Below, one piece after another: positions 1 to 64,000 of a stretch of DNA of 64,000 nt. The notes under the pieces are model-generated. The model did no database searches. It was given only the letters and a program-made list of their open reading frames with translations, and was not told where the DNA came from. The translations under genes were made by a program, and so were the position numbers. The stretch lies in contig JAHEHL010000002.1 in NCBI GenBank assembly GCA_024644595.1, positions 227,774 through 291,773 of the forward strand, read 5' to 3'. This DNA comes from Porticoccaceae bacterium. GTDB taxonomy: Bacteria > Pseudomonadota > Gammaproteobacteria > Pseudomonadales > Porticoccaceae. Position 1 is the first letter of the stretch, and every line of letters begins with the position of its first letter.

Positions 1-232
1 TGCGCTGACGATTAAGGGTGTCGCTGATTTCGCCCCAGACACCATCGGCATCCGGCGGTAAACCATTCATACCTTTATCAATCCAGCGGAATAGCCTGCT
101 GATGATGCGGAAGGTCCAGAGAATATAGATGCCCAAGCCGAGCAGAAGCATTGTAATCGGAGCGCCCAGACTAAGGCCAAACAACACAGAGAAGAGGCCG
201 ACTAGCAGCGCACGCCATATCTCTGTATGCAT
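1..232 (-). CDS. phoR: Phosphate regulon sensor kinase PhoR, N-terminal fragment (runs off window start)
   Basis: The reading frame is open from an ATG at 230-232 to the window edge and encodes 77 visible residues. It begins MHTEIWRALLVGL, has two adjacent hydrophobic stretches (about residues 7-40) forming a short membrane hairpin, then WIDKGMNGLPPDADGVWGEI. This matches the membrane-anchored N-terminus of PhoR, which lacks a large periplasmic loop and precedes a PAS domain and histidine kinase core that lie outside the window. It starts 27 bases after the phoB stop on the same strand, the usual phoBR order. PhoR phosphorylates PhoB when phosphate is low. The catalytic part is not visible, so identity rests on the N-terminal pattern and on position. 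Confidence 0.85.
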   Translation of the reverse strand, partial: MHTEIWRALLVGLFSVLFGLSLGAPITMLLLGLGIYILWTFRIISRLFRWIDKGMNGLPPDADGVWGEISDTLNRQR

Positions 233-259
233 TCCAGGTCGCAAGAAAAATGTACCCTT

Positions 260-961
260 TTAGCCATTTTGAAGTTGGACGGAAAAGCGGTAGCCCGCTC
301 CGCGCACAGTCTGCACATAGTTTTCATGGCCTGCAACCGAAATCGCTTTGCGTAAGCGGCGGATATGCACGTCCACCGTCCGCTCGTCGAGGTAGACATT
401 GCCGCCCCAGACATAGTCTAGAATCTGCCCGCGGGAGTAAACACGCTCCTGATGGGTGAGGAAAAACTGCAGCAAGCGGTACTCGGTAGGACCTAAATTA
501 ATCGGCTGCCCGGAGATGCTGACGCGATGTCCGAGGGGGTCCAAGAGCAGTTCGCCGACCGTGATCGGCTCCTGAAGGTCTTCGCGCCCAACCCGTCGCA
601 GCACAGCTTTAACCCGGGAAATAAGTTCTCTTGGGGAAAATGGCTTGGGAAGGTAATCGTCTGCACCGGCGTCGAGACCAGAAATTTTGCTGTCCTCTTC
701 CGCCTTAGCGGTGAGCATAATGACCGGGATTTTCGCGGTCAGCTCATCGCGCTTCAGGCGCCTCAACAGTTCCAACCCAGTTGTTCCAGGCATCATCCAG
801 TCAAGCAGTGCCAGGTCTGGCTGGTGATCAATAATCATCGCATGAGCCTGCTGGGCGTTTTCCGCTTTCAGGACATTAAAGTCGGCGGCTTCCAGTGCTA
901 CTGATAGCATATCCCGAATCGCCACTTCATCGTCGACCAATAGGATCGTATGCTTCGGCAT
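260..961 (-). CDS. phoB: Phosphate regulon response regulator PhoB
   Basis: OmpR/PhoB-family response regulator of 233 residues, the usual PhoB length. The receiver domain has the acidic pair Asp10-Asp11, phospho-acceptor Asp54 (LALLDWMMPG), Thr84 and Lys106. The C-terminal winged helix contains the typical segments DPLGHRV, LGPTEYRLL and RTVDVHIRRLR. I chose the ATG at 959-961 (MPKHTILLVDDE) because a GAGG ribosome site sits about 9 bases upstream and it fits the family start; in-frame starts further upstream would add a non-conserved tail. It activates phosphate-scavenging genes when phosphorylated by PhoR. A Pho box lies 50 bases upstream, predicting autoregulation. Confidence 0.96.
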   Translation of the reverse strand: MPKHTILLVDDEVAIRDMLSVALEAADFNVLKAENAQQAHAMIIDHQPDLALLDWMMPGTTGLELLRRLKRDELTAKIPVIMLTAKAEEDSKISGLDAGADDYLPKPFSPRELISRVKAVLRRVGREDLQEPITVGELLLDPLGHRVSISGQPINLGPTEYRLLQFFLTHQERVYSRGQILDYVWGGNVYLDERTVDVHIRRLRKAISVAGHENYVQTVRGAGYRFSVQLQNG

Positions 962-1010
962 AACATTGACCTCATCATTCATTTCAGACGACCCATTTAA
1001 TAGCGATAAC

Positions 1011-1028
1011 ATGACACAAATATGACAG
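1011..1028 (-). promoter_or_regulatory. Pho box (PhoB binding site) upstream of phoB
   Basis: On the minus strand the sequence is CTGTCATATTTGTGTCAT: two TGTCA repeats 11 bases apart with an AT-rich spacer, very close to the Pho box consensus CTGTCATAWAWCTGTCAY. It lies 50 bases before the phoB start and reads towards phoB, as expected for an autoregulated phoBR operon. It also lies between phoB and the divergent slyD. Confidence 0.85.
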
Positions 1029-1161
1029 CGATATCCAACAGCAGCAAAGTGTAGGCTGATCTTGCCGATTTACAACCGTGATTTTTTATCCCTCTGGCCG
1101 GAGTCGATATTTAAAATTCGTTCACGCATAATGTTGTTTTTTACGCAACTAGGACTCAACC

Positions 1162-1647
1162 ATGACAATTACACAAAACAGCGCCGTCAGCTTTCACTAC
1201 ACATTAACCGACGATCAGGGTCAGCAAATTGACAGTTCGGCAGGACAGGAGCCTCTGGCCTATCTGCACGGCGCTGGCAATATTATTCCTGGCTTGGAAA
1301 AAGCGCTGGAAGGCAAGTCTGCTGGTGACCAACTCCAGGTTGAGGTGTCTGCTGAAGAGGGCTATGGCCCCGTTCAACAAGAACTGATTCAGGATGTACC
1401 ACGTGAAGCATTTCAGGGTGTCGAGACAATTGAAGTGGGCATGCAGTTTGAAGCACAAACCGGTCAGGGTGGCGCCGTTCCCGTCACGGTGACTGCGGTC
1501 ACCGATGAGACTGTGACCGTCGATGGCAACCACCCTCTGGCCGGCAAGGCCTTGAACTTCGATGTCACTATTGCAGATGTTCGAGAGGCCTCAGCGGAAG
1601 AGCTGGAGCACGGCCATATTCATGGCCCGGGCGGGCACAACCACTAA
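1162..1647 (+). CDS. slyD: FKBP-type peptidyl-prolyl cis-trans isomerase, SlyD-like
   Basis: Cytoplasmic 161-residue prolyl isomerase and chaperone. The N-terminal FKBP half has YTLTDDQGQQIDSS and PLAYLHGAGNIIPGLEKAL, followed by the insert-in-flap domain with EEGYGP, in the order found in SlyD. The C-terminus has the histidine-rich tail HGHIHGPGGHNH, shorter than the metal-binding tail of E. coli SlyD but compatible with weak Ni/Zn binding. An AGGA motif lies about 8 bases before the ATG. It is divergent from phoB and appears monocistronic. A close FkpB-type relative is the only realistic alternative. Confidence 0.93.
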   Translation: MTITQNSAVSFHYTLTDDQGQQIDSSAGQEPLAYLHGAGNIIPGLEKALEGKSAGDQLQVEVSAEEGYGPVQQELIQDVPREAFQGVETIEVGMQFEAQTGQGGAVPVTVTAVTDETVTVDGNHPLAGKALNFDVTIADVREASAEELEHGHIHGPGGHNH

Positions 1648-1655
1648 TCTCTGCC

Positions 1656-1681
1656 AAAAAAAGGGCCACCTAATGGTGGCC
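1656..1681 (-). terminator. Rho-independent terminator of the small minus-strand gene 1724-1891
   Basis: Read on the minus strand this is GGCCACC-ATTA-GGTGGCCC followed by seven Ts, a textbook intrinsic terminator. On the plus strand the stem is not followed by a T tract, so it serves minus-strand transcription. It lies about 40 bases beyond the stop of the 55-residue gene. Confidence 0.85.
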
Positions 1682-1723
1682 TGAATTGGGAGCAGGGAAA
1701 ACTGTTAAACCCGGTTTAGCTGT

Positions 1724-1891
1724 CTAATCGAAAATAGGCGAGATCTCGCTGGCACCGACACAGGCGGCAAGTCCACACCCAATCCCCGTGCTAATCCAAA
1801 AATCTGTACCGTAGACAAACAGGCCTATTGACGTTCCGAGAACCGCGCCGCAAGCAATCAGAAACAAACTGAAAAGACTGTAACCATTCAT
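1724..1891 (-). CDS. Small hydrophobic membrane protein, 55 residues, unknown function
   Basis: This short gene begins at the ATG at 1889-1891 with MNGYSLFSLFLIACGAVLGT and ends EISPIFD. Hydrophobic residues occupy about 5-27 and 33-48 with several Gly and Cys, suggesting two membrane segments in a hairpin. The signals are strong for so small a gene: an AAGGAG ribosome site 9-10 bases upstream and a perfect intrinsic terminator about 40 bases downstream. It stands alone between slyD and the gapdh-arsJ pair on the opposite strand to both. I do not recognise the family. The Gly-rich helix and Cys residues are reminiscent of small inner-membrane peptides, but function cannot be inferred. Confidence 0.72.
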   Translation of the reverse strand: MNGYSLFSLFLIACGAVLGTSIGLFVYGTDFWISTGIGCGLAACVGASEISPIFD

Positions 1892-1994
1892 TCATATATC
1901 TCCTTTACTATTTTGCGTTCCTTACGAATGGATTTAAGCTGACACGAACAGGTGACAGGAAGCGCATTTGAAAGGTTTTCAATCGCCATTAACC

Positions 1995-2007
1995 GCGAAC
2001 CGTTCGC
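1995..2007. promoter_or_regulatory. Perfect 13-base palindrome upstream of gapdh-arsJ
   Basis: GCGAAC-C-GTTCGC is a perfect inverted repeat 121 bases before the gapdh start and 104 bases before the divergent 55-residue gene. Related GAAC/GTTC half-sites occur nearby (CGAACA around 1945, GTTCTCGTTCG around 2025). It may be an operator in the shared upstream region. No regulator is assigned, and it does not clearly match the known ArsR operator form. Confidence 0.4.
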
Positions 2008-2127
2008 AATTACCCTGATTAACTGTTCTCGTTCGGCTGACTAATGCAAAATACTGTGAGCTGTGTCGACAAAATTTGCAGTGACGGCGATCGATAGCAG
2101 ATCCACAACAAAAAGTGAGACTCCCCC

Positions 2128-3123
2128 ATGACAGTTAAAATTGGCATCAATGGATTTGGTCGAATTGGCCGATTGGCTCTGCGCGCCGCCTGGCAACATC
2201 ATGATTATGAGATTGTGCATATCAACGAAATTGCCGGCGATGCGCAGGCTGCCGCGCATCTGCTTAAATACGATTCCGTGCATGGCACATGGGACAAAAT
2301 GATCGAGGGCGGCGATGGCACAGTTACCATTGATGCGAAAACCCTGCGCTATAGTCAGTGCAAAACGATTGCTGAAACCGATTGGTCAGACGTGGACATG
2401 GTGATTGAGTGTACCGGAAAGTTTAAATCTCAGGCTGCTCTGGCGCCCTACTTCGAGCAAGGTGTTAAAAAGGTAGTGGTCTCCGCACCGCTCAAAGATG
2501 GCACGTTGAATATTGTAGTAGGCGTCAATGACGACCAATACAGCGATCAGGCAATTGTCACCGCAGCGTCTTGTACCACTAATTGTCTGGCGCCGGTGGT
2601 GGATGTGCTGCATAAGACCTTTGGTATTGAGCACGGTGCGATTACCACCATCCACGATATTACCAATACCCAAAGTATTCTCGATGAGTACCACAGTGAC
2701 CTGCGCCGCGCCCGGGCAAGTGGATTATCTCTGATTCCCACCACCACCGGCTCGGCGACAGCCATCACTGAAATATTTCCCGAGCTCAAGGGCCGTCTCA
2801 ATGGGCTGGCAGTACGCGTGCCGCTGGCCAATGCGTCTTTGACCGACTGCGTCTTTGAACTGCAACGGGACGTCAGAGTGGAGGAGGTTAATGCAGCACT
2901 GCGCGACGCCGCAGAGGGTCGCCTAAAAGGTGTGCTTGGGTTTGAGGAGGCGCCTCTGGTGTCTGTGGACTACACCAATGACACCCGCTCGGGCGTTGTC
3001 GATGGCCTGTCGACCATGGTGATTAATAAGACTCAGGTAAAAGTGCTTATCTGGTATGACAATGAGATCGGCTATGTCAACCGATTGATGGAATTGGCGG
3101 CAAAGGTCGCGGCGTCGATTTAA
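2128..3123 (+). CDS. ArsJ-associated glyceraldehyde-3-phosphate dehydrogenase
   Basis: A 331-residue GAPDH with the Rossmann start [19 protein letters not shown] and catalytic Cys in [10 protein letters not shown]. The C-terminal catalytic segments [19 protein letters not shown] and [11 protein letters not shown] are present. The gene is followed after 3 bases by the arsJ permease, so this is probably the dedicated arsenate-handling GAPDH: it uses arsenate in place of phosphate to make 1-arseno-3-phosphoglycerate, which ArsJ exports. Those roles are established for the Pseudomonas gapdh-arsJ pair; here they are inferred from the pairing and sequence. A housekeeping glycolytic GAPDH is expected elsewhere in the genome. 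No arsR or arsC gene is adjacent. Confidence 0.9.
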
Positions 3124-3126
3124 ACC

Positions 3127-4341
3127 ATGAGTTTTGAGCTTAAATCTCCGATTGCGCAATACAGCCTGGTCACCCTCAGCTACTGGGCCTTCACCCTTAG
3201 CGATGGTGCCCTGCGGATGCTGGTGGTGCTGTTCTTTCATCAGCTTGGCTACAGCCCCCTGGAAATCGCCGGACTGTTTTTACTCTATGAGTTTTTCGGC
3301 GTTGTCACCAATCTGTATGGCGGCTGGCTGGCCAGCGCCATCGGGCTAACTATTACTATGCAGTTGGGTTTGGCGCTGCAAATCATGGCTTTGTTGATGC
3401 TCGCGGCGGATAACTCTCTGCTTACAGTCGCCTATGTGATGGTCGCCCAGGCACTCTCGGGAATCGCCAAAGATCTCAATAAGATGAGCGCCAAGGCGAG
3501 CATAAAGTCACTGGTTCCGGCCAATGCTCAGGGGCAACTCTATCGCTGGGTTGCCCTGCTGACCGGCTCAAAAAATGCACTTAAAGGACTCGGCTTTTTT
3601 CTCGGCGGATGGCTGCTGGCGATTGTCGGTTTTCAGGCTGCTGTTGGACTGATGGCCGCCATTCTGGCGCTGGCGCTAGTCGCCAGCCTGCTGTTGCTCG
3701 AGCGCTCGACAGGAATTGCCAAACAGCAGCAAGCCTTTAGCAGCCTGTTTTCAAACAATAGCGGGATCAACCGATTGAGTGCGGCGCGCTTTTTTCTTTT
3801 TGGTTCACGGGATATCTGGTTTGTTATCGCCCTGCCGTTATTTCTGCAGAGCCAGCTGCAGTGGAGTTATCTACAAGTGGGCACTTTGCTCGCCGCCTGG
3901 GTAATTGGCTATGGCTTTGTGCAGGCAGCAGCGCCAAAACTGACCGCAAAGACTGGCGACAGACACCACCCTTCCGGAACCAGCGCATTTAAGTGGGTAG
4001 TTCTGCTCTGTCTGCTCCCCGCGGCCATCGCTGTCAGTCTCTTTGTCAGCGGAGACAACAGCTTTTGGGTTGCCATCAGTTTGGTGCTCGGGCTATTGGT
4101 ATTTGGAGTCTTCTTTGCCATTAACTCCTCGATACACTCTTACCTCATTGTTGCCTATGCCCGAGAGGACGGTGCGTCTATGGATGTAGGGTTTTATTAT
4201 ATGTGTAATGCCGCCGGCCGCTTGGTGGGCACCTTGTTGTCCGGCTGGGTCTACCAAAGCTCTGGACTGATCGCCTGCCTGCTGATCTCATCGGCGATGC
4301 TACTGGCGGCAGCTTTTATCTCCCGCAAGCTCCCGGCCTAA
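3127..4341 (+). CDS. arsJ: Organoarsenical efflux MFS permease ArsJ
   Basis: A 404-residue major facilitator protein with about twelve hydrophobic segments across its length. The N-terminus (TLSYWAFTLSDGALRMLVV, then FFHQLGYSPLEIAGLFLLYE and TNLYGGWL) carries the signature pattern of ArsJ, the exporter of 1-arseno-3-phosphoglycerate. The ATG follows the gapdh TAA after three bases, so the two are almost certainly co-transcribed and probably translationally coupled. Together they turn arsenate into an unstable organoarsenical and pump it out, giving arsenate resistance without reduction to arsenite. No transcription regulator is seen within the pair. Confidence 0.92.
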   Translation: MSFELKSPIAQYSLVTLSYWAFTLSDGALRMLVVLFFHQLGYSPLEIAGLFLLYEFFGVVTNLYGGWLASAIGLTITMQLGLALQIMALLMLAADNSLLTVAYVMVAQALSGIAKDLNKMSAKASIKSLVPANAQGQLYRWVALLTGSKNALKGLGFFLGGWLLAIVGFQAAVGLMAAILALALVASLLLLERSTGIAKQQQAFSSLFSNNSGINRLSAARFFLFGSRDIWFVIALPLFLQSQLQWSYLQVGTLLAAWVIGYGFVQAAAPKLTAKTGDRHHPSGTSAFKWVVLLCLLPAAIAVSLFVSGDNSFWVAISLVLGLLVFGVFFAINSSIHSYLIVAYAREDGASMDVGFYYMCNAAGRLVGTLLSGWVYQSSGLIACLLISSAMLLAAAFISRKLPA

Positions 4342-4415
4342 AAAGACCACAGACTTTTCCTGCCTGTTCATCTCTGCTAGGGTACAGTCCTTTAAATCAA
4401 CCACAAGACAATCAT

Positions 4416-4784
4416 ATGACTGATAACAATGCGGCAATGGATCCCAATGGGCTGTTTCGTGAAGAGAACTATACCGACCAGAAGATGGGCGCGATTCGCA
4501 AGCTTATCCCCGTTAAAGCAGATGGGAGTGACGACCCTGACCGCGAGACTCAATTCTTTGGCTCGGCGCAAGTGATGACCCCTATGGGAGCTGTGCCGCT
4601 AAACTTTGCCCTCGACGGCGATACGATCGGTGAGGCGGCGAGCGATTTTGCCGACAAGGCACAGATTGCGGTTGAAGAGGCAGGCAGAGAAATTGAGAGG
4701 ATGCGCAGAGAGCAGGCATCCAAAATCGTTGTCCCCGGTCAGGGCGGTGGCATGGGTGCACCTGGCGGCGGAATTATTACCTGA
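4416..4784 (+). CDS. Small acidic conserved hypothetical protein
   Basis: A 122-residue soluble protein without signal peptide or membrane segment. The N-terminal half contains MGAIRKLIPVKADGSDD and FFGSAQVMTPMGAVPLNF; the middle (about residues 68-100) is a predicted amphipathic helix (DFADKAQIAVEEAGREIERM); the end is a glycine-rich flexible tail (GQGGGMGAPGGG). I have the impression of similar cytoplasmic hypothetical proteins in pseudomonads, but know no function. It starts at the ATG at 4416 about 75 bases after arsJ and may be in its own transcription unit. It is convergent with the HutC-like gene, 41 bases apart. Confidence 0.75.
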   Translation: MTDNNAAMDPNGLFREENYTDQKMGAIRKLIPVKADGSDDPDRETQFFGSAQVMTPMGAVPLNFALDGDTIGEAASDFADKAQIAVEEAGREIERMRREQASKIVVPGQGGGMGAPGGGIIT

Positions 4785-4825
4785 TCAGGCTGCTAACGAT
4801 TTTAACTCCCTGCCAGCAAGTCGCT

Positions 4826-5536
4826 CTAATCAAGGTCAACGCCAACTTTGTGGCTGCCGGGGATAATACAGCGGGTGGCACTGACTACCTCACCCTGAAG
4901 CCAGTTGCGCCGGGTAATTTGCAGGCAAGCGCTCAAGGTCGCCAAACCCATAGCACCAGTAGTCTCGGTATCGGGAATCACCGCCTGCACTTGGTGGTCA
5001 ATCCGAGAGGGAGTAAGCACCCAGTTTAGGTAGGCTTGCGGGGTGACTTTTTGATAGTTTTGCTTAAGGTATGCCGGCACCAGTGTCGGCGTGACAAAAC
5101 ACGCTTCCCACTGCAGTGCGATCGAGTTGATAACGTGTACCACAACCGAGTGATAGATCAGATCCCCCTCCGTGATTTTTAGCAGCGAAGCCACGTCGCG
5201 GTCTGCAGCAACAGTGTCCAGCCTGATAATCCGGTTACTGTAATGGGGATTAGTGAAAGTGAACTGCTCACCAAAATCGGGAAGTTCAAGCGACAAACTA
5301 AGTGGCGGTGGCTCGGCGACAAAGGTCCCCATTCCGACAGACCGTAATAACAAGCCTTGATCCGCCAATTCCTGCACGGCCCGTCTGGCGGTCATTCTAC
5401 TTACCGAAAAATCTTCTGCGAGCCGGTTTTCAGAGGGAATACAGTCGCCAACACGCCACTGCTTTGACTCAATTTGATTTCTGATATACGACTTTATGTG
5501 GGCGTAACGCGGTAACGAGTAGGTAGCCTCGGTCAT
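4826..5536 (-). CDS. hutC: GntR-family transcriptional repressor, HutC-like
   Basis: A 236-residue regulator. Residues about 8-70 form the GntR winged helix (PSENRLAEDFSVSRMTARRA, then GTFVAEPPP), followed by a UTRA ligand-binding domain with PAYLKQNYQKVTPQAYLNW and ATRCIIPGSHKVG, segments typical of histidine-utilisation repressors that sense urocanate. The ATG at 5534-5536 is preserved by an AAGGGG ribosome site; the GTG 24 bases upstream is less likely. No hut enzymes lie next to it in this window, so it is either an orphan or controls a distant hut locus. Several TGTATATACA-like palindromes upstream resemble HutC operators. Confidence 0.85.
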   Translation of the reverse strand: MTEATYSLPRYAHIKSYIRNQIESKQWRVGDCIPSENRLAEDFSVSRMTARRAVQELADQGLLLRSVGMGTFVAEPPPLSLSLELPDFGEQFTFTNPHYSNRIIRLDTVAADRDVASLLKITEGDLIYHSVVVHVINSIALQWEACFVTPTLVPAYLKQNYQKVTPQAYLNWVLTPSRIDHQVQAVIPDTETTGAMGLATLSACLQITRRNWLQGEVVSATRCIIPGSHKVGVDLD

Positions 5537-5571
5537 GTAGAGCCCCTTTGGGTTGTTCACCTTTTAATTAA

Positions 5572-5597
5572 TGTATAGACAATATACACGTATATAC
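5572..5597. promoter_or_regulatory. HutC-type operator-like sites, proximal
   Basis: TGTATAGACA (5572-5581) and GTATATAC (5590-5597, in the context ACGTATATACAA) lie 36-61 bases upstream of the hutC start. Both resemble the HutC consensus TTGTATATACAA. Their centres are 17 bases apart. Autorepression of hutC is the likely meaning. Confidence 0.6.
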
Positions 5598-5698
5598 AAT
5601 TTCAATTCAACCTGCGTTACATTCCAAAAACCTTTTGGCGTGGCGCTTTAGACGGTTTCTTCAAATGATAAGGCATATTAAATCAGTCAACCAAACAA

Positions 5699-5710
5699 AT
5701 GTATATACAT
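5699..5710. promoter_or_regulatory. HutC-type operator-like palindrome, distal
   Basis: ATGTATATACAT is a perfect 12-base palindrome about 163 bases upstream of hutC and just downstream of the GIY-YIG gene. It shares the TGTATATACA core with HutC binding sites. A looping partner of the proximal sites or a site for an independent promoter are both possible. Confidence 0.5.
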
Positions 5711-5730
5711 CAGCAAGCAACAAAATTGCA

Positions 5731-5979
5731 TCAAGAAATAATTAAATCAAGCTTTTGTCGACGAGAGAGCTTTTTAATTTGCGCCTCGCGAATGCTGGCG
5801 CTACTGCGGTCATGGCCTCCCTCTACAAACACCACTGCTGCCGGACTGCGACCACGAAAATACTTGGCTCCGGCGCGTCCGCTCAGATGCTCACCAAAAC
5901 GTCGTTCAACATCCGTGGTAATGCCGGTGTAAAGGGAGTTATCGGTTGCCCTGATCAGATAGACAAACCACTCACTCAT
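5731..5979 (-). CDS. GIY-YIG domain protein (YhbQ/UPF0213-like)
   Basis: An 82-residue single-domain GIY-YIG nuclease-fold protein. It has the N-terminal motif FVYLIRATDNSLYTGITTD (the GIY-YIG equivalent is YLI/YTG), the conserved Arg in VERRFGEH and the family segment GAKYFRG. Members of this group are often called structure-specific endonucleases of the UPF0213/YhbQ family, with poorly defined roles in DNA repair. Its ATG overlaps the TGA of sprT (ATGA), so the two are coupled in one operon. Length is close to the usual 85-100 residues. Confidence 0.88.
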   Translation of the reverse strand: MSEWFVYLIRATDNSLYTGITTDVERRFGEHLSGRAGAKYFRGRSPAAVVFVEGGHDRSSASIREAQIKKLSRRQKLDLIIS

Positions 5980-6503
5980 GCGCTGGCCGCTATATCGACG
6001 ACAATAAAATCATGGCAATACTGGCAGCGGTACTGCGCACGGCGTTGAACGATCTTCTTGTGGCGCAGACTGGTAAGCTGGTGAGTTCTGCAACCACATC
6101 GATAATTGAATTTGGCATACTGCCTGACCGGAATACCGGTTAGGTCATAGTCGCCCGTCGCCCTCGGCTCTGCGCCGAGATCAATCATGATAGCCTTCCA
6201 CTCTTCACCATGAGGCTTGACCCGCCGCAACCCATAGAAACAATCCACCAGATAATGGGCCACTTCATGAGTTACCGTTTCATTCAGGCTATCATTAAAG
6301 TACTTGGCGAACAGCCAGGGGTTATAGCGAATACGTCGATGTCCGCCCTTTACTTGATACATACCAGCGCACCGACCTTTAAGATCAAAATCGACAGCAA
6401 TACTGGCAAACTCTCGTCCATAGAGTTTGGAGGCTTTTTTAATACAACGCTCAGTCGCATCCTCAACCTGGCGCATTTGCAATTCGGATATGGGTTCAAT
6501 CAT
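5976..6503 (-). CDS. sprT: SprT-family zinc metalloprotease-like protein
   Basis: A 175-residue protein with the gluzincin motif HEVAHYLVD (HExxH) near residue 88 and a C-terminal zinc-ribbon pattern (YRCGCRTH ... YRCQYCHDF). This is the SprT domain architecture, related to the DNA-protein crosslink protease SPRTN; the bacterial role is not well defined. The in-frame ATG at 6501-6503 (MIEPISELQMRQVED) is preferred to the longer start at 6590, because the longer form would overlap the divergent PHP gene and has no family-like sequence. It is followed by the coupled GIY-YIG gene. Confidence 0.9.
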   Translation of the reverse strand: MIEPISELQMRQVEDATERCIKKASKLYGREFASIAVDFDLKGRCAGMYQVKGGHRRIRYNPWLFAKYFNDSLNETVTHEVAHYLVDCFYGLRRVKPHGEEWKAIMIDLGAEPRATGDYDLTGIPVRQYAKFNYRCGCRTHQLTSLRHKKIVQRRAQYRCQYCHDFIVVDIAASA

Positions 6504-6566
6504 AGCGTTCAGTATATCGCCGGTCAGGCCTGTTACAATACGCAAAAGGTCGAGTACTAGGCGAAA

Positions 6567-7388
6567 ATGAATATTGATTTCCACTGTCACACCACTGCTT
6601 CCGATGGCTCGCTGGATCCCTCAACACTGATTGATCTGGCGCTCGAGCGTGACGTCAAAATGCTTTCGGTTACCGACCATGACACCATGGATGCCTACCG
6701 ACAATTTGGGCCAGCGGCGAACCAGTTACAGCTCATCCCTGGCATTGAACTCTCGACCCAGTGGAGCAGACGCGGCGTGCATATCGTTGGACTAAATGTC
6801 GACATTGACAGCGAGCCCATGGAGCAAGCGATCCGCCAGCAATCGGCAGCGCGACAGGGCAGGGCAGAGATCATTGCAGAACGCCTCGCACGCCTCGGAT
6901 TTTCCGGCTGTCTTGAAGGTGCACAATCGTTTTCCAGCGGACCTCAGGTAGGCCGTCCCCACTTTGCACAATATCTGTTGAAAATTGGTGCAGTTTCAAC
7001 CATCGACCAGGCATTTAAGCGTTACCTAGGCGCCGGAAAAGTAGGCGATGTCAAAGATCAATGGCCGGAGCTTGACACTGTTATTGGCTGGATCCGCGAT
7101 GCTGGGGGTGTTGCAGTGCTGGCTCACCCTACCAAATACAAGGTAACCAGAACCAAACTGGTTGAGTTGATCGGCGCCTTCAAAGCCGCTGGAGGTGAAG
7201 CTATGGAAGTAATCTCTGGCGCCCAGGTGCCATCAGTGACACGCGACATGGCACGACTCTGTCGAGACAGCGGACTCGACGCGTCATGTGGTTCCGATTT
7301 TCACAGCCTCAATCAGCCGTGGGCATCGCTGGGTCATGTTGCGCCCCTACCAGACGACTGTACGGCTATCTGGCGGCGCTGGCGATGA
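6567..7388 (+). CDS. PHP-domain phosphoesterase (RNase AM / YciV, TrpH-like)
   Basis: A 273-residue PHP-domain protein starting MNIDFHCHTTASDGSLDP. The metal-binding motifs HCH (residues 5-7), TDHDTMDA, the Glu in PGIELS, AHPTKY and SDFH are all present in order. This pattern belongs to the YciV/TrpH group, which acts as a 3',5'-nucleotide bisphosphate phosphatase and 5'-3' exonuclease on short RNAs. In many gammaproteobacteria the gene neighbours yciO and scpA; here it instead stands between sprT and yibN. Length is typical. Confidence 0.88.
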   Translation: MNIDFHCHTTASDGSLDPSTLIDLALERDVKMLSVTDHDTMDAYRQFGPAANQLQLIPGIELSTQWSRRGVHIVGLNVDIDSEPMEQAIRQQSAARQGRAEIIAERLARLGFSGCLEGAQSFSSGPQVGRPHFAQYLLKIGAVSTIDQAFKRYLGAGKVGDVKDQWPELDTVIGWIRDAGGVAVLAHPTKYKVTRTKLVELIGAFKAAGGEAMEVISGAQVPSVTRDMARLCRDSGLDASCGSDFHSLNQPWASLGHVAPLPDDCTAIWRRWR

Positions 7389-7491
7389 CAGATGGCTGTT
7401 TTGGCTGAGAGCCGTTTATTGACTCTGGGCTTTCTGATGGCTCAGGGCTGAAATCCTGTGTATACTGGCGCGCCTTGATCCGCGGGGGGAG

Positions 7492-7565
7492 ACCTGCCAT
7501 CAGGTGATACAGCGTTACTCTTCTTAAATGTTTATTAGAACAACTTAGAAGTTTATTAAAACAAC
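7492..7565 (+). repeat. Hairpin and 21-base-period direct repeat in the leader of yibN
   Basis: The 210-base gap before yibN holds a short hairpin (ACCTG-CCAT-CAGGT, 7492-7505) and two copies of a 15-base repeat: GTTTATTAGAACAAC at 7530-7544 and GTTTATTAAAACAAC at 7551-7565. They differ by one base and their starts are 21 bases apart, two helical turns, so a protein could bind both on the same DNA face. A TATACT -10-like hexamer lies at 7461-7466, which would place these elements in the transcribed leader. No known riboswitch was recognised. Confidence 0.5.
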
Positions 7566-7598
7566 GCTAAAAATTAATATTTCAACGGAAAATGGTTC

Positions 7599-8012
7599 GT
7601 GGACTTTTTTATCTTTGTCAGTGAAAAGTGGTTTCTTTTTGCGCTGTTAATTGCACTCATTGCTCTGTTTTTGCTCACTGAGCAAAACAAGAGCGGTAAA
7701 ACCATCGGGACCAGCGAGCTGGTGCGTATGACGAATAACGATCAGGCGATTGTTGTCGATGTGCGTCCAAGCGCTGAATTTGATCTCGGGCATATCCATG
7801 GCTCAAGAAATATTCCGCACAGCAAGATAGCCAGCCGAATAGCTGAGCTGGAAAAATATCGCAGCACCATTATTGTGCTGGTCGACAAGCTCGGACAGCA
7901 CTCCGGCGGTGCCGGAAAAGTACTCAGCAAGGAGGGCTATGATGTACAGCGCCTCCGCGGTGGCATCAGTGAATGGCAGGGCGCCAGCCTACCACTGGTC
8001 ACCGGCAAGTAG
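7599..8012 (+). CDS. yibN: Membrane-anchored rhodanese-like protein YibN
   Basis: A 137-residue protein with one N-terminal membrane segment (about residues 11-27, FLFALLIALIALFLL) and a rhodanese domain (VVDVRPSAEFDLGHIHGSRNI). The catalytic Cys position is occupied by a non-cysteine residue (IVLVDKLGQHS where active rhodaneses have Cys), so sulfur transfer is doubtful, as in many YibN proteins. It starts with GTG. It leads the conserved yibN-grxC-secB cluster and may function with the membrane insertion or export machinery. The start choice is moderately certain because the ribosome site (CGGAAAA) is weak. Confidence 0.88.
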   Translation: MDFFIFVSEKWFLFALLIALIALFLLTEQNKSGKTIGTSELVRMTNNDQAIVVDVRPSAEFDLGHIHGSRNIPHSKIASRIAELEKYRSTIIVLVDKLGQHSGGAGKVLSKEGYDVQRLRGGISEWQGASLPLVTGK

Positions 8013-8104
8013 AGCGCCGTCAAGCCGCTCTCCGGAATAAATAACTGGCGATCCAAATCGTCTTACACCGCTGCTCGAAGATGCCATCATTGATAGGAAC
8101 TTCC

Positions 8105-8389
8105 ATGTCTCATGTTGTACTATTCGGTACACGCTTTTGCCCATTCTGCGTTGCCGCGCGTCGTTTATTAACAGCGAAAGGTATCGATTTTCAGGATATA
8201 CCTGTAGATAAAGACCCGGATCTGCGCAGCAGGGTCATGACAAAGAGCGGTCGCAACACAGTGCCGCAAATATGGTTTGGCAATCACCATGTCGGAGGTT
8301 TCGATGAGCTTCGCGAACTCGACCGACAAGGCGCTCTCGAGTCAACACTGCAGGCCGGGGTTGAATCGGGAGAAACTGTCTCCATATAG
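8105..8389 (+). CDS. grxC: Glutaredoxin 3
   Basis: A 94-residue glutaredoxin with the active site CPFC (residues 13-16 of MSHVVLFGTRFCPFC), the cis-proline motif TVPQIW and the glutathione-binding GGFDE. CPFC replaces the more common CPYC; both cysteines are retained, so dithiol activity is expected. The ATG at 8105 follows AGGAA with proper spacing; the upstream in-frame start would add an unconserved tail. It is part of yibN-grxC-secB. Confidence 0.95.
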   Translation: MSHVVLFGTRFCPFCVAARRLLTAKGIDFQDIPVDKDPDLRSRVMTKSGRNTVPQIWFGNHHVGGFDELRELDRQGALESTLQAGVESGETVSI

Positions 8390-8455
8390 GTTAGTAAGAA
8401 CAACAAAACCGTTAGATCTATTACAACTTTAATTATTACACTCGAAGGTTCGAAC

Positions 8456-8968
8456 ATGACTGATGAAACAACTACTGCTCCGGAAGCAGCCACACAGGAA
8501 CAACCCGCGGCACCCAAGTTTGCTGTACAAAGAGTCTATGTAAAAGACCTCTCATTTGAGACACCCCAAGGTGCAGCGGCTTTCCAGAAGCAGTGGCAGC
8601 CCAAGGTCAACCAGGACCTCAGCACCAAGACCAGCAAAATTGCCGATGAGCTTTACGAGGTTTCACTGCGTATTACTGTCACGGTAAAGCATGAAGAAGA
8701 GACCATTTATCTGATCGAAGTTGATCAGGCGGGTCTGTTCAATATCGGCGGTATCGAAGGCGGTCAGCTTGCCCAGGTACTCAATGTCACCTGTCCAGGC
8801 ATGTTGCTTCCCTATGCTCGCGAAGCAATCGACAGCACACTGACTAAGGGTTCATATCCTCCGCTGATGATTCCACCGATTAATTTTGATGCGCTCTTTG
8901 CAGCAGCTGTTCAGCAGGCGGCAGCGAAAGAGAACAACGAAGCTGGAACCGAGAGCAGTACTCACTGA
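8456..8968 (+). CDS. secB: Protein-export chaperone SecB
   Basis: A 170-residue SecB. Recognisable segments are FAVQRVYVKDLSFETPQGA, the beta-sheet core TVTVKHEEETIYLIEVDQAG, and CPGMLLPYAREAI near the end, followed by PPINFDALFAA. SecB is a cytosolic tetramer that keeps precursors unfolded and hands them to SecA. It has an acidic, Gln-rich N-terminal extension of about 18 residues. It is the last gene of yibN-grxC-secB and is followed by a strong terminator. Confidence 0.97.
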   Translation: MTDETTTAPEAATQEQPAAPKFAVQRVYVKDLSFETPQGAAAFQKQWQPKVNQDLSTKTSKIADELYEVSLRITVTVKHEEETIYLIEVDQAGLFNIGGIEGGQLAQVLNVTCPGMLLPYAREAIDSTLTKGSYPPLMIPPINFDALFAAAVQQAAAKENNEAGTESSTH

Positions 8969-9035
8969 TAAGCTAAGAGACCAAGTCTCTATCGGGCTAA
9001 GTAGCTGCTAGCAACTACTAGACAGCTCAGCTTTT

Positions 9036-9067
9036 AAAAAACCCCGCCTTTAATCGCGGGGTTTTTT
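9036..9067 (+). terminator. Bidirectional intrinsic terminator between secB and ntrC
   Basis: AAAAAACCCCGC, a short loop, then GCGGGGTTTTTT: a GC-rich stem with A and T tracts on the two sides. It can stop secB transcription from the left and ntrC transcription from the right. Confidence 0.92.
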
Positions 9068-9089
9068 ATGGCCATCAAGTACCCAACAG

Positions 9090-10508
9090 CTATAGCGCCT
9101 GACTCTCCATTTGGTATTCCTGTAATTTGCGAGTCAGGGTGTTGCGCCCCCAGCCGAGCAGTTCAGCTGCATCTTTTTTACGCCCGCCAGTATGTGCCAG
9201 CGCCGTTTCGATCATAGTCCGCTCAAAATCAGGAATCGCTTGAGAGAGAATTTCACGACGGCCGGATTTCAATTCGCGCTCACCCCAGCGACGTAATAAT
9301 TGCTGCCAGTCCCCCTGCACACGAACGTCAGAACCTGCCTCTTCGGCCTTTAACTCTGGCGGCAGATCAGATAACAATACTTCACGGCCTGCGGCCATCA
9401 CGGTCAACCAGCGGCAGATATTTTCCAGTTGCCTGACATTGCCAGGCCAGGGCAGCGAAAAGAAAAAGTCTTCCGCCTCTGGAGACAGTACTTTGGGTTC
9501 CATCTCGAGCTCTTTGGCGGCGCGCTGGAAAAAATGCTTCATCAGCTGCGGAATATCTTCGCGCCGATCTGCTAACCGCGGGAGGTGCACGCGGATAACA
9601 TTGAGGCGATGATAAAGATCCTCACGGAAGCGGTTTGTATCCACCAATTCTTCGAGATTTTGGTGGGTCGCAGCAATAATCCGCACATCAACTTTGACCG
9701 AGGTATGCCCACCAACCCGGTAGAATTCACCATCTGCCAGAACACGCAAGAGACGAGTTTGCGCCTCGGCTGGCATATCACCGATTTCATCCAGAAACAA
9801 GGTTCCGCCATTGGCCTGCTCAAAGCGACCCTCGCGACGCTGCGCAGCACCGGTGAAAGCTCCTTTTTCGTGGCCGAACAACTCGGATTCAATCAGATCG
9901 TGGGGGATGGCAGCCATATTCAGGGCGATAAATTTCGCATTGCGACGGGGACTATGCTTGTGCAGGGCATGAGCGACCAACTCCTTACCGGTTCCCGACT
10001 CACCATTGATCAACACAGTAATATTGGAATTGGATAGCCGACCAATAGCGCGGAAAACTTCCTGCATAGCCGGCGCTTCACCGATGATTTCTTGGGTCGG
10101 CTGAGACTCCTCGGGAGGGTCGTGCGGCTGCTGTTCACGTGCAAACGTGATTCCACGACGAACCACATCAACCAGCTCATCAAGATCAAAAGGTTTTGGC
10201 AAGTACTCAAATGCGCCGCCTTGATAAGCCGCAACTGCACTGTCGAGATCCGAATGGGCCGTTGTGATAATCACCGGAATATCAGGACGCGTCGAATGAA
10301 TTTGCTCAAGTAGTTCGAGGCCATCAATTCCCGGCATACGAATATCCGAAACAATTATTTCAGGCAGTGAGCTACTCAGCGCCACAAGCAGTTCGTCGCC
10401 GCTTTCAAAACTGCGCACAACCCCGCCATCACGGCTGATCGCTTTTTCCATCACCCAGCGCAGCGAACGGTCATCTTCGGCTATCCAGATTTCTGATGTG
10501 GTCTTCAT
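9090..10508 (-). CDS. ntrC: Nitrogen regulation response regulator NtrC (sigma-54 activator)
   Basis: A 472-residue bacterial enhancer-binding protein. The receiver domain has phospho-acceptor Asp55 (PEIIVSDIRMPG) and KPFDLDE. The AAA+ domain has Walker A GESGTGKE, the sigma-54 contact loop GAFTGA and Walker B GGTLFLDEIGDMP. The C-terminal Fis-type helix-turn-helix is GGRKKDAAELLGWGRNTLTR. NtrC activates sigma-54 promoters such as glnA under nitrogen limitation. It begins one base after the ntrB stop. NtrC palindromes precede both its own operon and glnA in this window. Confidence 0.97.
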   Translation of the reverse strand: MKTTSEIWIAEDDRSLRWVMEKAISRDGGVVRSFESGDELLVALSSSLPEIIVSDIRMPGIDGLELLEQIHSTRPDIPVIITTAHSDLDSAVAAYQGGAFEYLPKPFDLDELVDVVRRGITFAREQQPHDPPEESQPTQEIIGEAPAMQEVFRAIGRLSNSNITVLINGESGTGKELVAHALHKHSPRRNAKFIALNMAAIPHDLIESELFGHEKGAFTGAAQRREGRFEQANGGTLFLDEIGDMPAEAQTRLLRVLADGEFYRVGGHTSVKVDVRIIAATHQNLEELVDTNRFREDLYHRLNVIRVHLPRLADRREDIPQLMKHFFQRAAKELEMEPKVLSPEAEDFFFSLPWPGNVRQLENICRWLTVMAAGREVLLSDLPPELKAEEAGSDVRVQGDWQQLLRRWGERELKSGRREILSQAIPDFERTMIETALAHTGGRKKDAAELLGWGRNTLTRKLQEYQMESQAL

Positions 10509-10509
10509 A

Positions 10510-11601
10510 CTAAACCTTTATCGGTAAAAAGATTGAGAAACAGGTGCATCCCGGCTCTGATTCGCACTCAATAATGCCCTGGTGAACATTGATCGCAGAT
10601 TGGGCGATAGTCAGCCCCAAGCCACTGCCTTCACTTCGCCCACTGATCATGGGAAAGAAAATACGCTCCTTGATATCTGCTGCAATACCCGGTCCGGTAT
10701 CGATGATATCGAGCCGACAAAGCACTTTGTGGTGTTCGCCAGCAACCGTATAGCTGCGTTGAATTCGGGTTTTAAAGGTCAATTTTCGCTCTGATAAATC
10801 AGACTCCAGTAATGCCTGCATAGCATTCCGCGCGACATTCAAAACCGCCTGAATAAGCTGTTCACGGTCAGCGCTGAGATCCGGGATGCTGGGGTCATAG
10901 TCACGCACAACATCCAACCGCAGCGGCACGTTGGTACCGGTCAATTCAGCCTCTATCAACGCGGCGACATGCTCAGTGATCTCATGGATATTAAGCCTGG
11001 CAAAGGTCGGCAACTGGCTTGGGCCCAGCAGACGGTCAACCAGATTTCTCAGTCGATCGGTTTCTGTGGTGATAATCTGACACAGCTCGGCCGTCTCTCC
11101 ATCCAGCGCATTCTCGGATATTTCTTGAGCCAGTAATTGCGCCGCGCCGCGGATGCCACCGAGAGGGTTTTTAATCTCATGGGCGAGACCGCGAATCAAA
11201 CTACGTGAAGTATCATGCACTGATAGCAATGCCTCTTCACGGTTGATTCGCAAGATGCGATCGATCGGCTGCATTTCCATCAGCACCCATTGGTCAGCTC
11301 CGATACTGATTGGCGTCACCGAATAGTCCACCTGTGGCGATTCGACACCAGGCAGGCTGAGAAACTCGTGGCGTAATGTATGCGCATGGCCGAGCTCCAA
11401 CGCTTCGCGCAACGCCTGACGTGCAGTTTCATCGTTGGAAAAAAGATCACTAACCGCCGTTCCGCGCAGGCGGGCGCTTCCAGCCTGCAGTAATGCTTCT
11501 GCGGCGGGATTGATGTAATCGATCAATAAGCTTTTGTCGACCAGTAACACTGCTGTGTTGAGGTTGTCGAGCAGCAAGCGATGCAGTTGATCCGAGGTCA
11601 T
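10510..11601 (-). CDS. ntrB: Nitrogen regulation sensor histidine kinase NtrB
   Basis: A 363-residue cytoplasmic two-component kinase without membrane segments. An N-terminal PAS domain (about 5-110) precedes the phospho-acceptor His141 in GLAHEIKNPLGGIRG and the catalytic boxes N (NVARNAMQALL), G1 (DTGPGIA) and G2 (GSGLGLTIAQS). It phosphorylates or dephosphorylates NtrC under PII control. A sigma-54-type promoter and an NtrC palindrome lie upstream, so the operon is probably autoregulated. Confidence 0.97.
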   Translation of the reverse strand: MTSDQLHRLLLDNLNTAVLLVDKSLLIDYINPAAEALLQAGSARLRGTAVSDLFSNDETARQALREALELGHAHTLRHEFLSLPGVESPQVDYSVTPISIGADQWVLMEMQPIDRILRINREEALLSVHDTSRSLIRGLAHEIKNPLGGIRGAAQLLAQEISENALDGETAELCQIITTETDRLRNLVDRLLGPSQLPTFARLNIHEITEHVAALIEAELTGTNVPLRLDVVRDYDPSIPDLSADREQLIQAVLNVARNAMQALLESDLSERKLTFKTRIQRSYTVAGEHHKVLCRLDIIDTGPGIAADIKERIFFPMISGRSEGSGLGLTIAQSAINVHQGIIECESEPGCTCFSIFLPIKV

Positions 11602-11679
11602 ATACTTCGCGCCAGTTGATTCTCTATTTTAGTGAGTTTTTGCAGCACCTAAAATCGCCGCATCCTGGACTACATTACT

Positions 11680-11695
11680 TGCAATAAGTACGCCA
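11680..11695 (-). promoter_or_regulatory. Sigma-54 promoter for ntrBC
   Basis: On the minus strand TGGCGTACTTATTGCA has GG and GC at the -24/-12 positions with correct spacing, the sigma-54 pattern. Predicted transcription start is near 11669, about 68 bases before the ntrB ATG. It has the same 16-base layout as the glnA site at 14154-14169. Confidence 0.7.
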
Positions 11696-11785
11696 AAAGC
11701 TGAGATGGGCAATAACCTAACCACAAGGTATCGCAGGGCCTGCAGAGCAGGGAGAAAAGTCAGTATAAGCGAATAAAAGATGGTT

Positions 11786-11802
11786 CGCACCATAATGGTG
11801 CG
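11786..11802. promoter_or_regulatory. NtrC-binding palindrome upstream of ntrBC
   Basis: CGCACCATAATGGTGCG is a perfect 17-base palindrome matching the NtrC consensus TGCACCA-N3-TGGTGCA at all but the outer base. Its centre is about 125 bases upstream of the predicted ntrB start of transcription, a normal enhancer distance, and it lies in the gap after the DUF4124 gene stop. Confidence 0.78.
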
Positions 11803-11819
11803 CTCAGAGAGCCCAGAGA

Positions 11820-12377
11820 TCAGTTTCGCTTGAAATGGCGCTGAACATGCACCGTGACGGACTGTGTTCTAGCAACCATCTCACCCTCGGACGTTACAAC
11901 TCGTGCCGAGATCTGATGTGCGCCGCGCTCAAGACCGGCGATGGCCAGCGAGGGCGCTGCCACCGGGCCGCCATAAGGTGAATTATCCACATAAAACTGC
12001 ACCTGATGGCCGACCTGAAGAGACGGTGTCAGAGCCAATCGCGCAATTACCTCAGCCTGATCATAGTACAGCATCGATTCATGCTTAGGAGAGATGAGTT
12101 CTACTCGAGTGTAGGCAAAATATCCATGAGTCGGTTGGTTCGAGATGGATTCAGGGGGACGCTTTAACGTCGGTATAGCAGTAATCGGCAACAGTGTTAC
12201 CTCTGAGCCGCCCTGATCGACAGGAGGCGTATCGGTATAAGTGACCCCGCCACCAGGATCTACGACCTTGTAAATGATAGCTTTTTCCGTGTCTGATTCA
12301 CTGGCCAGCAGTGGCAATGTCAGAACCAAAAACAGAAGAAAAATCAGGTTTGGAGATCGCAAGATCAATGAGTCCAT
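11820..12377 (-). CDS. DUF4124-domain secreted protein
   Basis: A 185-residue protein with an N-terminal signal peptide (hydrophobic LIFLLFLVLTLPLLA, likely cleavage after about residue 25). A DUF4124 segment IYKVVDPGGGVTYTDTPP follows. The rest (about 90-180) looks like a beta-sandwich of Ig-like type (VQFYVDNSPYGGP, HQISARVVTSEGE). Proteins of this kind lie between ntrB and glnA in Pseudomonas, but no function is established. It is on the glnA strand and is separated from glnA by a terminator, so it probably has its own promoter. Confidence 0.85.
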   Translation of the reverse strand: MDSLILRSPNLIFLLFLVLTLPLLASESDTEKAIIYKVVDPGGGVTYTDTPPVDQGGSEVTLLPITAIPTLKRPPESISNQPTHGYFAYTRVELISPKHESMLYYDQAEVIARLALTPSLQVGHQVQFYVDNSPYGGPVAAPSLAIAGLERGAHQISARVVTSEGEMVARTQSVTVHVQRHFKRN

Positions 12378-12517
12378 AACAATGCTTATCCGTGCCTCGG
12401 GCGATTTATTTCCAGGTCATTGCAGCGACCTTGTACCTTAATGCTAGACGTTTTTCGGCACGACGTGGCTCACACGATGCCATGTCGAAAGGTATTTGTG
12501 CGAGTAACAACACAAAG

Positions 12518-12552
12518 AAAAAGCCCGCCATTGAAAAGATGGCGGGCTTTTT
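12518..12552 (-). terminator. Intrinsic terminator downstream of glnA
   Basis: AAAAAGCCCGCCAT / ATGGCGGGCTTTTT forms a strong GC stem with A and T tracts at either side, 38 bases beyond the glnA stop. On the minus strand it ends in a T run and isolates glnA from the DUF4124 gene. Confidence 0.92.
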
Positions 12553-12589
12553 CGGGTCTTGCTAACGAGTAGAAAATAGACTGAGCGAA

Positions 12590-13996
12590 TTAGACGCTGT
12601 AGTACATATCAAACTCGACCGGATGAGTGGTGTGCTCAACACGGTAGACTTCTTCCATCTTCAGATCAATATAGGCATCGATCATGTCGTCAGTGAACAC
12701 GCCACCAACTGTCAGGAACTCGCGATCAGCGTCAAGGTTTTCCAGAGCTTCGCGCAAGCTACCACAAACCTGAGGAATAGCCGCGGCTTCTTCTGCTGGC
12801 AGATCGTAGAGATCCTTGTCCGCAGAATCCCCAGGGTGCATCTTGTGCTTGATGCCGTCGAGGCCAGCCATCAAGAAGGCGGCAAACATCAGGTAAGGGT
12901 TGGCAGTCGGATCACCAAAACGGACTTCAATACGCTTGCCACGTGGACTTGAAACGTAAGGAATACGGATCGCTGCAGAGCGGTTGCGCGCAGAGTAGGC
13001 CAGCATAACCGGCGCTTCAAAGCCAGGAATCAAGCGCTTGTATGAGTTAGTCGAGGCGTTGGCAAATGCATTCAGAGACTTGGCATGTTTGATAATGCCA
13101 CCGATGTAATGAAGTGCCATTTCGCTCAGACCCGCGTAGGCATCGCCGGCAAACTGATTCTCACCATCTTTTGAGAAAGACATATGACAGTGCATACCCG
13201 AACCGTTATCGCCAACTACAGGCTTAGGCATAAAGGTCGCTGTTTTGCCGTAGGCATGCGCAACATTGTGTACGCAGTACTTAAGAATCTGAACCTGGTC
13301 CGCTTTCTTGACCAGCGTGTCAAATCGCACACCGATTTCACACTGACCGGCAGTGCCAACTTCATGGTGGTGTACTTCAATATCCAGACCCATCTGCTCC
13401 ATAGCATTACACATAGAAGCACGCAGGTCATGCAGGCTGTCAACTGGCGGTACAGGGAAATAGCCGCCTTTGACGCCCGGGCGGTGACCCATATTGCCAT
13501 CTGTATAATCGTTGCCAGAAGACCAAGCCGCTTCTTCTGAATTGATCTTATAGAAAGCACCGCTCATGTCGACGCCCCACTTGATGTCATCGAAAACGAA
13601 AAATTCTGGCTCCGGGCCGAAGAACGCGGTATCACCGAGACCGGTAGACTGAAGATATTTCTCTGCACGCTCAGCGATAGAGCGTGGATCGCGCTCATAG
13701 CCTTGCATGGTCGATGGCTCAACGATACCGCAACGGATAATCACTGTTGGCTCGTCAGTGAAAGGGTCAAGTACAGCAGTGCTGTCATCAGGCATCAGGA
13801 TCATGTCAGATTCATTAATGCCCTTCCAACCAGCAATAGACGAACCGTCAAACATCTTGCCTTCAACGAAGAAATCATCGCCTACTTCGCCAATGGGAAT
13901 CGAAACGTGCTGCTCTTTACCTTTGGTATCAGTAAATCGCAGGTCAACCCAGCGCGCTTCGCTTTCTTTAATCAGGTTTAAAGTCTTCTCAGACAT
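12590..13996 (-). CDS. glnA: Glutamine synthetase, type I
   Basis: A 468-residue GSI-type enzyme that ligates ammonia to glutamate using ATP. The start at 13996 ([21 protein letters not shown]) is supported by a GGAGGA ribosome site and the family N-terminus. Metal and substrate regions are present: [44 protein letters not shown] and NRSAAIRIP. The adenylylation tyrosine lies in [10 protein letters not shown], consistent with GlnE in this window. A sigma-54 promoter and two NtrC palindromes lie upstream. It neighbours the thiI-like remnant. Confidence 0.98.
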
Positions 13997-14153
13997 GTGT
14001 TCCTCCAATTTTGGATGTGGATATGCAATGTAAATTGTACTTTTGTAACAAATGTTATTCCGGCTCAAATATTGCGCTGACCGGACTGTCCGAGGGATTC
14101 TAAACAGACTTTTCAGTGCAGCGTTTTCAGCACACAACTTTCCGTCTAGAAAC

Positions 14154-14169
14154 TGCAATACTCATGCCA
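14154..14169 (-). promoter_or_regulatory. Sigma-54 promoter of glnA
   Basis: On the minus strand TGGCATGAGTATTGCA has the conserved GG and GC elements of a -24/-12 promoter. Predicted transcription start is near 14143, about 147 bases before the glnA ATG. Confidence 0.8.
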
Positions 14170-14298
14170 AACAAATAAGACCTGGAAAGAGTACCCAATT
14201 GCCAGTCGAAATAGCTTCTGAAATCGGCGCCTGGCCTGCCATGTGGTTTAATGACCACGACAGGATAGACCCCTGCGGCTGCCTTGGCATCGATTTAA

Positions 14299-14346
14299 TG
14301 CACTAAAATAGTGCGCATAAAATGCATTGCGCACTAAATTGGTGCT
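14299..14346. promoter_or_regulatory. Two NtrC-binding palindromes upstream of glnA
   Basis: TGCACTAAAATAGTGCG (14299-14315) and CGCACTAAATTGGTGCT (14330-14346) both match the NtrC dyad TGCACnA-N3-TnGTGCA. Their centres are 31 bases apart, three helical turns, and about 164 and 195 bases upstream of the predicted start of transcription: a normal tandem enhancer. Confidence 0.8.
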
Positions 14347-14519
14347 TTTGGGCAATATTTATTCGGTAGTTGTCTTCGAGCAGCAGCAGTATAATGCCTC
14401 AACAAATTTTTTCCGCCACTGTTTCTGGCCAATTATCAAACGACGCTTGCTGGCGTGGGTGAAAATTTATTCAGCACATAGCCGCAACAACAGCCATGCA
14501 CCAAAATCAAGGCTTTCAA

Positions 14520-14813
14520 ATGGCAACAATCGACACCGTCTCAACGCCTCGGCCGGGTGATATTATTATCGATATACGACATCCGGATGAGGTGGAACTC
14601 CAACGGTTAGTCTTGAGTAGCAATACCATTATCTGCCTTCCCTTTTTCAATCTAGCCCAGCAACTTGACACGCTCGACCGCCAACAGCCCTATCTGCTCT
14701 ATTGCAAAAAAGGCATTATGAGTCGGCTGCACGCGGACACTCTCCAAAAGAATGGGTTTCAGCAAGTAGGCATTTACAGTCCAAAAGGATGGCCGACGAG
14801 CGCAAAGCCATAA
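14520..14813 (+). CDS. Stand-alone rhodanese domain homologous to the C-terminus of ThiI
   Basis: A 97-residue single rhodanese domain. DIIIDIRHPDE, LPFFNLAQQLDTLD and LLYCKKGIMSRLHA are very similar to the C-terminal rhodanese domain of full-length ThiI (motifs DIR, LPFYKL and CxxGxMSR), including the catalytic Cys (about residue 62). It sits between glnA and typA, exactly where full-length thiI lies in Pseudomonas, but the NFLD, THUMP and PP-loop parts are absent. The ATG at 14520 has AAGG 7 bases upstream; an ATG at 14496 is the alternative. In Salmonella the ThiI rhodanese domain alone supports thiazole synthesis, so this protein may serve thiamine but not tRNA s4U. Confidence 0.8.
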   Translation: MATIDTVSTPRPGDIIIDIRHPDEVELQRLVLSSNTIICLPFFNLAQQLDTLDRQQPYLLYCKKGIMSRLHADTLQKNGFQQVGIYSPKGWPTSAKP

Positions 14814-14860
14814 CAGCGCCCCAGCAGAAGCCTCAATCGTGAAGCAGAACTCAACATGGG

Positions 14861-14891
14861 GTTAATTTGCGTCTTTTTTCACATAATTAAC
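14861..14891. repeat. Short inverted repeat between the ThiI-like gene and the GGDEF gene
   Basis: GTTAATT (14861-14867) and AATTAAC (14885-14891) form a perfect 7-base inverted repeat separated by 17 bases containing a T6 run. The gap 14814-15036 shows nothing else that I can name. Confidence 0.3.
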
Positions 14892-15036
14892 GATAGTTAG
14901 TCGCCATTCCTTCTGTGAAGCGACTATATTTATTCCTTAGTCTACCTTCCGACTCAGTTTAAGTCTCGGCCAGCCCTCAGCCAAAAGCGATGAGCTCGTG
15001 CCATGGCTAACCAAAGTCAGCCGCAGGACGCAGCCG

Positions 15037-15756
15037 ATGATGAGCACCGAAAATCTGCTCGGGGAATTCAAGGAAGTTAAATATTCCAGCCCCCGCTCGT
15101 TAAATAGGTCAACTCAAGTTGAGCTGGAAAAGCGTGCCGTTAAAAACATTACTGCAGGACTTATCGTATCGGCAATCGGTGCCGTGCTTCTCCTGGCACT
15201 GTCTAACCTGTTTAACAGTGACTTTTATGCCAGTCACAGCACTATCCATCTCGCCACCGATCCCGTTCCCTACACATTGACTGAAACAACATTCTGGCAA
15301 TGGATCTGGCTGGCCTTGGTTTTCGCTTCTAACCTCAGCCTATGGCTGTGGCTGATGAATATGAGCTGGCAAAAAGAACTTCGAAATAGGCAGCAACGCG
15401 CCATTATCATCGTCTGCTCTCTGACCTGCGCCGCACTCTATGGTGCCGCAGCCATTATTTTTAATCGCCCTGGCAATCCTGGGCAGTCTGCTTTAACAAC
15501 CAGTATAATGGTCACCGTCGCTCTGGCCTGGCCGCTTACATACGCCCTGGTCAACCCGCTGCGCCATCTCTTTCTGAGCCTGATTTTCGTACCACTGGCA
15601 ATAACACTGCTGATTGACCCACAAGACCTGAACCCGATACTTTTAGCGCTGACCGCAATCGCTTATATGATTCTCAATCGCAATGCGATAAATCACCGCA
15701 GCGCCTTTACCCTTTCGACCCGTGAAATGCTCAAGGCCAACGAGCGCTCTGAATAG
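15037..15756 (+). CDS. Membrane N-terminal part of an amber-interrupted GGDEF/EAL protein
   Basis: A 239-residue fragment with about six hydrophobic segments (roughly residues 40-60, 85-105, 120-140, 152-170, 178-193 and 200-213), forming a membrane sensor module. It ends MLKANERSE followed by TAG at 15754-15756. The same frame continues without shift into the PAS-GGDEF-EAL protein beginning at 15787, so both parts look like one protein of about 813 residues with a premature amber codon. The ATG at 15037 follows an AGGA site; a GTG at 14998 is also in frame. The 5' half alone could be a membrane protein, but a nonsense mutation is more likely. Confidence 0.7.
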   Translation: MMSTENLLGEFKEVKYSSPRSLNRSTQVELEKRAVKNITAGLIVSAIGAVLLLALSNLFNSDFYASHSTIHLATDPVPYTLTETTFWQWIWLALVFASNLSLWLWLMNMSWQKELRNRQQRAIIIVCSLTCAALYGAAAIIFNRPGNPGQSALTTSIMVTVALAWPLTYALVNPLRHLFLSLIFVPLAITLLIDPQDLNPILLALTAIAYMILNRNAINHRSAFTLSTREMLKANERSE

Positions 15757-15786
15757 GTCATTGCCACCAGCCAAAAAATCGCGAGT

Positions 15787-17478
15787 TTGATTGAACAGAC
15801 ACCGCTTGGTTTTATTGAGTGGAATAAGCAGCGTGAAATAATCAGCTGGAATCCTGCCGCCACAACGATCTTTGGCTACGCAAAAGAAGAGGCGCTGGGC
15901 CGCACTACAGACTTTCTATTTGACGATAATAAGAGCTTTCTACTGCAACAGGTGGAAAATGATCTATTCCTGTTTGGCAAGGACTTCACCGGCACTGCGG
16001 AAAACATAACCCGAGATGGCACGGTGATTATCTGCGAGTGGAACGACACTCCCCTGTTCGACAACGCCATGAATGTAGTCGGTGCAGCGTCATTTGTGGA
16101 AGACGTTACTGATCGCGTCAATCTTGAAACGCGCATAAAGCAACAGGCCTATTTCGATCCGCTGACTGGCCTGCCCAACCGCCACCGCCTGATGGAAGAG
16201 CTAAACCGCGTGGTTGCACTGGCCCAGCGCAAGCAAAGTTATTGTTCTCTGCTATTTATCGACCTTGATCACTTCAAGGAAATAAACGACACCAGAGGAC
16301 ACCATTACGGCGACCTGGCACTGACGCTTTTTGCACAGCGATTGCGCAAAATTATTCGCACTGAAGAAGCAGTAGCGCGCCTTGGAGGTGACGAATTTGT
16401 CGTGCTACTGGAAAATCTGAGCAGGGAAGAGGAGCCCGCACGGCTGCGAATCTCGCAGGTCGCCGAGAAGATTATTGACGCTGCTCGCGAGCCTTTCATT
16501 ATCAAAGATGAGAAATTCCGTATCAGCTGCAGTATCGGAATCGTGTTATTTAATGACGCCAGTTGTGACGGCGACGCCATTTTGCAGCAGGCTGACAAAG
16601 CGCTTTACACAATCAAGCGCGAAGGCAAATCCAACTATTATTTCCATAACCAAAAATTACCTTCCGAGCTGCAAACTCAGACCGCTCTGCTGGAGCAGCT
16701 GCGCGACAAGAGCAAAAGCAAATCCTTTTTGCCCTATTATCAGCCGATACTCGATACCCGCAGCAATCTGATCAGCGGTCTGCAGGTATTTTTGCGCTGG
16801 AAAAATCCAAACAATGAACTAATCACCGCCAGTGAAATTATCACACTGCTCGAATCCGGATCGATGATTGTCGATATCTCGATAGCAGTGCTTGAGCAGA
16901 TCTGCCAGCAGATTGACCTTTGGCGGGGGCAGGGCATTTGGCGAGATGATCAGCAAGTCTATTTCACTCTCAGCCTGCGCGAAATGGAGCATCCCTCATT
17001 TACCGCCACTGTTGAATCTCTGCTAAAGAAATACGCCATCAATCCGCATAACTTAATCTTTAACATTCACACCGAAACCCTGCCAAAAATACACAACCCA
17101 TTAACATTGCAGATCAACAGCCTCCGAGCGCTAGGCATCGGATTTGTGGTCGACAACGTCGGCTATCAGAGCCTGCCGATTCAGAAGCTACGCGAATTTG
17201 AAGTCGACACAATTCGTATTTCGCACAAGCTGATGGCCGAGTGCCCGTACATGGAGAGTTCATGGAACTTAGTTAAAGGGCTTATCGAGCTAGCCAAATC
17301 AGTGGGACTGAAATGTATTGCGCCCTGCGTTGAAGACCCCGAGATTCAGCATCTATTGCTCGACACTGGCTGCCCACTGCTACAGGGAAATTTGCTCGCC
17401 CCACCCTCTCCGGCTACTGCCATTACCCGAATGCTGATCGAACGCACTTTAATTAGCGAAGAAGAATCCACTATTTGA
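15787..17478 (+). CDS. PAS-GGDEF-degenerate EAL protein, C-terminal part of the interrupted gene
   Basis: If expressed on its own it must start at TTG 15787 (in-frame ATG is lacking), giving 563 residues. Order: PAS (about 1-110), GGDEF (about 120-285) with intact RLGGDEFVVLL near residue 200, and a C-terminal EAL-like domain (about 310-555). The inhibitory RxxD site is RTEE, so I-site control is probably lost. The EAL domain has lost its key residues: LQVFLRW instead of EALLRW, VDNVG where DDFG is expected, and RIS where KID is usual, so hydrolysis of c-di-GMP is not expected. It is in frame with the membrane part upstream, across one TAG. Confidence 0.75.
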   Translation: MIEQTPLGFIEWNKQREIISWNPAATTIFGYAKEEALGRTTDFLFDDNKSFLLQQVENDLFLFGKDFTGTAENITRDGTVIICEWNDTPLFDNAMNVVGAASFVEDVTDRVNLETRIKQQAYFDPLTGLPNRHRLMEELNRVVALAQRKQSYCSLLFIDLDHFKEINDTRGHHYGDLALTLFAQRLRKIIRTEEAVARLGGDEFVVLLENLSREEEPARLRISQVAEKIIDAAREPFIIKDEKFRISCSIGIVLFNDASCDGDAILQQADKALYTIKREGKSNYYFHNQKLPSELQTQTALLEQLRDKSKSKSFLPYYQPILDTRSNLISGLQVFLRWKNPNNELITASEIITLLESGSMIVDISIAVLEQICQQIDLWRGQGIWRDDQQVYFTLSLREMEHPSFTATVESLLKKYAINPHNLIFNIHTETLPKIHNPLTLQINSLRALGIGFVVDNVGYQSLPIQKLREFEVDTIRISHKLMAECPYMESSWNLVKGLIELAKSVGLKCIAPCVEDPEIQHLLLDTGCPLLQGNLLAPPSPATAITRMLIERTLISEEESTI

Positions 17479-17534
17479 TCAACTCAGCTAAAACCAATAG
17501 CAAAAAGATCCATAGCAGTTTCTGAAAATTACAC

Positions 17535-17540
17535 TATAAT
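17535..17540 (+). promoter_or_regulatory. Candidate -10 element for typA
   Basis: TATAAT lies 31 bases before the typA ATG. A good -35 hexamer at the expected 16-18 base distance was not found, so activation or a weak -35 may apply. Confidence 0.4.
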
Positions 17541-17570
17541 CGCGTCCTTTTGCGCCTACTGGTACCCCTC

Positions 17571-19382
17571 ATGTCCATTGAAAATCTGCGGAATATCGCA
17601 ATCATCGCCCACGTTGACCACGGCAAGACGACTCTGGTTGATAAACTCCTAAGTCAGTCCGGGACTCTCGACCGCAAAGATGTCGGCTCCGAGCGACTGA
17701 TGGACTCCAATGACCAGGAGAAAGAGCGCGGCATCACTATTCTGGCGAAAAATACTGCCATCAAGTGGAATGACTACCGCATCAATATCGTTGATACCCC
17801 CGGTCACGCGGATTTTGGTGGTGAGGTGGAGCGCGTACTGTCAATGGTCGACTCGGTACTACTCCTGGTCGATGCAGTTGACGGACCAATGCCACAGACT
17901 CGCTTTGTAACATCCAAAGCATTCGAGCAGGGCCTGCGCCCAATCGTTGTTATCAACAAAGTTGACCGTCCCGGCGCACGCCCAGACTGGGTTATGGATC
18001 AGGTTTTTGATCTGTTTGACAACCTTGGTGCGACAGACGAGCAGCTAGACTTCCCGGTTATCTATGCCTCTGCCCTCAATGGCATCGCCGGACATGATCT
18101 GGATGATATGGCAGACGATATGACACCGCTCTATGAAATGATCGTCAAAGATGTCCCGTCACCACAGGTTGATGTAGACGCACCCTTCCAGATGCAGATC
18201 TCGGCACTGGCCTACGATAGCTATGTCGGTGTTATTGGCGTTGGCCGCATTACCCGCGGCAAACTGAAGCCCGGTCAGCAGGTAATCGTGAAATCCGCCG
18301 ATGGCAAAGAGCGCAAGGGAAAAGTACTCAATGTTAAAGGTTATCTAGGGCTCGAGCAGATCGAGACGCAGCTGGCCAGTGCCGGCGATATCGTCTGCAT
18401 CAACGGCATTGATGGATTGAGCATCTCCGATACGCTGTGCGACCCTGAACATGTTGAAGCACTGCCCGCGCTGAGTGTCGATGAGCCTACGGTAAGCATG
18501 ACATTCATTGTCAATGACTCACCATTTGCCGGTCTCGAGGGTAAATTTGTAACCACCCGTAATATTAAAGAGCGCCTTGAGCAAGAGCTGATTCACAACG
18601 TTGCATTGCGCGTAGCGCCGGGCGACACTCCGGATAAATTTATTGTCTCCGGCCGCGGTGAATTGCACCTGTCAGTATTGATTGAAACCATGCGCCGCGA
18701 AGGCTTTGAATTAGGTGTGTCGCGTCCCGAAGTGGTACAGAAAATTGTTGATGGCGCCGTGCACGAACCCTTTGAGCAGGTCGTTATTGATGTTGAAGAA
18801 CAGCACCAGGGCGCGGTGATGGAAGAACTTGGCACGCGCAAAGCTGAACTCACCAACATGGAACCGGACGGCAAAGGCCGTGTGCGGCTGCAATTTATCA
18901 TGCCCTCGCGAGGCCTGATCGGTTTCCGCGGCGCGTTCCTGACTCTGACTTCAGGTTCGGGGATTATGACTAGTATCTTTGATCACTACGGGCCGATAAA
19001 AGAGGGCGAAACGCACTCACGCAAAAACGGCGTACTGATTAGCATGGTTAAGGGCAAAACGGCCGCTTACGCACTGTTCAACATTCAGGCCCGCGGTCGT
19101 CTATTCTTAGGTCATGCGGTAGATATTTACGAGGGTCAGGTTGTCGGCATTCACTCTCGCTCAAACGATCTGGTCGTTAACCCGATCAAGGGCAAGCAGC
19201 TGACCAATGTTCGTGCCTCGGGAACCGATGAGGCCCTGACACTGGTGCCGCCGATCAAGCACACGCTTGAGCAGGCACTGGAATTTATCGAAGACGATGA
19301 ATTGGTGGAAGTTACTCCTCACAGCATTCGTATCCGCAAGAAGTTATTGACTGAAAACGAGCGCAAACGCGCGCCAAAATAA
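17571..19382 (+). CDS. typA: Ribosome-associated GTPase TypA/BipA
   Basis: A 603-residue translational GTPase. The start at ATG 17571 ([21 protein letters not shown]) is preferred to the TTG at 17550 because it matches the family start. G1 is AHVDHGKT, G3 DTPGHADF and G4 NKVDRP. The later domains contain [19 protein letters not shown] and the C-terminal TypA-specific [14 protein letters not shown]. BipA aids late 50S assembly and stress responses such as cold growth. It keeps its conserved place downstream of the glnA-thiI region. Confidence 0.97.
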
Positions 19383-19395
19383 ATAGCACTAATCC

Positions 19396-19416
19396 GGCGG
19401 GCCGCGAAGGCCCGCC
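19396..19416 (+). terminator. GC-rich hairpin after typA
   Basis: GGCGGGCC-GCGAA-GGCCCGCC is a perfect 8-base-pair stem 14 bases beyond the typA stop. No T tract follows, so it may be a pause or attenuator rather than a clear intrinsic terminator. Confidence 0.45.
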
Positions 19417-19457
19417 ATGCCAGTGCTAGGTTGCTACCAATGGATGGTGGATCGCCT

Positions 19458-20492
19458 ATGACGAAACTCGACAGCACTCACTCTCTTCCCGGGGGATTCC
19501 TCTCCTTCTCGCTGGTCAGCCAGGAAATTATCACGGTACTGTTTGCCTTTTACTCCTATCAGCAGGGTGCAATGGGGTTGGCGACGTTTTATCTAGCATT
19601 GGCAGCGTTACTGCTTGTCGGAATGGGCATCAACTCAATTTTTAACTTCCCTCAAGCGGCCCGGGCACTGCTGGCTTTGGTGCTGGTGGCGAGCTTCTTT
19701 TATCTTCTCGCGAACAGCACCGACAGCTCAGCTCTGCTATGGTGCCTGACCATTATTCCAGTATTGGTGGGAAACTTTGGTTATCGATACAGTGTCCTGA
19801 TTCTTGGCACAGTCCTAGCCCTTTCACTGTGGCTTTTTTATGGTGGTGCCAGCAACTTCTGGCTGATGCCCACCTACAGTGATCTCACTGTGGTACGTTT
19901 TCTGTCTTCCTTTGTAGTGCTGTCGCTGTTTGCTGTCGCCATGGACAATGCTCATTCTCGAAGCCTCAACCGCTACAAAGATCTGGCACGTCGCGTCGAC
20001 CAAATCACCCACCAGGATCAACTGACTCTATTGCCAAATCGTCACGACATGGAGCGGCGACTGGAAAAGAAATATCAGCAATATCGGCTGATCAACCAGC
20101 CTTTCTCTATTCTGCTGGCGGATGTCGACAATTTTAAATTCATTAACGACCGTTACGGCCACGATACCGGCGACAATGTACTTCATGCGATCGGTGAAAT
20201 TCTTAGTGATCCACTGCGCGGCGAGGATGTGGTGGCACGCTGGGGTGGCAATGAATTTATGGTGCTACTGCCCATCGCCAATTCTGAAGCCGCAGTCAAT
20301 ATTGCTGAACGGCTGCGTAGTGGGGCCGGCAAACTGGTAATGGAAGCTCAGGGGGACCGGCTGCGGATTTCATTAAGTATCGGGGTTGCTTCGATCGACA
20401 AGTGTACCGATATCGACGATCTGATATCGACCGCCGAAAATGGCTTATACCAAGCCAAACATATGGGCCGCGATATGGTCGTCGTCGGCTAA
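19458..20492 (+). CDS. Membrane-bound GGDEF-family protein (GGNEF variant)
   Basis: A 344-residue protein with about six membrane helices over residues 12-165 and a C-terminal GGDEF domain (about 185-344). Conserved motifs are DQLTLLPNRHDME, DVDNFKFINDRYGHDTGD and ARWGGNEFMVLLP. The third signature residue is Asn instead of Asp/Glu (GGNEF), which should weaken metal binding; activity is uncertain. No RxxD inhibitory site is evident. The ATG at 19458 follows GGTGGA and is preferred to the ATG at 19440. It sits alone downstream of typA and is convergent with tag. Confidence 0.85.
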   Translation: MTKLDSTHSLPGGFLSFSLVSQEIITVLFAFYSYQQGAMGLATFYLALAALLLVGMGINSIFNFPQAARALLALVLVASFFYLLANSTDSSALLWCLTIIPVLVGNFGYRYSVLILGTVLALSLWLFYGGASNFWLMPTYSDLTVVRFLSSFVVLSLFAVAMDNAHSRSLNRYKDLARRVDQITHQDQLTLLPNRHDMERRLEKKYQQYRLINQPFSILLADVDNFKFINDRYGHDTGDNVLHAIGEILSDPLRGEDVVARWGGNEFMVLLPIANSEAAVNIAERLRSGAGKLVMEAQGDRLRISLSIGVASIDKCTDIDDLISTAENGLYQAKHMGRDMVVVG

Positions 20493-20524
20493 AGCAGCCC
20501 GCTGCTTGACTGCAGCGAAAGCGC

Positions 20525-21091
20525 CTAACACTGGCGGTGGCGATAACAGCCGACAATATGATCGTTGACCACACCGGTTGCCTGCAAATGGGCATAGCAA
20601 ATTGTGCTGCCAAAGAATTTAAATCCACGCTTTTTCATATCTTTGCTGATTCTGTCAGACAGCCCTGTCGAGGCCGGAACCTGCGTCTCCGACGACCACT
20701 GGTTAGTAATCGGCACACCATCGACAAACCCCCAAATATACTCATTAAAGCTACCGAACTGCTCTTGCACCTCGATAAAGCAACGCGCATTGGAAACCGC
20801 ACTGGCCACTTTAAGACGATTGCGAACGATGCCTGGATCCTGCAACAGCCGCTCAATATCATCCTCATCAAAGGCCGCCACCTGCTGCACATCAAAGTTG
20901 GCGAAAGCCTTTCGATAATTTTCCCGCTTGCGCAAAATTGTTATCCAGGAAAGCCCTGCCTGCGCCCCTTCGAGCACCACAAACTCAAACAGGGTGCGAT
21001 CATCACGGCAGGGCACACCCCACTCCTTGTCATGATATTGCTGATAGAGTGGGTCCTCTCCGCACCAACTGCAACGGCTGAGCTGTGTCAT
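20525..21091 (-). CDS. tag: DNA-3-methyladenine glycosylase I
   Basis: A 188-residue base-excision repair glycosylase that removes 3-methyladenine. The N-terminus SRCSWCGEDPLYQQYHDKEW holds the zinc-binding Cys and His. The helix-hairpin-helix region is DDIERLLQDPGIVRNRLK, and GLSWITILRKRENYRKAF and KFFGSTICYAHLQATGVVNDH are typical for Tag. The ATG at 21089-21091 has a GGAGAA site 7 bases upstream. It is convergent with the GGNEF gene. Confidence 0.95.
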   Translation of the reverse strand: MTQLSRCSWCGEDPLYQQYHDKEWGVPCRDDRTLFEFVVLEGAQAGLSWITILRKRENYRKAFANFDVQQVAAFDEDDIERLLQDPGIVRNRLKVASAVSNARCFIEVQEQFGSFNEYIWGFVDGVPITNQWSSETQVPASTGLSDRISKDMKKRGFKFFGSTICYAHLQATGVVNDHIVGCYRHRQC

Positions 21092-21198
21092 CAGATTTTC
21101 TCCGGTGGCTGATATTTGTATGACCAATAGTCGACTAAGCTACCGGCCAAGTATAAGCTAATCACTCAGTGCAACCTGTTAAAAGTGATGAAATTGCG

Positions 21199-22158
21199 AT
21201 GATCAAACGCTTTCCAGAGATTCGACCTTACAAGACACAATTTATAGCGGTCACCGAACCCCATCAGCTCTATGTTGAGCAATCAGGCAATCCAGACGGT
21301 ATTCCGATACTATTTGTGCATGGTGGTCCCGGCGGCGGCACCAGTATCACTGATCGCTGTTTTTTTGATCCGGAAAAATACCGCATCATCCTGTTTGATC
21401 AGCGCGGCTCCGGGCACTCAAAACCTCATGCGCTGCTCGAAGACAACCACACCGCCGCACTGATCGACGATATCGAAGTGATCCGCAAGCAGCTTGATAT
21501 AGAGCGCTGGGCGGTCTTTGGTGGCTCCTGGGGGTCAACGCTCAGTCTGCTGTATGCACAACAATATCCCGAATTGGTTCTCGGCCTTATTTTGCGTGGC
21601 ATCTTTTTATGCCGCGACGAAGATATCAACTGGTTCTATCAAGACGGCGCCGGCAGAATATTTCCCGACTACTGGCAACAGTACAGCCAGGTCATACCAG
21701 AAGAAGAGCGCGGCGATATGGTCGCGGCTTTTTACCGTCGCCTGACTGGAGAAAATGAATTGGAACGCATGGCGGCCGCCAAAGCCTGGTCAATCTGGGA
21801 GGGTCGCTGTGCCACCCTGCACAGCAACCATGAGGTCGTTGAGCGCTTTGCCAATCCACATCTGGCAATGGCTATGGCGCGAATTGAAGCACACTTTTTT
21901 ATCAATAAAGCCTTTATTGCCCACAACCAGATTATCGACAATGCCCACAAACTCAAGAATATCCCCGCTACCATCGTCCATGGACGCTACGATATGGTCT
22001 GCCCGGTCAATCAGGCCTTTGCCCTCAGCGAGGCCTGGCCCAGCGCCAAACTGGAGGTTATTGCTGACGCCGGCCATTCCTCTGGCGAGCCGGGCATAAC
22101 CGATGCACTGGTGCGCGCGACCAACAGACTGGCTTTTCATCTCGAAAAGAAAGAATAA
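21199..22158 (+). CDS. pip: Proline iminopeptidase
   Basis: A 319-residue alpha/beta-hydrolase. The oxyanion segment [10 protein letters not shown], nucleophile Ser in [10 protein letters not shown], Asp in [10 protein letters not shown] and His in [10 protein letters not shown] are all visible, as is [12 protein letters not shown] typical of Pip. It removes N-terminal proline from peptides in the cytosol. The start at ATG 21199 gives the family-like [15 protein letters not shown]; a GTG at 21169 is possible. It is 8 bases upstream of dtd and probably co-transcribed with it. Confidence 0.93.
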
Positions 22159-22166
22159 ATAATAAG

Positions 22167-22604
22167 ATGATTGGACTTATTCAGCGCGTCAGTCATGCCA
22201 GTGTCAGTGTCGACAACAGCATCTGTGGCGAGATTAATCAGGGCATTTTGCTGTTGTTGGCGGTGGAGCCCGACGATCAACACAGCGATGCAGACAGGCT
22301 GCTTGAGAAGGTACTCAATTACCGGGTATTTTCAGATGACGACGGAAAAATGAATCTGTCACTTCGCGAGATCCAAGGCGGCCTGTTGGTGGTATCGCAA
22401 TTTACCCTCGCCGCCAACACCAAAAAAGGTCTGCGTCCAAGCTTTACCTCGGCGGCTTCGCCAGACCATGCTGAAGCGCTCTACAACTATTTCACTGAGT
22501 GTGCGAAAAGCATCCACAACCATACCCAGTGCGGCATCTTTGCTGCAGATATGCAGGTCTCCCTGTGCAACGATGGACCTGTCACCTTTTCACTGCAGGT
22601 CTAG
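22167..22604 (+). CDS. dtd: D-aminoacyl-tRNA deacylase
   Basis: A 145-residue Dtd that hydrolyses D-aminoacyl-tRNAs and glycyl-tRNA(Ala) mischarges. It begins [16 protein letters not shown] and has the two active-site motifs SQFTLAA and GPVTFSLQV at the dimer interface. The pip-dtd pair is short-spaced. Length is normal for the family. Confidence 0.96.
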
Positions 22605-22632
22605 CAGGCATTCGGCATTAGCCAATATGACC

Positions 22633-24075
22633 CTAACGCTGAAGCGCAGCAACCAAGCGCTGATGAAACCCCTCGAAACCACCGTTGCTCATAATCACAA
22701 CATGCGTCTTGGTGTCGGGCAGTTGATCGGACGATTGATTGGAAAGCGGCTGGATTAAAGTCAGCGTGTGTCGCAATAATTGATCAATATCTTCACACAC
22801 CACCGCTGGCACGTTACAGGCGGCGGCCACCGACTGCAGATCCCAAGTGACCGCCGGACCCTGGTACCACAGAGCATGGTCAGCCGCCGCCACGGCATCA
22901 CTTAACGCCGCCTTGTGCAGCCCCATTTTCATGGTCGCGGAGCGCGGCTCGACAATCGCCACTATCCTCTCGTCACCCACTTTGGCGCGCAAACCCTCAA
23001 CAGTAGTCGTGATAGCCGTCGGGTGATGGGCAAAATCATCATAAACCGTCACCTGCTGACTCTGATAGATCACTTCCATACGCCGCTTGACGCCAACAAA
23101 CTGACACAGGGTGTCACAGGCGCTGACCAAACTAACACCTACAGTACTGGCCGCCATTACAGCCGCGATGGCATTCAGTACATTGTGTCGCCCGCCATGT
23201 TGCCAGCTGACCTCGGCGCGCTGATCATCGGGATCGCTGATTTCGAAACGCGAACCATCTTCGCTGAGCAACCGATAATGCCAGCTGGTGCTGTCGTCGA
23301 CAGCTTCATCAAAGGTTTTTATCTGACTCCAACAGCCCTGATCAATGACCTGCTGCAGATTAGTTTCAGTAGCAGGATAGATCACGCAGCCGCTGCTCGG
23401 CAGCGTCCGTATAAGATGATGAAACTGCCGCTGAATGGCGGCCAGATCGTCAAAAATATCGCCGTGATCAAATTCGAGGTTATTCATAATCAGAGTGTTG
23501 CTGTGGTAATGAACAAACTTTGAGCGCTTATCGAAAAAGGCGCTATCGTACTCATCCGCCTCAACGACAAAAATTCTTTTACCGGCGCTTTCCTTTGAGC
23601 TCTTTTCTGTACTCTTTTTTGTACTACCCAAGCGCGCCGACTGCCCAAAGTCCAATGGCACACCGCCAATCAGAAACCCGGGATTTAATCCCGCCCGTTC
23701 AAGAATTACTGCCAACATACTGCTGGTCGTGGTTTTGCCATGAGTACCGGAGACCGACAGGACATAGGAGTCCCTGAGGATATTTTCACCCAGCCACTGG
23801 GGACCAGATGTATATGGCAAACCGTTGTCGAGCATATATTCAACACAGGGATTACCCCGTGACATGGCATTGCCAACAATAATCAGATCCGGAGCCGGCT
23901 GCAGTTGTCGCGGATCAAACCCCTCAATCAGCTCAATGCCCGCCTGCTGTAATTGAGTGCTCATCGGTGGGTAGACATTGGCATCGCAACCAGATACCTG
24001 ATGCCCAAGCTCTTTGGCCAGCTGCGCAAGGCTTCCCATAAAGGTGCCGCAGATTCCGAGAATATGAATATGCAT
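22633..24075 (-). CDS. mpl: UDP-N-acetylmuramate:L-Ala-gamma-D-Glu-meso-DAP ligase (Mpl)
   Basis: A 480-residue Mur-ligase that recycles murein tripeptide onto UDP-MurNAc in the cytoplasm. MHIHILGICGTFMGSLAQLA is the N-terminal Rossmann-like start, SGTHGKTTTSSMLA the ATP loop and DDFAHHPTAI the C-terminal motif. It is longer than the E. coli enzyme by about 23 residues; a polar Ser/Lys segment (STKKSTEKSSKESAGK, about residues 151-166) accounts for much of this. It is convergent with dtd, 28 bases apart. Confidence 0.95.
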   Translation of the reverse strand: MHIHILGICGTFMGSLAQLAKELGHQVSGCDANVYPPMSTQLQQAGIELIEGFDPRQLQPAPDLIIVGNAMSRGNPCVEYMLDNGLPYTSGPQWLGENILRDSYVLSVSGTHGKTTTSSMLAVILERAGLNPGFLIGGVPLDFGQSARLGSTKKSTEKSSKESAGKRIFVVEADEYDSAFFDKRSKFVHYHSNTLIMNNLEFDHGDIFDDLAAIQRQFHHLIRTLPSSGCVIYPATETNLQQVIDQGCWSQIKTFDEAVDDSTSWHYRLLSEDGSRFEISDPDDQRAEVSWQHGGRHNVLNAIAAVMAASTVGVSLVSACDTLCQFVGVKRRMEVIYQSQQVTVYDDFAHHPTAITTTVEGLRAKVGDERIVAIVEPRSATMKMGLHKAALSDAVAAADHALWYQGPAVTWDLQSVAAACNVPAVVCEDIDQLLRHTLTLIQPLSNQSSDQLPDTKTHVVIMSNGGFEGFHQRLVAALQR

Positions 24076-24295
24076 GGTAGTTTTTTACTCGCTGCTTATT
24101 TTTGTGTGGCGGCAATTATGGCACTCGCCGAAAAAAACTCCTAAAAAACCACGCTTTTAGTCTAAGAATTAAACCAGTAGTTAGCGGCTGCACCCACTAA
24201 CTCACTCGCCACTGACAGCCGTTAACTGACAACCTTTCATCGGCAGCCATGCTTATTTCATTCCACGCACAGTTGTCGAAAAACAGGTCCTTTAA

Positions 24296-26908
24296 TTGCT
24301 GACTCAGCCTCCAACTCTTATCGCGTTATTCGCCCTTATCGTTCTCTGCGGTTGCAGCAGCGGGGGAGGTGGCCGCCAACCGGCCGATACCGAGATCAGT
24401 ATACCGCCGCTGGAAACCGGCCAAAACACTGATCATGACAATAGCCAGCCGCCCTGGAACAGCTTTCAGCAACAGCCGATGGATGCCGATAACCACAGCG
24501 AAATCGCACGTTCCTTTGAGAGTGAGGAATACAACGGAATGGGTGCTCTGGATACAATTCACGCCTCGAGCGCCTACGCTCGGGGCGCTACCGGAGCCGG
24601 CGTCCGGGTTGGCCTAATCGACTCCGGCGTCTACAAACCGCACAGCGAATTTTCAACCGCAACCACGGGCGACAAAGTGCACACTGCCGGTAGTGATTAC
24701 AGCTCAGCTAATCCGCGCAGCAACAGCGCGATCAGCCACGGCACCATGGTCGCCGGGGTGATCGCTGCCAATCGAGATGATTCTCCAGTCGATACTGGCA
24801 TTGCTATGCACGGCGTCGCCTTTGATGCCAACCTGCTGGCCTATGAAATTCCGCTGGGCTCTGCCGAAACACCCTATAACCCAGTGGATATCGGCGATAT
24901 CACCTTTGGCGACGATAACTACTTCGCCAATCGCTTTACGTTAATGGCCAATCAAGTCGATATTATCAATATAAGTTTTGGATTCCCCGGCGTCATTACG
25001 TCCTACTCAAAAGCTCAGGTCGAAGCGGCTTTCAACCTGAGTCTCGACGCCCTTAGACAGCGCGCGAGTGCCCGCGAAGAACGAGCAATCTTCGTTATAG
25101 CAGCAGGCAATGCCTGGAACGATACTGACGATGCTGGCCAGCCGGTCAACGCCGACTCACCGGAACTTCTGCCCGGCCTGCCCTACCTATTTCCAGAACT
25201 CAAAGAGCATATGCTGGCTGTGGTAGCAGCTGATGACAGCGGTGAAATCGCTTTTTACTCCAACCGCTGTGGCGTTGCCGCAGACTTCTGCCTGACAGCA
25301 CCGGGCGGTGGCGATGGCAATAACAATCATGTTATCGAAAATCATGAACGCATCTGGAGCCCAACATCACCGAATGATACATCGGAAGTGAATACTAACT
25401 ACTATGCAGGCGCTATCGGAACCTCTTTCGCCGCGCCACTGGTCAGTGGTTCACTGGCTCTGCTAAAACAGATGTTTCCAACCGTCGGCAATCATGAGCT
25501 GGTCAGCCGGCTGCTGAGCACCGCCAACAAGACAGGCATTTACGCTGACAGCGCTATTTATGGCCAAGGTTTACTCGACTTAAATGCCGCCACTTCTCCA
25601 GTTGGCGGCCTCGCCATTGCCAGCGGTGGTAACCTTGACGCAGGCTTGCTCAGTCTTACTAATGGGACCATCGACAGCGCGCACGGAGTGCTCGGCGCGA
25701 GCCTTCTGCGAGCGCTAACAGATGAATCCATTGCCCTGTTTGATCAGCAGGGCTTCCCTTTCCACCGCGATGCCAGCGTGCTGATCAAGCGGCGCCAACA
25801 GTCCTCTCAGGCAACCCTTAAACATCGGCAGCAGCATCTAGACAATGGCGCAAGACTGCAACTGGGCCGGGCCCGCTCAGGTGTCGAGAATGGCAATGCT
25901 CAGTTTCATCCAGACGCCCAAAATCAAGACTATTTTGCTCTGCAAATTGACAACCCAACAGGCAATCAGCGTTTTATCGGCATAAATGCCAATCCCGGCT
26001 GGTTTTTCGGCGTCTACTCAGACAACCTGGTGACACCAGCCAGCGACTCCGCCGGAAATCGTTTTGCCGCACCCTGGTTACGCCTGGCTCAACATGGCAT
26101 AAGTAGTGGCGGCGACGTGGATGTAAGCAAAGGCACACTGCGCGCAGGGCTGTTTCAGGGCTCAGCAGTGGATAAGTTCGTATCGCTGGATGACAAACAC
26201 AAAAATCATGGCGGGCTGTTTGAGTACAGTTTATCGCCACTCCACTTCAAGGTTCACCCTGACACCAGTCTCAGCCTCAATATTCAAGCCGGGTTTATTC
26301 GCGAACAGGATAGTCTGCTCGGGACCACCGTCGGATCAGCGCTGGGGCAGTTTAAACAGAGTTCGACACGCTTTGCGGGTATCAACGGTTATCTGCAGCT
26401 GGGTGCCAAATGGCAGGGAATTTTCGCTCTCTACCAAGGCATAACTGACCGCCCTGCAGGAGCCGCAATGCAGCCAGATACGCCCCTGCTCGATCTCGAG
26501 TCAGCTGTTCGCAGTCAGTCCTGGGCACTGAGTTTATACAGCTCGCCGAATTGGCAGAGAGACGACCAACTCAGTATCACCCTGCAGCAACCACTGCGTG
26601 TGGACAGTGGTCACGGAAGGCTGCGTATCGCCAGCGATCGAACGCCTGATCGGCAGGTTCGATACAAAACCATTCACTTCGATCTTCAACCCAAGGGCCG
26701 CGAGCAACATCTTGAGCTGCGCTATCAATTCAAGTGGGGCCGCCAACAAACTCATGAGGACACTTTAAACGGGACTGTGAGAAATAGCGCTCAGCAGGCT
26801 GTTAGTGTCTCAGTCCGAGTCGAATACCACCATCAGCCTGAGCACAATCCGCTGAACCGAGGTTATGGGCTGGTGGAATTATCCCTATTTAAGCCACTAT
26901 CCGACTAG
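24296..26908 (+). CDS. Lipidated subtilisin-family (S8) autotransporter protease
   Basis: An 870-residue secreted protein. The N-terminus MLTQPPTLIALFALIVLCGCSS is a lipoprotein signal with lipobox LCGC (Cys at residue 20). A subtilase domain (about 90-430) has catalytic Asp in GLIDSG, His in SHGTMVAGV and Ser in GTSFAAPLVSG. A linker and a C-terminal region (about 560-870) rich in alternating beta strands look like an autotransporter barrel, ending VELSLFKPLSD. The layout resembles the surface lipoprotease NalP of Neisseria. It starts with TTG just after an in-frame TAA, with AGGT upstream; the start is less certain than the domains. Confidence 0.85.
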   Translation: MLTQPPTLIALFALIVLCGCSSGGGGRQPADTEISIPPLETGQNTDHDNSQPPWNSFQQQPMDADNHSEIARSFESEEYNGMGALDTIHASSAYARGATGAGVRVGLIDSGVYKPHSEFSTATTGDKVHTAGSDYSSANPRSNSAISHGTMVAGVIAANRDDSPVDTGIAMHGVAFDANLLAYEIPLGSAETPYNPVDIGDITFGDDNYFANRFTLMANQVDIINISFGFPGVITSYSKAQVEAAFNLSLDALRQRASAREERAIFVIAAGNAWNDTDDAGQPVNADSPELLPGLPYLFPELKEHMLAVVAADDSGEIAFYSNRCGVAADFCLTAPGGGDGNNNHVIENHERIWSPTSPNDTSEVNTNYYAGAIGTSFAAPLVSGSLALLKQMFPTVGNHELVSRLLSTANKTGIYADSAIYGQGLLDLNAATSPVGGLAIASGGNLDAGLLSLTNGTIDSAHGVLGASLLRALTDESIALFDQQGFPFHRDASVLIKRRQQSSQATLKHRQQHLDNGARLQLGRARSGVENGNAQFHPDAQNQDYFALQIDNPTGNQRFIGINANPGWFFGVYSDNLVTPASDSAGNRFAAPWLRLAQHGISSGGDVDVSKGTLRAGLFQGSAVDKFVSLDDKHKNHGGLFEYSLSPLHFKVHPDTSLSLNIQAGFIREQDSLLGTTVGSALGQFKQSSTRFAGINGYLQLGAKWQGIFALYQGITDRPAGAAMQPDTPLLDLESAVRSQSWALSLYSSPNWQRDDQLSITLQQPLRVDSGHGRLRIASDRTPDRQVRYKTIHFDLQPKGREQHLELRYQFKWGRQQTHEDTLNGTVRNSAQQAVSVSVRVEYHHQPEHNPLNRGYGLVELSLFKPLSD

Positions 26909-26982
26909 TTGTCTCTTTCTGCTTACGCCTTAAAGCTTTACCATAGCGACTTCAGAATGGACTGAATGGAAGAGAGAGTTAA

Positions 26983-28245
26983 ATGGCCAAAAGAAATGCG
27001 TTTTATGCACAATCTGGAGGCGTCACATCCGTGATCAACGCCTCTGCCTGCGGAGTCATTGAAACCTGCCGCGCCAATAAAGACAAAATCGGAACTCTAT
27101 ACGCTGGGAAAAATGGCATTATCGGCGCGTTGCTTGAAAACCTGATCGACACCAGCAAAGAATCTCGAAACGCAGTCGCATCACTTAGGCACACCCCCGG
27201 TGGCGCCTTCGGATCCTGTCGCTACAAGATGCAAAATATCGATGACAACCCGGCCGAATATGAGCGTCTGGTCGACGTGTTCAAAGCGCACAATATCGGT
27301 TACTTCTTCTATAACGGCGGCGGCGACTCTGCCGACACCTGCCTCAAAGTAGCACAGATTGCTGAACGCATGAATTACCCGATTCAGGCCATTCATATTC
27401 CCAAAACCATCGACAACGACCTGCCGTTTACCGACTGCTCACCCGGCTTTGGTTCAGTGGCAAAGTATGTCGCCGTTTCAACCAAAGAGGCGAGCCTTGA
27501 TATCGCCTCAATGGCCGCATCATCGACCAAGATTTTTATTCTTGAGGTGATGGGCCGCCACGCCGGTTGGATTGCCGCATCGGGCGGGTTGGCGGCAGAG
27601 CAGGCAGGTGAACCACCGCATATTATTGTATTCCCGGAAATTCCATTTGTGCGTGAAGAGTTTATTGCCAAGGTCGACGCCACAGTGGCAGAAAAAGGCT
27701 ACTGCGTGGTGGTTGCCTCGGAGGGCGCCAAGTATGCTGATGGCGCATTGATCTCCGGCTCGCTGCATAAAGATGCCTTTGGTCATCAGCAGCTCGGTGG
27801 TGTTGCTCAAACTCTGGCGAGCATGGTCAAACATAGCCTCGGCCACAAGTATCACTATGCCCTGTCAGACTACCTACAGCGCTCGGCGCGTCATATCGCC
27901 TCGAAAACTGACGTCGAACAGGCCTATGCCGTCGGTCGCGCCGCAGTCGAAAAAGCCCTCGAGGGCAAACGCGGAATTATGGTCACCATCGAACGCGGCA
28001 AGAGCAAGAAATACAGCTGGTCGCTGGGCGAGGCGCCGCTCAGCAAAGTCGCTAATGTCGAGAAGAAAATGCCCCGCTCATTTATCACCAAAGATGGCTT
28101 TGGCATCACCGCCAAAGCGCGCGAGTACCTACAGCCGCTAATCGTAGGGGAAGATTATCCACCGTTTAAAAATGGTGTCCCCCAGTATGCCAAGCTGAAA
28201 AATCATCTGGTCGACAAAAAGCTCGAGACAAGCTTTGAAGCTTAA
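26983..28245 (+). CDS. pfp: PPi-dependent 6-phosphofructokinase
   Basis: A 420-residue phosphofructokinase. NGGGDSADT and PKTIDNDLPFTD are diagnostic: Asp and Lys here (instead of Gly in GGDGS and PGTIDND of ATP enzymes) indicate use of pyrophosphate. MGRHAGWIA and GGVAQTLAS are further conserved parts. The enzyme interconverts fructose-6-phosphate and fructose-1,6-bisphosphate reversibly with PPi, serving both glycolysis and gluconeogenesis. It is convergent with the hydroxyacid dehydrogenase, 17 bases apart. Confidence 0.92.
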   Translation: MAKRNAFYAQSGGVTSVINASACGVIETCRANKDKIGTLYAGKNGIIGALLENLIDTSKESRNAVASLRHTPGGAFGSCRYKMQNIDDNPAEYERLVDVFKAHNIGYFFYNGGGDSADTCLKVAQIAERMNYPIQAIHIPKTIDNDLPFTDCSPGFGSVAKYVAVSTKEASLDIASMAASSTKIFILEVMGRHAGWIAASGGLAAEQAGEPPHIIVFPEIPFVREEFIAKVDATVAEKGYCVVVASEGAKYADGALISGSLHKDAFGHQQLGGVAQTLASMVKHSLGHKYHYALSDYLQRSARHIASKTDVEQAYAVGRAAVEKALEGKRGIMVTIERGKSKKYSWSLGEAPLSKVANVEKKMPRSFITKDGFGITAKAREYLQPLIVGEDYPPFKNGVPQYAKLKNHLVDKKLETSFEA

Positions 28246-28262
28246 CGACTAAGAGCTGTTAG

Positions 28263-29255
28263 TTAACTATCGTAGACTGCGCGCGGAAGCGCTTCACCCT
28301 GTAAAAAGGCGCGCAGATTCTCAACGGTCTGATCTATCAGCCGCTGCCGTGACTGCCGCGCAACCCAGGCGCAGTGAGGTGTCACAATCAGATTGGGAAT
28401 ACGTGTGTCGAGTAACGGATTGCCATCGCGGGGAGGCTCGCGGGTTAACACATCAACCCCGGCTCCGGCGATGCTGCCGCTTACTAGCGCGTGTTTGAGC
28501 GCCGACTCATTAACTAGGCCGCCTCGCGCCGCATTGATCAGAATCGCCGACGATTTCATCGCTGCCAACTCGGCCTGATCAATTAAATTGCTCGTCTCAG
28601 GCGTCAACGGACAATGCAGGCTGACAATATCGGCGACGGCTAAAAACTCGTCAAATTCCACCCGCCGGATATCATCCTGGTCATATCTCGGGTAATGCCG
28701 CCCCGGGAGTGCCGCATAGATAACCTTCATACCAAAGGCCTCACCCACTTTCGATACTGCGCGCCCCAGCTCGCCGGCACCGACAATGCCAAGTACTTTG
28801 CCCTGTAATTCCTCCACCGGGAAGCCGAGCAAACAGAAAAAGGAATTTTTCTGCCAGGTTCCATCCGCTGCCACGCGCTGATAGTCGGCGAGTTTAGTGG
28901 TCAGCGACAGAATCAGCGCCCAGATATGCTGCACTACCGAGCCAGTGCCATATTTCACTGCATTGCACACCGCCACACCCCGCTCAGCCGATGCCCGCAA
29001 ATCGATTACATCAGTGCCTGTAGCCAGCACCGAAATCATCTTTAAGCCCGGAGCCACTGACAGACTGAGGGCATTGACTGGCGCCTTGTTAGTCAGAACA
29101 ATCTGGCTATCGGCAATGCGCTCACCCACCTGTTCTGGCGATGTCTGCGGGTAAACCGACCAGTTCACTGGTAGAGCGAAGAGAGCATTTAAATCCAGAT
29201 CATCGGGCCCGAGAGTATCGGCGTCGAGAATAACGGCGTTTATCGTCTCACCCAT
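28263..29255 (-). CDS. D-2-hydroxyacid dehydrogenase
   Basis: A 330-residue NAD-dependent dehydrogenase. The Rossmann motif is GIVGAGELGRAVSKVGEAFG, the catalytic Arg lies in INAARGGLVNE, and the catalytic His in VTPHCAWV. The family includes glycerate/hydroxypyruvate reductase and lactate dehydrogenases; substrate cannot be fixed here. The ATG at 29253-29255 lies one base after the stop of the K+ channel gene (29257), indicating coupling. Upstream in-frame ATGs would overlap the channel gene. Confidence 0.88.
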   Translation of the reverse strand: MGETINAVILDADTLGPDDLDLNALFALPVNWSVYPQTSPEQVGERIADSQIVLTNKAPVNALSLSVAPGLKMISVLATGTDVIDLRASAERGVAVCNAVKYGTGSVVQHIWALILSLTTKLADYQRVAADGTWQKNSFFCLLGFPVEELQGKVLGIVGAGELGRAVSKVGEAFGMKVIYAALPGRHYPRYDQDDIRRVEFDEFLAVADIVSLHCPLTPETSNLIDQAELAAMKSSAILINAARGGLVNESALKHALVSGSIAGAGVDVLTREPPRDGNPLLDTRIPNLIVTPHCAWVARQSRQRLIDQTVENLRAFLQGEALPRAVYDS

Positions 29256-29256
29256 A

Positions 29257-29694
29257 TTATTGTGCATCCCAGAATTTACGCATCTCCACATAGAGAAACG
29301 ACGCAGTCCAAGTAATCAGTACCAGCCCGGTGAGCGACTCAATGCCAACCAGATAACGCAGATCACCAATCGGCACAATATCGCCAAAACCGAGAGTGGT
29401 AAATGTGGTGAAAGAAAAGTAAGCACAGTCGAGCAATGTGCCAGTGAAGGTCCCGGTATACGTCCCCTCGAGGTGGCCCCAACCCGAATTATGGTGCATA
29501 ACATAATAGGCCAGCGCAAACAGCCAGATCTCGATAACGTGCGCTATCAACGCCCCGAGCACGCCCAGCACAATTCTGAAGCGATGGGGTACCGCCAGTT
29601 TCGGCATCAGCAGGGTCATTTGAAAGAGAATTTCATAGTGAATAACCACCGCCAATGCGACAATGGCACTGACAACAAAAAGCACTGTAATCAT
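29257..29694 (-). CDS. Two-pore-helix potassium channel family protein
   Basis: A 145-residue membrane protein. Helices run about 2-20, 42-66 and 112-133, with a pore helix and selectivity filter TTLGFGD at about 100-106, the K+ channel signature. It is of the small, KcsA-like type without an RCK domain. The dehydrogenase gene starts directly after it, so the two are likely one operon, perhaps by chance. The N-terminal helix beyond the usual two is unusual for this length. Confidence 0.85.
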   Translation of the reverse strand: MITVLFVVSAIVALAVVIHYEILFQMTLLMPKLAVPHRFRIVLGVLGALIAHVIEIWLFALAYYVMHHNSGWGHLEGTYTGTFTGTLLDCAYFSFTTFTTLGFGDIVPIGDLRYLVGIESLTGLVLITWTASFLYVEMRKFWDAQ

Positions 29695-29864
29695 ATTGTC
29701 TATTCCCTTTTCTATTCTGGCTTCTATTTACTTTTTTAAGCTCGCGCCGGGGGATTTGCCGCTGCGCGCTATGATATTACCCTGCAACATCGCATAATAC
29801 GCGTCACCCGTTGATCAGCAATATGTAACACTATTCTTTAACCAGCTTCAGGACAAAAACAACC

Positions 29865-32483
29865 ATGTCTGCAGTGCTCAGTCTCTACCAGAAAAGCGTC
29901 TTGCGTCACCCCCTCGGTGCCATTTTTGCCGTTCTAGCTCTAGCGCTGGCCATGGCCTTTGGATTGCCCAACTTCAAGCTCGACGCCTCGGCAGACTCCC
30001 TGACTCTGGAACATGACGATGACCTCAACTATTTTCGTCAGGTAGTCCAGCGCTATGGCAGCGACAACTTTTTGATTGTGACCTTTTCACCAAAACAGGG
30101 CGACCTGTTTGATGACGAGAATCTGCAGGTACTCTCATCCCTACGCGATGAGTTAGCCAAAATAGAGGGTGTTGAGAGCATGCTCTCGCTGCTGGATGTA
30201 CCCCTACTTTACAGTCCAAAAATTGGCGTGGCAGATCTCAAAAATGATCTCAATACACTTCTCTCGCCGGGCGTTGATCGTCAACTGGCGCGCGAAGAAT
30301 TTCTCACCAGCCCAATCTACAAAAACCTGATTTTGAGTCCCGACGGCCAAACGACCGGTATGCTGGCGACACTTGCGTTGGATCAGAAATATCTCGACTT
30401 GGTCAACCAGCGCGACGCACTTCGGCTGATCAAAAGCCAGCAAGCACTGTCTCAAGATCAGCAAATCGAGCTGGATCGTGTCAGCAAGGAGTTTCTCGAC
30501 CACCGTACAGCCAAGGCTGCAGAAACCCATCAGCTGGTAGCTGATGTGCGCACCCTGATGGACGGGTACCGTGATCGCGCGACCATTTTCCTCGGCGGCC
30601 CCGACATGATCACTGCCGATATGATCGACTTTATAAAAAGCGACCTAGCAGTGTTTGGTGCCGGTATTCTGATCTTTATTATCGTCACACTAGCGCTGAT
30701 TTTTCGGCAGCTGCGCTGGGTGATTCTCCCGCTGGCCACCTGTGCTTTGTGCCTGGTTATTATTCTCGGCTTCCTCAGCTGGATAGATTGGCGTCTGACG
30801 GTGATTTCATCCAATTTCGTCTCGCTGCTGCTAATCATCACTCTCGCTCTGACCATGCACCTAATTGTCCGTTACCGCGAACTGCAGCGCAGTCAGCCTG
30901 ACGCTACGCAGGAACAGCTGGTCACCGCTACCGTTACCTCAATGGCTAAACCCTGCCTGTACACAGTGCTCACCACCATGGTCGCCTTCCTGTCCCTGGT
31001 GGTAAGTAATATTCGCCCGGTTATAGACTTTGGTTGGATGATGACCATTGGCATCTCGTTAGCGCTGGTGGTTGCCTTTATTATTATTCCCGCCGGCATG
31101 ATGTTACTCGACCGTGGTAAAAATAACGGCGGCAATGATAACTCAGCCTCTTTTACCTCGGTATTTGCTCGCTTTACCGAACATCACGGCACGCTGGTGC
31201 TTGTGATCGCACTGGCCTTGGCCGCGCTGTCAGCGGTCGGCATTACCCGACTGGAGGTGGAGAATCGCTTTATCGATTACTTCCGCAGTGATACCGAAAT
31301 TTATCAGGGCATGGAAATTATCGACGCCTCCCTCGGCGGCACCACGCCCATGGATATCATTTTGCAGGCCCCCACTTTCGCTGCATCCGAACAAAGTGTT
31401 GCCGATAACACCAGCTTTTCTGCCGACGACGATTACGCCGATGATGCCTTTACCGACGACGCCTTCGGTGAAGATGCATTTGCCGTCGATGCCTTTGAGG
31501 CCCCAACGGCAGACAGCGACTATGCCGATGACCCATTCGGCGATGATGCCTTTGGTGCAATGGACCAGGCCAGCGGCGATCAGTTAAAAGACACTTACTG
31601 GTTTACCTCGACCGGCCTGGCCGATCTAGCCAAGCTGCAAGCCTATATCGAATCACTGCCGGAAGTCGGCAAAGTCAGTTCGCTGGTGCAAATCTATGAT
31701 GTCGCCAGCGACCTCAGTGGCCACAAGTTGAATGACTTTGAAATCGCCTTTATGCGCAAAAGTTTCGGCGATGATATCTATCAACAGATGGTCGCACCTT
31801 ATTTGATCGAAGACATCGATGAAGCCCGCATTCAATTGCGCGCTATGGAAACTCAAGGTTTGCTGCGACGGGCCGAATTGCTGGAAAAAATTCGTGATTA
31901 CGCAATTAATGAGGTCGGCATTGCAGCAGAGGATATTCGCTTTACCGGCCTGCTGGTGCTCTACAACAATATGCTACAGAGTCTCTACAAGTCGCAGATA
32001 CTGACTTTGGGCGCGGTGTTTATCGGCATTATGCTAATGTTTTTAGTGCTGTTCCGCTCGGTGAAAATTTCCGTTATCGCCATCCTGCCCAATTTCCTCG
32101 CAGCGGGTATTGTCCTCGGCGGCATGGGCTTAGCCGGCATTCCGCTGGATATGATGACTATCACCATTGCCGCGATCACAGTCGGTATCGGCGTCGATCA
32201 CGCAATTCATTACATCACTCGGTTTCAGCGAGAGTTCAGTGTCGACGGAAACTATATCGCTTCCATGCATCGCGCCCATGCCAGTATTGGGTTAGCACTG
32301 TTCTACACCGCTATTACGATAATTGTCGGCTTCTCGATACTGGCACTGTCAAATTTTATTCCTTCAATCTACTTTGGCCTGCTTACGGGTTTGGCGATGA
32401 CAGCGGCACTGCTCGGTTCAATGACGCTGCTGCCCAAGCTGATCCTGATTGTTAAACCTCTGGGTCCTGAACAGCGCGCTTAA
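29865..32483 (+). CDS. RND-superfamily exporter (MMPL/COG1033 type) with acidic repeat insert
   Basis: An 872-residue membrane protein with the RND plan: one N-terminal helix, a periplasmic domain (about 40-260), a cluster of about five helices (265-440), a second periplasmic domain (460-700) and a last cluster (705-865). GVDHAIHYITRF is the family motif in the second cluster. It lacks the length of AcrB and matches hopanoid/lipid-type RND exporters. An acidic stretch at about residues 519-567, with repeated DDAF units, interrupts the second periplasmic domain. Substrate is unknown; it is followed 61 bases later by uup. Confidence 0.85.
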   Translation: MSAVLSLYQKSVLRHPLGAIFAVLALALAMAFGLPNFKLDASADSLTLEHDDDLNYFRQVVQRYGSDNFLIVTFSPKQGDLFDDENLQVLSSLRDELAKIEGVESMLSLLDVPLLYSPKIGVADLKNDLNTLLSPGVDRQLAREEFLTSPIYKNLILSPDGQTTGMLATLALDQKYLDLVNQRDALRLIKSQQALSQDQQIELDRVSKEFLDHRTAKAAETHQLVADVRTLMDGYRDRATIFLGGPDMITADMIDFIKSDLAVFGAGILIFIIVTLALIFRQLRWVILPLATCALCLVIILGFLSWIDWRLTVISSNFVSLLLIITLALTMHLIVRYRELQRSQPDATQEQLVTATVTSMAKPCLYTVLTTMVAFLSLVVSNIRPVIDFGWMMTIGISLALVVAFIIIPAGMMLLDRGKNNGGNDNSASFTSVFARFTEHHGTLVLVIALALAALSAVGITRLEVENRFIDYFRSDTEIYQGMEIIDASLGGTTPMDIILQAPTFAASEQSVADNTSFSADDDYADDAFTDDAFGEDAFAVDAFEAPTADSDYADDPFGDDAFGAMDQASGDQLKDTYWFTSTGLADLAKLQAYIESLPEVGKVSSLVQIYDVASDLSGHKLNDFEIAFMRKSFGDDIYQQMVAPYLIEDIDEARIQLRAMETQGLLRRAELLEKIRDYAINEVGIAAEDIRFTGLLVLYNNMLQSLYKSQILTLGAVFIGIMLMFLVLFRSVKISVIAILPNFLAAGIVLGGMGLAGIPLDMMTITIAAITVGIGVDHAIHYITRFQREFSVDGNYIASMHRAHASIGLALFYTAITIIVGFSILALSNFIPSIYFGLLTGLAMTAALLGSMTLLPKLILIVKPLGPEQRA

Positions 32484-32544
32484 CTCGGTAACGGTTGAGC
32501 GCGGACCCTGAAACGCATATTTTAAATGGACGACTAAAACTCCG

Positions 32545-34422
32545 ATGCCACTTGTCACCCTGCAGGACATTTATCTCAGTTATGGCCAACCCCCGCTGAT
32601 CGATCATATCAATCTGGTTATCGAGCCCGGCGAGCGCGTCTGTCTCATCGGTCGCAATGGCGCTGGCAAATCGACTCTGCTGAAAATTCTCACCGGACAA
32701 GTTATTGCTGATGACGGCGTACTGAAACGTGCCGCCGGAGTGAAAATAGCCCAGCTCGAACAATCGGTGCCCCACGACGCAACCGGTACAGTATTTGATG
32801 TTATTGCCGAAGGCCTCGGTGAAGAGGGCAAGTTGGCCGCGCGCTATCACCACCTGATTTTGGAACTCGGCAATAACCCCGATGACAAGGTCATGCGCGA
32901 ACTCGAAGACTGTCAGGCCGAACTCGAGCGCGTCGACGGCTGGGATATCAACCAGCGTGTTGAAGCCATCGTCACCAAAATGGAGCTCAATCCGGATGTG
33001 GATATCTCCAGTCTCTCCGGCGGTTATAAACGTCGCGTGCTGCTGGCGCGAGCTCTGGTCTGCAACCCGGATCTATTATTGCTGGACGAACCGACCAACC
33101 ATCTGGATATCGATGCCATTCAATGGGTCGAACAATTTCTGCTGAAATGGGAAGGTGCACTGCTGTTTATCAGTCACGATCGGCGCTTTATGGACAATCT
33201 AGCGACCCGGTTTATCGAGATTGATCGCGGCCAGCTAGCGGAATTTCACTGCAACTACAGCACCTATATTCAGCGCAAAAAAGAGATGCTGGAGATCGAA
33301 GACAAGCACAACGCGCTGTTCGATAAACGCCTGTCACAGGAAGAGGTATGGATCCGCCAAGGCATCAAGGCACGTCGCACCCGTAATGAAGGTAGGGTTC
33401 GGGCGTTGGAGGCTCTGCGCGTCGAGTATGCCAATCGCCGCAAACAACTCGGCACAGCAAAAATGGATATCCAGCAAGCGGAAAAATCCGGCAAAATCGT
33501 CGCCGAAGCCGAGAATATCAGCTTCGCCTTTGATGATGGCAAAGCAGTGGTGCAGTCGTTCTCAACCCTGATCCAGCGCGGCGACAAAGTCGGCCTGATC
33601 GGCCGCAATGGCGTTGGCAAGACCACTTTACTAAAATTGTTACTCGGCCAGCTGGAGCCGCAACAGGGTCGCATCAAAACCGGCACAAATCTCAATGTCG
33701 CCTACTTTGACCAGTATCGTTCCGCCTTGGACGAGTCCAAAACCGTTCAGGACAACGTTTCTGGAGGTCGTGACATGCTCGACGTTGGCGGCAAATCGCG
33801 GCACGTTATCAGCTATTTGCAGGATTTTCTCTTTAGCCCTGATCGCTGCCGGCAACCGGTCAGCGCCCTGTCCGGCGGTGAGCGCAACCGCTTGCTGCTC
33901 GCCAAACTGTTTACCCGGCCATCCAATATTCTGGTCCTCGACGAACCCACCAATGACCTGGATATCGATACGCTCGACCTGCTAGAAGAACTGCTGATCG
34001 ACTACCAGGGAACTGTATTACTGGTCAGCCACGACCGTGCGTTTCTCAATAATGTAGTCACCAGCACCCTTGTATTTGAAGGCAATGCGGTCATTAACCA
34101 ATATGTCGGTGGCTATGATGACTGGTTGCGTCAACGCAGCGTTGAGCAAAAAACCGCTGCCGCACCGGCTTCAGCCGCCAAACCACAAAACAAACCAGCG
34201 ACAAAAAAGCGCTCGTACAACGTGCAGCGTGAACTAGACAATCTACCTGGCGAAATTGAGCGACTAGAAACCGAGATTGCAGCGATCTCGGAACAGATCA
34301 ATCAGCCAGACTTTTACCAGTCCGATCGCACAGTTACTGCACCAATCGAGCAAAATCTGGTCGCCCTGCAAGACCAGCTCAACCACTCTTATCAACGCTG
34401 GGAACAGCTTGAAGTAGAGTAA
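32545..34422 (+). CDS. uup: ABC-F family ATPase Uup
   Basis: A 625-residue cytosolic protein with two ABC domains and no membrane segments. Domain 1 has GRNGAGKST, signature LSGGYKRRVLLARAL and LLLDEPTNHLD; domain 2 has GRNGVGKTT, LSGGERNRLLLAKL and LVLDEPTNDLD. The C-terminal coiled coil (about 540-620, RELDNLPGEIERLETEI) is typical of Uup. Uup acts on ribosomes and branched DNA. The gene may be co-transcribed with the upstream RND gene. Confidence 0.94.
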   Translation: MPLVTLQDIYLSYGQPPLIDHINLVIEPGERVCLIGRNGAGKSTLLKILTGQVIADDGVLKRAAGVKIAQLEQSVPHDATGTVFDVIAEGLGEEGKLAARYHHLILELGNNPDDKVMRELEDCQAELERVDGWDINQRVEAIVTKMELNPDVDISSLSGGYKRRVLLARALVCNPDLLLLDEPTNHLDIDAIQWVEQFLLKWEGALLFISHDRRFMDNLATRFIEIDRGQLAEFHCNYSTYIQRKKEMLEIEDKHNALFDKRLSQEEVWIRQGIKARRTRNEGRVRALEALRVEYANRRKQLGTAKMDIQQAEKSGKIVAEAENISFAFDDGKAVVQSFSTLIQRGDKVGLIGRNGVGKTTLLKLLLGQLEPQQGRIKTGTNLNVAYFDQYRSALDESKTVQDNVSGGRDMLDVGGKSRHVISYLQDFLFSPDRCRQPVSALSGGERNRLLLAKLFTRPSNILVLDEPTNDLDIDTLDLLEELLIDYQGTVLLVSHDRAFLNNVVTSTLVFEGNAVINQYVGGYDDWLRQRSVEQKTAAAPASAAKPQNKPATKKRSYNVQRELDNLPGEIERLETEIAAISEQINQPDFYQSDRTVTAPIEQNLVALQDQLNHSYQRWEQLEVE

Positions 34423-34519
34423 TGCAGAGCTAACTATGGCTAAATCAGCCTTGAACATAGCGTAATCGGACGCGGGGCTTTAAAATCAGCTGAAAATTGA
34501 CAACCTTAGAACCCATAAC

Positions 34520-36076
34520 ATGACTGACTCGGTTACAAATAGCCACAAACCACTTGTTCTGCTCATTCTTGATGGCTTCGGCTACAGCGATGACAGCCAA
34601 TACAATGCCATTAAAAGTGCTGACGCGCCGACCTGGCAGTCCCTCTGGACGCAGCGCCCCAAAACCCTGATTCATACATCGGGCATGGCTGTGGGCCTGC
34701 CTGAAGGGCAGATGGGCAATTCTGAAGTGGGGCATATGACACTCGGTGCCGGGCGCGTGGTCTACCAAAATTTTACCCGTATCAACAAAGCAATCGCCGA
34801 TGGTGACTTCTTTAGCAATCCGGTCTATTGCGACGCCATCGACCGGGCCCAGCGCAGCGGCAATGCGGTACATGTTATGGGCCTGCTGTCACCTGGTGGC
34901 GTGCACAGTCACGAAGATCATATTAACGCGATGCTCGAGATGGCAGCCCAGCGCGGCGCGAAAAAAATCTACCTGCACGCTTTTCTCGATGGTCGCGACT
35001 GCCCTCCGCGCAGCGCCCAACCCTCGCTGGAAAAAACTCAGGCACTATTGTCGAAACTCGGGGTCGGCAAAATCGCTTCAATCTGTGGTCGCTTTTATGC
35101 CCTTGATCGGGACAATCGTTGGGATCGCGTTACTGAAGCCTACAACTTAATCACCACTGGTGAGGCTACTTACAGAGCCGAGGACCCGATTGAAGCACTC
35201 CAAAATGCCTATGCTCGGGACGAAAATGACGAATTTGTGCGGGCTACAGCCATCGTCGCCGCTGGCGAGAGCCCTACGCAAATAAGCGATGGCGATGCAG
35301 TGATCTTTATGAACTTCCGCCCCGACCGTGCCCGCGAGATTGCCCATGCACTAACTGACTCAGAATTCGAAGGCTTCGAGCGCGCGGCAACACCCAAACT
35401 ATCAACCTTTGTGCAAACCACAGAATATCAAGACACCATTAATGCGCCCTGTGCCTACCCGCCTATTTCGTTGGTCAATTCCCTGGGAGATTATCTTGCC
35501 AGTCAGGGCAAGCGCCAGCTGCGCATAGCTGAAACGGAAAAATATGCCCATGTAACCTTCTTTTTCAGCGGCGGTCGCGAATCGCTCTATGCGGGTGAAG
35601 AGCGTATTCTGGTGCCATCTCCACAGATAGCCACCTACGACAGTAAGCCGGAAATGAGCGCGCCGGAGGTCACTGAAAAACTGGTTGCAGCGATTGGCTC
35701 CGGCAAGTTCGACACTATTATCTGCAACTATGCCAACTGCGATCAGGTCGGCCATACCGGTAATTTTGAGGCATCGGTCAAAGCCGTAGAAGCGGTCGAC
35801 AATAGTCTTGCCCAGGTTGTTGCCGCGATCGAAAAAGCCGGTGGAGAAATACTGATCACCGCAGATCATGGCAATGTGGAAGAGATGTTCGACGAGGCCA
35901 ACAATCAGCCCCACACCCAGCACACTACTCTGCCAGTCCCGCTGGTCTATGTGGGTGATCGTCAGCTCAGCCTCGACAGCGGCGGCTCGCTTGCCGATAT
36001 CGCGCCGACCATGTTGGCGCTGATGGGCCTGGCCAAGCCAGCAGAAATGACTGGCCGATCGTTAATCAAGCAATGA
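34520..36076 (+). CDS. gpmI: 2,3-bisphosphoglycerate-independent phosphoglycerate mutase
   Basis: A 518-residue Mn-dependent mutase. The active-site Ser lies in [14 protein letters not shown]; metal ligands are in LLILDGFGY near the start, [12 protein letters not shown] and ITADHGN. The enzyme interconverts 3- and 2-phosphoglycerate in glycolysis and gluconeogenesis. Its TGA overlaps the envC ATG (ATGA), so the two are coupled, matching the gpmI-envC-ctpA order known in gammaproteobacteria. Confidence 0.97.
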
Positions 36077-37224
36077 AACTAAACAGGCTGGTTATTAATG
36101 GGGCACTCAGCTTTGCTCTATTGGTGGTGTCTGTTAGCGCTTTTTCGAACGCTGACGACAAAGCCAAGCTAGCTAGTTTAAAAAGTGCTATCAGCACCCT
36201 GGAAAAACAGCTTGATAAACGCGACAACGAAAAAAACAGCTTGCTCGCTGAACTCAAAAAAGCCGAAATTGCAGCCGCGCAGGCGAACCAAAACATTCGT
36301 CAACTAAACATCAAAATCGACCAACTCGGCAACAATATTAGCGGGCTTGGCAGACAACAGACCAAGTTAAAAAGCTCGATCAAGAAGCAGAATGCCATGG
36401 TCAGCGAACAACTTGCCGCAGCCTACAAAATGGGCAATCAGGAGCCGATCAAGTTATTGCTCAATCAGGAAGACCCTCAGCAGCTGGCCAGATTACTCAA
36501 GTATTACAGTTATATCCTCGAGGCGCGCAACGAAAAAATTTCCAACTACATCGCTGATGTCGACAGGCTTTCGGCGCTGCAGATGAAATCTATTGAGCAG
36601 AAACGCCTGCTCGACAGCGCCAAAACCGAGCTGGAAAAAGATCAACAAACACTGCTCGCCAGCACCAAGCGAAGACAGGCCACAGTCAAGCAACTCAATG
36701 TGTCGCTGCAAAATGATAAGACCAAGTTGAGTAAACTTCAGAAAGAGCGCAGCGAACTCGAAGAGCTGCTGCAAAATGTTCGCAGCGTGGCAAAAAAAAT
36801 AGCCCTGAAAAGCCCTCCGGGCGGCAAGAGCTTTGCCTCACAGAAAGGCCTCATGAGCTGGCCGCTCAAAGGCCGAATCGCCCATGCATTCGGCAGTCAG
36901 CGCAGCGGCTCACTGCGCTGGGATGGCTGGCTGATCGGCGCCGACAGCGGTGAATCAGTGGCTGCAGTGCACGATGGTCAGGTGATCTTTTCCAACTATA
37001 TGCGTGGATTTGGGCTATTAATTATCGTAAACCACGGCGATGGTTATATGACCCTCTATGCACACAACCAAGAGCTACTCAAAAACACTGGCGACTGGGT
37101 ATTAAGCAACGAACCTATTGCGCGCGCGGGAGATACCGGCGGGCTGGAGAAGCCAGCTCTGTATTTTGAAATTCGCAAACAGGGTCAACCCGCCGACCCA
37201 AAAGCTTGGCTCGGTACGCGCTGA
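36073..37224 (+). CDS. envC: Murein hydrolase activator EnvC
   Basis: A 383-residue periplasmic protein. An N-terminal signal (about 1-27, [15 protein letters not shown]) is followed by a long coiled coil (about 30-250, rich in K, E, L and Q) and a C-terminal LytM domain (about 265-383). The LytM domain is degenerate: LYFEIRKQG replaces the LHFE of active M23 enzymes and the first His is not in an HxxxD context, so the protein activates amidases (AmiA/AmiB) rather than cutting murein itself. It is translationally coupled to gpmI and followed by ctpA. Confidence 0.93.
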
Positions 37225-37344
37225 TCAAACACCCACTCAATCTTAATAAAACAGCTAACCGTGCAACGAAATGACAAAAATGAGTTCCAAACTAACAACA
37301 CCCCCCGACCGGGTTTGATTGCGGCTCTAATGGAAAAATAACCT

Positions 37345-38694
37345 ATGTATAAACAGTATTTGACCGCCCCCATAGCATTGTTGTTGTTCGCAACAATCGC
37401 TTTTTTACCACTTCAAGTCACGCTCGCCGAAGACGCCAGTGCTGTCGACAGCGCCGCGAACCAGCAGGAGCGATTACCACTCCGCGAGCTGCGGCTGTTT
37501 ACCCAGGTCTTTGAACAGATCCGTCGCGGCTATGTTGAAGAGGTCGCCGACACCGAGCTATTGGAAAATGCCATCGCCGGACTGCTGCTGGAACTCGACC
37601 CTCACTCTGTCTATTTAAATGCAAATGATTATGACGACCTGCAGGAAGCCGCGACCGGAGAATACGGTGGACTGGGACTCGAAGTCGGTTCCGAACGAGG
37701 CATGATCAAGGTTATTTCACCTATCGATGGTTCGCCCGCAGCTAAAGCAGGCATACAGGCCGGCGATCTAATTGTTGAAGTCGATAACACGCCCGTTCGC
37801 GGCATGGCCGTACAGAAGGCAATAGACAAACTGCGGGGAGAGAAGGGCACCAATATTCGTCTGACGGTTCTGCGCGAAGGCGAGGATGCACCGATTGAAA
37901 TTGAGATCACCAGAGACATTATTCAGCTCAGCTCTGTGCGCAGTCGCCTGCTCGAACCGGGCTACGGCTATGTTCGAGTTTCTCAATTTCAGGTCACTTC
38001 GGGAAAAGATTTCAAAGATGCACTGAAGTCACTGCAGCAAGAGGGGCCGCTAAAAGGCGTAATCATCGATTTGCGCAACAATCCGGGTGGACTGGTCCCG
38101 GCCTCAGTGGAGATTGCCGATGCGGTGCTCGATAGCGGCACCGTAGTCTATACCGAGGGGCGCCTGCCAAGTGCCAATACACGCTTTGAAGCCACTGAAG
38201 GTGACCTGATTGCAGGCACCCCAATCGTTGTCCTGATCAACGGAGGAAGTGCCTCTGCCTCGGAAATCGTCGCCGGCGCACTGCAAGACCATCAGCGCGC
38301 AGCCATTATCGGCACACAAAGTTTTGGCAAGGGTTCAGTGCAAACGGTGATCCCGCTGGGTGATGGCCGCGCCGTTAAACTTACAACCGCACGTTACTTC
38401 ACCCCCAGCGGCCGCTCTATTCAGGCCGAGGGAATTGTGCCAGACATCGTTGTCGAGCCCGCCGAAATTAGGCGCTACACCAAGCGCAAGCAACTTCGTG
38501 AAGCGGATCTTGAGGGACATCTGGAGCAAGCCGACAGCAAGCTCGAGCCGGCTCAGAATGACGATAAAAGTGTCACCGATGACAACCAGCTCTATGAAGC
38601 GCTTAACGTGTTAAAAGGGTTTCAATTATTGGGCAAAGCAGTTTTCAGTAAAGCTGATACTTTGCCAGATATCCCTGATACTGAGATGAAATAA
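37345..38694 (+). CDS. ctpA: Carboxyl-terminal processing protease (S41)
   Basis: A 449-residue periplasmic protease. A signal peptide (about 1-28) is followed by a PDZ domain (GGLGLEVG ... SPAAKAGIQAGDLIVEVD), then the catalytic S41 core with Ser in GGSASASEIVAGAL and Lys in SFGKGSVQT. This is the CtpA type, which trims or degrades peptidoglycan-associated and regulatory proteins. It follows envC by 120 bases and is ended by a strong hairpin. Confidence 0.95.
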   Translation: MYKQYLTAPIALLLFATIAFLPLQVTLAEDASAVDSAANQQERLPLRELRLFTQVFEQIRRGYVEEVADTELLENAIAGLLLELDPHSVYLNANDYDDLQEAATGEYGGLGLEVGSERGMIKVISPIDGSPAAKAGIQAGDLIVEVDNTPVRGMAVQKAIDKLRGEKGTNIRLTVLREGEDAPIEIEITRDIIQLSSVRSRLLEPGYGYVRVSQFQVTSGKDFKDALKSLQQEGPLKGVIIDLRNNPGGLVPASVEIADAVLDSGTVVYTEGRLPSANTRFEATEGDLIAGTPIVVLINGGSASASEIVAGALQDHQRAAIIGTQSFGKGSVQTVIPLGDGRAVKLTTARYFTPSGRSIQAEGIVPDIVVEPAEIRRYTKRKQLREADLEGHLEQADSKLEPAQNDDKSVTDDNQLYEALNVLKGFQLLGKAVFSKADTLPDIPDTEMK

Positions 38695-38703
38695 GAATAA
38701 TTC

Positions 38704-38724
38704 GGGGCCGGGAGGCCCCTTTTT
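38704..38724 (+). terminator. Intrinsic terminator after ctpA
   Basis: GGGGCC-GGGA-GGCCCC followed by TTTTT, 9 bases after the ctpA stop. It separates ctpA from the convergent mscS. Confidence 0.9.
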
Positions 38725-38759
38725 AGTCAGATACTTTTAAGCAGAGATGTTACCTGCAC

Positions 38760-39563
38760 TTACTGGTGAAGATGAACATCTCGCTGCGGGTAGGGGATGG
38801 AGATACCGTTGGCGTCGAAGGCTTTTTTGACCGCTTCGGTAAGACTGAAATGCACCGCCCAGTAATCACTGCTGGCAACCCAGGGCCGACAAACCAGATT
38901 AACGCTGCTATCGGCCAGTGCGACAACAGCAATAACCGGCTTCGGCTCTTCGAGTATACGCGCGTCCGCTGCGAGCACAGCTTCGAGCACACTGCGTGCG
39001 GCATCTATATCGTCCCGGTAGCCGATACCAAAAATCAGGTCGATACGACGCGTATCGTTAGCTGAGTAGTTGATGATATTGCCACTGATAATTTGACCGT
39101 TGGGAACAATGACTTTTTTGTTGTCGCCGGTATGCAGCTCAGTAGTAAAGATCTGAATACTTTGAATCACCCCGGAGGTGCCGGCTGCTTCGACAAAATC
39201 GCCCACTTTAAACGGGCGAAAGATCAGCAGCAACACACCGGCGGCAAAGTTGGACAGCGACCCCTGCAGGGCCAAACCCACCGCCAGTCCGGCGGCACCA
39301 ATAATGGCGACAAAGGAGGCGGTCTGCACACCGAGCTGGCCGAGCGCGGCGATACAGACAAATATCAGTAACCCATAGTAAGTAAGGCTACCGACAAAAT
39401 GCCGGATCGCAGGATCGATGGCGTTCTTCTCCATTAGCTTTTCGAGCATTGCCGACAGTCGCCGGATTACCCATTTACCGACGGCAAAAATAACCAGCGC
39501 CATAAGCACTTTGATGCCATATTGAATGACCAGTGCCTGAATTGCCTCAAATTTTTCTTCCAT
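38760..39563 (-). CDS. mscS: Small-conductance mechanosensitive channel MscS
   Basis: A 267-residue channel with three N-terminal helices (about 13-32, 55-78 and 84-112) and the pore-lining helix rich in Gly and Ala (IGAAGLAVGLALQGSLSNFAAG). The cytosolic beta and alpha/beta domains follow (FKVGDFVEAAGTSGVIQ, VPNGQIISGNIINYS). It opens on membrane tension to release solutes under hypo-osmotic shock. The gene is on its own, close to parC in the same direction. Confidence 0.94.
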   Translation of the reverse strand: MEEKFEAIQALVIQYGIKVLMALVIFAVGKWVIRRLSAMLEKLMEKNAIDPAIRHFVGSLTYYGLLIFVCIAALGQLGVQTASFVAIIGAAGLAVGLALQGSLSNFAAGVLLLIFRPFKVGDFVEAAGTSGVIQSIQIFTTELHTGDNKKVIVPNGQIISGNIINYSANDTRRIDLIFGIGYRDDIDAARSVLEAVLAADARILEEPKPVIAVVALADSSVNLVCRPWVASSDYWAVHFSLTEAVKKAFDANGISIPYPQRDVHLHQ

Positions 39564-39602
39564 GATTGTCTCCTTGTTGATTGCCGCCGCTCTGGCGCGT
39601 TA

Positions 39603-41855
39603 CTACGTGTTTTCTATTTCAAGTTTATCCACTTTCTGAAACCCGCGCGGTAATTTATGTCCGCGCCGGCCACGCTCACCCCGATAGTGCTCGAGGTCTT
39701 TGCTCTTCATAACAAGATAGCGCTTTCCTGAATGGACGACCAGTGAATCGCCCTCGGAAATAACCCCGTAATCGATCACAAACTCTTCACGCGCCTGCAG
39801 TCGCGAACCGGGAATATTAATAATTTTATTGCCTTTACCTCGCGCCAGCTCGGGTAGCTCTGCTATCGGGAAGACCAAAAGACGACCTTCATTGCTGACC
39901 GCTGCAATCAAGGCATTGGCGTCATTGACCAACTTTGGCGATAAGATACGAGCACCTTTGGGCAACGAGACCACCGCTTTACCGGCACGGTTTTTGGTGT
40001 AGAGATCGCCAATATTGCCAACAAATCCATAACCCGCGTCAGTGCCCAGCAGCACTTTCTGATCGTCTGCACCCATAATCACATCAGTGAACATTGCCCC
40101 AGGAGCGACATTAAGCCGTCCAGTTGCCGGCTCACCCTGCCCGCGTGCCGAAGGCAGTGTATGCCCCGGCAGCGCATAGAAACGCCCGTTAGAGTCCTGT
40201 AAGAAGACATTCTGATTACTGCGCCCAAACGCTGCGGAGAGGAAGCTATCACCAGACTTGTAGCTCAATGCAGTGGGATCAATATCGTGACCCTTGGCCG
40301 CCCTGATCCAACCCTTGTCAGAGAGTACCGCCGTGATCGGTTCGGCGATAAGGAGATCTTTTTCGTTAAAGGCCTGCGCTTCGCCGCGCTCAACCAGCGG
40401 CGAGCGCCGCTCATCACCAAACTCTTCAGCGCTGGCTTTGAGCTCATTTTTAACCAGGGTTTTTAAGCGCGCGTCGGAACCGAGAATCAACTCCAGCTCG
40501 GCCTTCTCTTTCGCCAGCTCATCCTGTTCTGCACGAATCTTCACTTCTTCCAGTCTCGCCAACTGACGCAACTTGGTGTCGAGTATATATTCCGCCTGTA
40601 CATCGGAGAGGCCAAAGCGCGCTATCAAAGCTGGCTTTGGCTCGTCCTCTGTACGAATAATATGAATCACCTCATCAATATTCAAAAAGGCGATTAACAA
40701 ACCATCTAACAGGTGCAGACGCTTGTCGACTTTCTCTAGGCGATATGCCAGTCGGCGGCGTGTGACATCGGTTCTAAACAGCAGCCAGTTCTTGAGAATC
40801 TCACGCAGGTTCATCACCCCAGGCTTGCCATTAATGCCGATAATATTGAGGTTAATCCGGTAGCTGCGCTCGAGATCCGTGGTCGAGAACAGATGGTCCA
40901 TCAGCGCTTCGGTGTCGACACGATTGGATCGCGGCGTAATAACCAGACGAGTCGGATTCTCATGATCCGATTCGTCGCGCAAGTCTTCTACCATGGGCAG
41001 TTTTTTGTTGCGCATCTGGCTCGCAATCTGCTCGAGAATCTTCGAGCCCGAGGCCTGGAACGGCAGTGCATTAACAATAATATCGCCATCTTCGCGGTGC
41101 CACACCGCACGCATTTTTACCGAGCCGCGACCGGTTTCGTAGACATTTTTAATATCCGACCGCGAAGTGATAATCTCTGCGTCCGTTGGGAAGTCAGGCG
41201 CTTTAATAAACTCCATCAGCTCATCAATATCGGCTTTTGGGTTATCCAGCAGATGCAGACAGGCAGCCACTACCTCATTGAGATTGTGGGGTGGAATATC
41301 GGTGGCCATGCCGACAGCGATACCGGTGGTGCCATTTAATAACACATTGGGCACGCGCGCTGGCAGAATCTCAGGCTCGTCCATGGTGGCATCGAAATTG
41401 GGGCGCCAATCTGCGGTACCCTGACCCAGTTCCGAGAGTAATGCATCAGCGTACTTGGAGAGTTTGGACTCGGTGTAACGCATGGCGGCAAACGATTTCG
41501 GATCGTCCGGCGAACCCCAGTTACCCTGACCATCGACCAGCGGATAGCGATAGGAGAACGGCTGCGCCATCAGCACCATTGCCTCATAGGCGGCGCTGTC
41601 TCCGTGAGGGTGAAACTTGCCAATTACATCGCCGACGGTTCGCGCTGACTTTTTATATTTCGCGCTGGCCTTGAGACCCAGCTCACTCATGGCATAGATG
41701 ATGCGTCGCTGCACCGGCTTGAGGCCATCGCCAATATGCGGCAGCGCACGGTCGAGAATCACATACATCGAGTAATCCAGATAGGCCTGTTCGACATACT
41801 GGCTCATCGGTCGGCGCTCTAGACCTTCATTGTTAAACATTACGATATCGTTCAT
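39603..41855 (-). CDS. parC: DNA topoisomerase IV subunit A
   Basis: A 750-residue type IIA topoisomerase subunit. The N-terminal segment [18 protein letters not shown], the quinolone-determining segment [17 protein letters not shown] and catalytic Tyr in [11 protein letters not shown] are present. The C-terminal beta-pinwheel is of ParC type (five-bladed or shorter) rather than the longer GyrA type. With ParE it decatenates daughter chromosomes. It lies 23 bases downstream of parE. Confidence 0.97.
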
Positions 41856-41878
41856 CGTTTTTCCTATCTCAAAAACAG

Positions 41879-43771
41879 TTAAAGATCGGCAATACCGGCC
41901 AGATTTCCTTTACTTTCCAGCCAGCTGCGACGATCTGGAGCACGCTTTTTCGCCAGCAGCATATCCATCATCGAATTGGTGTCATCACCGGCATCCACAG
42001 TCAGCTGCACCAATCGTCGGGTATCGGGATTCATGGTCGTCTCACGCAGTTGCAATGGGTTCATTTCACCCAGTCCTTTAAAGCGCTGAACGTTGACCTT
42101 GCCGCGTTTATTCTCAGCCTGAATACGATCGAGAACACCCTGCTTTTCCGACTCATCGAGGGCATAGTAGACCTCTTTGCCGACATCGATGCGGAACAGC
42201 GGCGGCATCGCCACATAGACGTGGCCTGCGCTAACCAACGGCCGGAAGTGACGTACAAAAAGCGCGCAGAGCAGGGTGGCAATATGCAAGCCATCGGAGT
42301 CGGCATCGGCGAGAATGCAAATTTTGTGGTAGCGCAGCTTTTCCAGATTGTCGACAGCGGGATCAATACCCAATGCGACCGAAATATCGTGCACTTCTTG
42401 TGAGGCGAGAATCTCTTGTGAGTCAACTTCCCAGGTATTCAGAATCTTACCGCGCAACGGCATGATCGCCTGATTTTCGCGATTGCGCGCCTGCTTAGCA
42501 GAACCGCCAGCTGAGTCGCCTTCAACAAAAAAGATCTCGCAACGCTCCGGCTCGCCACTGGAACAGTCGGCTAGCTTGCCCGGCAGCGCTGGCCCTTGGG
42601 TAACCTTTTTGCGCACCACTTTTTTGCTTGCGCGCATACGGCTCTGTGCGCTAAAAATGCACAGCTCAGCGAGCTTTTCGGCTTCTTCCGTATGCTGGTT
42701 GAGCCACAGGCTAAAGGAATCTTTGACCACCCCAGAGACAAAGGCCGCGGCCTGCCGCGATGACAATCGATCTTTGGTCTGACCAGAAAACTGAGGGTCT
42801 TCAAGCTTCGATGACAACACAAAACTACAGCGGTCCCAGATATCGTCCGGCGTCAGTTTGACGCCGCGCGGCAGCAGGTTTCTGAACTCGCAAAACTCAC
42901 GCATGGCCTCAAGCAAGCCAGTTCGCAAACCATTGACATGGGTACCGCCCTGGGGCGTGGGAATCAAATTAACATAACTCTCCTGCACCAGATCACCGCC
43001 CTCGGGCAACCACTGCACCGCCCAATCAGCAGCTTCATTGGCCGCCGCATAGGTGCCGACAAACGGTAGGGCTGGCAGCAACTCCCAACCCTGCAGCGCG
43101 CTGGAGAGATAGTCTGGCAATCCGTCCTGGTAATACCACTCTTCACTTTCGTCGCTGTTCTCGTCATAGAAGCTGACGGTCAGGCCGCTGCACAGCACCG
43201 CTTTGGCGCGCAGTACATGACGCAGTCGCGGCAGGGAGAATTTAACCGAATCAAAATAACCGGGATTAGGCCAGAAGCGCAAAATGGTACCGGTGTTACG
43301 CTGGCCACAACTATCAATCACCTGCAGATTGGATATCTTGTCGCCGTTGGCAAAGACAATTTGATGTACATTGCCACCACGCTTCACGGTGACCTCGAGC
43401 TTGTCGGAGAGCGCATTTACCACCGACACACCAACCCCGTGCAAACCACCGGAAAACTGATAATTTTTATTGGAGAATTTACCGCCTGCGTGCAGTGTCG
43501 AAAGAATTACTTCAACACCAGGAAGGCCCTGCTCAGGGTGGATATCTACCGGCATACCGCGGCCATCATCACAAACCGACAGAGAGCCATCCTTGTGCAG
43601 CGTGACATCTATGCGACTGGCGTGTCCGGCCAGTGCTTCGTCGACACTATTGTCGATAACCTCTTGTGCGAGGTGATTGGGGCGACTGGTGTCGGTGTAC
43701 ATGCCCGGCCGTTTTTTAACCGGATCCAGTCCCGTGAGGACTTCAATATCTTCTGCGTTATATGTGCTCAT
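41879..43771 (-). CDS. parE: DNA topoisomerase IV subunit B
   Basis: A 630-residue ATPase subunit. GHKL-ATPase motifs are [21 protein letters not shown] and [14 protein letters not shown]; the TOPRIM part has [14 protein letters not shown] and ILADADSDG. The residue count matches ParE (about 630) and is much shorter than GyrB (about 800). It is the middle gene of yqiA-parE-parC. Confidence 0.97.
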
Positions 43772-43778
43772 GCGCTCT

Positions 43779-44393
43779 TTAGGTCAGGTTGTTTTTCTGA
43801 TTGCGAACGGCCGCTGCAACCAGAAACTGGTGGATGGTTTCCAGATGTCGATGATAGTCAATAAAGCTATGATCGCCACCGGATTCGAGAATTATATTGC
43901 AGCCCGTATAGCGCTGCTGCGCATCACGATAATCAAGCACTTCGTCACCGCTTTGCAATAGCACCAGGTAATTTTTTTGCTTTTTTATCACCTGCGGGTC
44001 CCAGCGTCGATATTCATCAATATGCTGTGGCTCAAATAACCAGGTCTCGCCGCTGTGGTAGTTGCTGTTTTCACCCAGCCATTTATCCAAACCCCGGGCC
44101 GGGCTCACAGCTGGGTTGATCAGCACCGCCGCAATATTTTCAGATACAAATTTCTCTACCAGACAGGTGGCATAGAAGCCTCCCATGGAGCTGCCAATCA
44201 CCCATATAGGATCAGACCGTTGCGCGTTGACGATGGCGCATAACAATGCCATGGCGCGATCTGCATAGGGAGGGAGCTCGGGGCAGATAAACTCTATTTC
44301 AGGGGCGTTTTGGGCAACCCACTGCTGGGTCTGCTGTGCCTTCGCGGACGCAGGCGAACTGTTAAACCCATGTAGATAAAGTAGCGCTGGCAT
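43779..44393 (-). CDS. yqiA: Esterase YqiA
   Basis: A 204-residue alpha/beta-hydrolase. It begins MPALLYLHGFNSSPAS, has the nucleophile Ser in GSSMGGFYA, and His in GGDHSFIDYHRH. E. coli YqiA hydrolyses short acyl esters such as palmitoyl-CoA and p-nitrophenyl substrates; the natural substrate is uncertain. It is directly upstream of parE (7 bases), as in E. coli. Confidence 0.93.
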   Translation of the reverse strand: MPALLYLHGFNSSPASAKAQQTQQWVAQNAPEIEFICPELPPYADRAMALLCAIVNAQRSDPIWVIGSSMGGFYATCLVEKFVSENIAAVLINPAVSPARGLDKWLGENSNYHSGETWLFEPQHIDEYRRWDPQVIKKQKNYLVLLQSGDEVLDYRDAQQRYTGCNIILESGGDHSFIDYHRHLETIHQFLVAAAVRNQKNNLT

Positions 44394-44519
44394 AGATATC
44401 AGTGATTTTTTTACGTGCGCGCATTATAGCCAAACTGATAACTTTTTAGTCGATTGATTGGAGGTAAAAGGGAACAAAGTGGATCAGACTAAACTGACGA
44501 CGGCTATGTCAAAAAATGC

Positions 44520-45305
44520 TTAATACCCAACACAGCTGCGATCGCACTGCTGCGAAAAGTCGTTTAAGAACTCGACGCCAGTTTGCAATGTGCCGTCGGC
44601 ATGCAAATCAATCCAGCGATATCCAGGCGGGTGCTCGGCGAGGGCGAAGTCATCACTGTGAGGCTCGAACTGGACGCAGCTCGATGGGGTTGAATACACC
44701 GGAATGGTTCCCCACAGACTGTCGTGGTGCTGGTGCACATGACCGGTAATCACTGCTTTAACCTGGCCCTGCTCGACCAGCATCTGATGCAATCGATCAT
44801 GGTTGTCGATCTGCTGGCGATCAAGCCAAGTAGAGTTAACTTTGACCGGTGAATGATGCATCGCTACCAACAATGGTCTGCCTGTCAGTTCTTTTAAACT
44901 CTGCTCGGCAAACGCCAGTTCGGCATCTGAGAAATGCCCGCCCGGCTGACCTTCTTTGGAGCTATCCAGCAGCAGGATTGACCATTCGCCCGCATGATAG
45001 ATGCGACGTCGCGGATAGTTGATCAGATTGGCCTGCATCAACTCGAGCTTATCGTGATTGCCCGGCAACCAGATCGCATCGCAGTCTTTTTCAGTGAGAA
45101 TTCTGTTTAGCAGTCTGTAAGCTTGGGGTTGGTGATCGCTGGCCAGATCGCCGGTAAGCAACAACAGCGTATCACTGCGACCTAGAGTATCAACAGCTTG
45201 TAGCACAGAGCGAAAACTATCAAAGGTCGTAACACCACCAAGTGTTTCCTGTTCGTTTTCACCCAGATGTAGATCGGTAATTTGAGTAATTCGCACTGCG
45301 CTCAT
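44520..45305 (-). CDS. cpdA: 3',5'-cyclic-AMP phosphodiesterase CpdA
   Basis: A 261-residue metallophosphoesterase. Motifs are ITDLHLGENEQE, LLLTGDLASDHQP, WLPGNHDKLEL, MHHSPVKVNS and ITGHVHQHHD, which give the di-metal site. This is the class III cAMP phosphodiesterase CpdA, which lowers cAMP and so CRP activity. It lies between yqiB and yqiA in the conserved cluster. Confidence 0.95.
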   Translation of the reverse strand: MSAVRITQITDLHLGENEQETLGGVTTFDSFRSVLQAVDTLGRSDTLLLLTGDLASDHQPQAYRLLNRILTEKDCDAIWLPGNHDKLELMQANLINYPRRRIYHAGEWSILLLDSSKEGQPGGHFSDAELAFAEQSLKELTGRPLLVAMHHSPVKVNSTWLDRQQIDNHDRLHQMLVEQGQVKAVITGHVHQHHDSLWGTIPVYSTPSSCVQFEPHSDDFALAEHPPGYRWIDLHADGTLQTGVEFLNDFSQQCDRSCVGY

Positions 45306-45323
45306 TAATTTTCTCGCAACCCC

Positions 45324-45770
45324 TCAAAGAGATATTTTCACTCTGCTCATACCATGGCTCAATCCATGCGATAGCAGATCACTTAAAAACATATTCCACT
45401 GCCATTTTTCGTCCGGCGCCTGCATCGGGGGCGTTTCAGCCAATGCCCAAGGAATCGTTCTGTCGCTACACCACTCGACCACTTCTGCCATCCGCGCGTC
45501 GTGATAGATGCGTACTTTAATCTGAATCTCTGGCAACCATCGTGGTCGCACACTGTCGGCAACGATACTCAACAAATGGGTATAGCGAGTAACCTCCTCA
45601 ACGGTAATCTGCATACCACTATCGTACCCATGAGTGAAGTCAACTCGAATGCTGCGATCCAGATTTAGCGGGTCCGGCACCAAGCGCTGCAAGCGTGCAT
45701 AGTTGAGTTCACACTCACTGTGCAGACGTGCCAGATCATGCAGTTGGCGCCTGGTTTCAGATGCTGACAA
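45324..45770 (-). CDS. yqiB: DUF1249 protein YqiB
   Basis: A 148-residue cytosolic protein of the YqiB/DUF1249 family (segments HDLARLHSECELNYARL, VEEVTRYTHLLSI and IRIYHDARMAEV with WKWQW-like end). Function is unknown, but it is conserved between nudF and cpdA. The start appears to be TTG at 45768-45770 with a weak GAG site; ATG is lacking in this region. Confidence 0.88.
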   Translation of the reverse strand: MSASETRRQLHDLARLHSECELNYARLQRLVPDPLNLDRSIRVDFTHGYDSGMQITVEEVTRYTHLLSIVADSVRPRWLPEIQIKVRIYHDARMAEVVEWCSDRTIPWALAETPPMQAPDEKWQWNMFLSDLLSHGLSHGMSRVKISL

Positions 45771-45836
45771 AGTCTCTACTCGCTGGTCGTGATGCAGTTA
45801 ACTTTTTCACCGTGGTTAGCCTTTTTAATCTGATAT

Positions 45837-46451
45837 TCAAGACTCATGTCTCAAATGCTGGTAGTTTAATTGTAGCCAAAGCATAGCGATGGACATGGCG
45901 GCACTATTGAGAATACCTTGCGAAAATGCCTGCAGCGTCTCATCGTAGGACCAAACTTGGAAAAGAATGTCCTCGCCCTCTCCATCGAGGCCATAGATGC
46001 CACCGCGGGCACTCAAGTCAACAAGACCACAAAACAGCTGCATTTTTTCATTGGTTCCCCCAGCGCTGACAAGATAGTCGCAGATCGGGATCAGTTTTGC
46101 TACTTCAAGGTCAGCCTCCTCCTGCAGTTCTCTGATCGCCACTTGCTCGGGGCTCTCGCCAGGCTTTAACATGCCGGCCACCACTTCATATTGCCAGGGG
46201 CCACTGGACTCATTCAGTGCACCGGGACGAAATTGCTCAACCAGACCAACAAGATGGTTATGTGGATCATAGAGCAGCACCCCCACAGCATCTCCACGTT
46301 CAAACAGTTCTCGTTGCAAGGGCTGGCTCCAACCCCCACCAAACAGACGGTGCTCGACCTGCATGCGGGTCATTTTGAAAAAGCCCTGAAACACTGTTTC
46401 AACGGATTTCAGTCGATAGTCGGAACGCCCGAAGCGGTGTTGCTTGCTCAT
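45837..46451 (-). CDS. nudF: ADP-ribose diphosphatase NudF
   Basis: A 204-residue Nudix hydrolase. The Nudix box is GMLKPGESPEQVAIRELQEEADL (Gx5Ex7REUxEExGU, about residues 95-117, with Asp in place of the usual last Gly). The N-terminal swap region (FKMTRMQVEHRLFGG) is typical of ADP-ribose pyrophosphatase. The start at 46449-46451 (MSKQHRFGRSD) fits the family; the upstream form would add about 24 unconserved residues. It is divergent from tolC. Confidence 0.93.
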   Translation of the reverse strand: MSKQHRFGRSDYRLKSVETVFQGFFKMTRMQVEHRLFGGGWSQPLQRELFERGDAVGVLLYDPHNHLVGLVEQFRPGALNESSGPWQYEVVAGMLKPGESPEQVAIRELQEEADLEVAKLIPICDYLVSAGGTNEKMQLFCGLVDLSARGGIYGLDGEGEDILFQVWSYDETLQAFSQGILNSAAMSIAMLWLQLNYQHLRHES

Positions 46452-46625
46452 CGTCGTTAGATCCTGTTCATGTAATACAGGTTTTACGCCGGATAATAGC
46501 ATTTGAGTCAACCATTTCCGCATTTAAACCGTCTAACCATCGAAGCGTCTGATCGTGGTTGTTGGTCAACGACCTGTAAAGTAAGATCAAAATAATCAAG
46601 ACAGCGTATGACTTCGAGGCAAACC

Positions 46626-46634
46626 TGCTAAACT
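46626..46634 (+). promoter_or_regulatory. Candidate extended -10 element for tolC
   Basis: TGCTAAACT (TGn followed by a -10-like hexamer) lies 24 bases upstream of the tolC ATG, and the ribosome site TTGGAGG is strong. A clear -35 was not seen. Confidence 0.35.
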
Positions 46635-46658
46635 ACCGCCCGTGCAATTGGAGGCCCC

Positions 46659-48041
46659 ATGCAAACCATTAAAAAACATCTATTAATTGCCGCTGTCGCG
46701 GTTTTCGCACCTCAACTGGCAGTGTCTGACTCACTCGTTGATATCTATGAAAGCGCGCTCAACAACGACCCAGTATTAAAAGCTGCTCGCGCCAATTTTA
46801 ACGCCGATCGCGAAATAAAGAATCTTACCCGCGCGGCGCTCTTGCCACAGATTGCGGCATCCGGCGAATACCGTGAAAGCGAAACAACCGACAACTCACG
46901 CACCACATTTATTATCGAAGGTCAGATATTGTCATCGGTCAGCCAGGGAGATGTTGAGAGTGACAGCACTTCTTACAACATCTCGCTGAGTCAGGCGATT
47001 TTTGATGTGCCGTCCTGGTACAACTTCAAGAGCGGTCAGGCGCTTAGCGAAAGCGCTCGCGCCCAGTTTGCCGCCGATCAGCAGTCGTTGATTATCCGGG
47101 TTAGTGATGCCTACTTTAATGTTCTGCGCGCCTACGACAATATGCAAACTCGTCAGGCGGAAGAGCGTGCGATTCAGCGCCAACTGGAACAGACTCGGGA
47201 GCGCTTCGAAGTGGGTCTGTTGCCGGTTACCGATGTTCATGAAGCACAAGCAGTCTATGACGATGCCGCAGTCAACAGTCTCGAGGCCACGGGGGCGCTG
47301 AATATAGCCTTTCAGCAGCTGCAGGTGCTTACTGGACAAGACCATGATGTACTCGCCGGGCTGGCGGAAAAATTTATTGCCACCAATCCTGAGCCCCTCA
47401 ATGACTCAGAGTGGGTGGACTTAGCCGTCGGCAATAACTACCAGCTCAAAGTGGCAGAGCTCGGAAAGGATGCCAGTTATAACAAAGCCAAGGCAGCAGC
47501 AGCGGCTCGTCTGCCAAAAATTACCGGTCGCTACAGCTACTTTGATTCAGAGTCAGACGGCATTCGCTACACCTCGCCTATCGAATCGCAACAGGACGGC
47601 AATTCGATAACGGTTAGTCTGAGCATGCCAATTTGGCTCGGTGGTTCACTGGACGCACAGCGCCGGCAGGCAAAACAACGGGCTATCGCCTCCAGCGAAG
47701 GTTTTATCTCGGCCAAACGCAATACTGTTCAGGCGGCTCGGTCGCTGCACCAGCTGGTGCTGACCAATACCGCTCGAGTAAAAGCCCGGGCGCAGTCAAT
47801 CACCTCAGCCGACAGTGCCCTGCAGGCAACCCAGGCCGGCTATGAAGTGGGAACACGCAATATCGTCGATGTGCTGGTCGCTCAGCGCACGGTGTATCAG
47901 GCACGGCGCAATTTCGCCAATGCCCGTTATGACTATATTCTCTCGATGATGCGTTTAAAGGAAGTCGCTGGCCAACTCTCGCCAGAGAACATTTACCAAC
48001 TGAATGCCTGGCTTGACCCCAAGCTGGTGATAAAGAAGTAA
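46659..48041 (+). CDS. tolC: TolC-family outer membrane efflux protein
   Basis: A 460-residue outer membrane protein. A signal peptide (about 1-24, cleaved after VSDS) is followed by DSLVDIYESALNNDPVLKAARANF, the TolC-like repeat half. The second repeat is in the C-terminal half (GNNYQLKVAELGKDASYNKAKAAA) and the end is DVLVAQRTVYQARRNFANARYDYI. It is the channel for tripartite efflux and type I secretion, and the RND-type protein at 29865 could use it. It stands divergent from nudF as in E. coli. Confidence 0.95.
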   Translation: MQTIKKHLLIAAVAVFAPQLAVSDSLVDIYESALNNDPVLKAARANFNADREIKNLTRAALLPQIAASGEYRESETTDNSRTTFIIEGQILSSVSQGDVESDSTSYNISLSQAIFDVPSWYNFKSGQALSESARAQFAADQQSLIIRVSDAYFNVLRAYDNMQTRQAEERAIQRQLEQTRERFEVGLLPVTDVHEAQAVYDDAAVNSLEATGALNIAFQQLQVLTGQDHDVLAGLAEKFIATNPEPLNDSEWVDLAVGNNYQLKVAELGKDASYNKAKAAAAARLPKITGRYSYFDSESDGIRYTSPIESQQDGNSITVSLSMPIWLGGSLDAQRRQAKQRAIASSEGFISAKRNTVQAARSLHQLVLTNTARVKARAQSITSADSALQATQAGYEVGTRNIVDVLVAQRTVYQARRNFANARYDYILSMMRLKEVAGQLSPENIYQLNAWLDPKLVIKK

Positions 48042-48050
48042 CTGATCAAG

Positions 48051-48076
48051 CCCATAGCCGTCGATGCGGCTATGGG
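48051..48076. terminator. Hairpin between tolC and waaA
   Basis: CCCATAGCCG-TCGATG-CGGCTATGGG is a perfect 10-base-pair stem 10 bases after tolC and 15 bases before the waaA stop. There is no T tract on either strand, so termination would be inefficient or rho-assisted. Confidence 0.5.
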
Positions 48077-48090
48077 GTAAAACCTTTAGG

Positions 48091-49374
48091 TCATCGGCTC
48101 AGCTCTGAGTCGATCACCGTCAATAACTTCTCCAGTGCACCTCGGTTGGCCTCAGCTACTTGACCGGCGTATTGACCCATCTGCTGTGCTTTATCCGGGT
48201 CCTCCATTAGCTCCACAGTCTGCTGCGCTAATGCCTCTGCGCTATCACACACTATTAGTCCACCCGCCTCACGCAGCAAACGCGACACTTCGGCAAAATT
48301 AAACTGCGATGATCCGCTTAGAACTGGCTTGCTCCAAGCCGCCGGCTCAATCATATTGTGGCCGCCATTAGGAACCAGACTGCCACCGACAAAAGCGATA
48401 TCGCAGGCACCGAAAAATGTCATTAGCTCACCCATGGTATCACCCAGCAGCACATCCGCCGCCTCGACACTGTCGTTGCTGCTGCGTCGCGCGAGTCTGA
48501 AGCCCGCTGCGAGACAGAGATCTCCAACCTGCTTAAAACGTTCAGGATGACGAGGAACCAAAACCAATAGGGCATTACTGATGCGCTGTCTGATCAGTGC
48601 AAAGGCACGCAAGACAATTTCATCTTCACCACGATGGGTGCTGGCAACCAGTAGAATTGGCCGTCGATCCTGACCGCGCCACTGCTGCGCCAGCTCCTTA
48701 GCATTGACCTGCAGCTGCTCACTGAGATCGAGATCAAACTTAATATTGCCCGTAATAAATAAACTGTCAGCGGGCAACCCAAGCGCGGAAAAACGAGCGC
48801 CATCGTCACTGCTTTGCGCCGCCACTGCGGAGAGTTGCGCCATCATTGCCGCACTGAGACTGGCTACTCGGGCATAGCCTCGCGCCGACTTCTCAGAGAG
48901 CCGCGCGTTGGCCAAGACCACAGGAATTTTCCGTCTATGGCATGCTGCCACGGTGTTGGGCCACAGCTCCGTCTCCATGATAATCAGGATCTTTGGTCGC
49001 ACCCTATCGAGAAATCGTGCCACCGCACCAGGTGTGTCATAGGGAGCGTAGCTATGCAGAACTGAATCGCCAAAAGCCGCGCTAATGCGGTCGGAACCGG
49101 TCGCTGTCATACAGCTAACCAATAGTCGATGATCCGGATAGCGCTGTTGCAGCGCCTTGACCAGTGGTACTGCAGCGAGCGTTTCACCCACCGAAACGGC
49201 GTGCAACCAGATAATTTTTTTATCTTCGGCAACTGCCGGCAGCCAACCAAAACGCTGAGGCCAACGTCTCAAATAGCCGGGGGCAGCGACACCACGCACC
49301 AGTAATCGCAGCAGCACAAAGGGCATCAGCAGATAAAAGATGACCGAATAGACCAGACGGGCGGGTGTACGCAT
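48091..49374 (-). CDS. waaA: 3-deoxy-D-manno-octulosonic acid (Kdo) transferase
   Basis: A 427-residue GT-B transferase with an N-terminal membrane anchor (about 8-28). The active-site motif IWLHAVSVGETLAAVPLV includes the catalytic Glu; LIIMETELWPN and VGGSLVPNGGHNMIEPAAW are typical for WaaA. It adds Kdo to lipid IVA in LPS core synthesis. Downstream of it in the map (upstream on the genome strand) is a group of glycan genes. Confidence 0.95.
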   Translation of the reverse strand: MRTPARLVYSVIFYLLMPFVLLRLLVRGVAAPGYLRRWPQRFGWLPAVAEDKKIIWLHAVSVGETLAAVPLVKALQQRYPDHRLLVSCMTATGSDRISAAFGDSVLHSYAPYDTPGAVARFLDRVRPKILIIMETELWPNTVAACHRRKIPVVLANARLSEKSARGYARVASLSAAMMAQLSAVAAQSSDDGARFSALGLPADSLFITGNIKFDLDLSEQLQVNAKELAQQWRGQDRRPILLVASTHRGEDEIVLRAFALIRQRISNALLVLVPRHPERFKQVGDLCLAAGFRLARRSSNDSVEAADVLLGDTMGELMTFFGACDIAFVGGSLVPNGGHNMIEPAAWSKPVLSGSSQFNFAEVSRLLREAGGLIVCDSAEALAQQTVELMEDPDKAQQMGQYAGQVAEANRGALEKLLTVIDSELSR

Positions 49375-49425
49375 AAAAAACTCGGTATCAGCAGTGATAA
49401 AATATTTGGAGCCGACGATGGACTC

Positions 49426-50082
49426 CTAACCATTATCGAAAGTATATCCGAAACGGAGAATATCCTCTGCCCAGTGATAGGCAACCAGTTTGGCGGTACG
49501 TTCATTATAGTAGTCGCGATAATCATGATGGACCGAGGTGTTGAGATGGGGAATCTCAGTATCCAAGCCTAGATGGTGACACACCTTGCCGAAGTCTTCA
49601 GTCAGGTTCTCAAAGCGACCGACAAAATCGACAATAACATCGCCATAGCGGTTAGTGACAAAACGACTCTGGTTGATTTTATTGCGCTTTATTTCGTAGT
49701 ACAGATAGCTTTCAAAATTATCAAGGTTGTTAATTTTCTGACTGCGATGATGTTTGTCATTAGCTTTTATGTAATGGTAATAAGAGACCATTAGTGCCCA
49801 GGGGTTTCGCACAAAAGCAAACTTGTAGTAGCTGTCAAAAACCTCTTTGGAATACATGCACTGCATCTGCATAGCGGTGCTGTGTTTGCGTCCGCGTTTC
49901 CAGCTTTGCGGGCCAAACCAATTGACGTTTATACCAACACCGGCAAGTAATCTGTTGACCAGCTCGTCCTGAGGTCGATCACTGACCGGCTTTAACGCAG
50001 CCGTAACACTTGACCCCGCGGATTTCGGAATATGTACGAAAAGAAACTTCTGTTGACGTGAAACGAGCATGCTCAGTAACAT
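49426..50082 (-). CDS. Sulfotransferase-family protein 1
   Basis: A 218-residue cytosolic protein. FVHIPKSAGSSVTAAL is the 5'-phosphosulfate loop and FVRNPWALMVSYYHYI the 3'-phosphate motif of PAPS-dependent sulfotransferases. It ends with ENLTEDF ... NTSVHHDYRDYY. It likely sulfates a surface carbohydrate. It is divergent from a second, related sulfotransferase and shares end motifs with it, so they appear duplicated. I chose the ATG at 50080-50082; a GTG at 50098 is possible. The base composition is more AT-rich than that of its housekeeping neighbours. Confidence 0.82.
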   Translation of the reverse strand: MLLSMLVSRQQKFLFVHIPKSAGSSVTAALKPVSDRPQDELVNRLLAGVGINVNWFGPQSWKRGRKHSTAMQMQCMYSKEVFDSYYKFAFVRNPWALMVSYYHYIKANDKHHRSQKINNLDNFESYLYYEIKRNKINQSRFVTNRYGDVIVDFVGRFENLTEDFGKVCHHLGLDTEIPHLNTSVHHDYRDYYNERTAKLVAYHWAEDILRFGYTFDNG

Positions 50083-50150
50083 ATCAGAAAGGGTTTCCAC
50101 ATACTATATCCGCACTGCTTCAAACACCTCACCGAGACGAAATAATCTAT

Positions 50151-50765
50151 ATGGATAGTGTAAAACGACGATTCAACAAACTCCGCTTACAGTTTCGTGA
50201 GGCAGTAAGACCCGCCGCAGATGGACTGATTTTAATTCATATCAACAAGACCGGCGGCAGCAGTATCGAGAAGGCTTTCGATATGCCTCTAGAGCACAAA
50301 ACAGCTCAGGAGAAAATTGTCCAGCTGGGACGAGCGAAATGGGACAGCTGTTTTTCCTTTGCCGTGGTTAGAAATCCCTGGGATAAAGTGGTTTCACACT
50401 ATCATTACAGGGTACAAACCAACCAAACCGGATTGGCAGATCAACACATAGATTTCAAGCAATGGGTCAAACTTTGTTATAGCGAGCAGAACCCTGCCTA
50501 TTATGACAAACCAAAAATGTTCCAACCGCAAACCGATTGGCTAGAAGATGAAAGTGGCGAGATTGTTGTAAATTTTATTTGTCGCTTTGAGAACCTGGCT
50601 GAAGATTTCGCAACACTGTGCAGCAAGATCGATCGATCCGTGGAACTACCGCATGTAAAAACCTCAAGCCGTGGTCATTACCGCGACTACTATGACCAAG
50701 AGACGACCGCTATTATCGAGCGGTGGTTTAAGTCCGATATTACGTTATTTGGCTACCATTTCTAG
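50151..50765 (+). CDS. Sulfotransferase-family protein 2
   Basis: A 204-residue protein with LIHINKTGGSSIEKAF (5'-PSB) and VVRNPWDKVVSHYHYR (3'-PB), then CRFENLAEDFATLC and SSRGHYRDYYDQET near the end. It shares the ENL[TA]EDF, HV/HL-x-TS and HYRDYY pattern with the neighbouring protein and is probably a paralogue. The ATG at 50151 replaces the in-frame start at 50010, which would overlap the other gene. It overlaps the next gene by 26 bases, tail to tail. Confidence 0.8.
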   Translation: MDSVKRRFNKLRLQFREAVRPAADGLILIHINKTGGSSIEKAFDMPLEHKTAQEKIVQLGRAKWDSCFSFAVVRNPWDKVVSHYHYRVQTNQTGLADQHIDFKQWVKLCYSEQNPAYYDKPKMFQPQTDWLEDESGEIVVNFICRFENLAEDFATLCSKIDRSVELPHVKTSSRGHYRDYYDQETTAIIERWFKSDITLFGYHF

Positions 50766-51909
50766 TCCCGCCAGTGAGAACCGTTTTAAATTTTTCAGTC
50801 ACTGCGTCTATGTGTTGTTGATCAGGGTTTCGCCATGACACCGGCAGGCAGTATTGCTCTTTCAGGTAGCTGAGAAAACCCTCAATTAATGTGACGTCCG
50901 GTTGCCAGCCTTTGAGTTTATCTATCATGTTGACAAGGGCTTCCTTTGAGGTCACCGGATAACTCAAGTCTTCAATTGCAAAACAGGCATTTCCCAAAAC
51001 CACAACCGGCCGGTGCAACAATAATGCTTCGAGCCCAACGCTGGAATTAACCGTTACCACGGCCTGAGATTTTGTAATCAGCTCTTGAGTATCACGATTG
51101 CTGAACCTAATCCGCGGATGGTTGTTGTAGAGATCTGTATATTTGTGCGGGTCTGATGGATGCTCTTTAATCACAAAAATAATACTGTTATCACAACTGT
51201 TCTCAGCCACATACTCAATCCAGTTGTAGAGCTCATACATGGTTTTAATCCGCGGTGAATTGAGTAATATCTGGCTGTCGAACTTCACCTGAAAAGGCAC
51301 AAAAATATATTTTCCTGGCAATGGTGCGAAAAACTCACCTTGCCCGGCATGAGCACGTTTAGCACGATGAAATTTGCGTGTAACTAACTCTCGCTCAGCA
51401 ATCGGAGTCGACGCATGAGCCGGTTTATAGGCCCGATAAAAACTGGCGCAGCGCGGCAAGCTATTCCGATCATTGACACCGTTTAGATCAAACGTTGTCG
51501 TATTGGGCAGCAACCCATTTTCAAAGTGCACAACAGGAATATTAAATTCCCTGGCCAGTTGCTTTATCGCAAACTCCGGCAGACGATGCCCATTCCACAG
51601 AGCGATACATTTCGGTTGCTCACGATCGATCAGATAATAAAAACGTCGATAAAAGCGCCTGTATTGCAAACTGTAATAGCAGCCAATTATTTTCCAGATC
51701 CACTCAGGAGCTCTGTATTTACAGCGTTTGCGCTGGAGTTGAAAGTCAATGCCGAGCGCCACGTCACACTCACTAGGTGCCGGTGCACCGCGCGTGTAAT
51801 AAAAAGTGGGGGAGAAGTCTAACAGGCGGGTCTGCAGCGGTAGCTCACGACAGAGCATGGCAAAGTATCGATACATCGACCCGCGAAGGGAAAAAAACAG
51901 TATGTCCAT
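50740..51909 (-). CDS. Capsule-synthesis (KpsS/KpsC-like, PF05159) protein
   Basis: A 389-residue soluble protein. FENGLLPNTTTFDLNGVN, KYIFVPFQVKFDSQ, FVIKEHPSDPHKYTDL and VTVNSSVGLEALLLHRPVVVLG are the hallmarks of the capsular polysaccharide synthesis family, which includes KpsS and KpsC, the beta-Kdo transferases that build the lipid linker of group 2 capsules. In this setting, next to waaA, it may add Kdo or act on a capsule or LPS glycan. It overlaps the sulfotransferase gene at the 3' end by 26 bases. Confidence 0.82.
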   Translation of the reverse strand: MDILFFSLRGSMYRYFAMLCRELPLQTRLLDFSPTFYYTRGAPAPSECDVALGIDFQLQRKRCKYRAPEWIWKIIGCYYSLQYRRFYRRFYYLIDREQPKCIALWNGHRLPEFAIKQLAREFNIPVVHFENGLLPNTTTFDLNGVNDRNSLPRCASFYRAYKPAHASTPIAERELVTRKFHRAKRAHAGQGEFFAPLPGKYIFVPFQVKFDSQILLNSPRIKTMYELYNWIEYVAENSCDNSIIFVIKEHPSDPHKYTDLYNNHPRIRFSNRDTQELITKSQAVVTVNSSVGLEALLLHRPVVVLGNACFAIEDLSYPVTSKEALVNMIDKLKGWQPDVTLIEGFLSYLKEQYCLPVSWRNPDQQHIDAVTEKFKTVLTGGTRNGSQIT

Positions 51910-51962
51910 ATAGTATTTGCGGCGATCCGTTCGCCTTTAGGTTGAGCGTTTAAACCGTGCTT

Positions 51963-51997
51963 GTGCTTTTAAATTCTGCGCGTGCTTTTAGATTCTG
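51963..51997. repeat. Tandem 16-base direct repeat upstream of the KpsS-like gene
   Basis: GTGCTTTTAAATTCTG (51963-51978) and GTGCTTTTAGATTCTG (51982-51997) differ by one base and start 19 bases apart; a third partial copy (TTAGGTTCTG) follows at 51998-52007. They occupy the short gap between the KpsS-like gene and the glycosyltransferase gene. Confidence 0.55.
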
Positions 51998-52027
51998 TTA
52001 GGTTCTGAGAGTATAGCCAGTTATAGA

Positions 52028-52777
52028 CTATTGCCAGTGATCAGCAACCCAAGTCGCTGGCCTAAAACGTCGATACCATTTCCCACTGACACCCTCGATC
52101 GCCTCATGCGGATCCGGCTTGCCGTGAAAAACGATCACTCGGGCATTATCCGGAACCCGCGTTTCACGGGCGACCAAAAACCAAAATGGCTGCAAGCAGT
52201 GACGCTTAAAACTTCTGCACCACTCATCTGGCCAGTATTTCAGAGCGCCCTTTGCCATCAGTGCAGCCGAGAGATATTCCTGCTCATTGCGATGGGCTTT
52301 CTTAATTTTCTCAAAGGATTTTTCAAACTCTGCAAGTACTTCTGGGTGGGCTCCCACCTCAAAGCGATAGACCGATGAATTACCGGTGCCGTCTTTTTTG
52401 ATCCAGTCTTTGATAATCATCACTTCGCCCGGATAATCGAATAGATCATCAAGACTGCCGGTAATAATTAAATCGAGGTCCAGGCACAGAACTTTGCCCT
52501 TCAGGTCATAGAGTGTTTCAGCAAATACCGCCAGCTTGTTCCAGCCGCGCTCGGGACCCGCAAGATCCACAGAGAGCTCGGGAAGTGGAAAAATCTCAAC
52601 GTTTTCATGTGTGCCTTCACCGTCTTCGGTAAGGCAGATAAAACGAAATGGTCTCGACATATTGCGTGAGACCATTGAGTAGAGTCGGTTGACGTAATCG
52701 GCGGGATATTTGGTACCCCACTTCATACAGAGTACGTTGACCACTTCTGTCGAGCTATCTGCTGCCGCTGAACTCAT
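52028..52777 (-). CDS. Glycosyltransferase of nucleotide-diphospho-sugar type
   Basis: A 249-residue soluble protein with a DxD-type metal/nucleotide-sugar motif in LCLDLDLIITGSLDDLF and an N-terminal GT-A-like start (VNVLCMKWGTKYPADYVNRL). NEQEYLSAALM and WYRRFRPATW near the end are typical of GT8-related/uncharacterised bacterial glycosyltransferases. It probably modifies LPS core or capsule with the neighbouring enzymes. Donor and acceptor are unknown. It lies 25 bases after ilvE on the same strand. Confidence 0.75.
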   Translation of the reverse strand: MSSAAADSSTEVVNVLCMKWGTKYPADYVNRLYSMVSRNMSRPFRFICLTEDGEGTHENVEIFPLPELSVDLAGPERGWNKLAVFAETLYDLKGKVLCLDLDLIITGSLDDLFDYPGEVMIIKDWIKKDGTGNSSVYRFEVGAHPEVLAEFEKSFEKIKKAHRNEQEYLSAALMAKGALKYWPDEWCRSFKRHCLQPFWFLVARETRVPDNARVIVFHGKPDPHEAIEGVSGKWYRRFRPATWVADHWQ

Positions 52778-52801
52778 AGCGTTTATTCCCCGAACTGTTT
52801 G

Positions 52802-53731
52802 TTACTCGGCAACCGGCGCCAGCCAGTCAGCATGCGCTGCGTTTTTACCACGCACCAGATCAAAGTAGGCCGCCTGCAGTTTTTCTGCGATGGGTCCGCG
52901 TTTACCGCTGCCAATAACACGCCCATCATATTGACAGATGGGAACCACTTCTGCGGCGGTACCGGTAAAGAAGGCTTCATCACAGATATACACCTCATCC
53001 CGGGTTATGCGCTTCTCGCGCACCTCTATGCCATGGTCTGCAGCGAGGCGGAAAATGGTGTCGCGGGTGATGCCATCGAGACAAGACGTCAGATCCGGGG
53101 TGTAGATCTCACCGTTGCGTACCATAAAGAAGTTTTCGCCACTGCCCTCAGCAACATAACCTTCATTGTCGAGCATCATGGCTTCGTCACAACCGGAGTC
53201 GAGCGCTTCGCGCAGGGCCAGCATCGAATTGATGTAATTGCCACTGGCCTTGGCCTTGCACATGGTGATATTGACATGGTGACGAGTGAACGACGAAGTT
53301 CGAACCTTGATACCTGCCTCAAGAGCTTCGGGCGACATATAGGATGGCCATTCCCAGGCGGCGATGCCGACGTGAACTTGGAGACCGGCGGCGCGCAGGC
53401 CCATGCCCTCAGAACCCAAAAATACCAATGGGCGAATATAGGCTTCCTTGAGATTGTTAACCCGAACCACTTCACGATGAGCAGTATTGATCTCATCCTG
53501 ACTGAAAGGCACTGTCAGTTGAAGAATTTTCGCGGAGTTAAACAGGCGCTTGGTGTGGTCTTCAAGTCGGAAGATACAGGTGCCTGAAGCGTCGTTGTGG
53601 TAGGCGCGCACGCCCTCAAAAACACTCAAACCATAGTGCAGCGAGTGTGTCAGCAGGTGGGTTTTGGCATCGCGCCAATCAACCAACTCGCCGTCCATCC
53701 AGATAAAACCTTCGCGGTCTGCAAACGACAT
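52802..53731 (-). CDS. ilvE: Branched-chain amino acid aminotransferase
   Basis: A 309-residue fold-type IV PLP aminotransferase. WMDGELVDWRDAKTHLLTHSLHYG, VFEGVRAYH, KAKASGNYINSMLAL (catalytic Lys is the first or second K), and YVAEGSGENFFMV are diagnostic of IlvE. It catalyses the last step of Val, Leu and Ile synthesis. It follows glnE, as in Pseudomonas. Confidence 0.97.
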   Translation of the reverse strand: MSFADREGFIWMDGELVDWRDAKTHLLTHSLHYGLSVFEGVRAYHNDASGTCIFRLEDHTKRLFNSAKILQLTVPFSQDEINTAHREVVRVNNLKEAYIRPLVFLGSEGMGLRAAGLQVHVGIAAWEWPSYMSPEALEAGIKVRTSSFTRHHVNITMCKAKASGNYINSMLALREALDSGCDEAMMLDNEGYVAEGSGENFFMVRNGEIYTPDLTSCLDGITRDTIFRLAADHGIEVREKRITRDEVYICDEAFFTGTAAEVVPICQYDGRVIGSGKRGPIAEKLQAAYFDLVRGKNAAHADWLAPVAE

Positions 53732-53771
53732 CGACCTTTTCCTCTTATTAACCCATTAATTATTAAAATGA

Positions 53772-56696
53772 TTAAACTTTTCTAAATAGCGTGTCCCACT
53801 GGGCTGTCACAATTCTCCGCCACTGGGAAAATTCCGAGCTATCCACTTCTGCCAACTGATTTTTCAACTGAAGACGATGTCCAGCTGAGCGGTATCTTTT
53901 GTAGGCGTCAATTAGCTGACTGGATTGTTGCTCGGATAACAGTCCACAGCGAGCCAGTGACTCCAGTATGCGGATGCTATCACTCCAGCGGGTAAGTTCG
54001 GGGTGGTTGTGTGCCCAAGCCAAGACTGCAAATTGAACCATAAATTCAATATCGACGATACCTCCGACACCCTGCTTGAGGGAGTATTTGCCATCTTTTA
54101 CCGATCCGCCCAGGTGTTTACGCATTTTCACACGCATTTCCTCTACCTCGCTGCGCAGAAATTGCTCGTCGCGCGGCTGAGTAAGGATGCTGTGGCGCAG
54201 CTGACTAAATTCCGCAGCCAGCTTTTGGTCACCCGCTACTACTCGCGCGCGAACCAACGCCTGATGTTCCCAGGTCCAAGCACTTTCACGCTGATATTTT
54301 TCGAAGGCAGTGAGGGTAGAGACCAATAACCCAGAATTACCAGAGGGCCGAAGACGCATATCAATCTCGTAGGCGACCCCGGACGGCGTCATGGTCGAGA
54401 GCATATGGATCACTCGCTGGCCGAGACGTGCATAAAATGTACTGTTATCAATGCTGCGCGTGCCGCCCAGGGTCTGCCCAGAGCTACCGCGATGGAGAAA
54501 GACCAAATCGAGGTCAGATTTATAGCCCAGCTCAATGCCGCCCAGCTTGCCGTAGCCTACCACCACAAAACCCGGCGAGATTTCGTCACTGCCTTGAGGG
54601 CAGCCATACTGAGCACTGAGATATTTCCAAGCAATTGTCACGGTGTGTTCTATGACGACCTCTGCAATCCAGGTCAGGTAGTCGCTCACTTGCATTAACG
54701 GAATCACATCGGTGAGATCACAGGCAGCAATCCGCAAGCTGTTGGCTCGGACAAAGTAACGGATCACCTCCATCTGCTGCTCGAGGTCATCATCTGCTAG
54801 GCGCAGGGTCTGCTGGCGAAGCTGATCCTGGAGCAGGTCGCGAGTGGGCGCGGTATACAGAGTGCGCGTGTCGAGCAACTCGTCGAGCAGAGCCGGATAA
54901 GCAGTCAGCTGTTGCGCAACCCAACAGCTGCGCTCGCAGAGCAAGACCAGCTGTTGCAACGCCTTGGGGTTCTCTGCCAACAACACCAGATAAGCACTGC
55001 GGCGCAACACTGCCTGAATCAAGCCAACCACACGACCCAGAGTCGTACTATTGTCTGCACTGGTGACACAGGCTGTGAGCACTTTCGGCATTAACTGATC
55101 GAGACGGCGGCGCGGCTCGAAATCGAGACCTATCACAGCCCTGCCCTGATAGAGACTGTGCAGTTGCTCGGCAATGGTCTGCGGGTTCTGATAGCCGGCG
55201 GTTTGCAAATAATCGAGCAGCTCTGTCAGGTCCATCGACCCGTGCCAAGCCATTTCACCCTCTTGCTTCGGCCCCGGATCGGTCTTTCCTGCATCCCGCT
55301 CCGCAAACATGTCACTAAATGCTGATGCAACATAGTTGCGCTGGTTCTGCAGTTGCTGCTCAAACTCTACCCAACTATCACAGCCGAGAAGGGTGGCTAC
55401 TCGCTGCTTGCCGAGCTGGTCAGTGGGCAGCTGTTGAGTCTGCTTGTCGGCAATACCCTGCAGCGCATGTTCTGTATTGCGCAAAAATGTGTAGGCCTGC
55501 CAGAGCCTATCGCACTCATCGGCCTGCATAATCTGATCCGCGACCAGCTGCTGCAATGCCTGATACAGTGAAGGTGTCTGCAGAGCCCTGTTGCGCCCAC
55601 CGCGAATCAGCTGAAAGGCCTGAGTAATAAACTCCACCTCACGGATACCACCAGGGCCAAGTTTGATATTGTCCCACATGCCTTTGCGCTTCAATTCGCG
55701 ATTGATAGTGCGTTTCAAATCCCGCAGAGCGTCGATGCTGCCAAAGTCGAGGTATTTGCGATAGGTGAAGGGACGCAAAATACTGTCTAATCGGGCTATA
55801 TCTCCAATATTGCCCGCTACCGCCCGCGCCTTGACCATCGCATAGCGCTCCCATTCGCGACCCTGAGTGGTGTAGTACTCCTCCAGCGCATCAAAGCTCA
55901 ACACCAGCGCACCGCTTTGCCCGTAAGGACGCAGACGCATATCGACGCGAAAGACAAAACCCTCGGCGGTCTGACGGTCTAGCGCGGCAATCAATCTTTG
56001 TCCAAGACGGGTAAAAAACTCCTGGTTGGATACTGTTTTACCTGCGGTGCCGTCAATTCTGCGGGTCTCACCCTTGTCTGGATAGGCGAAAATTAAATCG
56101 ATGTCCGATGACATATTCAATTCTTCGGCGCCCATTTTGCCCATCGCGATAACCACCATATTCTGCTCGCGCGGAGTCTGGCTGTCCGGTTCTGAGAAGG
56201 GCGTACCCAGTTCGCCGCAGGTCAGCGGATGCAATTGCTGCAGCGCACAAGTGATTGCTGCCTCAGCCATCCAGCTCAGTTCTCGCGTGGTTTCCGGCAT
56301 CGTTGCCACACGACTGAAGTCGCGCCAGATAATCCGCACCAGCTCCCGGCGGCGAAACAGCCGTAACGCTCGGGCTAATTGCTCTTCACTGCAAGGCTGC
56401 GGTAGCCGTTGTTCGATCCCCTGCTGAAAATCATCTCGCGAATAACTACGCAATAAATCGCCACTGTCGACAAGCTCCTGAAATAGTTCGGGAGAGGCCT
56501 CACAGTGCTGTCCGACAAAATCACTGCTACCCCAGACAAGCTGCAGATGTTCGGCAAAAAGCGAATAATGAGGAAAATCGGCAAGACGCTGTGCGAGCCA
56601 GCTGGGCCCAACTGCGGAATCAAGACAGGCAGCCTGAAAACCATCGAGGTAACGCTGATAACTCGCGCTGATCAGCTGCGGAAAGGTTTTCGACAT
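53772..56696 (-). CDS. glnE: Bifunctional glutamine synthetase adenylyltransferase/deadenylase
   Basis: A 974-residue enzyme with two nucleotidyltransferase domains. The N-terminal deadenylylase motif is GKMGAEELNMSSDIDLIF (about residues 185-205) and the C-terminal adenylylase motif GKLGGIELGYKSDLDLVF (about residues 690-710). It adenylylates the Tyr of GlnA at high nitrogen under PII control and removes AMP at low nitrogen. Its target glnA is 40 kb away in the same window. Length is normal (about 950-980). Confidence 0.97.
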   Translation of the reverse strand: MSKTFPQLISASYQRYLDGFQAACLDSAVGPSWLAQRLADFPHYSLFAEHLQLVWGSSDFVGQHCEASPELFQELVDSGDLLRSYSRDDFQQGIEQRLPQPCSEEQLARALRLFRRRELVRIIWRDFSRVATMPETTRELSWMAEAAITCALQQLHPLTCGELGTPFSEPDSQTPREQNMVVIAMGKMGAEELNMSSDIDLIFAYPDKGETRRIDGTAGKTVSNQEFFTRLGQRLIAALDRQTAEGFVFRVDMRLRPYGQSGALVLSFDALEEYYTTQGREWERYAMVKARAVAGNIGDIARLDSILRPFTYRKYLDFGSIDALRDLKRTINRELKRKGMWDNIKLGPGGIREVEFITQAFQLIRGGRNRALQTPSLYQALQQLVADQIMQADECDRLWQAYTFLRNTEHALQGIADKQTQQLPTDQLGKQRVATLLGCDSWVEFEQQLQNQRNYVASAFSDMFAERDAGKTDPGPKQEGEMAWHGSMDLTELLDYLQTAGYQNPQTIAEQLHSLYQGRAVIGLDFEPRRRLDQLMPKVLTACVTSADNSTTLGRVVGLIQAVLRRSAYLVLLAENPKALQQLVLLCERSCWVAQQLTAYPALLDELLDTRTLYTAPTRDLLQDQLRQQTLRLADDDLEQQMEVIRYFVRANSLRIAACDLTDVIPLMQVSDYLTWIAEVVIEHTVTIAWKYLSAQYGCPQGSDEISPGFVVVGYGKLGGIELGYKSDLDLVFLHRGSSGQTLGGTRSIDNSTFYARLGQRVIHMLSTMTPSGVAYEIDMRLRPSGNSGLLVSTLTAFEKYQRESAWTWEHQALVRARVVAGDQKLAAEFSQLRHSILTQPRDEQFLRSEVEEMRVKMRKHLGGSVKDGKYSLKQGVGGIVDIEFMVQFAVLAWAHNHPELTRWSDSIRILESLARCGLLSEQQSSQLIDAYKRYRSAGHRLQLKNQLAEVDSSEFSQWRRIVTAQWDTLFRKV

Positions 56697-56713
56697 ACAT
56701 GGATCTCGGTTTG

Positions 56714-58483
56714 TTATTTGCCCAGTTCAGGCGTGACCCGCAGCACCTCTTCCATGGATGTCACGCCGGCGGCCACTTTTTCTGCGCCAGCTATACGCAA
56801 TGTTTTCATTCCCTGGGCAATTGCTGCCTGACGAATACTCTGAATATCTGAGTCAGTACTTATATAGGTGAGCAACTCATTCGTCAACGGCATAATTTCA
56901 TAGATCCCCTCGCGACCGAGATAGCCAGTATTACGACACTCGAGACAACCGGCTGGCTGAAACAAAGTGGACGGCGGTGTCAGCTCTGCCGAACCGGCCA
57001 AGGTGTGCCAATCGTTGGGATCACAGCGGACTTCCTTGCGGCACTCCCGGCACAGCGTTCGCACCAGGCGCTGGGCCATAACACCGTTTAAGGTGGCCTT
57101 GATAAGATGTGCCGGCATCTGTAAGTCCAGTAGCCGGTTAATCGCCGTGGGCGCATCATTTGTGTGCAGGGTTGAGAGTACTAAATGACCGGTCAGCGCC
57201 GCCTGCACAGCCATTTCAGCGGTTGCCCGATCACGAATCTCACCAACCATAATGATATCTGGATCCTGACGCATGAGCGTGCGAATGCCGGCAGCAAAAT
57301 CAAACTCAATGGCGGGCTGAATTTGACTCTGATTAAACGACTCGACCACCATTTCGATAGGGTCTTCGATCGTACTGACGTTCACCGAATCCACCGCTAG
57401 CTGCTTCAGCGTGGAATAAAGAGTAGTCGTTTTACCCGAACCCGTCGGCCCCGTCACCAGCACAATGCCGTGAGCGCGCTGGACCATCGACTGCCAGTGA
57501 GCATAGTCCTCTGACACCAACCCCAGCTGTGAGAAACTGCGCAGCAACACATCTGGGTCAAAAATACGCAACATCAGTTTTTCACCAAAGGCTGTAGGCA
57601 TAGTGGAAAGGCGCAACTCGATTTCGCGAGCGCTGGGGGCTTTGGTTTTAATTCGACCGTCCTGGGGGCGACGTTTCTCAGCGACATCCATGCGCCCGAG
57701 AATTTTCAGGCGGCTTATCATTGCCGTCATCACATTGTCGGGTAGTTCGTACACCAGATGCAGCATACCGTCGATGCGAAAGCGCACCTTACCCTTTCCG
57801 CGACGGGGCTCTAGATGAATATCACTGGCACGCTGTTCAAATGCATACTGCAACAGCCAATCAACAATGTTGACGATATGCTGGTCTTGGGCATCGGCGT
57901 CTTTGAGTTTCCCTACCTCCAGTAGTTGCTCAAAGTTGGCAATGCCAGTGCCGCTACTTGTCGATGAACCCGCGCCAAAAACAGATTTCGCCAGCGAATA
58001 AAATTCCACAGTGTATTTCTTAATATCAGCGGGGTTGGCCAGCACGATACAAATTTGCCGCTGAGAAGTTTGCTCGAGGCCTTCAAGCCAGCTGCGGTCA
58101 TAGGGCTGCATGGTCGCCACTACCAGCTGCTGGCGGCTCACACTAACGCAGAGAATGCCATAGCGCTTGGCATAGGCAAATGACATGATGGATGTTACTG
58201 CCGAGACATTAATCTTCAGCGGATCGATCTGAACCGTTTCAAGATCTGCCCGTGCCGCCAACCAGTCAGTTAACCGATCCAGTGTTAGCGGTTTTTGCTC
58301 GGCTCTGTGGAGTAGCTGTTTGGCAGCCACAATTTCCAGTGGGTGCAACGATCCTGAATCGCGGTGGCAGATGGAGGTTATTTCAGCAGCATCGCTCTGA
58401 GTGATTATGCCGTCTTCAAGCAGATCTTTTACGACGCCAGAAAGGTCCAGGTTAGCGCTCTGCCGTTTATGATTTTGCTTCAT
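56714..58483 (-). CDS. Type II secretion/type IV pilus ATPase (GspE/PilB family)
   Basis: A 589-residue secretion ATPase. The N-terminal MshEN-like part is followed by FEQRASDIHLEPRRGKGKVRFRIDG, Walker A GPTGSGKTTTLYS, the Asp box DPDIIMVGEIRD and HLVLSTLHTNDAP. A zinc-binding four-cysteine motif CRECRKEV ... CLECRNTGYLGREG is near the C-terminus. It powers pilus or pseudopilus assembly; no other pilus genes are adjacent, so it is an orphan. The ATG at 58481-58483 has an AAGGA site; TTG at 58489 is the alternative. Confidence 0.92.
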   Translation of the reverse strand: MKQNHKRQSANLDLSGVVKDLLEDGIITQSDAAEITSICHRDSGSLHPLEIVAAKQLLHRAEQKPLTLDRLTDWLAARADLETVQIDPLKINVSAVTSIMSFAYAKRYGILCVSVSRQQLVVATMQPYDRSWLEGLEQTSQRQICIVLANPADIKKYTVEFYSLAKSVFGAGSSTSSGTGIANFEQLLEVGKLKDADAQDQHIVNIVDWLLQYAFEQRASDIHLEPRRGKGKVRFRIDGMLHLVYELPDNVMTAMISRLKILGRMDVAEKRRPQDGRIKTKAPSAREIELRLSTMPTAFGEKLMLRIFDPDVLLRSFSQLGLVSEDYAHWQSMVQRAHGIVLVTGPTGSGKTTTLYSTLKQLAVDSVNVSTIEDPIEMVVESFNQSQIQPAIEFDFAAGIRTLMRQDPDIIMVGEIRDRATAEMAVQAALTGHLVLSTLHTNDAPTAINRLLDLQMPAHLIKATLNGVMAQRLVRTLCRECRKEVRCDPNDWHTLAGSAELTPPSTLFQPAGCLECRNTGYLGREGIYEIMPLTNELLTYISTDSDIQSIRQAAIAQGMKTLRIAGAEKVAAGVTSMEEVLRVTPELGK

Positions 58484-58633
58484 AAGCAATTCCTTTTGAT
58501 AATGATGGCAGACTCCCCTAATATTTCCTCAACCCAGTGCCACATTTAACAATTTTAGTATGGAATCCCACTAGGGGTAGCGCAAACTCCCTAATCCGCT
58601 ACACTCAACGGTTAAAGCACCCGCGGAAGGCCC

Positions 58634-59755
58634 ATGCAACTAACCGACCTACTTTCACGCATTATTCAATGCAACTCCATCAGCAGCATCAATCCGTCAA
58701 TTGATCACGGTAACCGTGAGGTTATTGATCTGTTGGCCAACACCCTAAGTGAGCTTGGCTTTAACTGCGAAATTATGGATTTGGGGAATAACAAGGCGAA
58801 CCTAATTGCCACGTTAGGCACTGGCCCTGGGGGCCTTGTGCTAGCAGGCCATACTGATACCGTGCCCTGTGATGAGTCATTGTGGCAGAGCGACCCATTC
58901 CAGCTTAGTGAGCGGGACAATCGCTGGTACGGTCTCGGCAGTTGCGATATGAAAGGATTTTTCCCGCTGGCAATCGAGGCCGTCAAAACGTTAAAAGTGC
59001 GGGCGCTCAAGCAACCCTTGATTATTGTCGCCACCGCAGATGAAGAATCTTCGATGAGCGGCGCCAAAGCATTAGTTGCAGCGGGCAAGCCCATTGCGCG
59101 CCGGGCGGTGATTGGCGAGCCAACCAATATGCGCCCGGTTAAAATGCATAAGGGCATTATGATTGAAAAGTTAACCATCAGCGGGAGCTCCGGTCATTCC
59201 AGCAACCCTGCACTGGGAAAAAACGCGATGGAGTCGATGCAGCGCATCATCGGCCAGTTAATGGCACTGCGTGACCGCATGAAAGAACACAAACATCCCG
59301 GATTTTTAATCGATTACCCGACGTTGAATCTGGGCTGCATCTCCGGCGGCGACAATGCCAATCGTATCTGTGGCCACTGTTTTCTGGCCTTTGAAATTCG
59401 TCCATTACCGGGCATGGACTTGAATCAGTTGCAGGCCGATCTTGAACGCCAGATCGCCGCGACGGCCAAAGCCGACAAGGTGGGGTGGTCGCTGGACAGG
59501 TTACTGGTGCCACCATTTTGCAGCGACGAGCACTCGGAAATCGTTGCGCTGTGTGAAAAGCTGACCGGTCATACCGGTGAATCGGTGGCCTTTGCCACCG
59601 AGGCGCCCTACCTCCAAGAGCTGGGCATGGACGTGGTGGTGTTGGGGCCTGGTGATATTGATGTGGCCCATCAACCGAACGAGTTTTTGCCACTCGATCG
59701 TATAAAGCCAACAATTAATTTTTTATCTCAACTTATCAGTCACTGTTGCTTATAA
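58634..59755 (+). CDS. argE: Acetylornithine deacetylase
   Basis: A 373-residue M20 metallopeptidase. The zinc ligands are in LAGHTDTVPCDE and LGSCDMKGFF, followed by ATADEESSMSGAK. The dimerisation domain (about 175-290) has the segment IMIEKLTISGSSGHSS. It hydrolyses N-acetyl-L-ornithine to ornithine in arginine synthesis. It is 7 bases upstream of argA and on the same strand. Confidence 0.94.
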   Translation: MQLTDLLSRIIQCNSISSINPSIDHGNREVIDLLANTLSELGFNCEIMDLGNNKANLIATLGTGPGGLVLAGHTDTVPCDESLWQSDPFQLSERDNRWYGLGSCDMKGFFPLAIEAVKTLKVRALKQPLIIVATADEESSMSGAKALVAAGKPIARRAVIGEPTNMRPVKMHKGIMIEKLTISGSSGHSSNPALGKNAMESMQRIIGQLMALRDRMKEHKHPGFLIDYPTLNLGCISGGDNANRICGHCFLAFEIRPLPGMDLNQLQADLERQIAATAKADKVGWSLDRLLVPPFCSDEHSEIVALCEKLTGHTGESVAFATEAPYLQELGMDVVVLGPGDIDVAHQPNEFLPLDRIKPTINFLSQLISHCCL

Positions 59756-59762
59756 TCGCGCC

Positions 59763-61085
59763 ATGACTGCAAATAACTACATACACTTTTTCCGCGAGAC
59801 CTCGCCTTATATTCACGCGCACAGAGGTAAAACCTTTGTGATTGCAATAAGTGGCGAGGCGCTGATGAATGCAAATTTTGACGGCATCGTCCACGATATT
59901 GCGCTGATGCAAAGTCTTGGCGTGAAAATTGTTTTGGTGCACGGCGCACGACCACAGATTGAACAGCGCCTGCAACAGGCTGACATCAAAGCGGTTTTTC
60001 ACGATCATGTGCGTGTGACCGACGCTGCGTCCATGCAATGTGTAAAAGAAGCGGTCGGCGCGACACGCTTTCTAATCGAGTCAGCGCTGTCAATGGGACT
60101 ACCGAACTCACCTATGCACGGTGCCCGAGTGCGGGTGATTGGTGGCAACTTTATCACTGCCAAACCGGTGGGTGTCCGCGACGGAGTGGATTTCCAGCGC
60201 GCCGGTGAGATTCGTCGAATCGACAGTGCCGCGATTGATGTTCAACTTGAGAATGAGGCGCTGGTGTTGATGTCAAACATTGGTTTTTCACCCACAGGGG
60301 AAGCCTTTAATCTGAGTTATCAGGATGTTGCGACGCGAACAGCAATTGCACTGGACGCTGAAAAGTTGATTCTTGTCACCGAGGCGCCTGGCATTGTCGA
60401 TGATCAGAACAACTTGCTTCGCAGTCTGTCACTGCCTGAGGTAATTGATCTCAAGGCGAGACTCAAAAAGTCCGGTGGCGATGGCTCAGATTCCTATGCT
60501 CTGTTGGCCTCCGCCTATCAGGCTTGTCGCAATGGTGTCGATCGTGTGCATCTCGTGGGCTGCAGTGACGACGGCAGCCTGCTGCGGGAGCTGTTTACTC
60601 GCGAAGGGTGCGGTACGCTGATTATGAAGGACTACTCAGAGTCGATAAGAGCGGCAACCATTGATGATGTTGGTGGTATTCTGGATCTAATTACGCCTCT
60701 TGAGCAAAAAGGCATTCTCGTCAAACGTTCCCGCGAACTGCTGGAAAATGAAATCTCCCGATTTATGGTTGTAGTTCACCCCGAGGGAACACTGCTCGGC
60801 TGTGCCGCGCTCTACCCGATTGGCACCAGCAACGCCGGAGAGCTGGCCTGCGTAGCAACCCATCCAGAGTTTCACAATCAGGGCATTGCCTCACGCCTGC
60901 TCAAAAGCCTCGAAGAAAATGCCGTTCAAAACGGGCTAAAGACGCTGTTTGTATTGACCACGCAAACCGCTCACTGGTTTAGAGAGCACGGTTTTACTGA
61001 AGCAGCACTGAGCGATTTGCCTTCAGAGAAACAATCACTGTATAACTATCAACGTCAGTCACGTATTTTCAATAAACAATTGTAG
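59763..61085 (+). CDS. argA: Amino-acid N-acetyltransferase (N-acetylglutamate synthase)
   Basis: A 440-residue bifunctional-fold protein. The amino-acid kinase-like domain (about 1-285) has [14 protein letters not shown], and the C-terminal GNAT domain has [20 protein letters not shown]. It makes N-acetylglutamate, the first step of arginine synthesis, inhibited by arginine. With argE it forms a short arg pair. Length matches Pseudomonas ArgA. Confidence 0.95.
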
Positions 61086-61094
61086 CCATCCCCT

Positions 61095-61120
61095 GCCCGA
61101 GACAGTGTTGTGTCGCGGGC
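61095..61120 (+). terminator. Hairpin after argA
   Basis: GCCCGAGACA-GTGTTG-TGTCGCGGGC forms nine base pairs with one mismatch, 9 bases after the argA stop. There is no T tract. It may be a weak terminator or a leader structure of ilvD, which starts 37 bases later. Confidence 0.5.
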
Positions 61121-61156
61121 GTGTTACTGCCAATTCATTCGTTAAAGAGAGTTCAG

Positions 61157-62992
61157 ATGCCCAAGTACAGATCGCACACTACCACACAGGGTCGCAATAT
61201 GGCCGGAGCCAGAGCGCTGTGGCGCGCTACGGGTATGAAAGATGATGATTTCAATAAGCCAATGATTGCTATCGCCAACTCCTATACCCAGTTTGTGCCA
61301 GGCCATGTGCACCTCAAGGATCTCGGCGACTTGGTGGCTGCCGAGATTGCGAAGGCAGGAGGTATCGCACGTGAGTTTCACACCATTGCGGTCGACGACG
61401 GCATCGCCATGGGTCACGACGGCATGCTCTACTCACTCCCGTCCCGAGATATTATTGCCGATTCGGTTGAGTATATGGTCAACGCGCACTGTGCCGATGC
61501 ACTGGTGTGTATTTCCAATTGCGACAAAATCACCCCAGGTATGTTGATGGCGGCGATGCGGTTGAATATTCCGGTAATTTTTGTCTCCGGTGGACCTATG
61601 GAAGCAGGCAAAACCAAATTATCTGAACACAAGCTCGACCTGGTTGATGCCATGGTAATCGCCGTAGACGATAACGCCAGTGATGAAAAGGTCGCTGAAT
61701 ATGAGCGGTCAGCCTGCCCTACTTGCGGCTCGTGCTCGGGGATGTTTACCGCCAATTCAATGAACTGTCTAACAGAAGCCTTGGGGCTTTCGCTGCCGGG
61801 TAATGGCACAGTACTGGCGACACATTCTGATCGTCGCGAACTGTTCCAACAGGCTGGACGCACAATTGTTGAGATTACCCGACGCCACTATGAGCAAGAC
61901 GACTACTCAGTTTTGCCTCGCTCGGTCGCCAATTTCAAGGCATTTGAGAATGCCATGACACTCGATATCTGTATGGGTGGCTCGACCAATACCATTCTGC
62001 ATCTTCTGGCAGCGGTCCAGGAAGCAGGCATCGAGTTTGACATGCATGATATTGACCGACTCTCGCGAGTGGTGCCACAACTGTGCAAAGTGGCGCCCAA
62101 TACACCTGAATATCATATCGAAGATGTGCATCGCGCTGGCGGCATTATGGGCATCCTTGCCGAATTAAACCGGGCTGGGCTTATTCATGCTGATCTACCT
62201 ACAGTGCATTCAAAAAGCCTACGCGAGGCGTTGGACAAATGGGATATTGTCAGTGGCCATGTCAGTGAAGAGGTGAAAACCTTTTATAAGGCTGGTCCAG
62301 CCGGCATTCCCACTCAGACTGCCTTTAGCCAGAGCACGCGTTGGTCATCACTGGATGCTGATCGTGAGAGTGGGTGTATTCGCAATCTAGAAAATGCCTT
62401 TAGCCTCGAAGGTGGCCTCGCAGTATTGACCGGCAATCTGGCCCCCGATGGCTGCGTTGTGAAAACCTCTGGCGTCGATGAGTCGATTCATGTGTTTGAA
62501 GGCCCGGCGTTTATTACCGAGAGCCAGGATGAAGCCGTTGATGCAATCCTTAATGATCGCGTCAAGGCGGGTGATGTAGTGATTGTTCGCTATGAAGGGC
62601 CTCGCGGTGGACCGGGAATGCAGGAAATGCTCTATCCCACCAGTTACATCAAATCGAAAAATCTTGGTAAGGCGTGTGCGCTGATTACCGATGGTCGGTT
62701 TTCTGGCGGTACATCGGGGCTGTCTATCGGTCATGTGTCCCCCGAGGCCGGAGCTGGCGGCAATATCGGACTGGTGCGGCAGGGCGATAGGATCCGTATC
62801 GATATCCCCAAACGTTCGATCGAGGTGCTAGTTTCCGATGAGGAGCTGGCGGTCCGCAGAGCGGCGCAGGACGCAATTGGCTGGCAGCCTGAGGCCGAGC
62901 GTCCACGCCAGGTTTCAGCGGCCCTGAAAGCCTATGCCAAACTGGCAACCAGTGCTGATAAAGGTGCAGTCAGGGATCTTAGTCAACTGTAA
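61157..62992 (+). CDS. ilvD: Dihydroxy-acid dehydratase
   Basis: A 611-residue Fe-S dehydratase. The cluster cysteines are in [13 protein letters not shown] and [28 protein letters not shown] and [11 protein letters not shown] are further family parts. It makes 2-keto acids for Val, Leu and Ile, the step before IlvE. The ATG at 61157 ([19 protein letters not shown]) is preferred to an upstream in-frame start, since it matches the family. Confidence 0.97.
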
Positions 62993-63034
62993 AGGTGGCA
63001 ACCCTTAAACCATCGTTTGTCTGTAACGGCGACA

Positions 63035-63071
63035 TAAAAAAACCCGGATCCATCACGGTTCCGGGTTTTTT
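63035..63071. terminator. Bidirectional intrinsic terminator between ilvD and the TPR gene
   Basis: AAAAAACCCGG, a short loop, then CCGGGTTTTTT gives a stem with A and T tracts at both sides. It can end both convergent transcripts. Confidence 0.9.
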
Positions 63072-63112
63072 ATAACTAATCGTAAAACGATTACGACTGA
63101 TGTCTCAAATCG

Positions 63113-64000
63113 TTATCCTTTACTACAGCCCGGTACGGTCGCTCCCACATCGCGAAGCTTCTGCAAGCGATCACCTTCGGTGTCGGCATAGCGGATCCAT
63201 TGTCGCGGATAACGCTTGTTCTTTTCGTCCTTTGCCTCTTTGATCGACTTCTTGAAGGCTCCAACAGCATCCTTGTAACAGTGAAGATTAACCAACGCGT
63301 TACCCATCACCAGATAGTTGGACTCAGGACGCTTGACGCCTCCCTTCTTAGCTGCGCGAGTCGCTGCCTTGTAAGCTTCTTTGTCGCGTCCGAGATCGAG
63401 ATAGATACCCGCTAGCCGAGCCTGCAGGTTACCAGTGTCCGACTCTTTGGAGGCGTCCTCAAGGGCTTTTACCGCGTTGTCCAAATCTTTCGACTGATAC
63501 CAGGCCGTGCCAAGTACCTCAAGATTCTTCGCCGTGCGCTTGATAATGCCATCTTTCATGCCTTTATCAATGATCACTGCCGCGCGGTAGGGAACCTCTG
63601 CACCGAGATACATATAGGCCATACTCATCACCTGGCTCTCTTTATCGAGCTCATTGTTGAGGTACACCACTTCGGTCGCAACCAGACGATCCATTTCGCG
63701 CTCAAGTTCGCCGTACATGCCGCCAATCTGCCGCCAGTAAGTCCACTTGGGGTAGTGCTTAACCAATTTCTCAAGGATGTTAACTACTTTTTGGTAGTTA
63801 CCCTTCTCGTAGTAGAGAACCCGTTGCAAGCCCCACCAGCCCTCTTTAGGTAGTATGTCCTTGGACTCGACATCGGCGATGGCTTCTTCAACCAGACGTA
63901 AAGAATCATCTTTGCGCTCAAGCTGATAATAAATTTGCGCCAATAACATCTTCGCGTCTGCACCCACAATCAGGGAGGCTTCCATCCAGATTTCAAGTTG
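63113..64000 (-). CDS. Tetratricopeptide-repeat protein, C-terminal part (runs off window end)
   Basis: About 295 residues are visible and the frame stays open to the window edge, so the start lies beyond 64000. The sequence is helical with repeated TPR-like units (LAQIYYQLERKDDSLRLVEEA, LAGIYLDLGRDKEAYKAA and MGNALVNLHCYKDAVGAFKKS). The end holds GATVPGCSKG. Proteins of this type often end TonB-ExbBD operons in marine gammaproteobacteria, which would make it a periplasmic or outer-membrane scaffold, but the neighbours are not visible. Confidence 0.8.
   Translation of the reverse strand, partial: QLEIWMEASLIVGADAKMLLAQIYYQLERKDDSLRLVEEAIADVESKDILPKEGWWGLQRVLYYEKGNYQKVVNILEKLVKHYPKWTYWRQIGGMYGELEREMDRLVATEVVYLNNELDKESQVMSMAYMYLGAEVPYRAAVIIDKGMKDGIIKRTAKNLEVLGTAWYQSKDLDNAVKALEDASKESDTGNLQARLAGIYLDLGRDKEAYKAATRAAKKGGVKRPESNYLVMGNALVNLHCYKDAVGAFKKSIKEAKDEKNKRYPRQWIRYADTEGDRLQKLRDVGATVPGCSKG

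Follow-up and report, generated by a model that had tools for sequence, protein, structure and literature searches.

A stand-alone ThiI rhodanese domain retained in the SAR92 clade, and its possible role as a sulfur carrier for the molybdenum cofactor

The window, by which we mean the whole 64,000-nucleotide stretch of Porticoccaceae DNA analyzed here, contains an open reading frame for a protein of 97 amino acids placed between divergent glnA and typA genes, with a split PAS-GGDEF-EAL gene sitting between it and typA (Table 1). The limits given for this frame are its ATG and the last nucleotide of its stop codon, while the use of an alternative in-frame ATG upstream at 14496, present in the mechanical list of open reading frames, would result in a protein of 105 amino acids. 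The listed frame of glnA probably starts too far upstream. A single in-frame TAG (15754-15756) interrupts the membrane-PAS-GGDEF-EAL gene, which forms one open frame in 20 of the 21 relatives possessing both parts (with the second part at least 60% identical); the TAG represents either a sequencing error or a fresh break.

Table 1. Coordinates of the stand-alone domain and of the genes flanking it in the window
Feature	Coordinates	Strand	Basis
Stand-alone ThiI C-terminal rhodanese domain, 97 aa	14520..14813	+	TIGR04271, Pfam Rhodanese, AlphaFold model
glnA (glutamine synthetase), conserved divergent neighbour	12590..14158	-	ORF; synteny in relatives
PAS-GGDEF-EAL gene, flanking, outside the system	14998..17478	+	ORFs, Pfam
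typA/bipA, conserved downstream neighbour	17550..19382	+	ORF; synteny in relatives

The 97-residue protein scored 101 bits against the NCBIfam model TIGR04271 (ThiI_C_thiazole; cut-off 70) and 33 bits against the generic Pfam Rhodanese model (cut-off 22.2), and these matches identify it as the C-terminal domain of ThiI rather than just any rhodanese. The catalytic cysteine is retained within LLYCKKGIMSR (the CKKGIMSR loop). An AlphaFold model of the first 93 residues, with 32 related sequences as input, has a mean pLDDT of 88.7, and the PDB chains it matches best come from rhodaneses or from enzymes that include a rhodanese (E values of 2.6e-4 and weaker). The original prediction of a ThiI-like rhodanese frame with its catalytic cysteine at this place was thus confirmed by the frame itself, the TIGR04271 match and the cysteine. 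Like the homologous C-terminal rhodanese of E. coli and Salmonella ThiI, this stub possesses the same kind of active-site loop and cysteine, and it occupies the place of full thiI in related genera. By contrast, the stub has no NFLD, THUMP or PP-loop domain attached, and none was found elsewhere in its genome, which also gives no match to ThiG.

That genome (hereafter the window genome, 98.9% complete) belongs to the SAR92 (HTCC2207) genus, and bacteria of the SAR92 clade are free-living and widespread in the sea. The genus (g1, in family f1) was represented by 50 genomes, G000-G049, with the window genome as G000, and the named records matching its loci include marine gamma proteobacterium HTCC2207, MOLA455, SAR92 clade H231 and H921, and Porticoccaceae MAGs. 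Scanning of contigs with the single window protein gave no match, while an alignment-based scan gave 60 loci.

A comparison with related genomes, suggested alongside the original prediction, recovered full-length thiI in 13 loci (frames of 488-575 amino acids), with both glnA and typA around it in ten of them and only one of the two genes in view in the remaining three; five loci titled Pseudomonas possess full-length ThiI frames. When the N-terminal parts of these 13 relatives served as tblastn queries, neither the window nor any of 45 related loci yielded an NFLD, THUMP or PP-loop remnant (best E value 0.16). In a control run against full-length loci, cross-hits were no weaker than an E value of 2.6e-84. 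The original observation of no trace of these parts in the 500 bases upstream was thereby borne out. A search of the full window genome for a second thiI found none, the best match to the TIGR00342 profile reaching 27 bits (cut-off 264.5) in a protein that is MnmA, and none of the 50 genus genomes possessed a TIGR00342 match above the cut-off. The absence of the ThiI NFLD, THUMP and PP-loop parts elsewhere in the window genome supports loss of the 4-thiouridine (s4U) route, in agreement with the proposed loss of the tRNA role. An independent truncation in genus g13 was considered and set aside because one event suffices, with two trees placing g13 either as the sister of the SAR92 genus or inside it on a long branch. 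Serratia symbiotica (L164) shows a 92-residue rhodanese-domain frame, and this was rejected as a true stub because PP-loop sequence lies upstream in a different frame, indicating a broken thiI.

Of the 50 genus genomes, 44 carry the domain. It passes the TIGR04271 cut-off as a short frame of 95-160 amino acids in 40 of them, and the four further carriers have a lower-scoring copy (G036, 61.5 bits), a frameshifted copy (G017) or copies at contig edges (G033 and G049). It is truly missing in G005, G008, G010, G014 and G035, where the glnA-typA locus is assembled, while its status in G048 is indeterminate and this genome was dropped from the co-loss counts. All 41 aligned genus copies (G017 and the edge pieces left out) keep the catalytic cysteine, and the active-site loop motif was found in 44 of 45 loci, including three g13 loci, with the frameshifted G017 being the sole miss. 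The median dN/dS was 0.20 (68 of 820 pairs, those with dS below 1.5), and the 25 closest pairs listed gave values from 0.05 to 0.44. Changes in the domain of G036 (DLSHP, and an altered active-site loop, CDNGVMSH) and in the loop of G043 (CDNGMMSH), together with the frameshift in G017, raise the possibility that the stub is a decaying thiI remnant without function. However, the invariant cysteine, the loop motif shared even with g13 and the low dN/dS speak against decay, which becomes very improbable given the purifying selection supported for the stub across this diverged genus. The proposal of a natural split gene therefore holds in so far as an old and selected truncation is supported by presence in the genus, dN/dS, synteny and the tree.

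We then consider what the stub might serve. One explanation is that it donates sulfur for the thiazole of vitamin B1, from IscS via the rhodanese to ThiS-COSH and ThiG, as in Salmonella and as proposed for insect symbionts. This is suggested by the NCBIfam name of TIGR04271, and the isolated ThiI rhodanese domain suffices for thiazole in Salmonella, as cited in passages of PMC5372745 and PMC10654098. According to the latter passages, a ThiI stub of 288 bp occurs in the Arsenophonus symbiont of the louse fly Ornithoica, where the other genes of the thiamine pathway persist and a thiazole role is proposed for the stub, and further rhodanese-only ThiI remnants are cited for Wigglesworthia and Ca. 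Pantoea. The SAR92 stub is like these remnants in that ThiI is reduced to its rhodanese domain; it is unlike them in that its hosts are marine plankton in which ThiG was not found. Using PF05690, a lax model that matched in 14 of 14 control genomes and exceeded its cut-off in 13, no match to ThiG was detected in the window genome, and full-length ThiG (over 300 bits) was present in two of the 50 genus genomes only, G001 and G037. Partial hits in ten other genus genomes reached at most 28.5 bits, with six passing the Pfam cut-off of 23. They all fall inside positions 123-224 of the 247-position model, the frames being 292-493 amino acids long, and probably represent other barrel enzymes. In G001 and G037 (L102 and L103), thiS-thiG lies beside a ThiF/MoeB-like gene with a fused rhodanese (frames of 372 and 376 amino acids; the fusion is based on a Pfam scan for the G001 protein and on the frames for both), so the stand-alone domain need not donate the thiazole sulfur there. 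In addition, the sole ThiS/MoaD-family match of the window genome sits inside its molybdenum cofactor (Moco) cluster. The Thi4 route to thiazole is not known to need ThiI. A thiazole role was accordingly rejected on the ThiG results, leaving it with hardly any probability, and the proposal that the vitamin function is kept did not stand, the suggested thiG search of the full genome having returned no PF05690 match. An automatic "thiazole biosynthesis" label on such ThiI stubs can mislead. The stub is thus real, old and selected, and is explained by neither known ThiI function in the window genome; although the partners for both ThiI jobs are missing from nearly all genus members examined, selection maintains the stub in most of them.

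The sulfur relay of tRNA thiolation offers another possible acceptor. TusA (PF01206) was not matched in any of the 50 genus genomes, and TusC/D (PF02635) was over the cut-off in none of them, with weaker hits in two and no match in the window genome, yet a TusE/DsrC-family protein (PF04358) was found in 45 of the 50. All 20 TusE/DsrC frames read (15 from the genus and five from others) end in a C-terminal cysteine, and MnmA is present in the window genome. In sulfur oxidisers, a rhodanese feeds DsrEFH/DsrC. These observations are compatible with a shortened s2U34 relay running from IscS through the stub and an orphan TusE to MnmA in place of TusA and TusBCD. However, TusE shows no co-loss with the stub, being retained in all 13 stub-less relatives, and we regard such a relay as unlikely. 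Replacement of TusA by the stub within a full Tus relay was likewise downgraded, because TusC/D are also unmatched over the cut-off and TusE shows no co-loss. The TusE/DsrC-family protein of the window genome passes the TusE/DsrC/DsvC model and fails the stricter TusE model; its orphan gene (L166, 3075-3374, contig C10) lies between yccA-like and trmA-like genes, named by eye.

The window genome also carries a Moco cluster on contig C8, with the stub being on contig C4. The cluster comprises formate dehydrogenase alpha, FdhD, a nitroreductase, MoaC, MoaD, MoaE, MobA, MoeB, Mog, MoeA and MoaA, with some names from family scans and others by eye; its MoaD and MoeB fall short of the NCBIfam cut-offs for these proteins. 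The MoeB is a protein of 254 amino acids with no rhodanese match. The ThiS/MoaD family (PF02597) was matched in 41 of the 50 genus genomes, with two of these hits (G001 and G037) adjoining thiG. A search with PF00899 covered 61 relatives without full ThiI, reduced to 60 by dropping G048, and G067 was left out (no ThiI match, locus not found). Rhodanese-less MoeB was found in 41 of 47 stub-bearing relatives and in 4 of 13 stub-less ones, where "rhodanese-less" was judged by frame length with some sequences read, and the MoeB of G040 and G078, cut by contig ends, was counted as such. At a completeness of at least 84%, the counts were 33 of 34 with the stub versus 4 of 12 without it (Fisher P 1.5e-5, kinship ignored). 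The sole stub-bearing exception at this completeness is G036, the genome with an altered active-site loop, which has no MoeB match over the cut-off. The other stub-bearing genomes without rhodanese-less MoeB (G001, G013, G021, G031 and G047) are each 74-82% complete, so their MoeB absences are probably, though not certainly, false.

On a FastTree phylogeny of ntrB, ntrC, glnA and typA pieces with 59 ingroup tips, four of the five stub-loss branches fall where rhodanese-less MoeB is absent, a state accounting for 20% of the total branch length. Simulation gave a P of 0.005, for a test devised once the pattern was visible and following trials of four other candidate partners, namely ThiG, TusE, TusA and TusC/D. 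Neither the stub nor MoeB was found in G008 and G035. In a small-genome subclade, the sisters G043 and G014 differ in that the former keeps stub and MoeB while the latter (84% complete) has neither, and the loop of G043 is altered although its MoeB is kept. G052, a 100% complete genome of another genus outside the tree clade, is without stub, MoaD and MoeB. In G005 (L201), which has lost the stub, a different Moco cluster (34-58% identity to that of the window genome), perhaps acquired by transfer in a reduced SAR92 subclade, encodes a MoeB in a 346-residue frame with a rhodanese-like tail and a cysteine loop; this tail scored 26 bits against TIGR04271 and 19.8 bits against Pfam Rhodanese, the latter below the cut-off of 22.2. 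G010 carries the same cluster, with the end of MoeB beyond the contig, and a fusion would be invisible there as in G040 and G078. Reading of the 370-residue E1-like proteins of G058 and G075 revealed no rhodanese, and TIGR04271 was not matched in these two genomes or in G082 (which has a 391-residue frame). In most cases, then, the stub is lost together with MoeB/MoaD or where MoeB bears its own rhodanese. The exception is genus g10, in which a MoeB lacking rhodanese (by Pfam for G068, by length and eye for the others) occurs in four of five genomes without TusA and without the stub, implying either that another carrier acts there or that IscS serves MoeB directly. Because small genomes lose many genes, the co-loss may partly reflect genome reduction.

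The same data bear on the possibility that the stub works as a sulfurtransferase of general use for persulfide or thiosulfate, or as a donor linked to Moco but serving another acceptor such as FdhD of the formate dehydrogenase, without depending on one essential acceptor. Stand-alone rhodaneses of small size are common, FdhD and formate dehydrogenase lie at the Moco cluster of the window genome, and g10 retains a rhodanese-less MoeB without the stub. By contrast, most copies keep a ThiI-like active-site loop, and loss of the stub coincides mostly with loss of MoeB, making this explanation rather doubtful. We instead favor a role in molybdopterin synthesis, the stub being a predicted persulfide carrier that supplies MoeB/MoaD where E. 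coli uses TusA, with IscS as the presumed donor and MoaD/MoeB as the presumed acceptor, and we give this role an about even chance. In such a scheme, thiI lost its NFLD-THUMP-PP-loop part by a deletion at the original place in an ancestor of the SAR92 genus and its close relative g13; 4-thiouridine was lost with it, and the C-terminal rhodanese survived as a separate gene. IscS would now load persulfide sulfur onto the active-site cysteine of the stub, from which it would pass to adenylated MoaD within the MoeB-MoaD complex, allowing molybdopterin to be formed.

MoaD sulfur is supplied by TusA in E. coli or by the MOCS3 rhodanese in humans, two proteins with no sequence relation (PMC5372717), while E. 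coli ThiI receives sulfur from IscS at Cys456 and the binding regions of TusA and ThiI on IscS partly overlap (PMC2854127). The stub resembles MOCS3 and the MoeB-rhodanese fusions in its predicted role as a rhodanese persulfide donor for the MoaD thiocarboxylate, and differs from them in being separate, of ThiI origin and accompanied by a separate MoeB. It resembles E. coli TusA as a predicted carrier between IscS and MoaD, while it lacks sequence relation to TusA, itself unmatched in the genus. Passages of PMC2593051 raise the question of which donor serves MoaD when MoeB has no rhodanese, and propose a stand-alone rhodanese for this purpose. However, the same source reports GlpE and PspE to be dispensable for molybdopterin synthesis in E. 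coli, and IscS is described in passages of PMC2593051 and PMC2854127 as itself delivering sulfur to MoaD/MoeB, findings that count against a Moco carrier. A second, weaker TIGR04271 match besides the 97-residue domain exists in the window genome, so another rhodanese could serve, and the g10 exception keeps our confidence in the MoeB/MoaD carrier role evenly balanced. Among the matches listed from the open-access literature, none tied a ThiI stub to Moco or reported one in SAR92, as judged by title and abstract opening. The wider proposal, that the ThiI rhodanese was freed as a dedicated Moco sulfur carrier, a predicted third role for ThiI, and dropped where MoeB was lost or became rhodanese-fused, is put forward tentatively and at slightly under an even chance. 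If true, it would provide a real case of the stand-alone rhodanese postulated for rhodanese-less MoeB proteins. The stub separates the ThiI rhodanese from both textbook jobs in a marine clade and suggests a concrete acceptor, and SAR92, with no TusA match, makes the question of the MoaD sulfur donor testable again.

A further difference among these loci concerns glutamine synthetase. In L048, type I glnA is missing and a type II glutamine synthetase of 336 amino acids (3541-4551; best PDB match 4bax, E value 6e-97) is encoded beside ntrBC. A missing type I glnA was noted in eleven genus loci that include ntrB, with the replacement classified in L048 alone, and the g10 loci L194-L198 possess frames of 335-338 amino acids at the same place.
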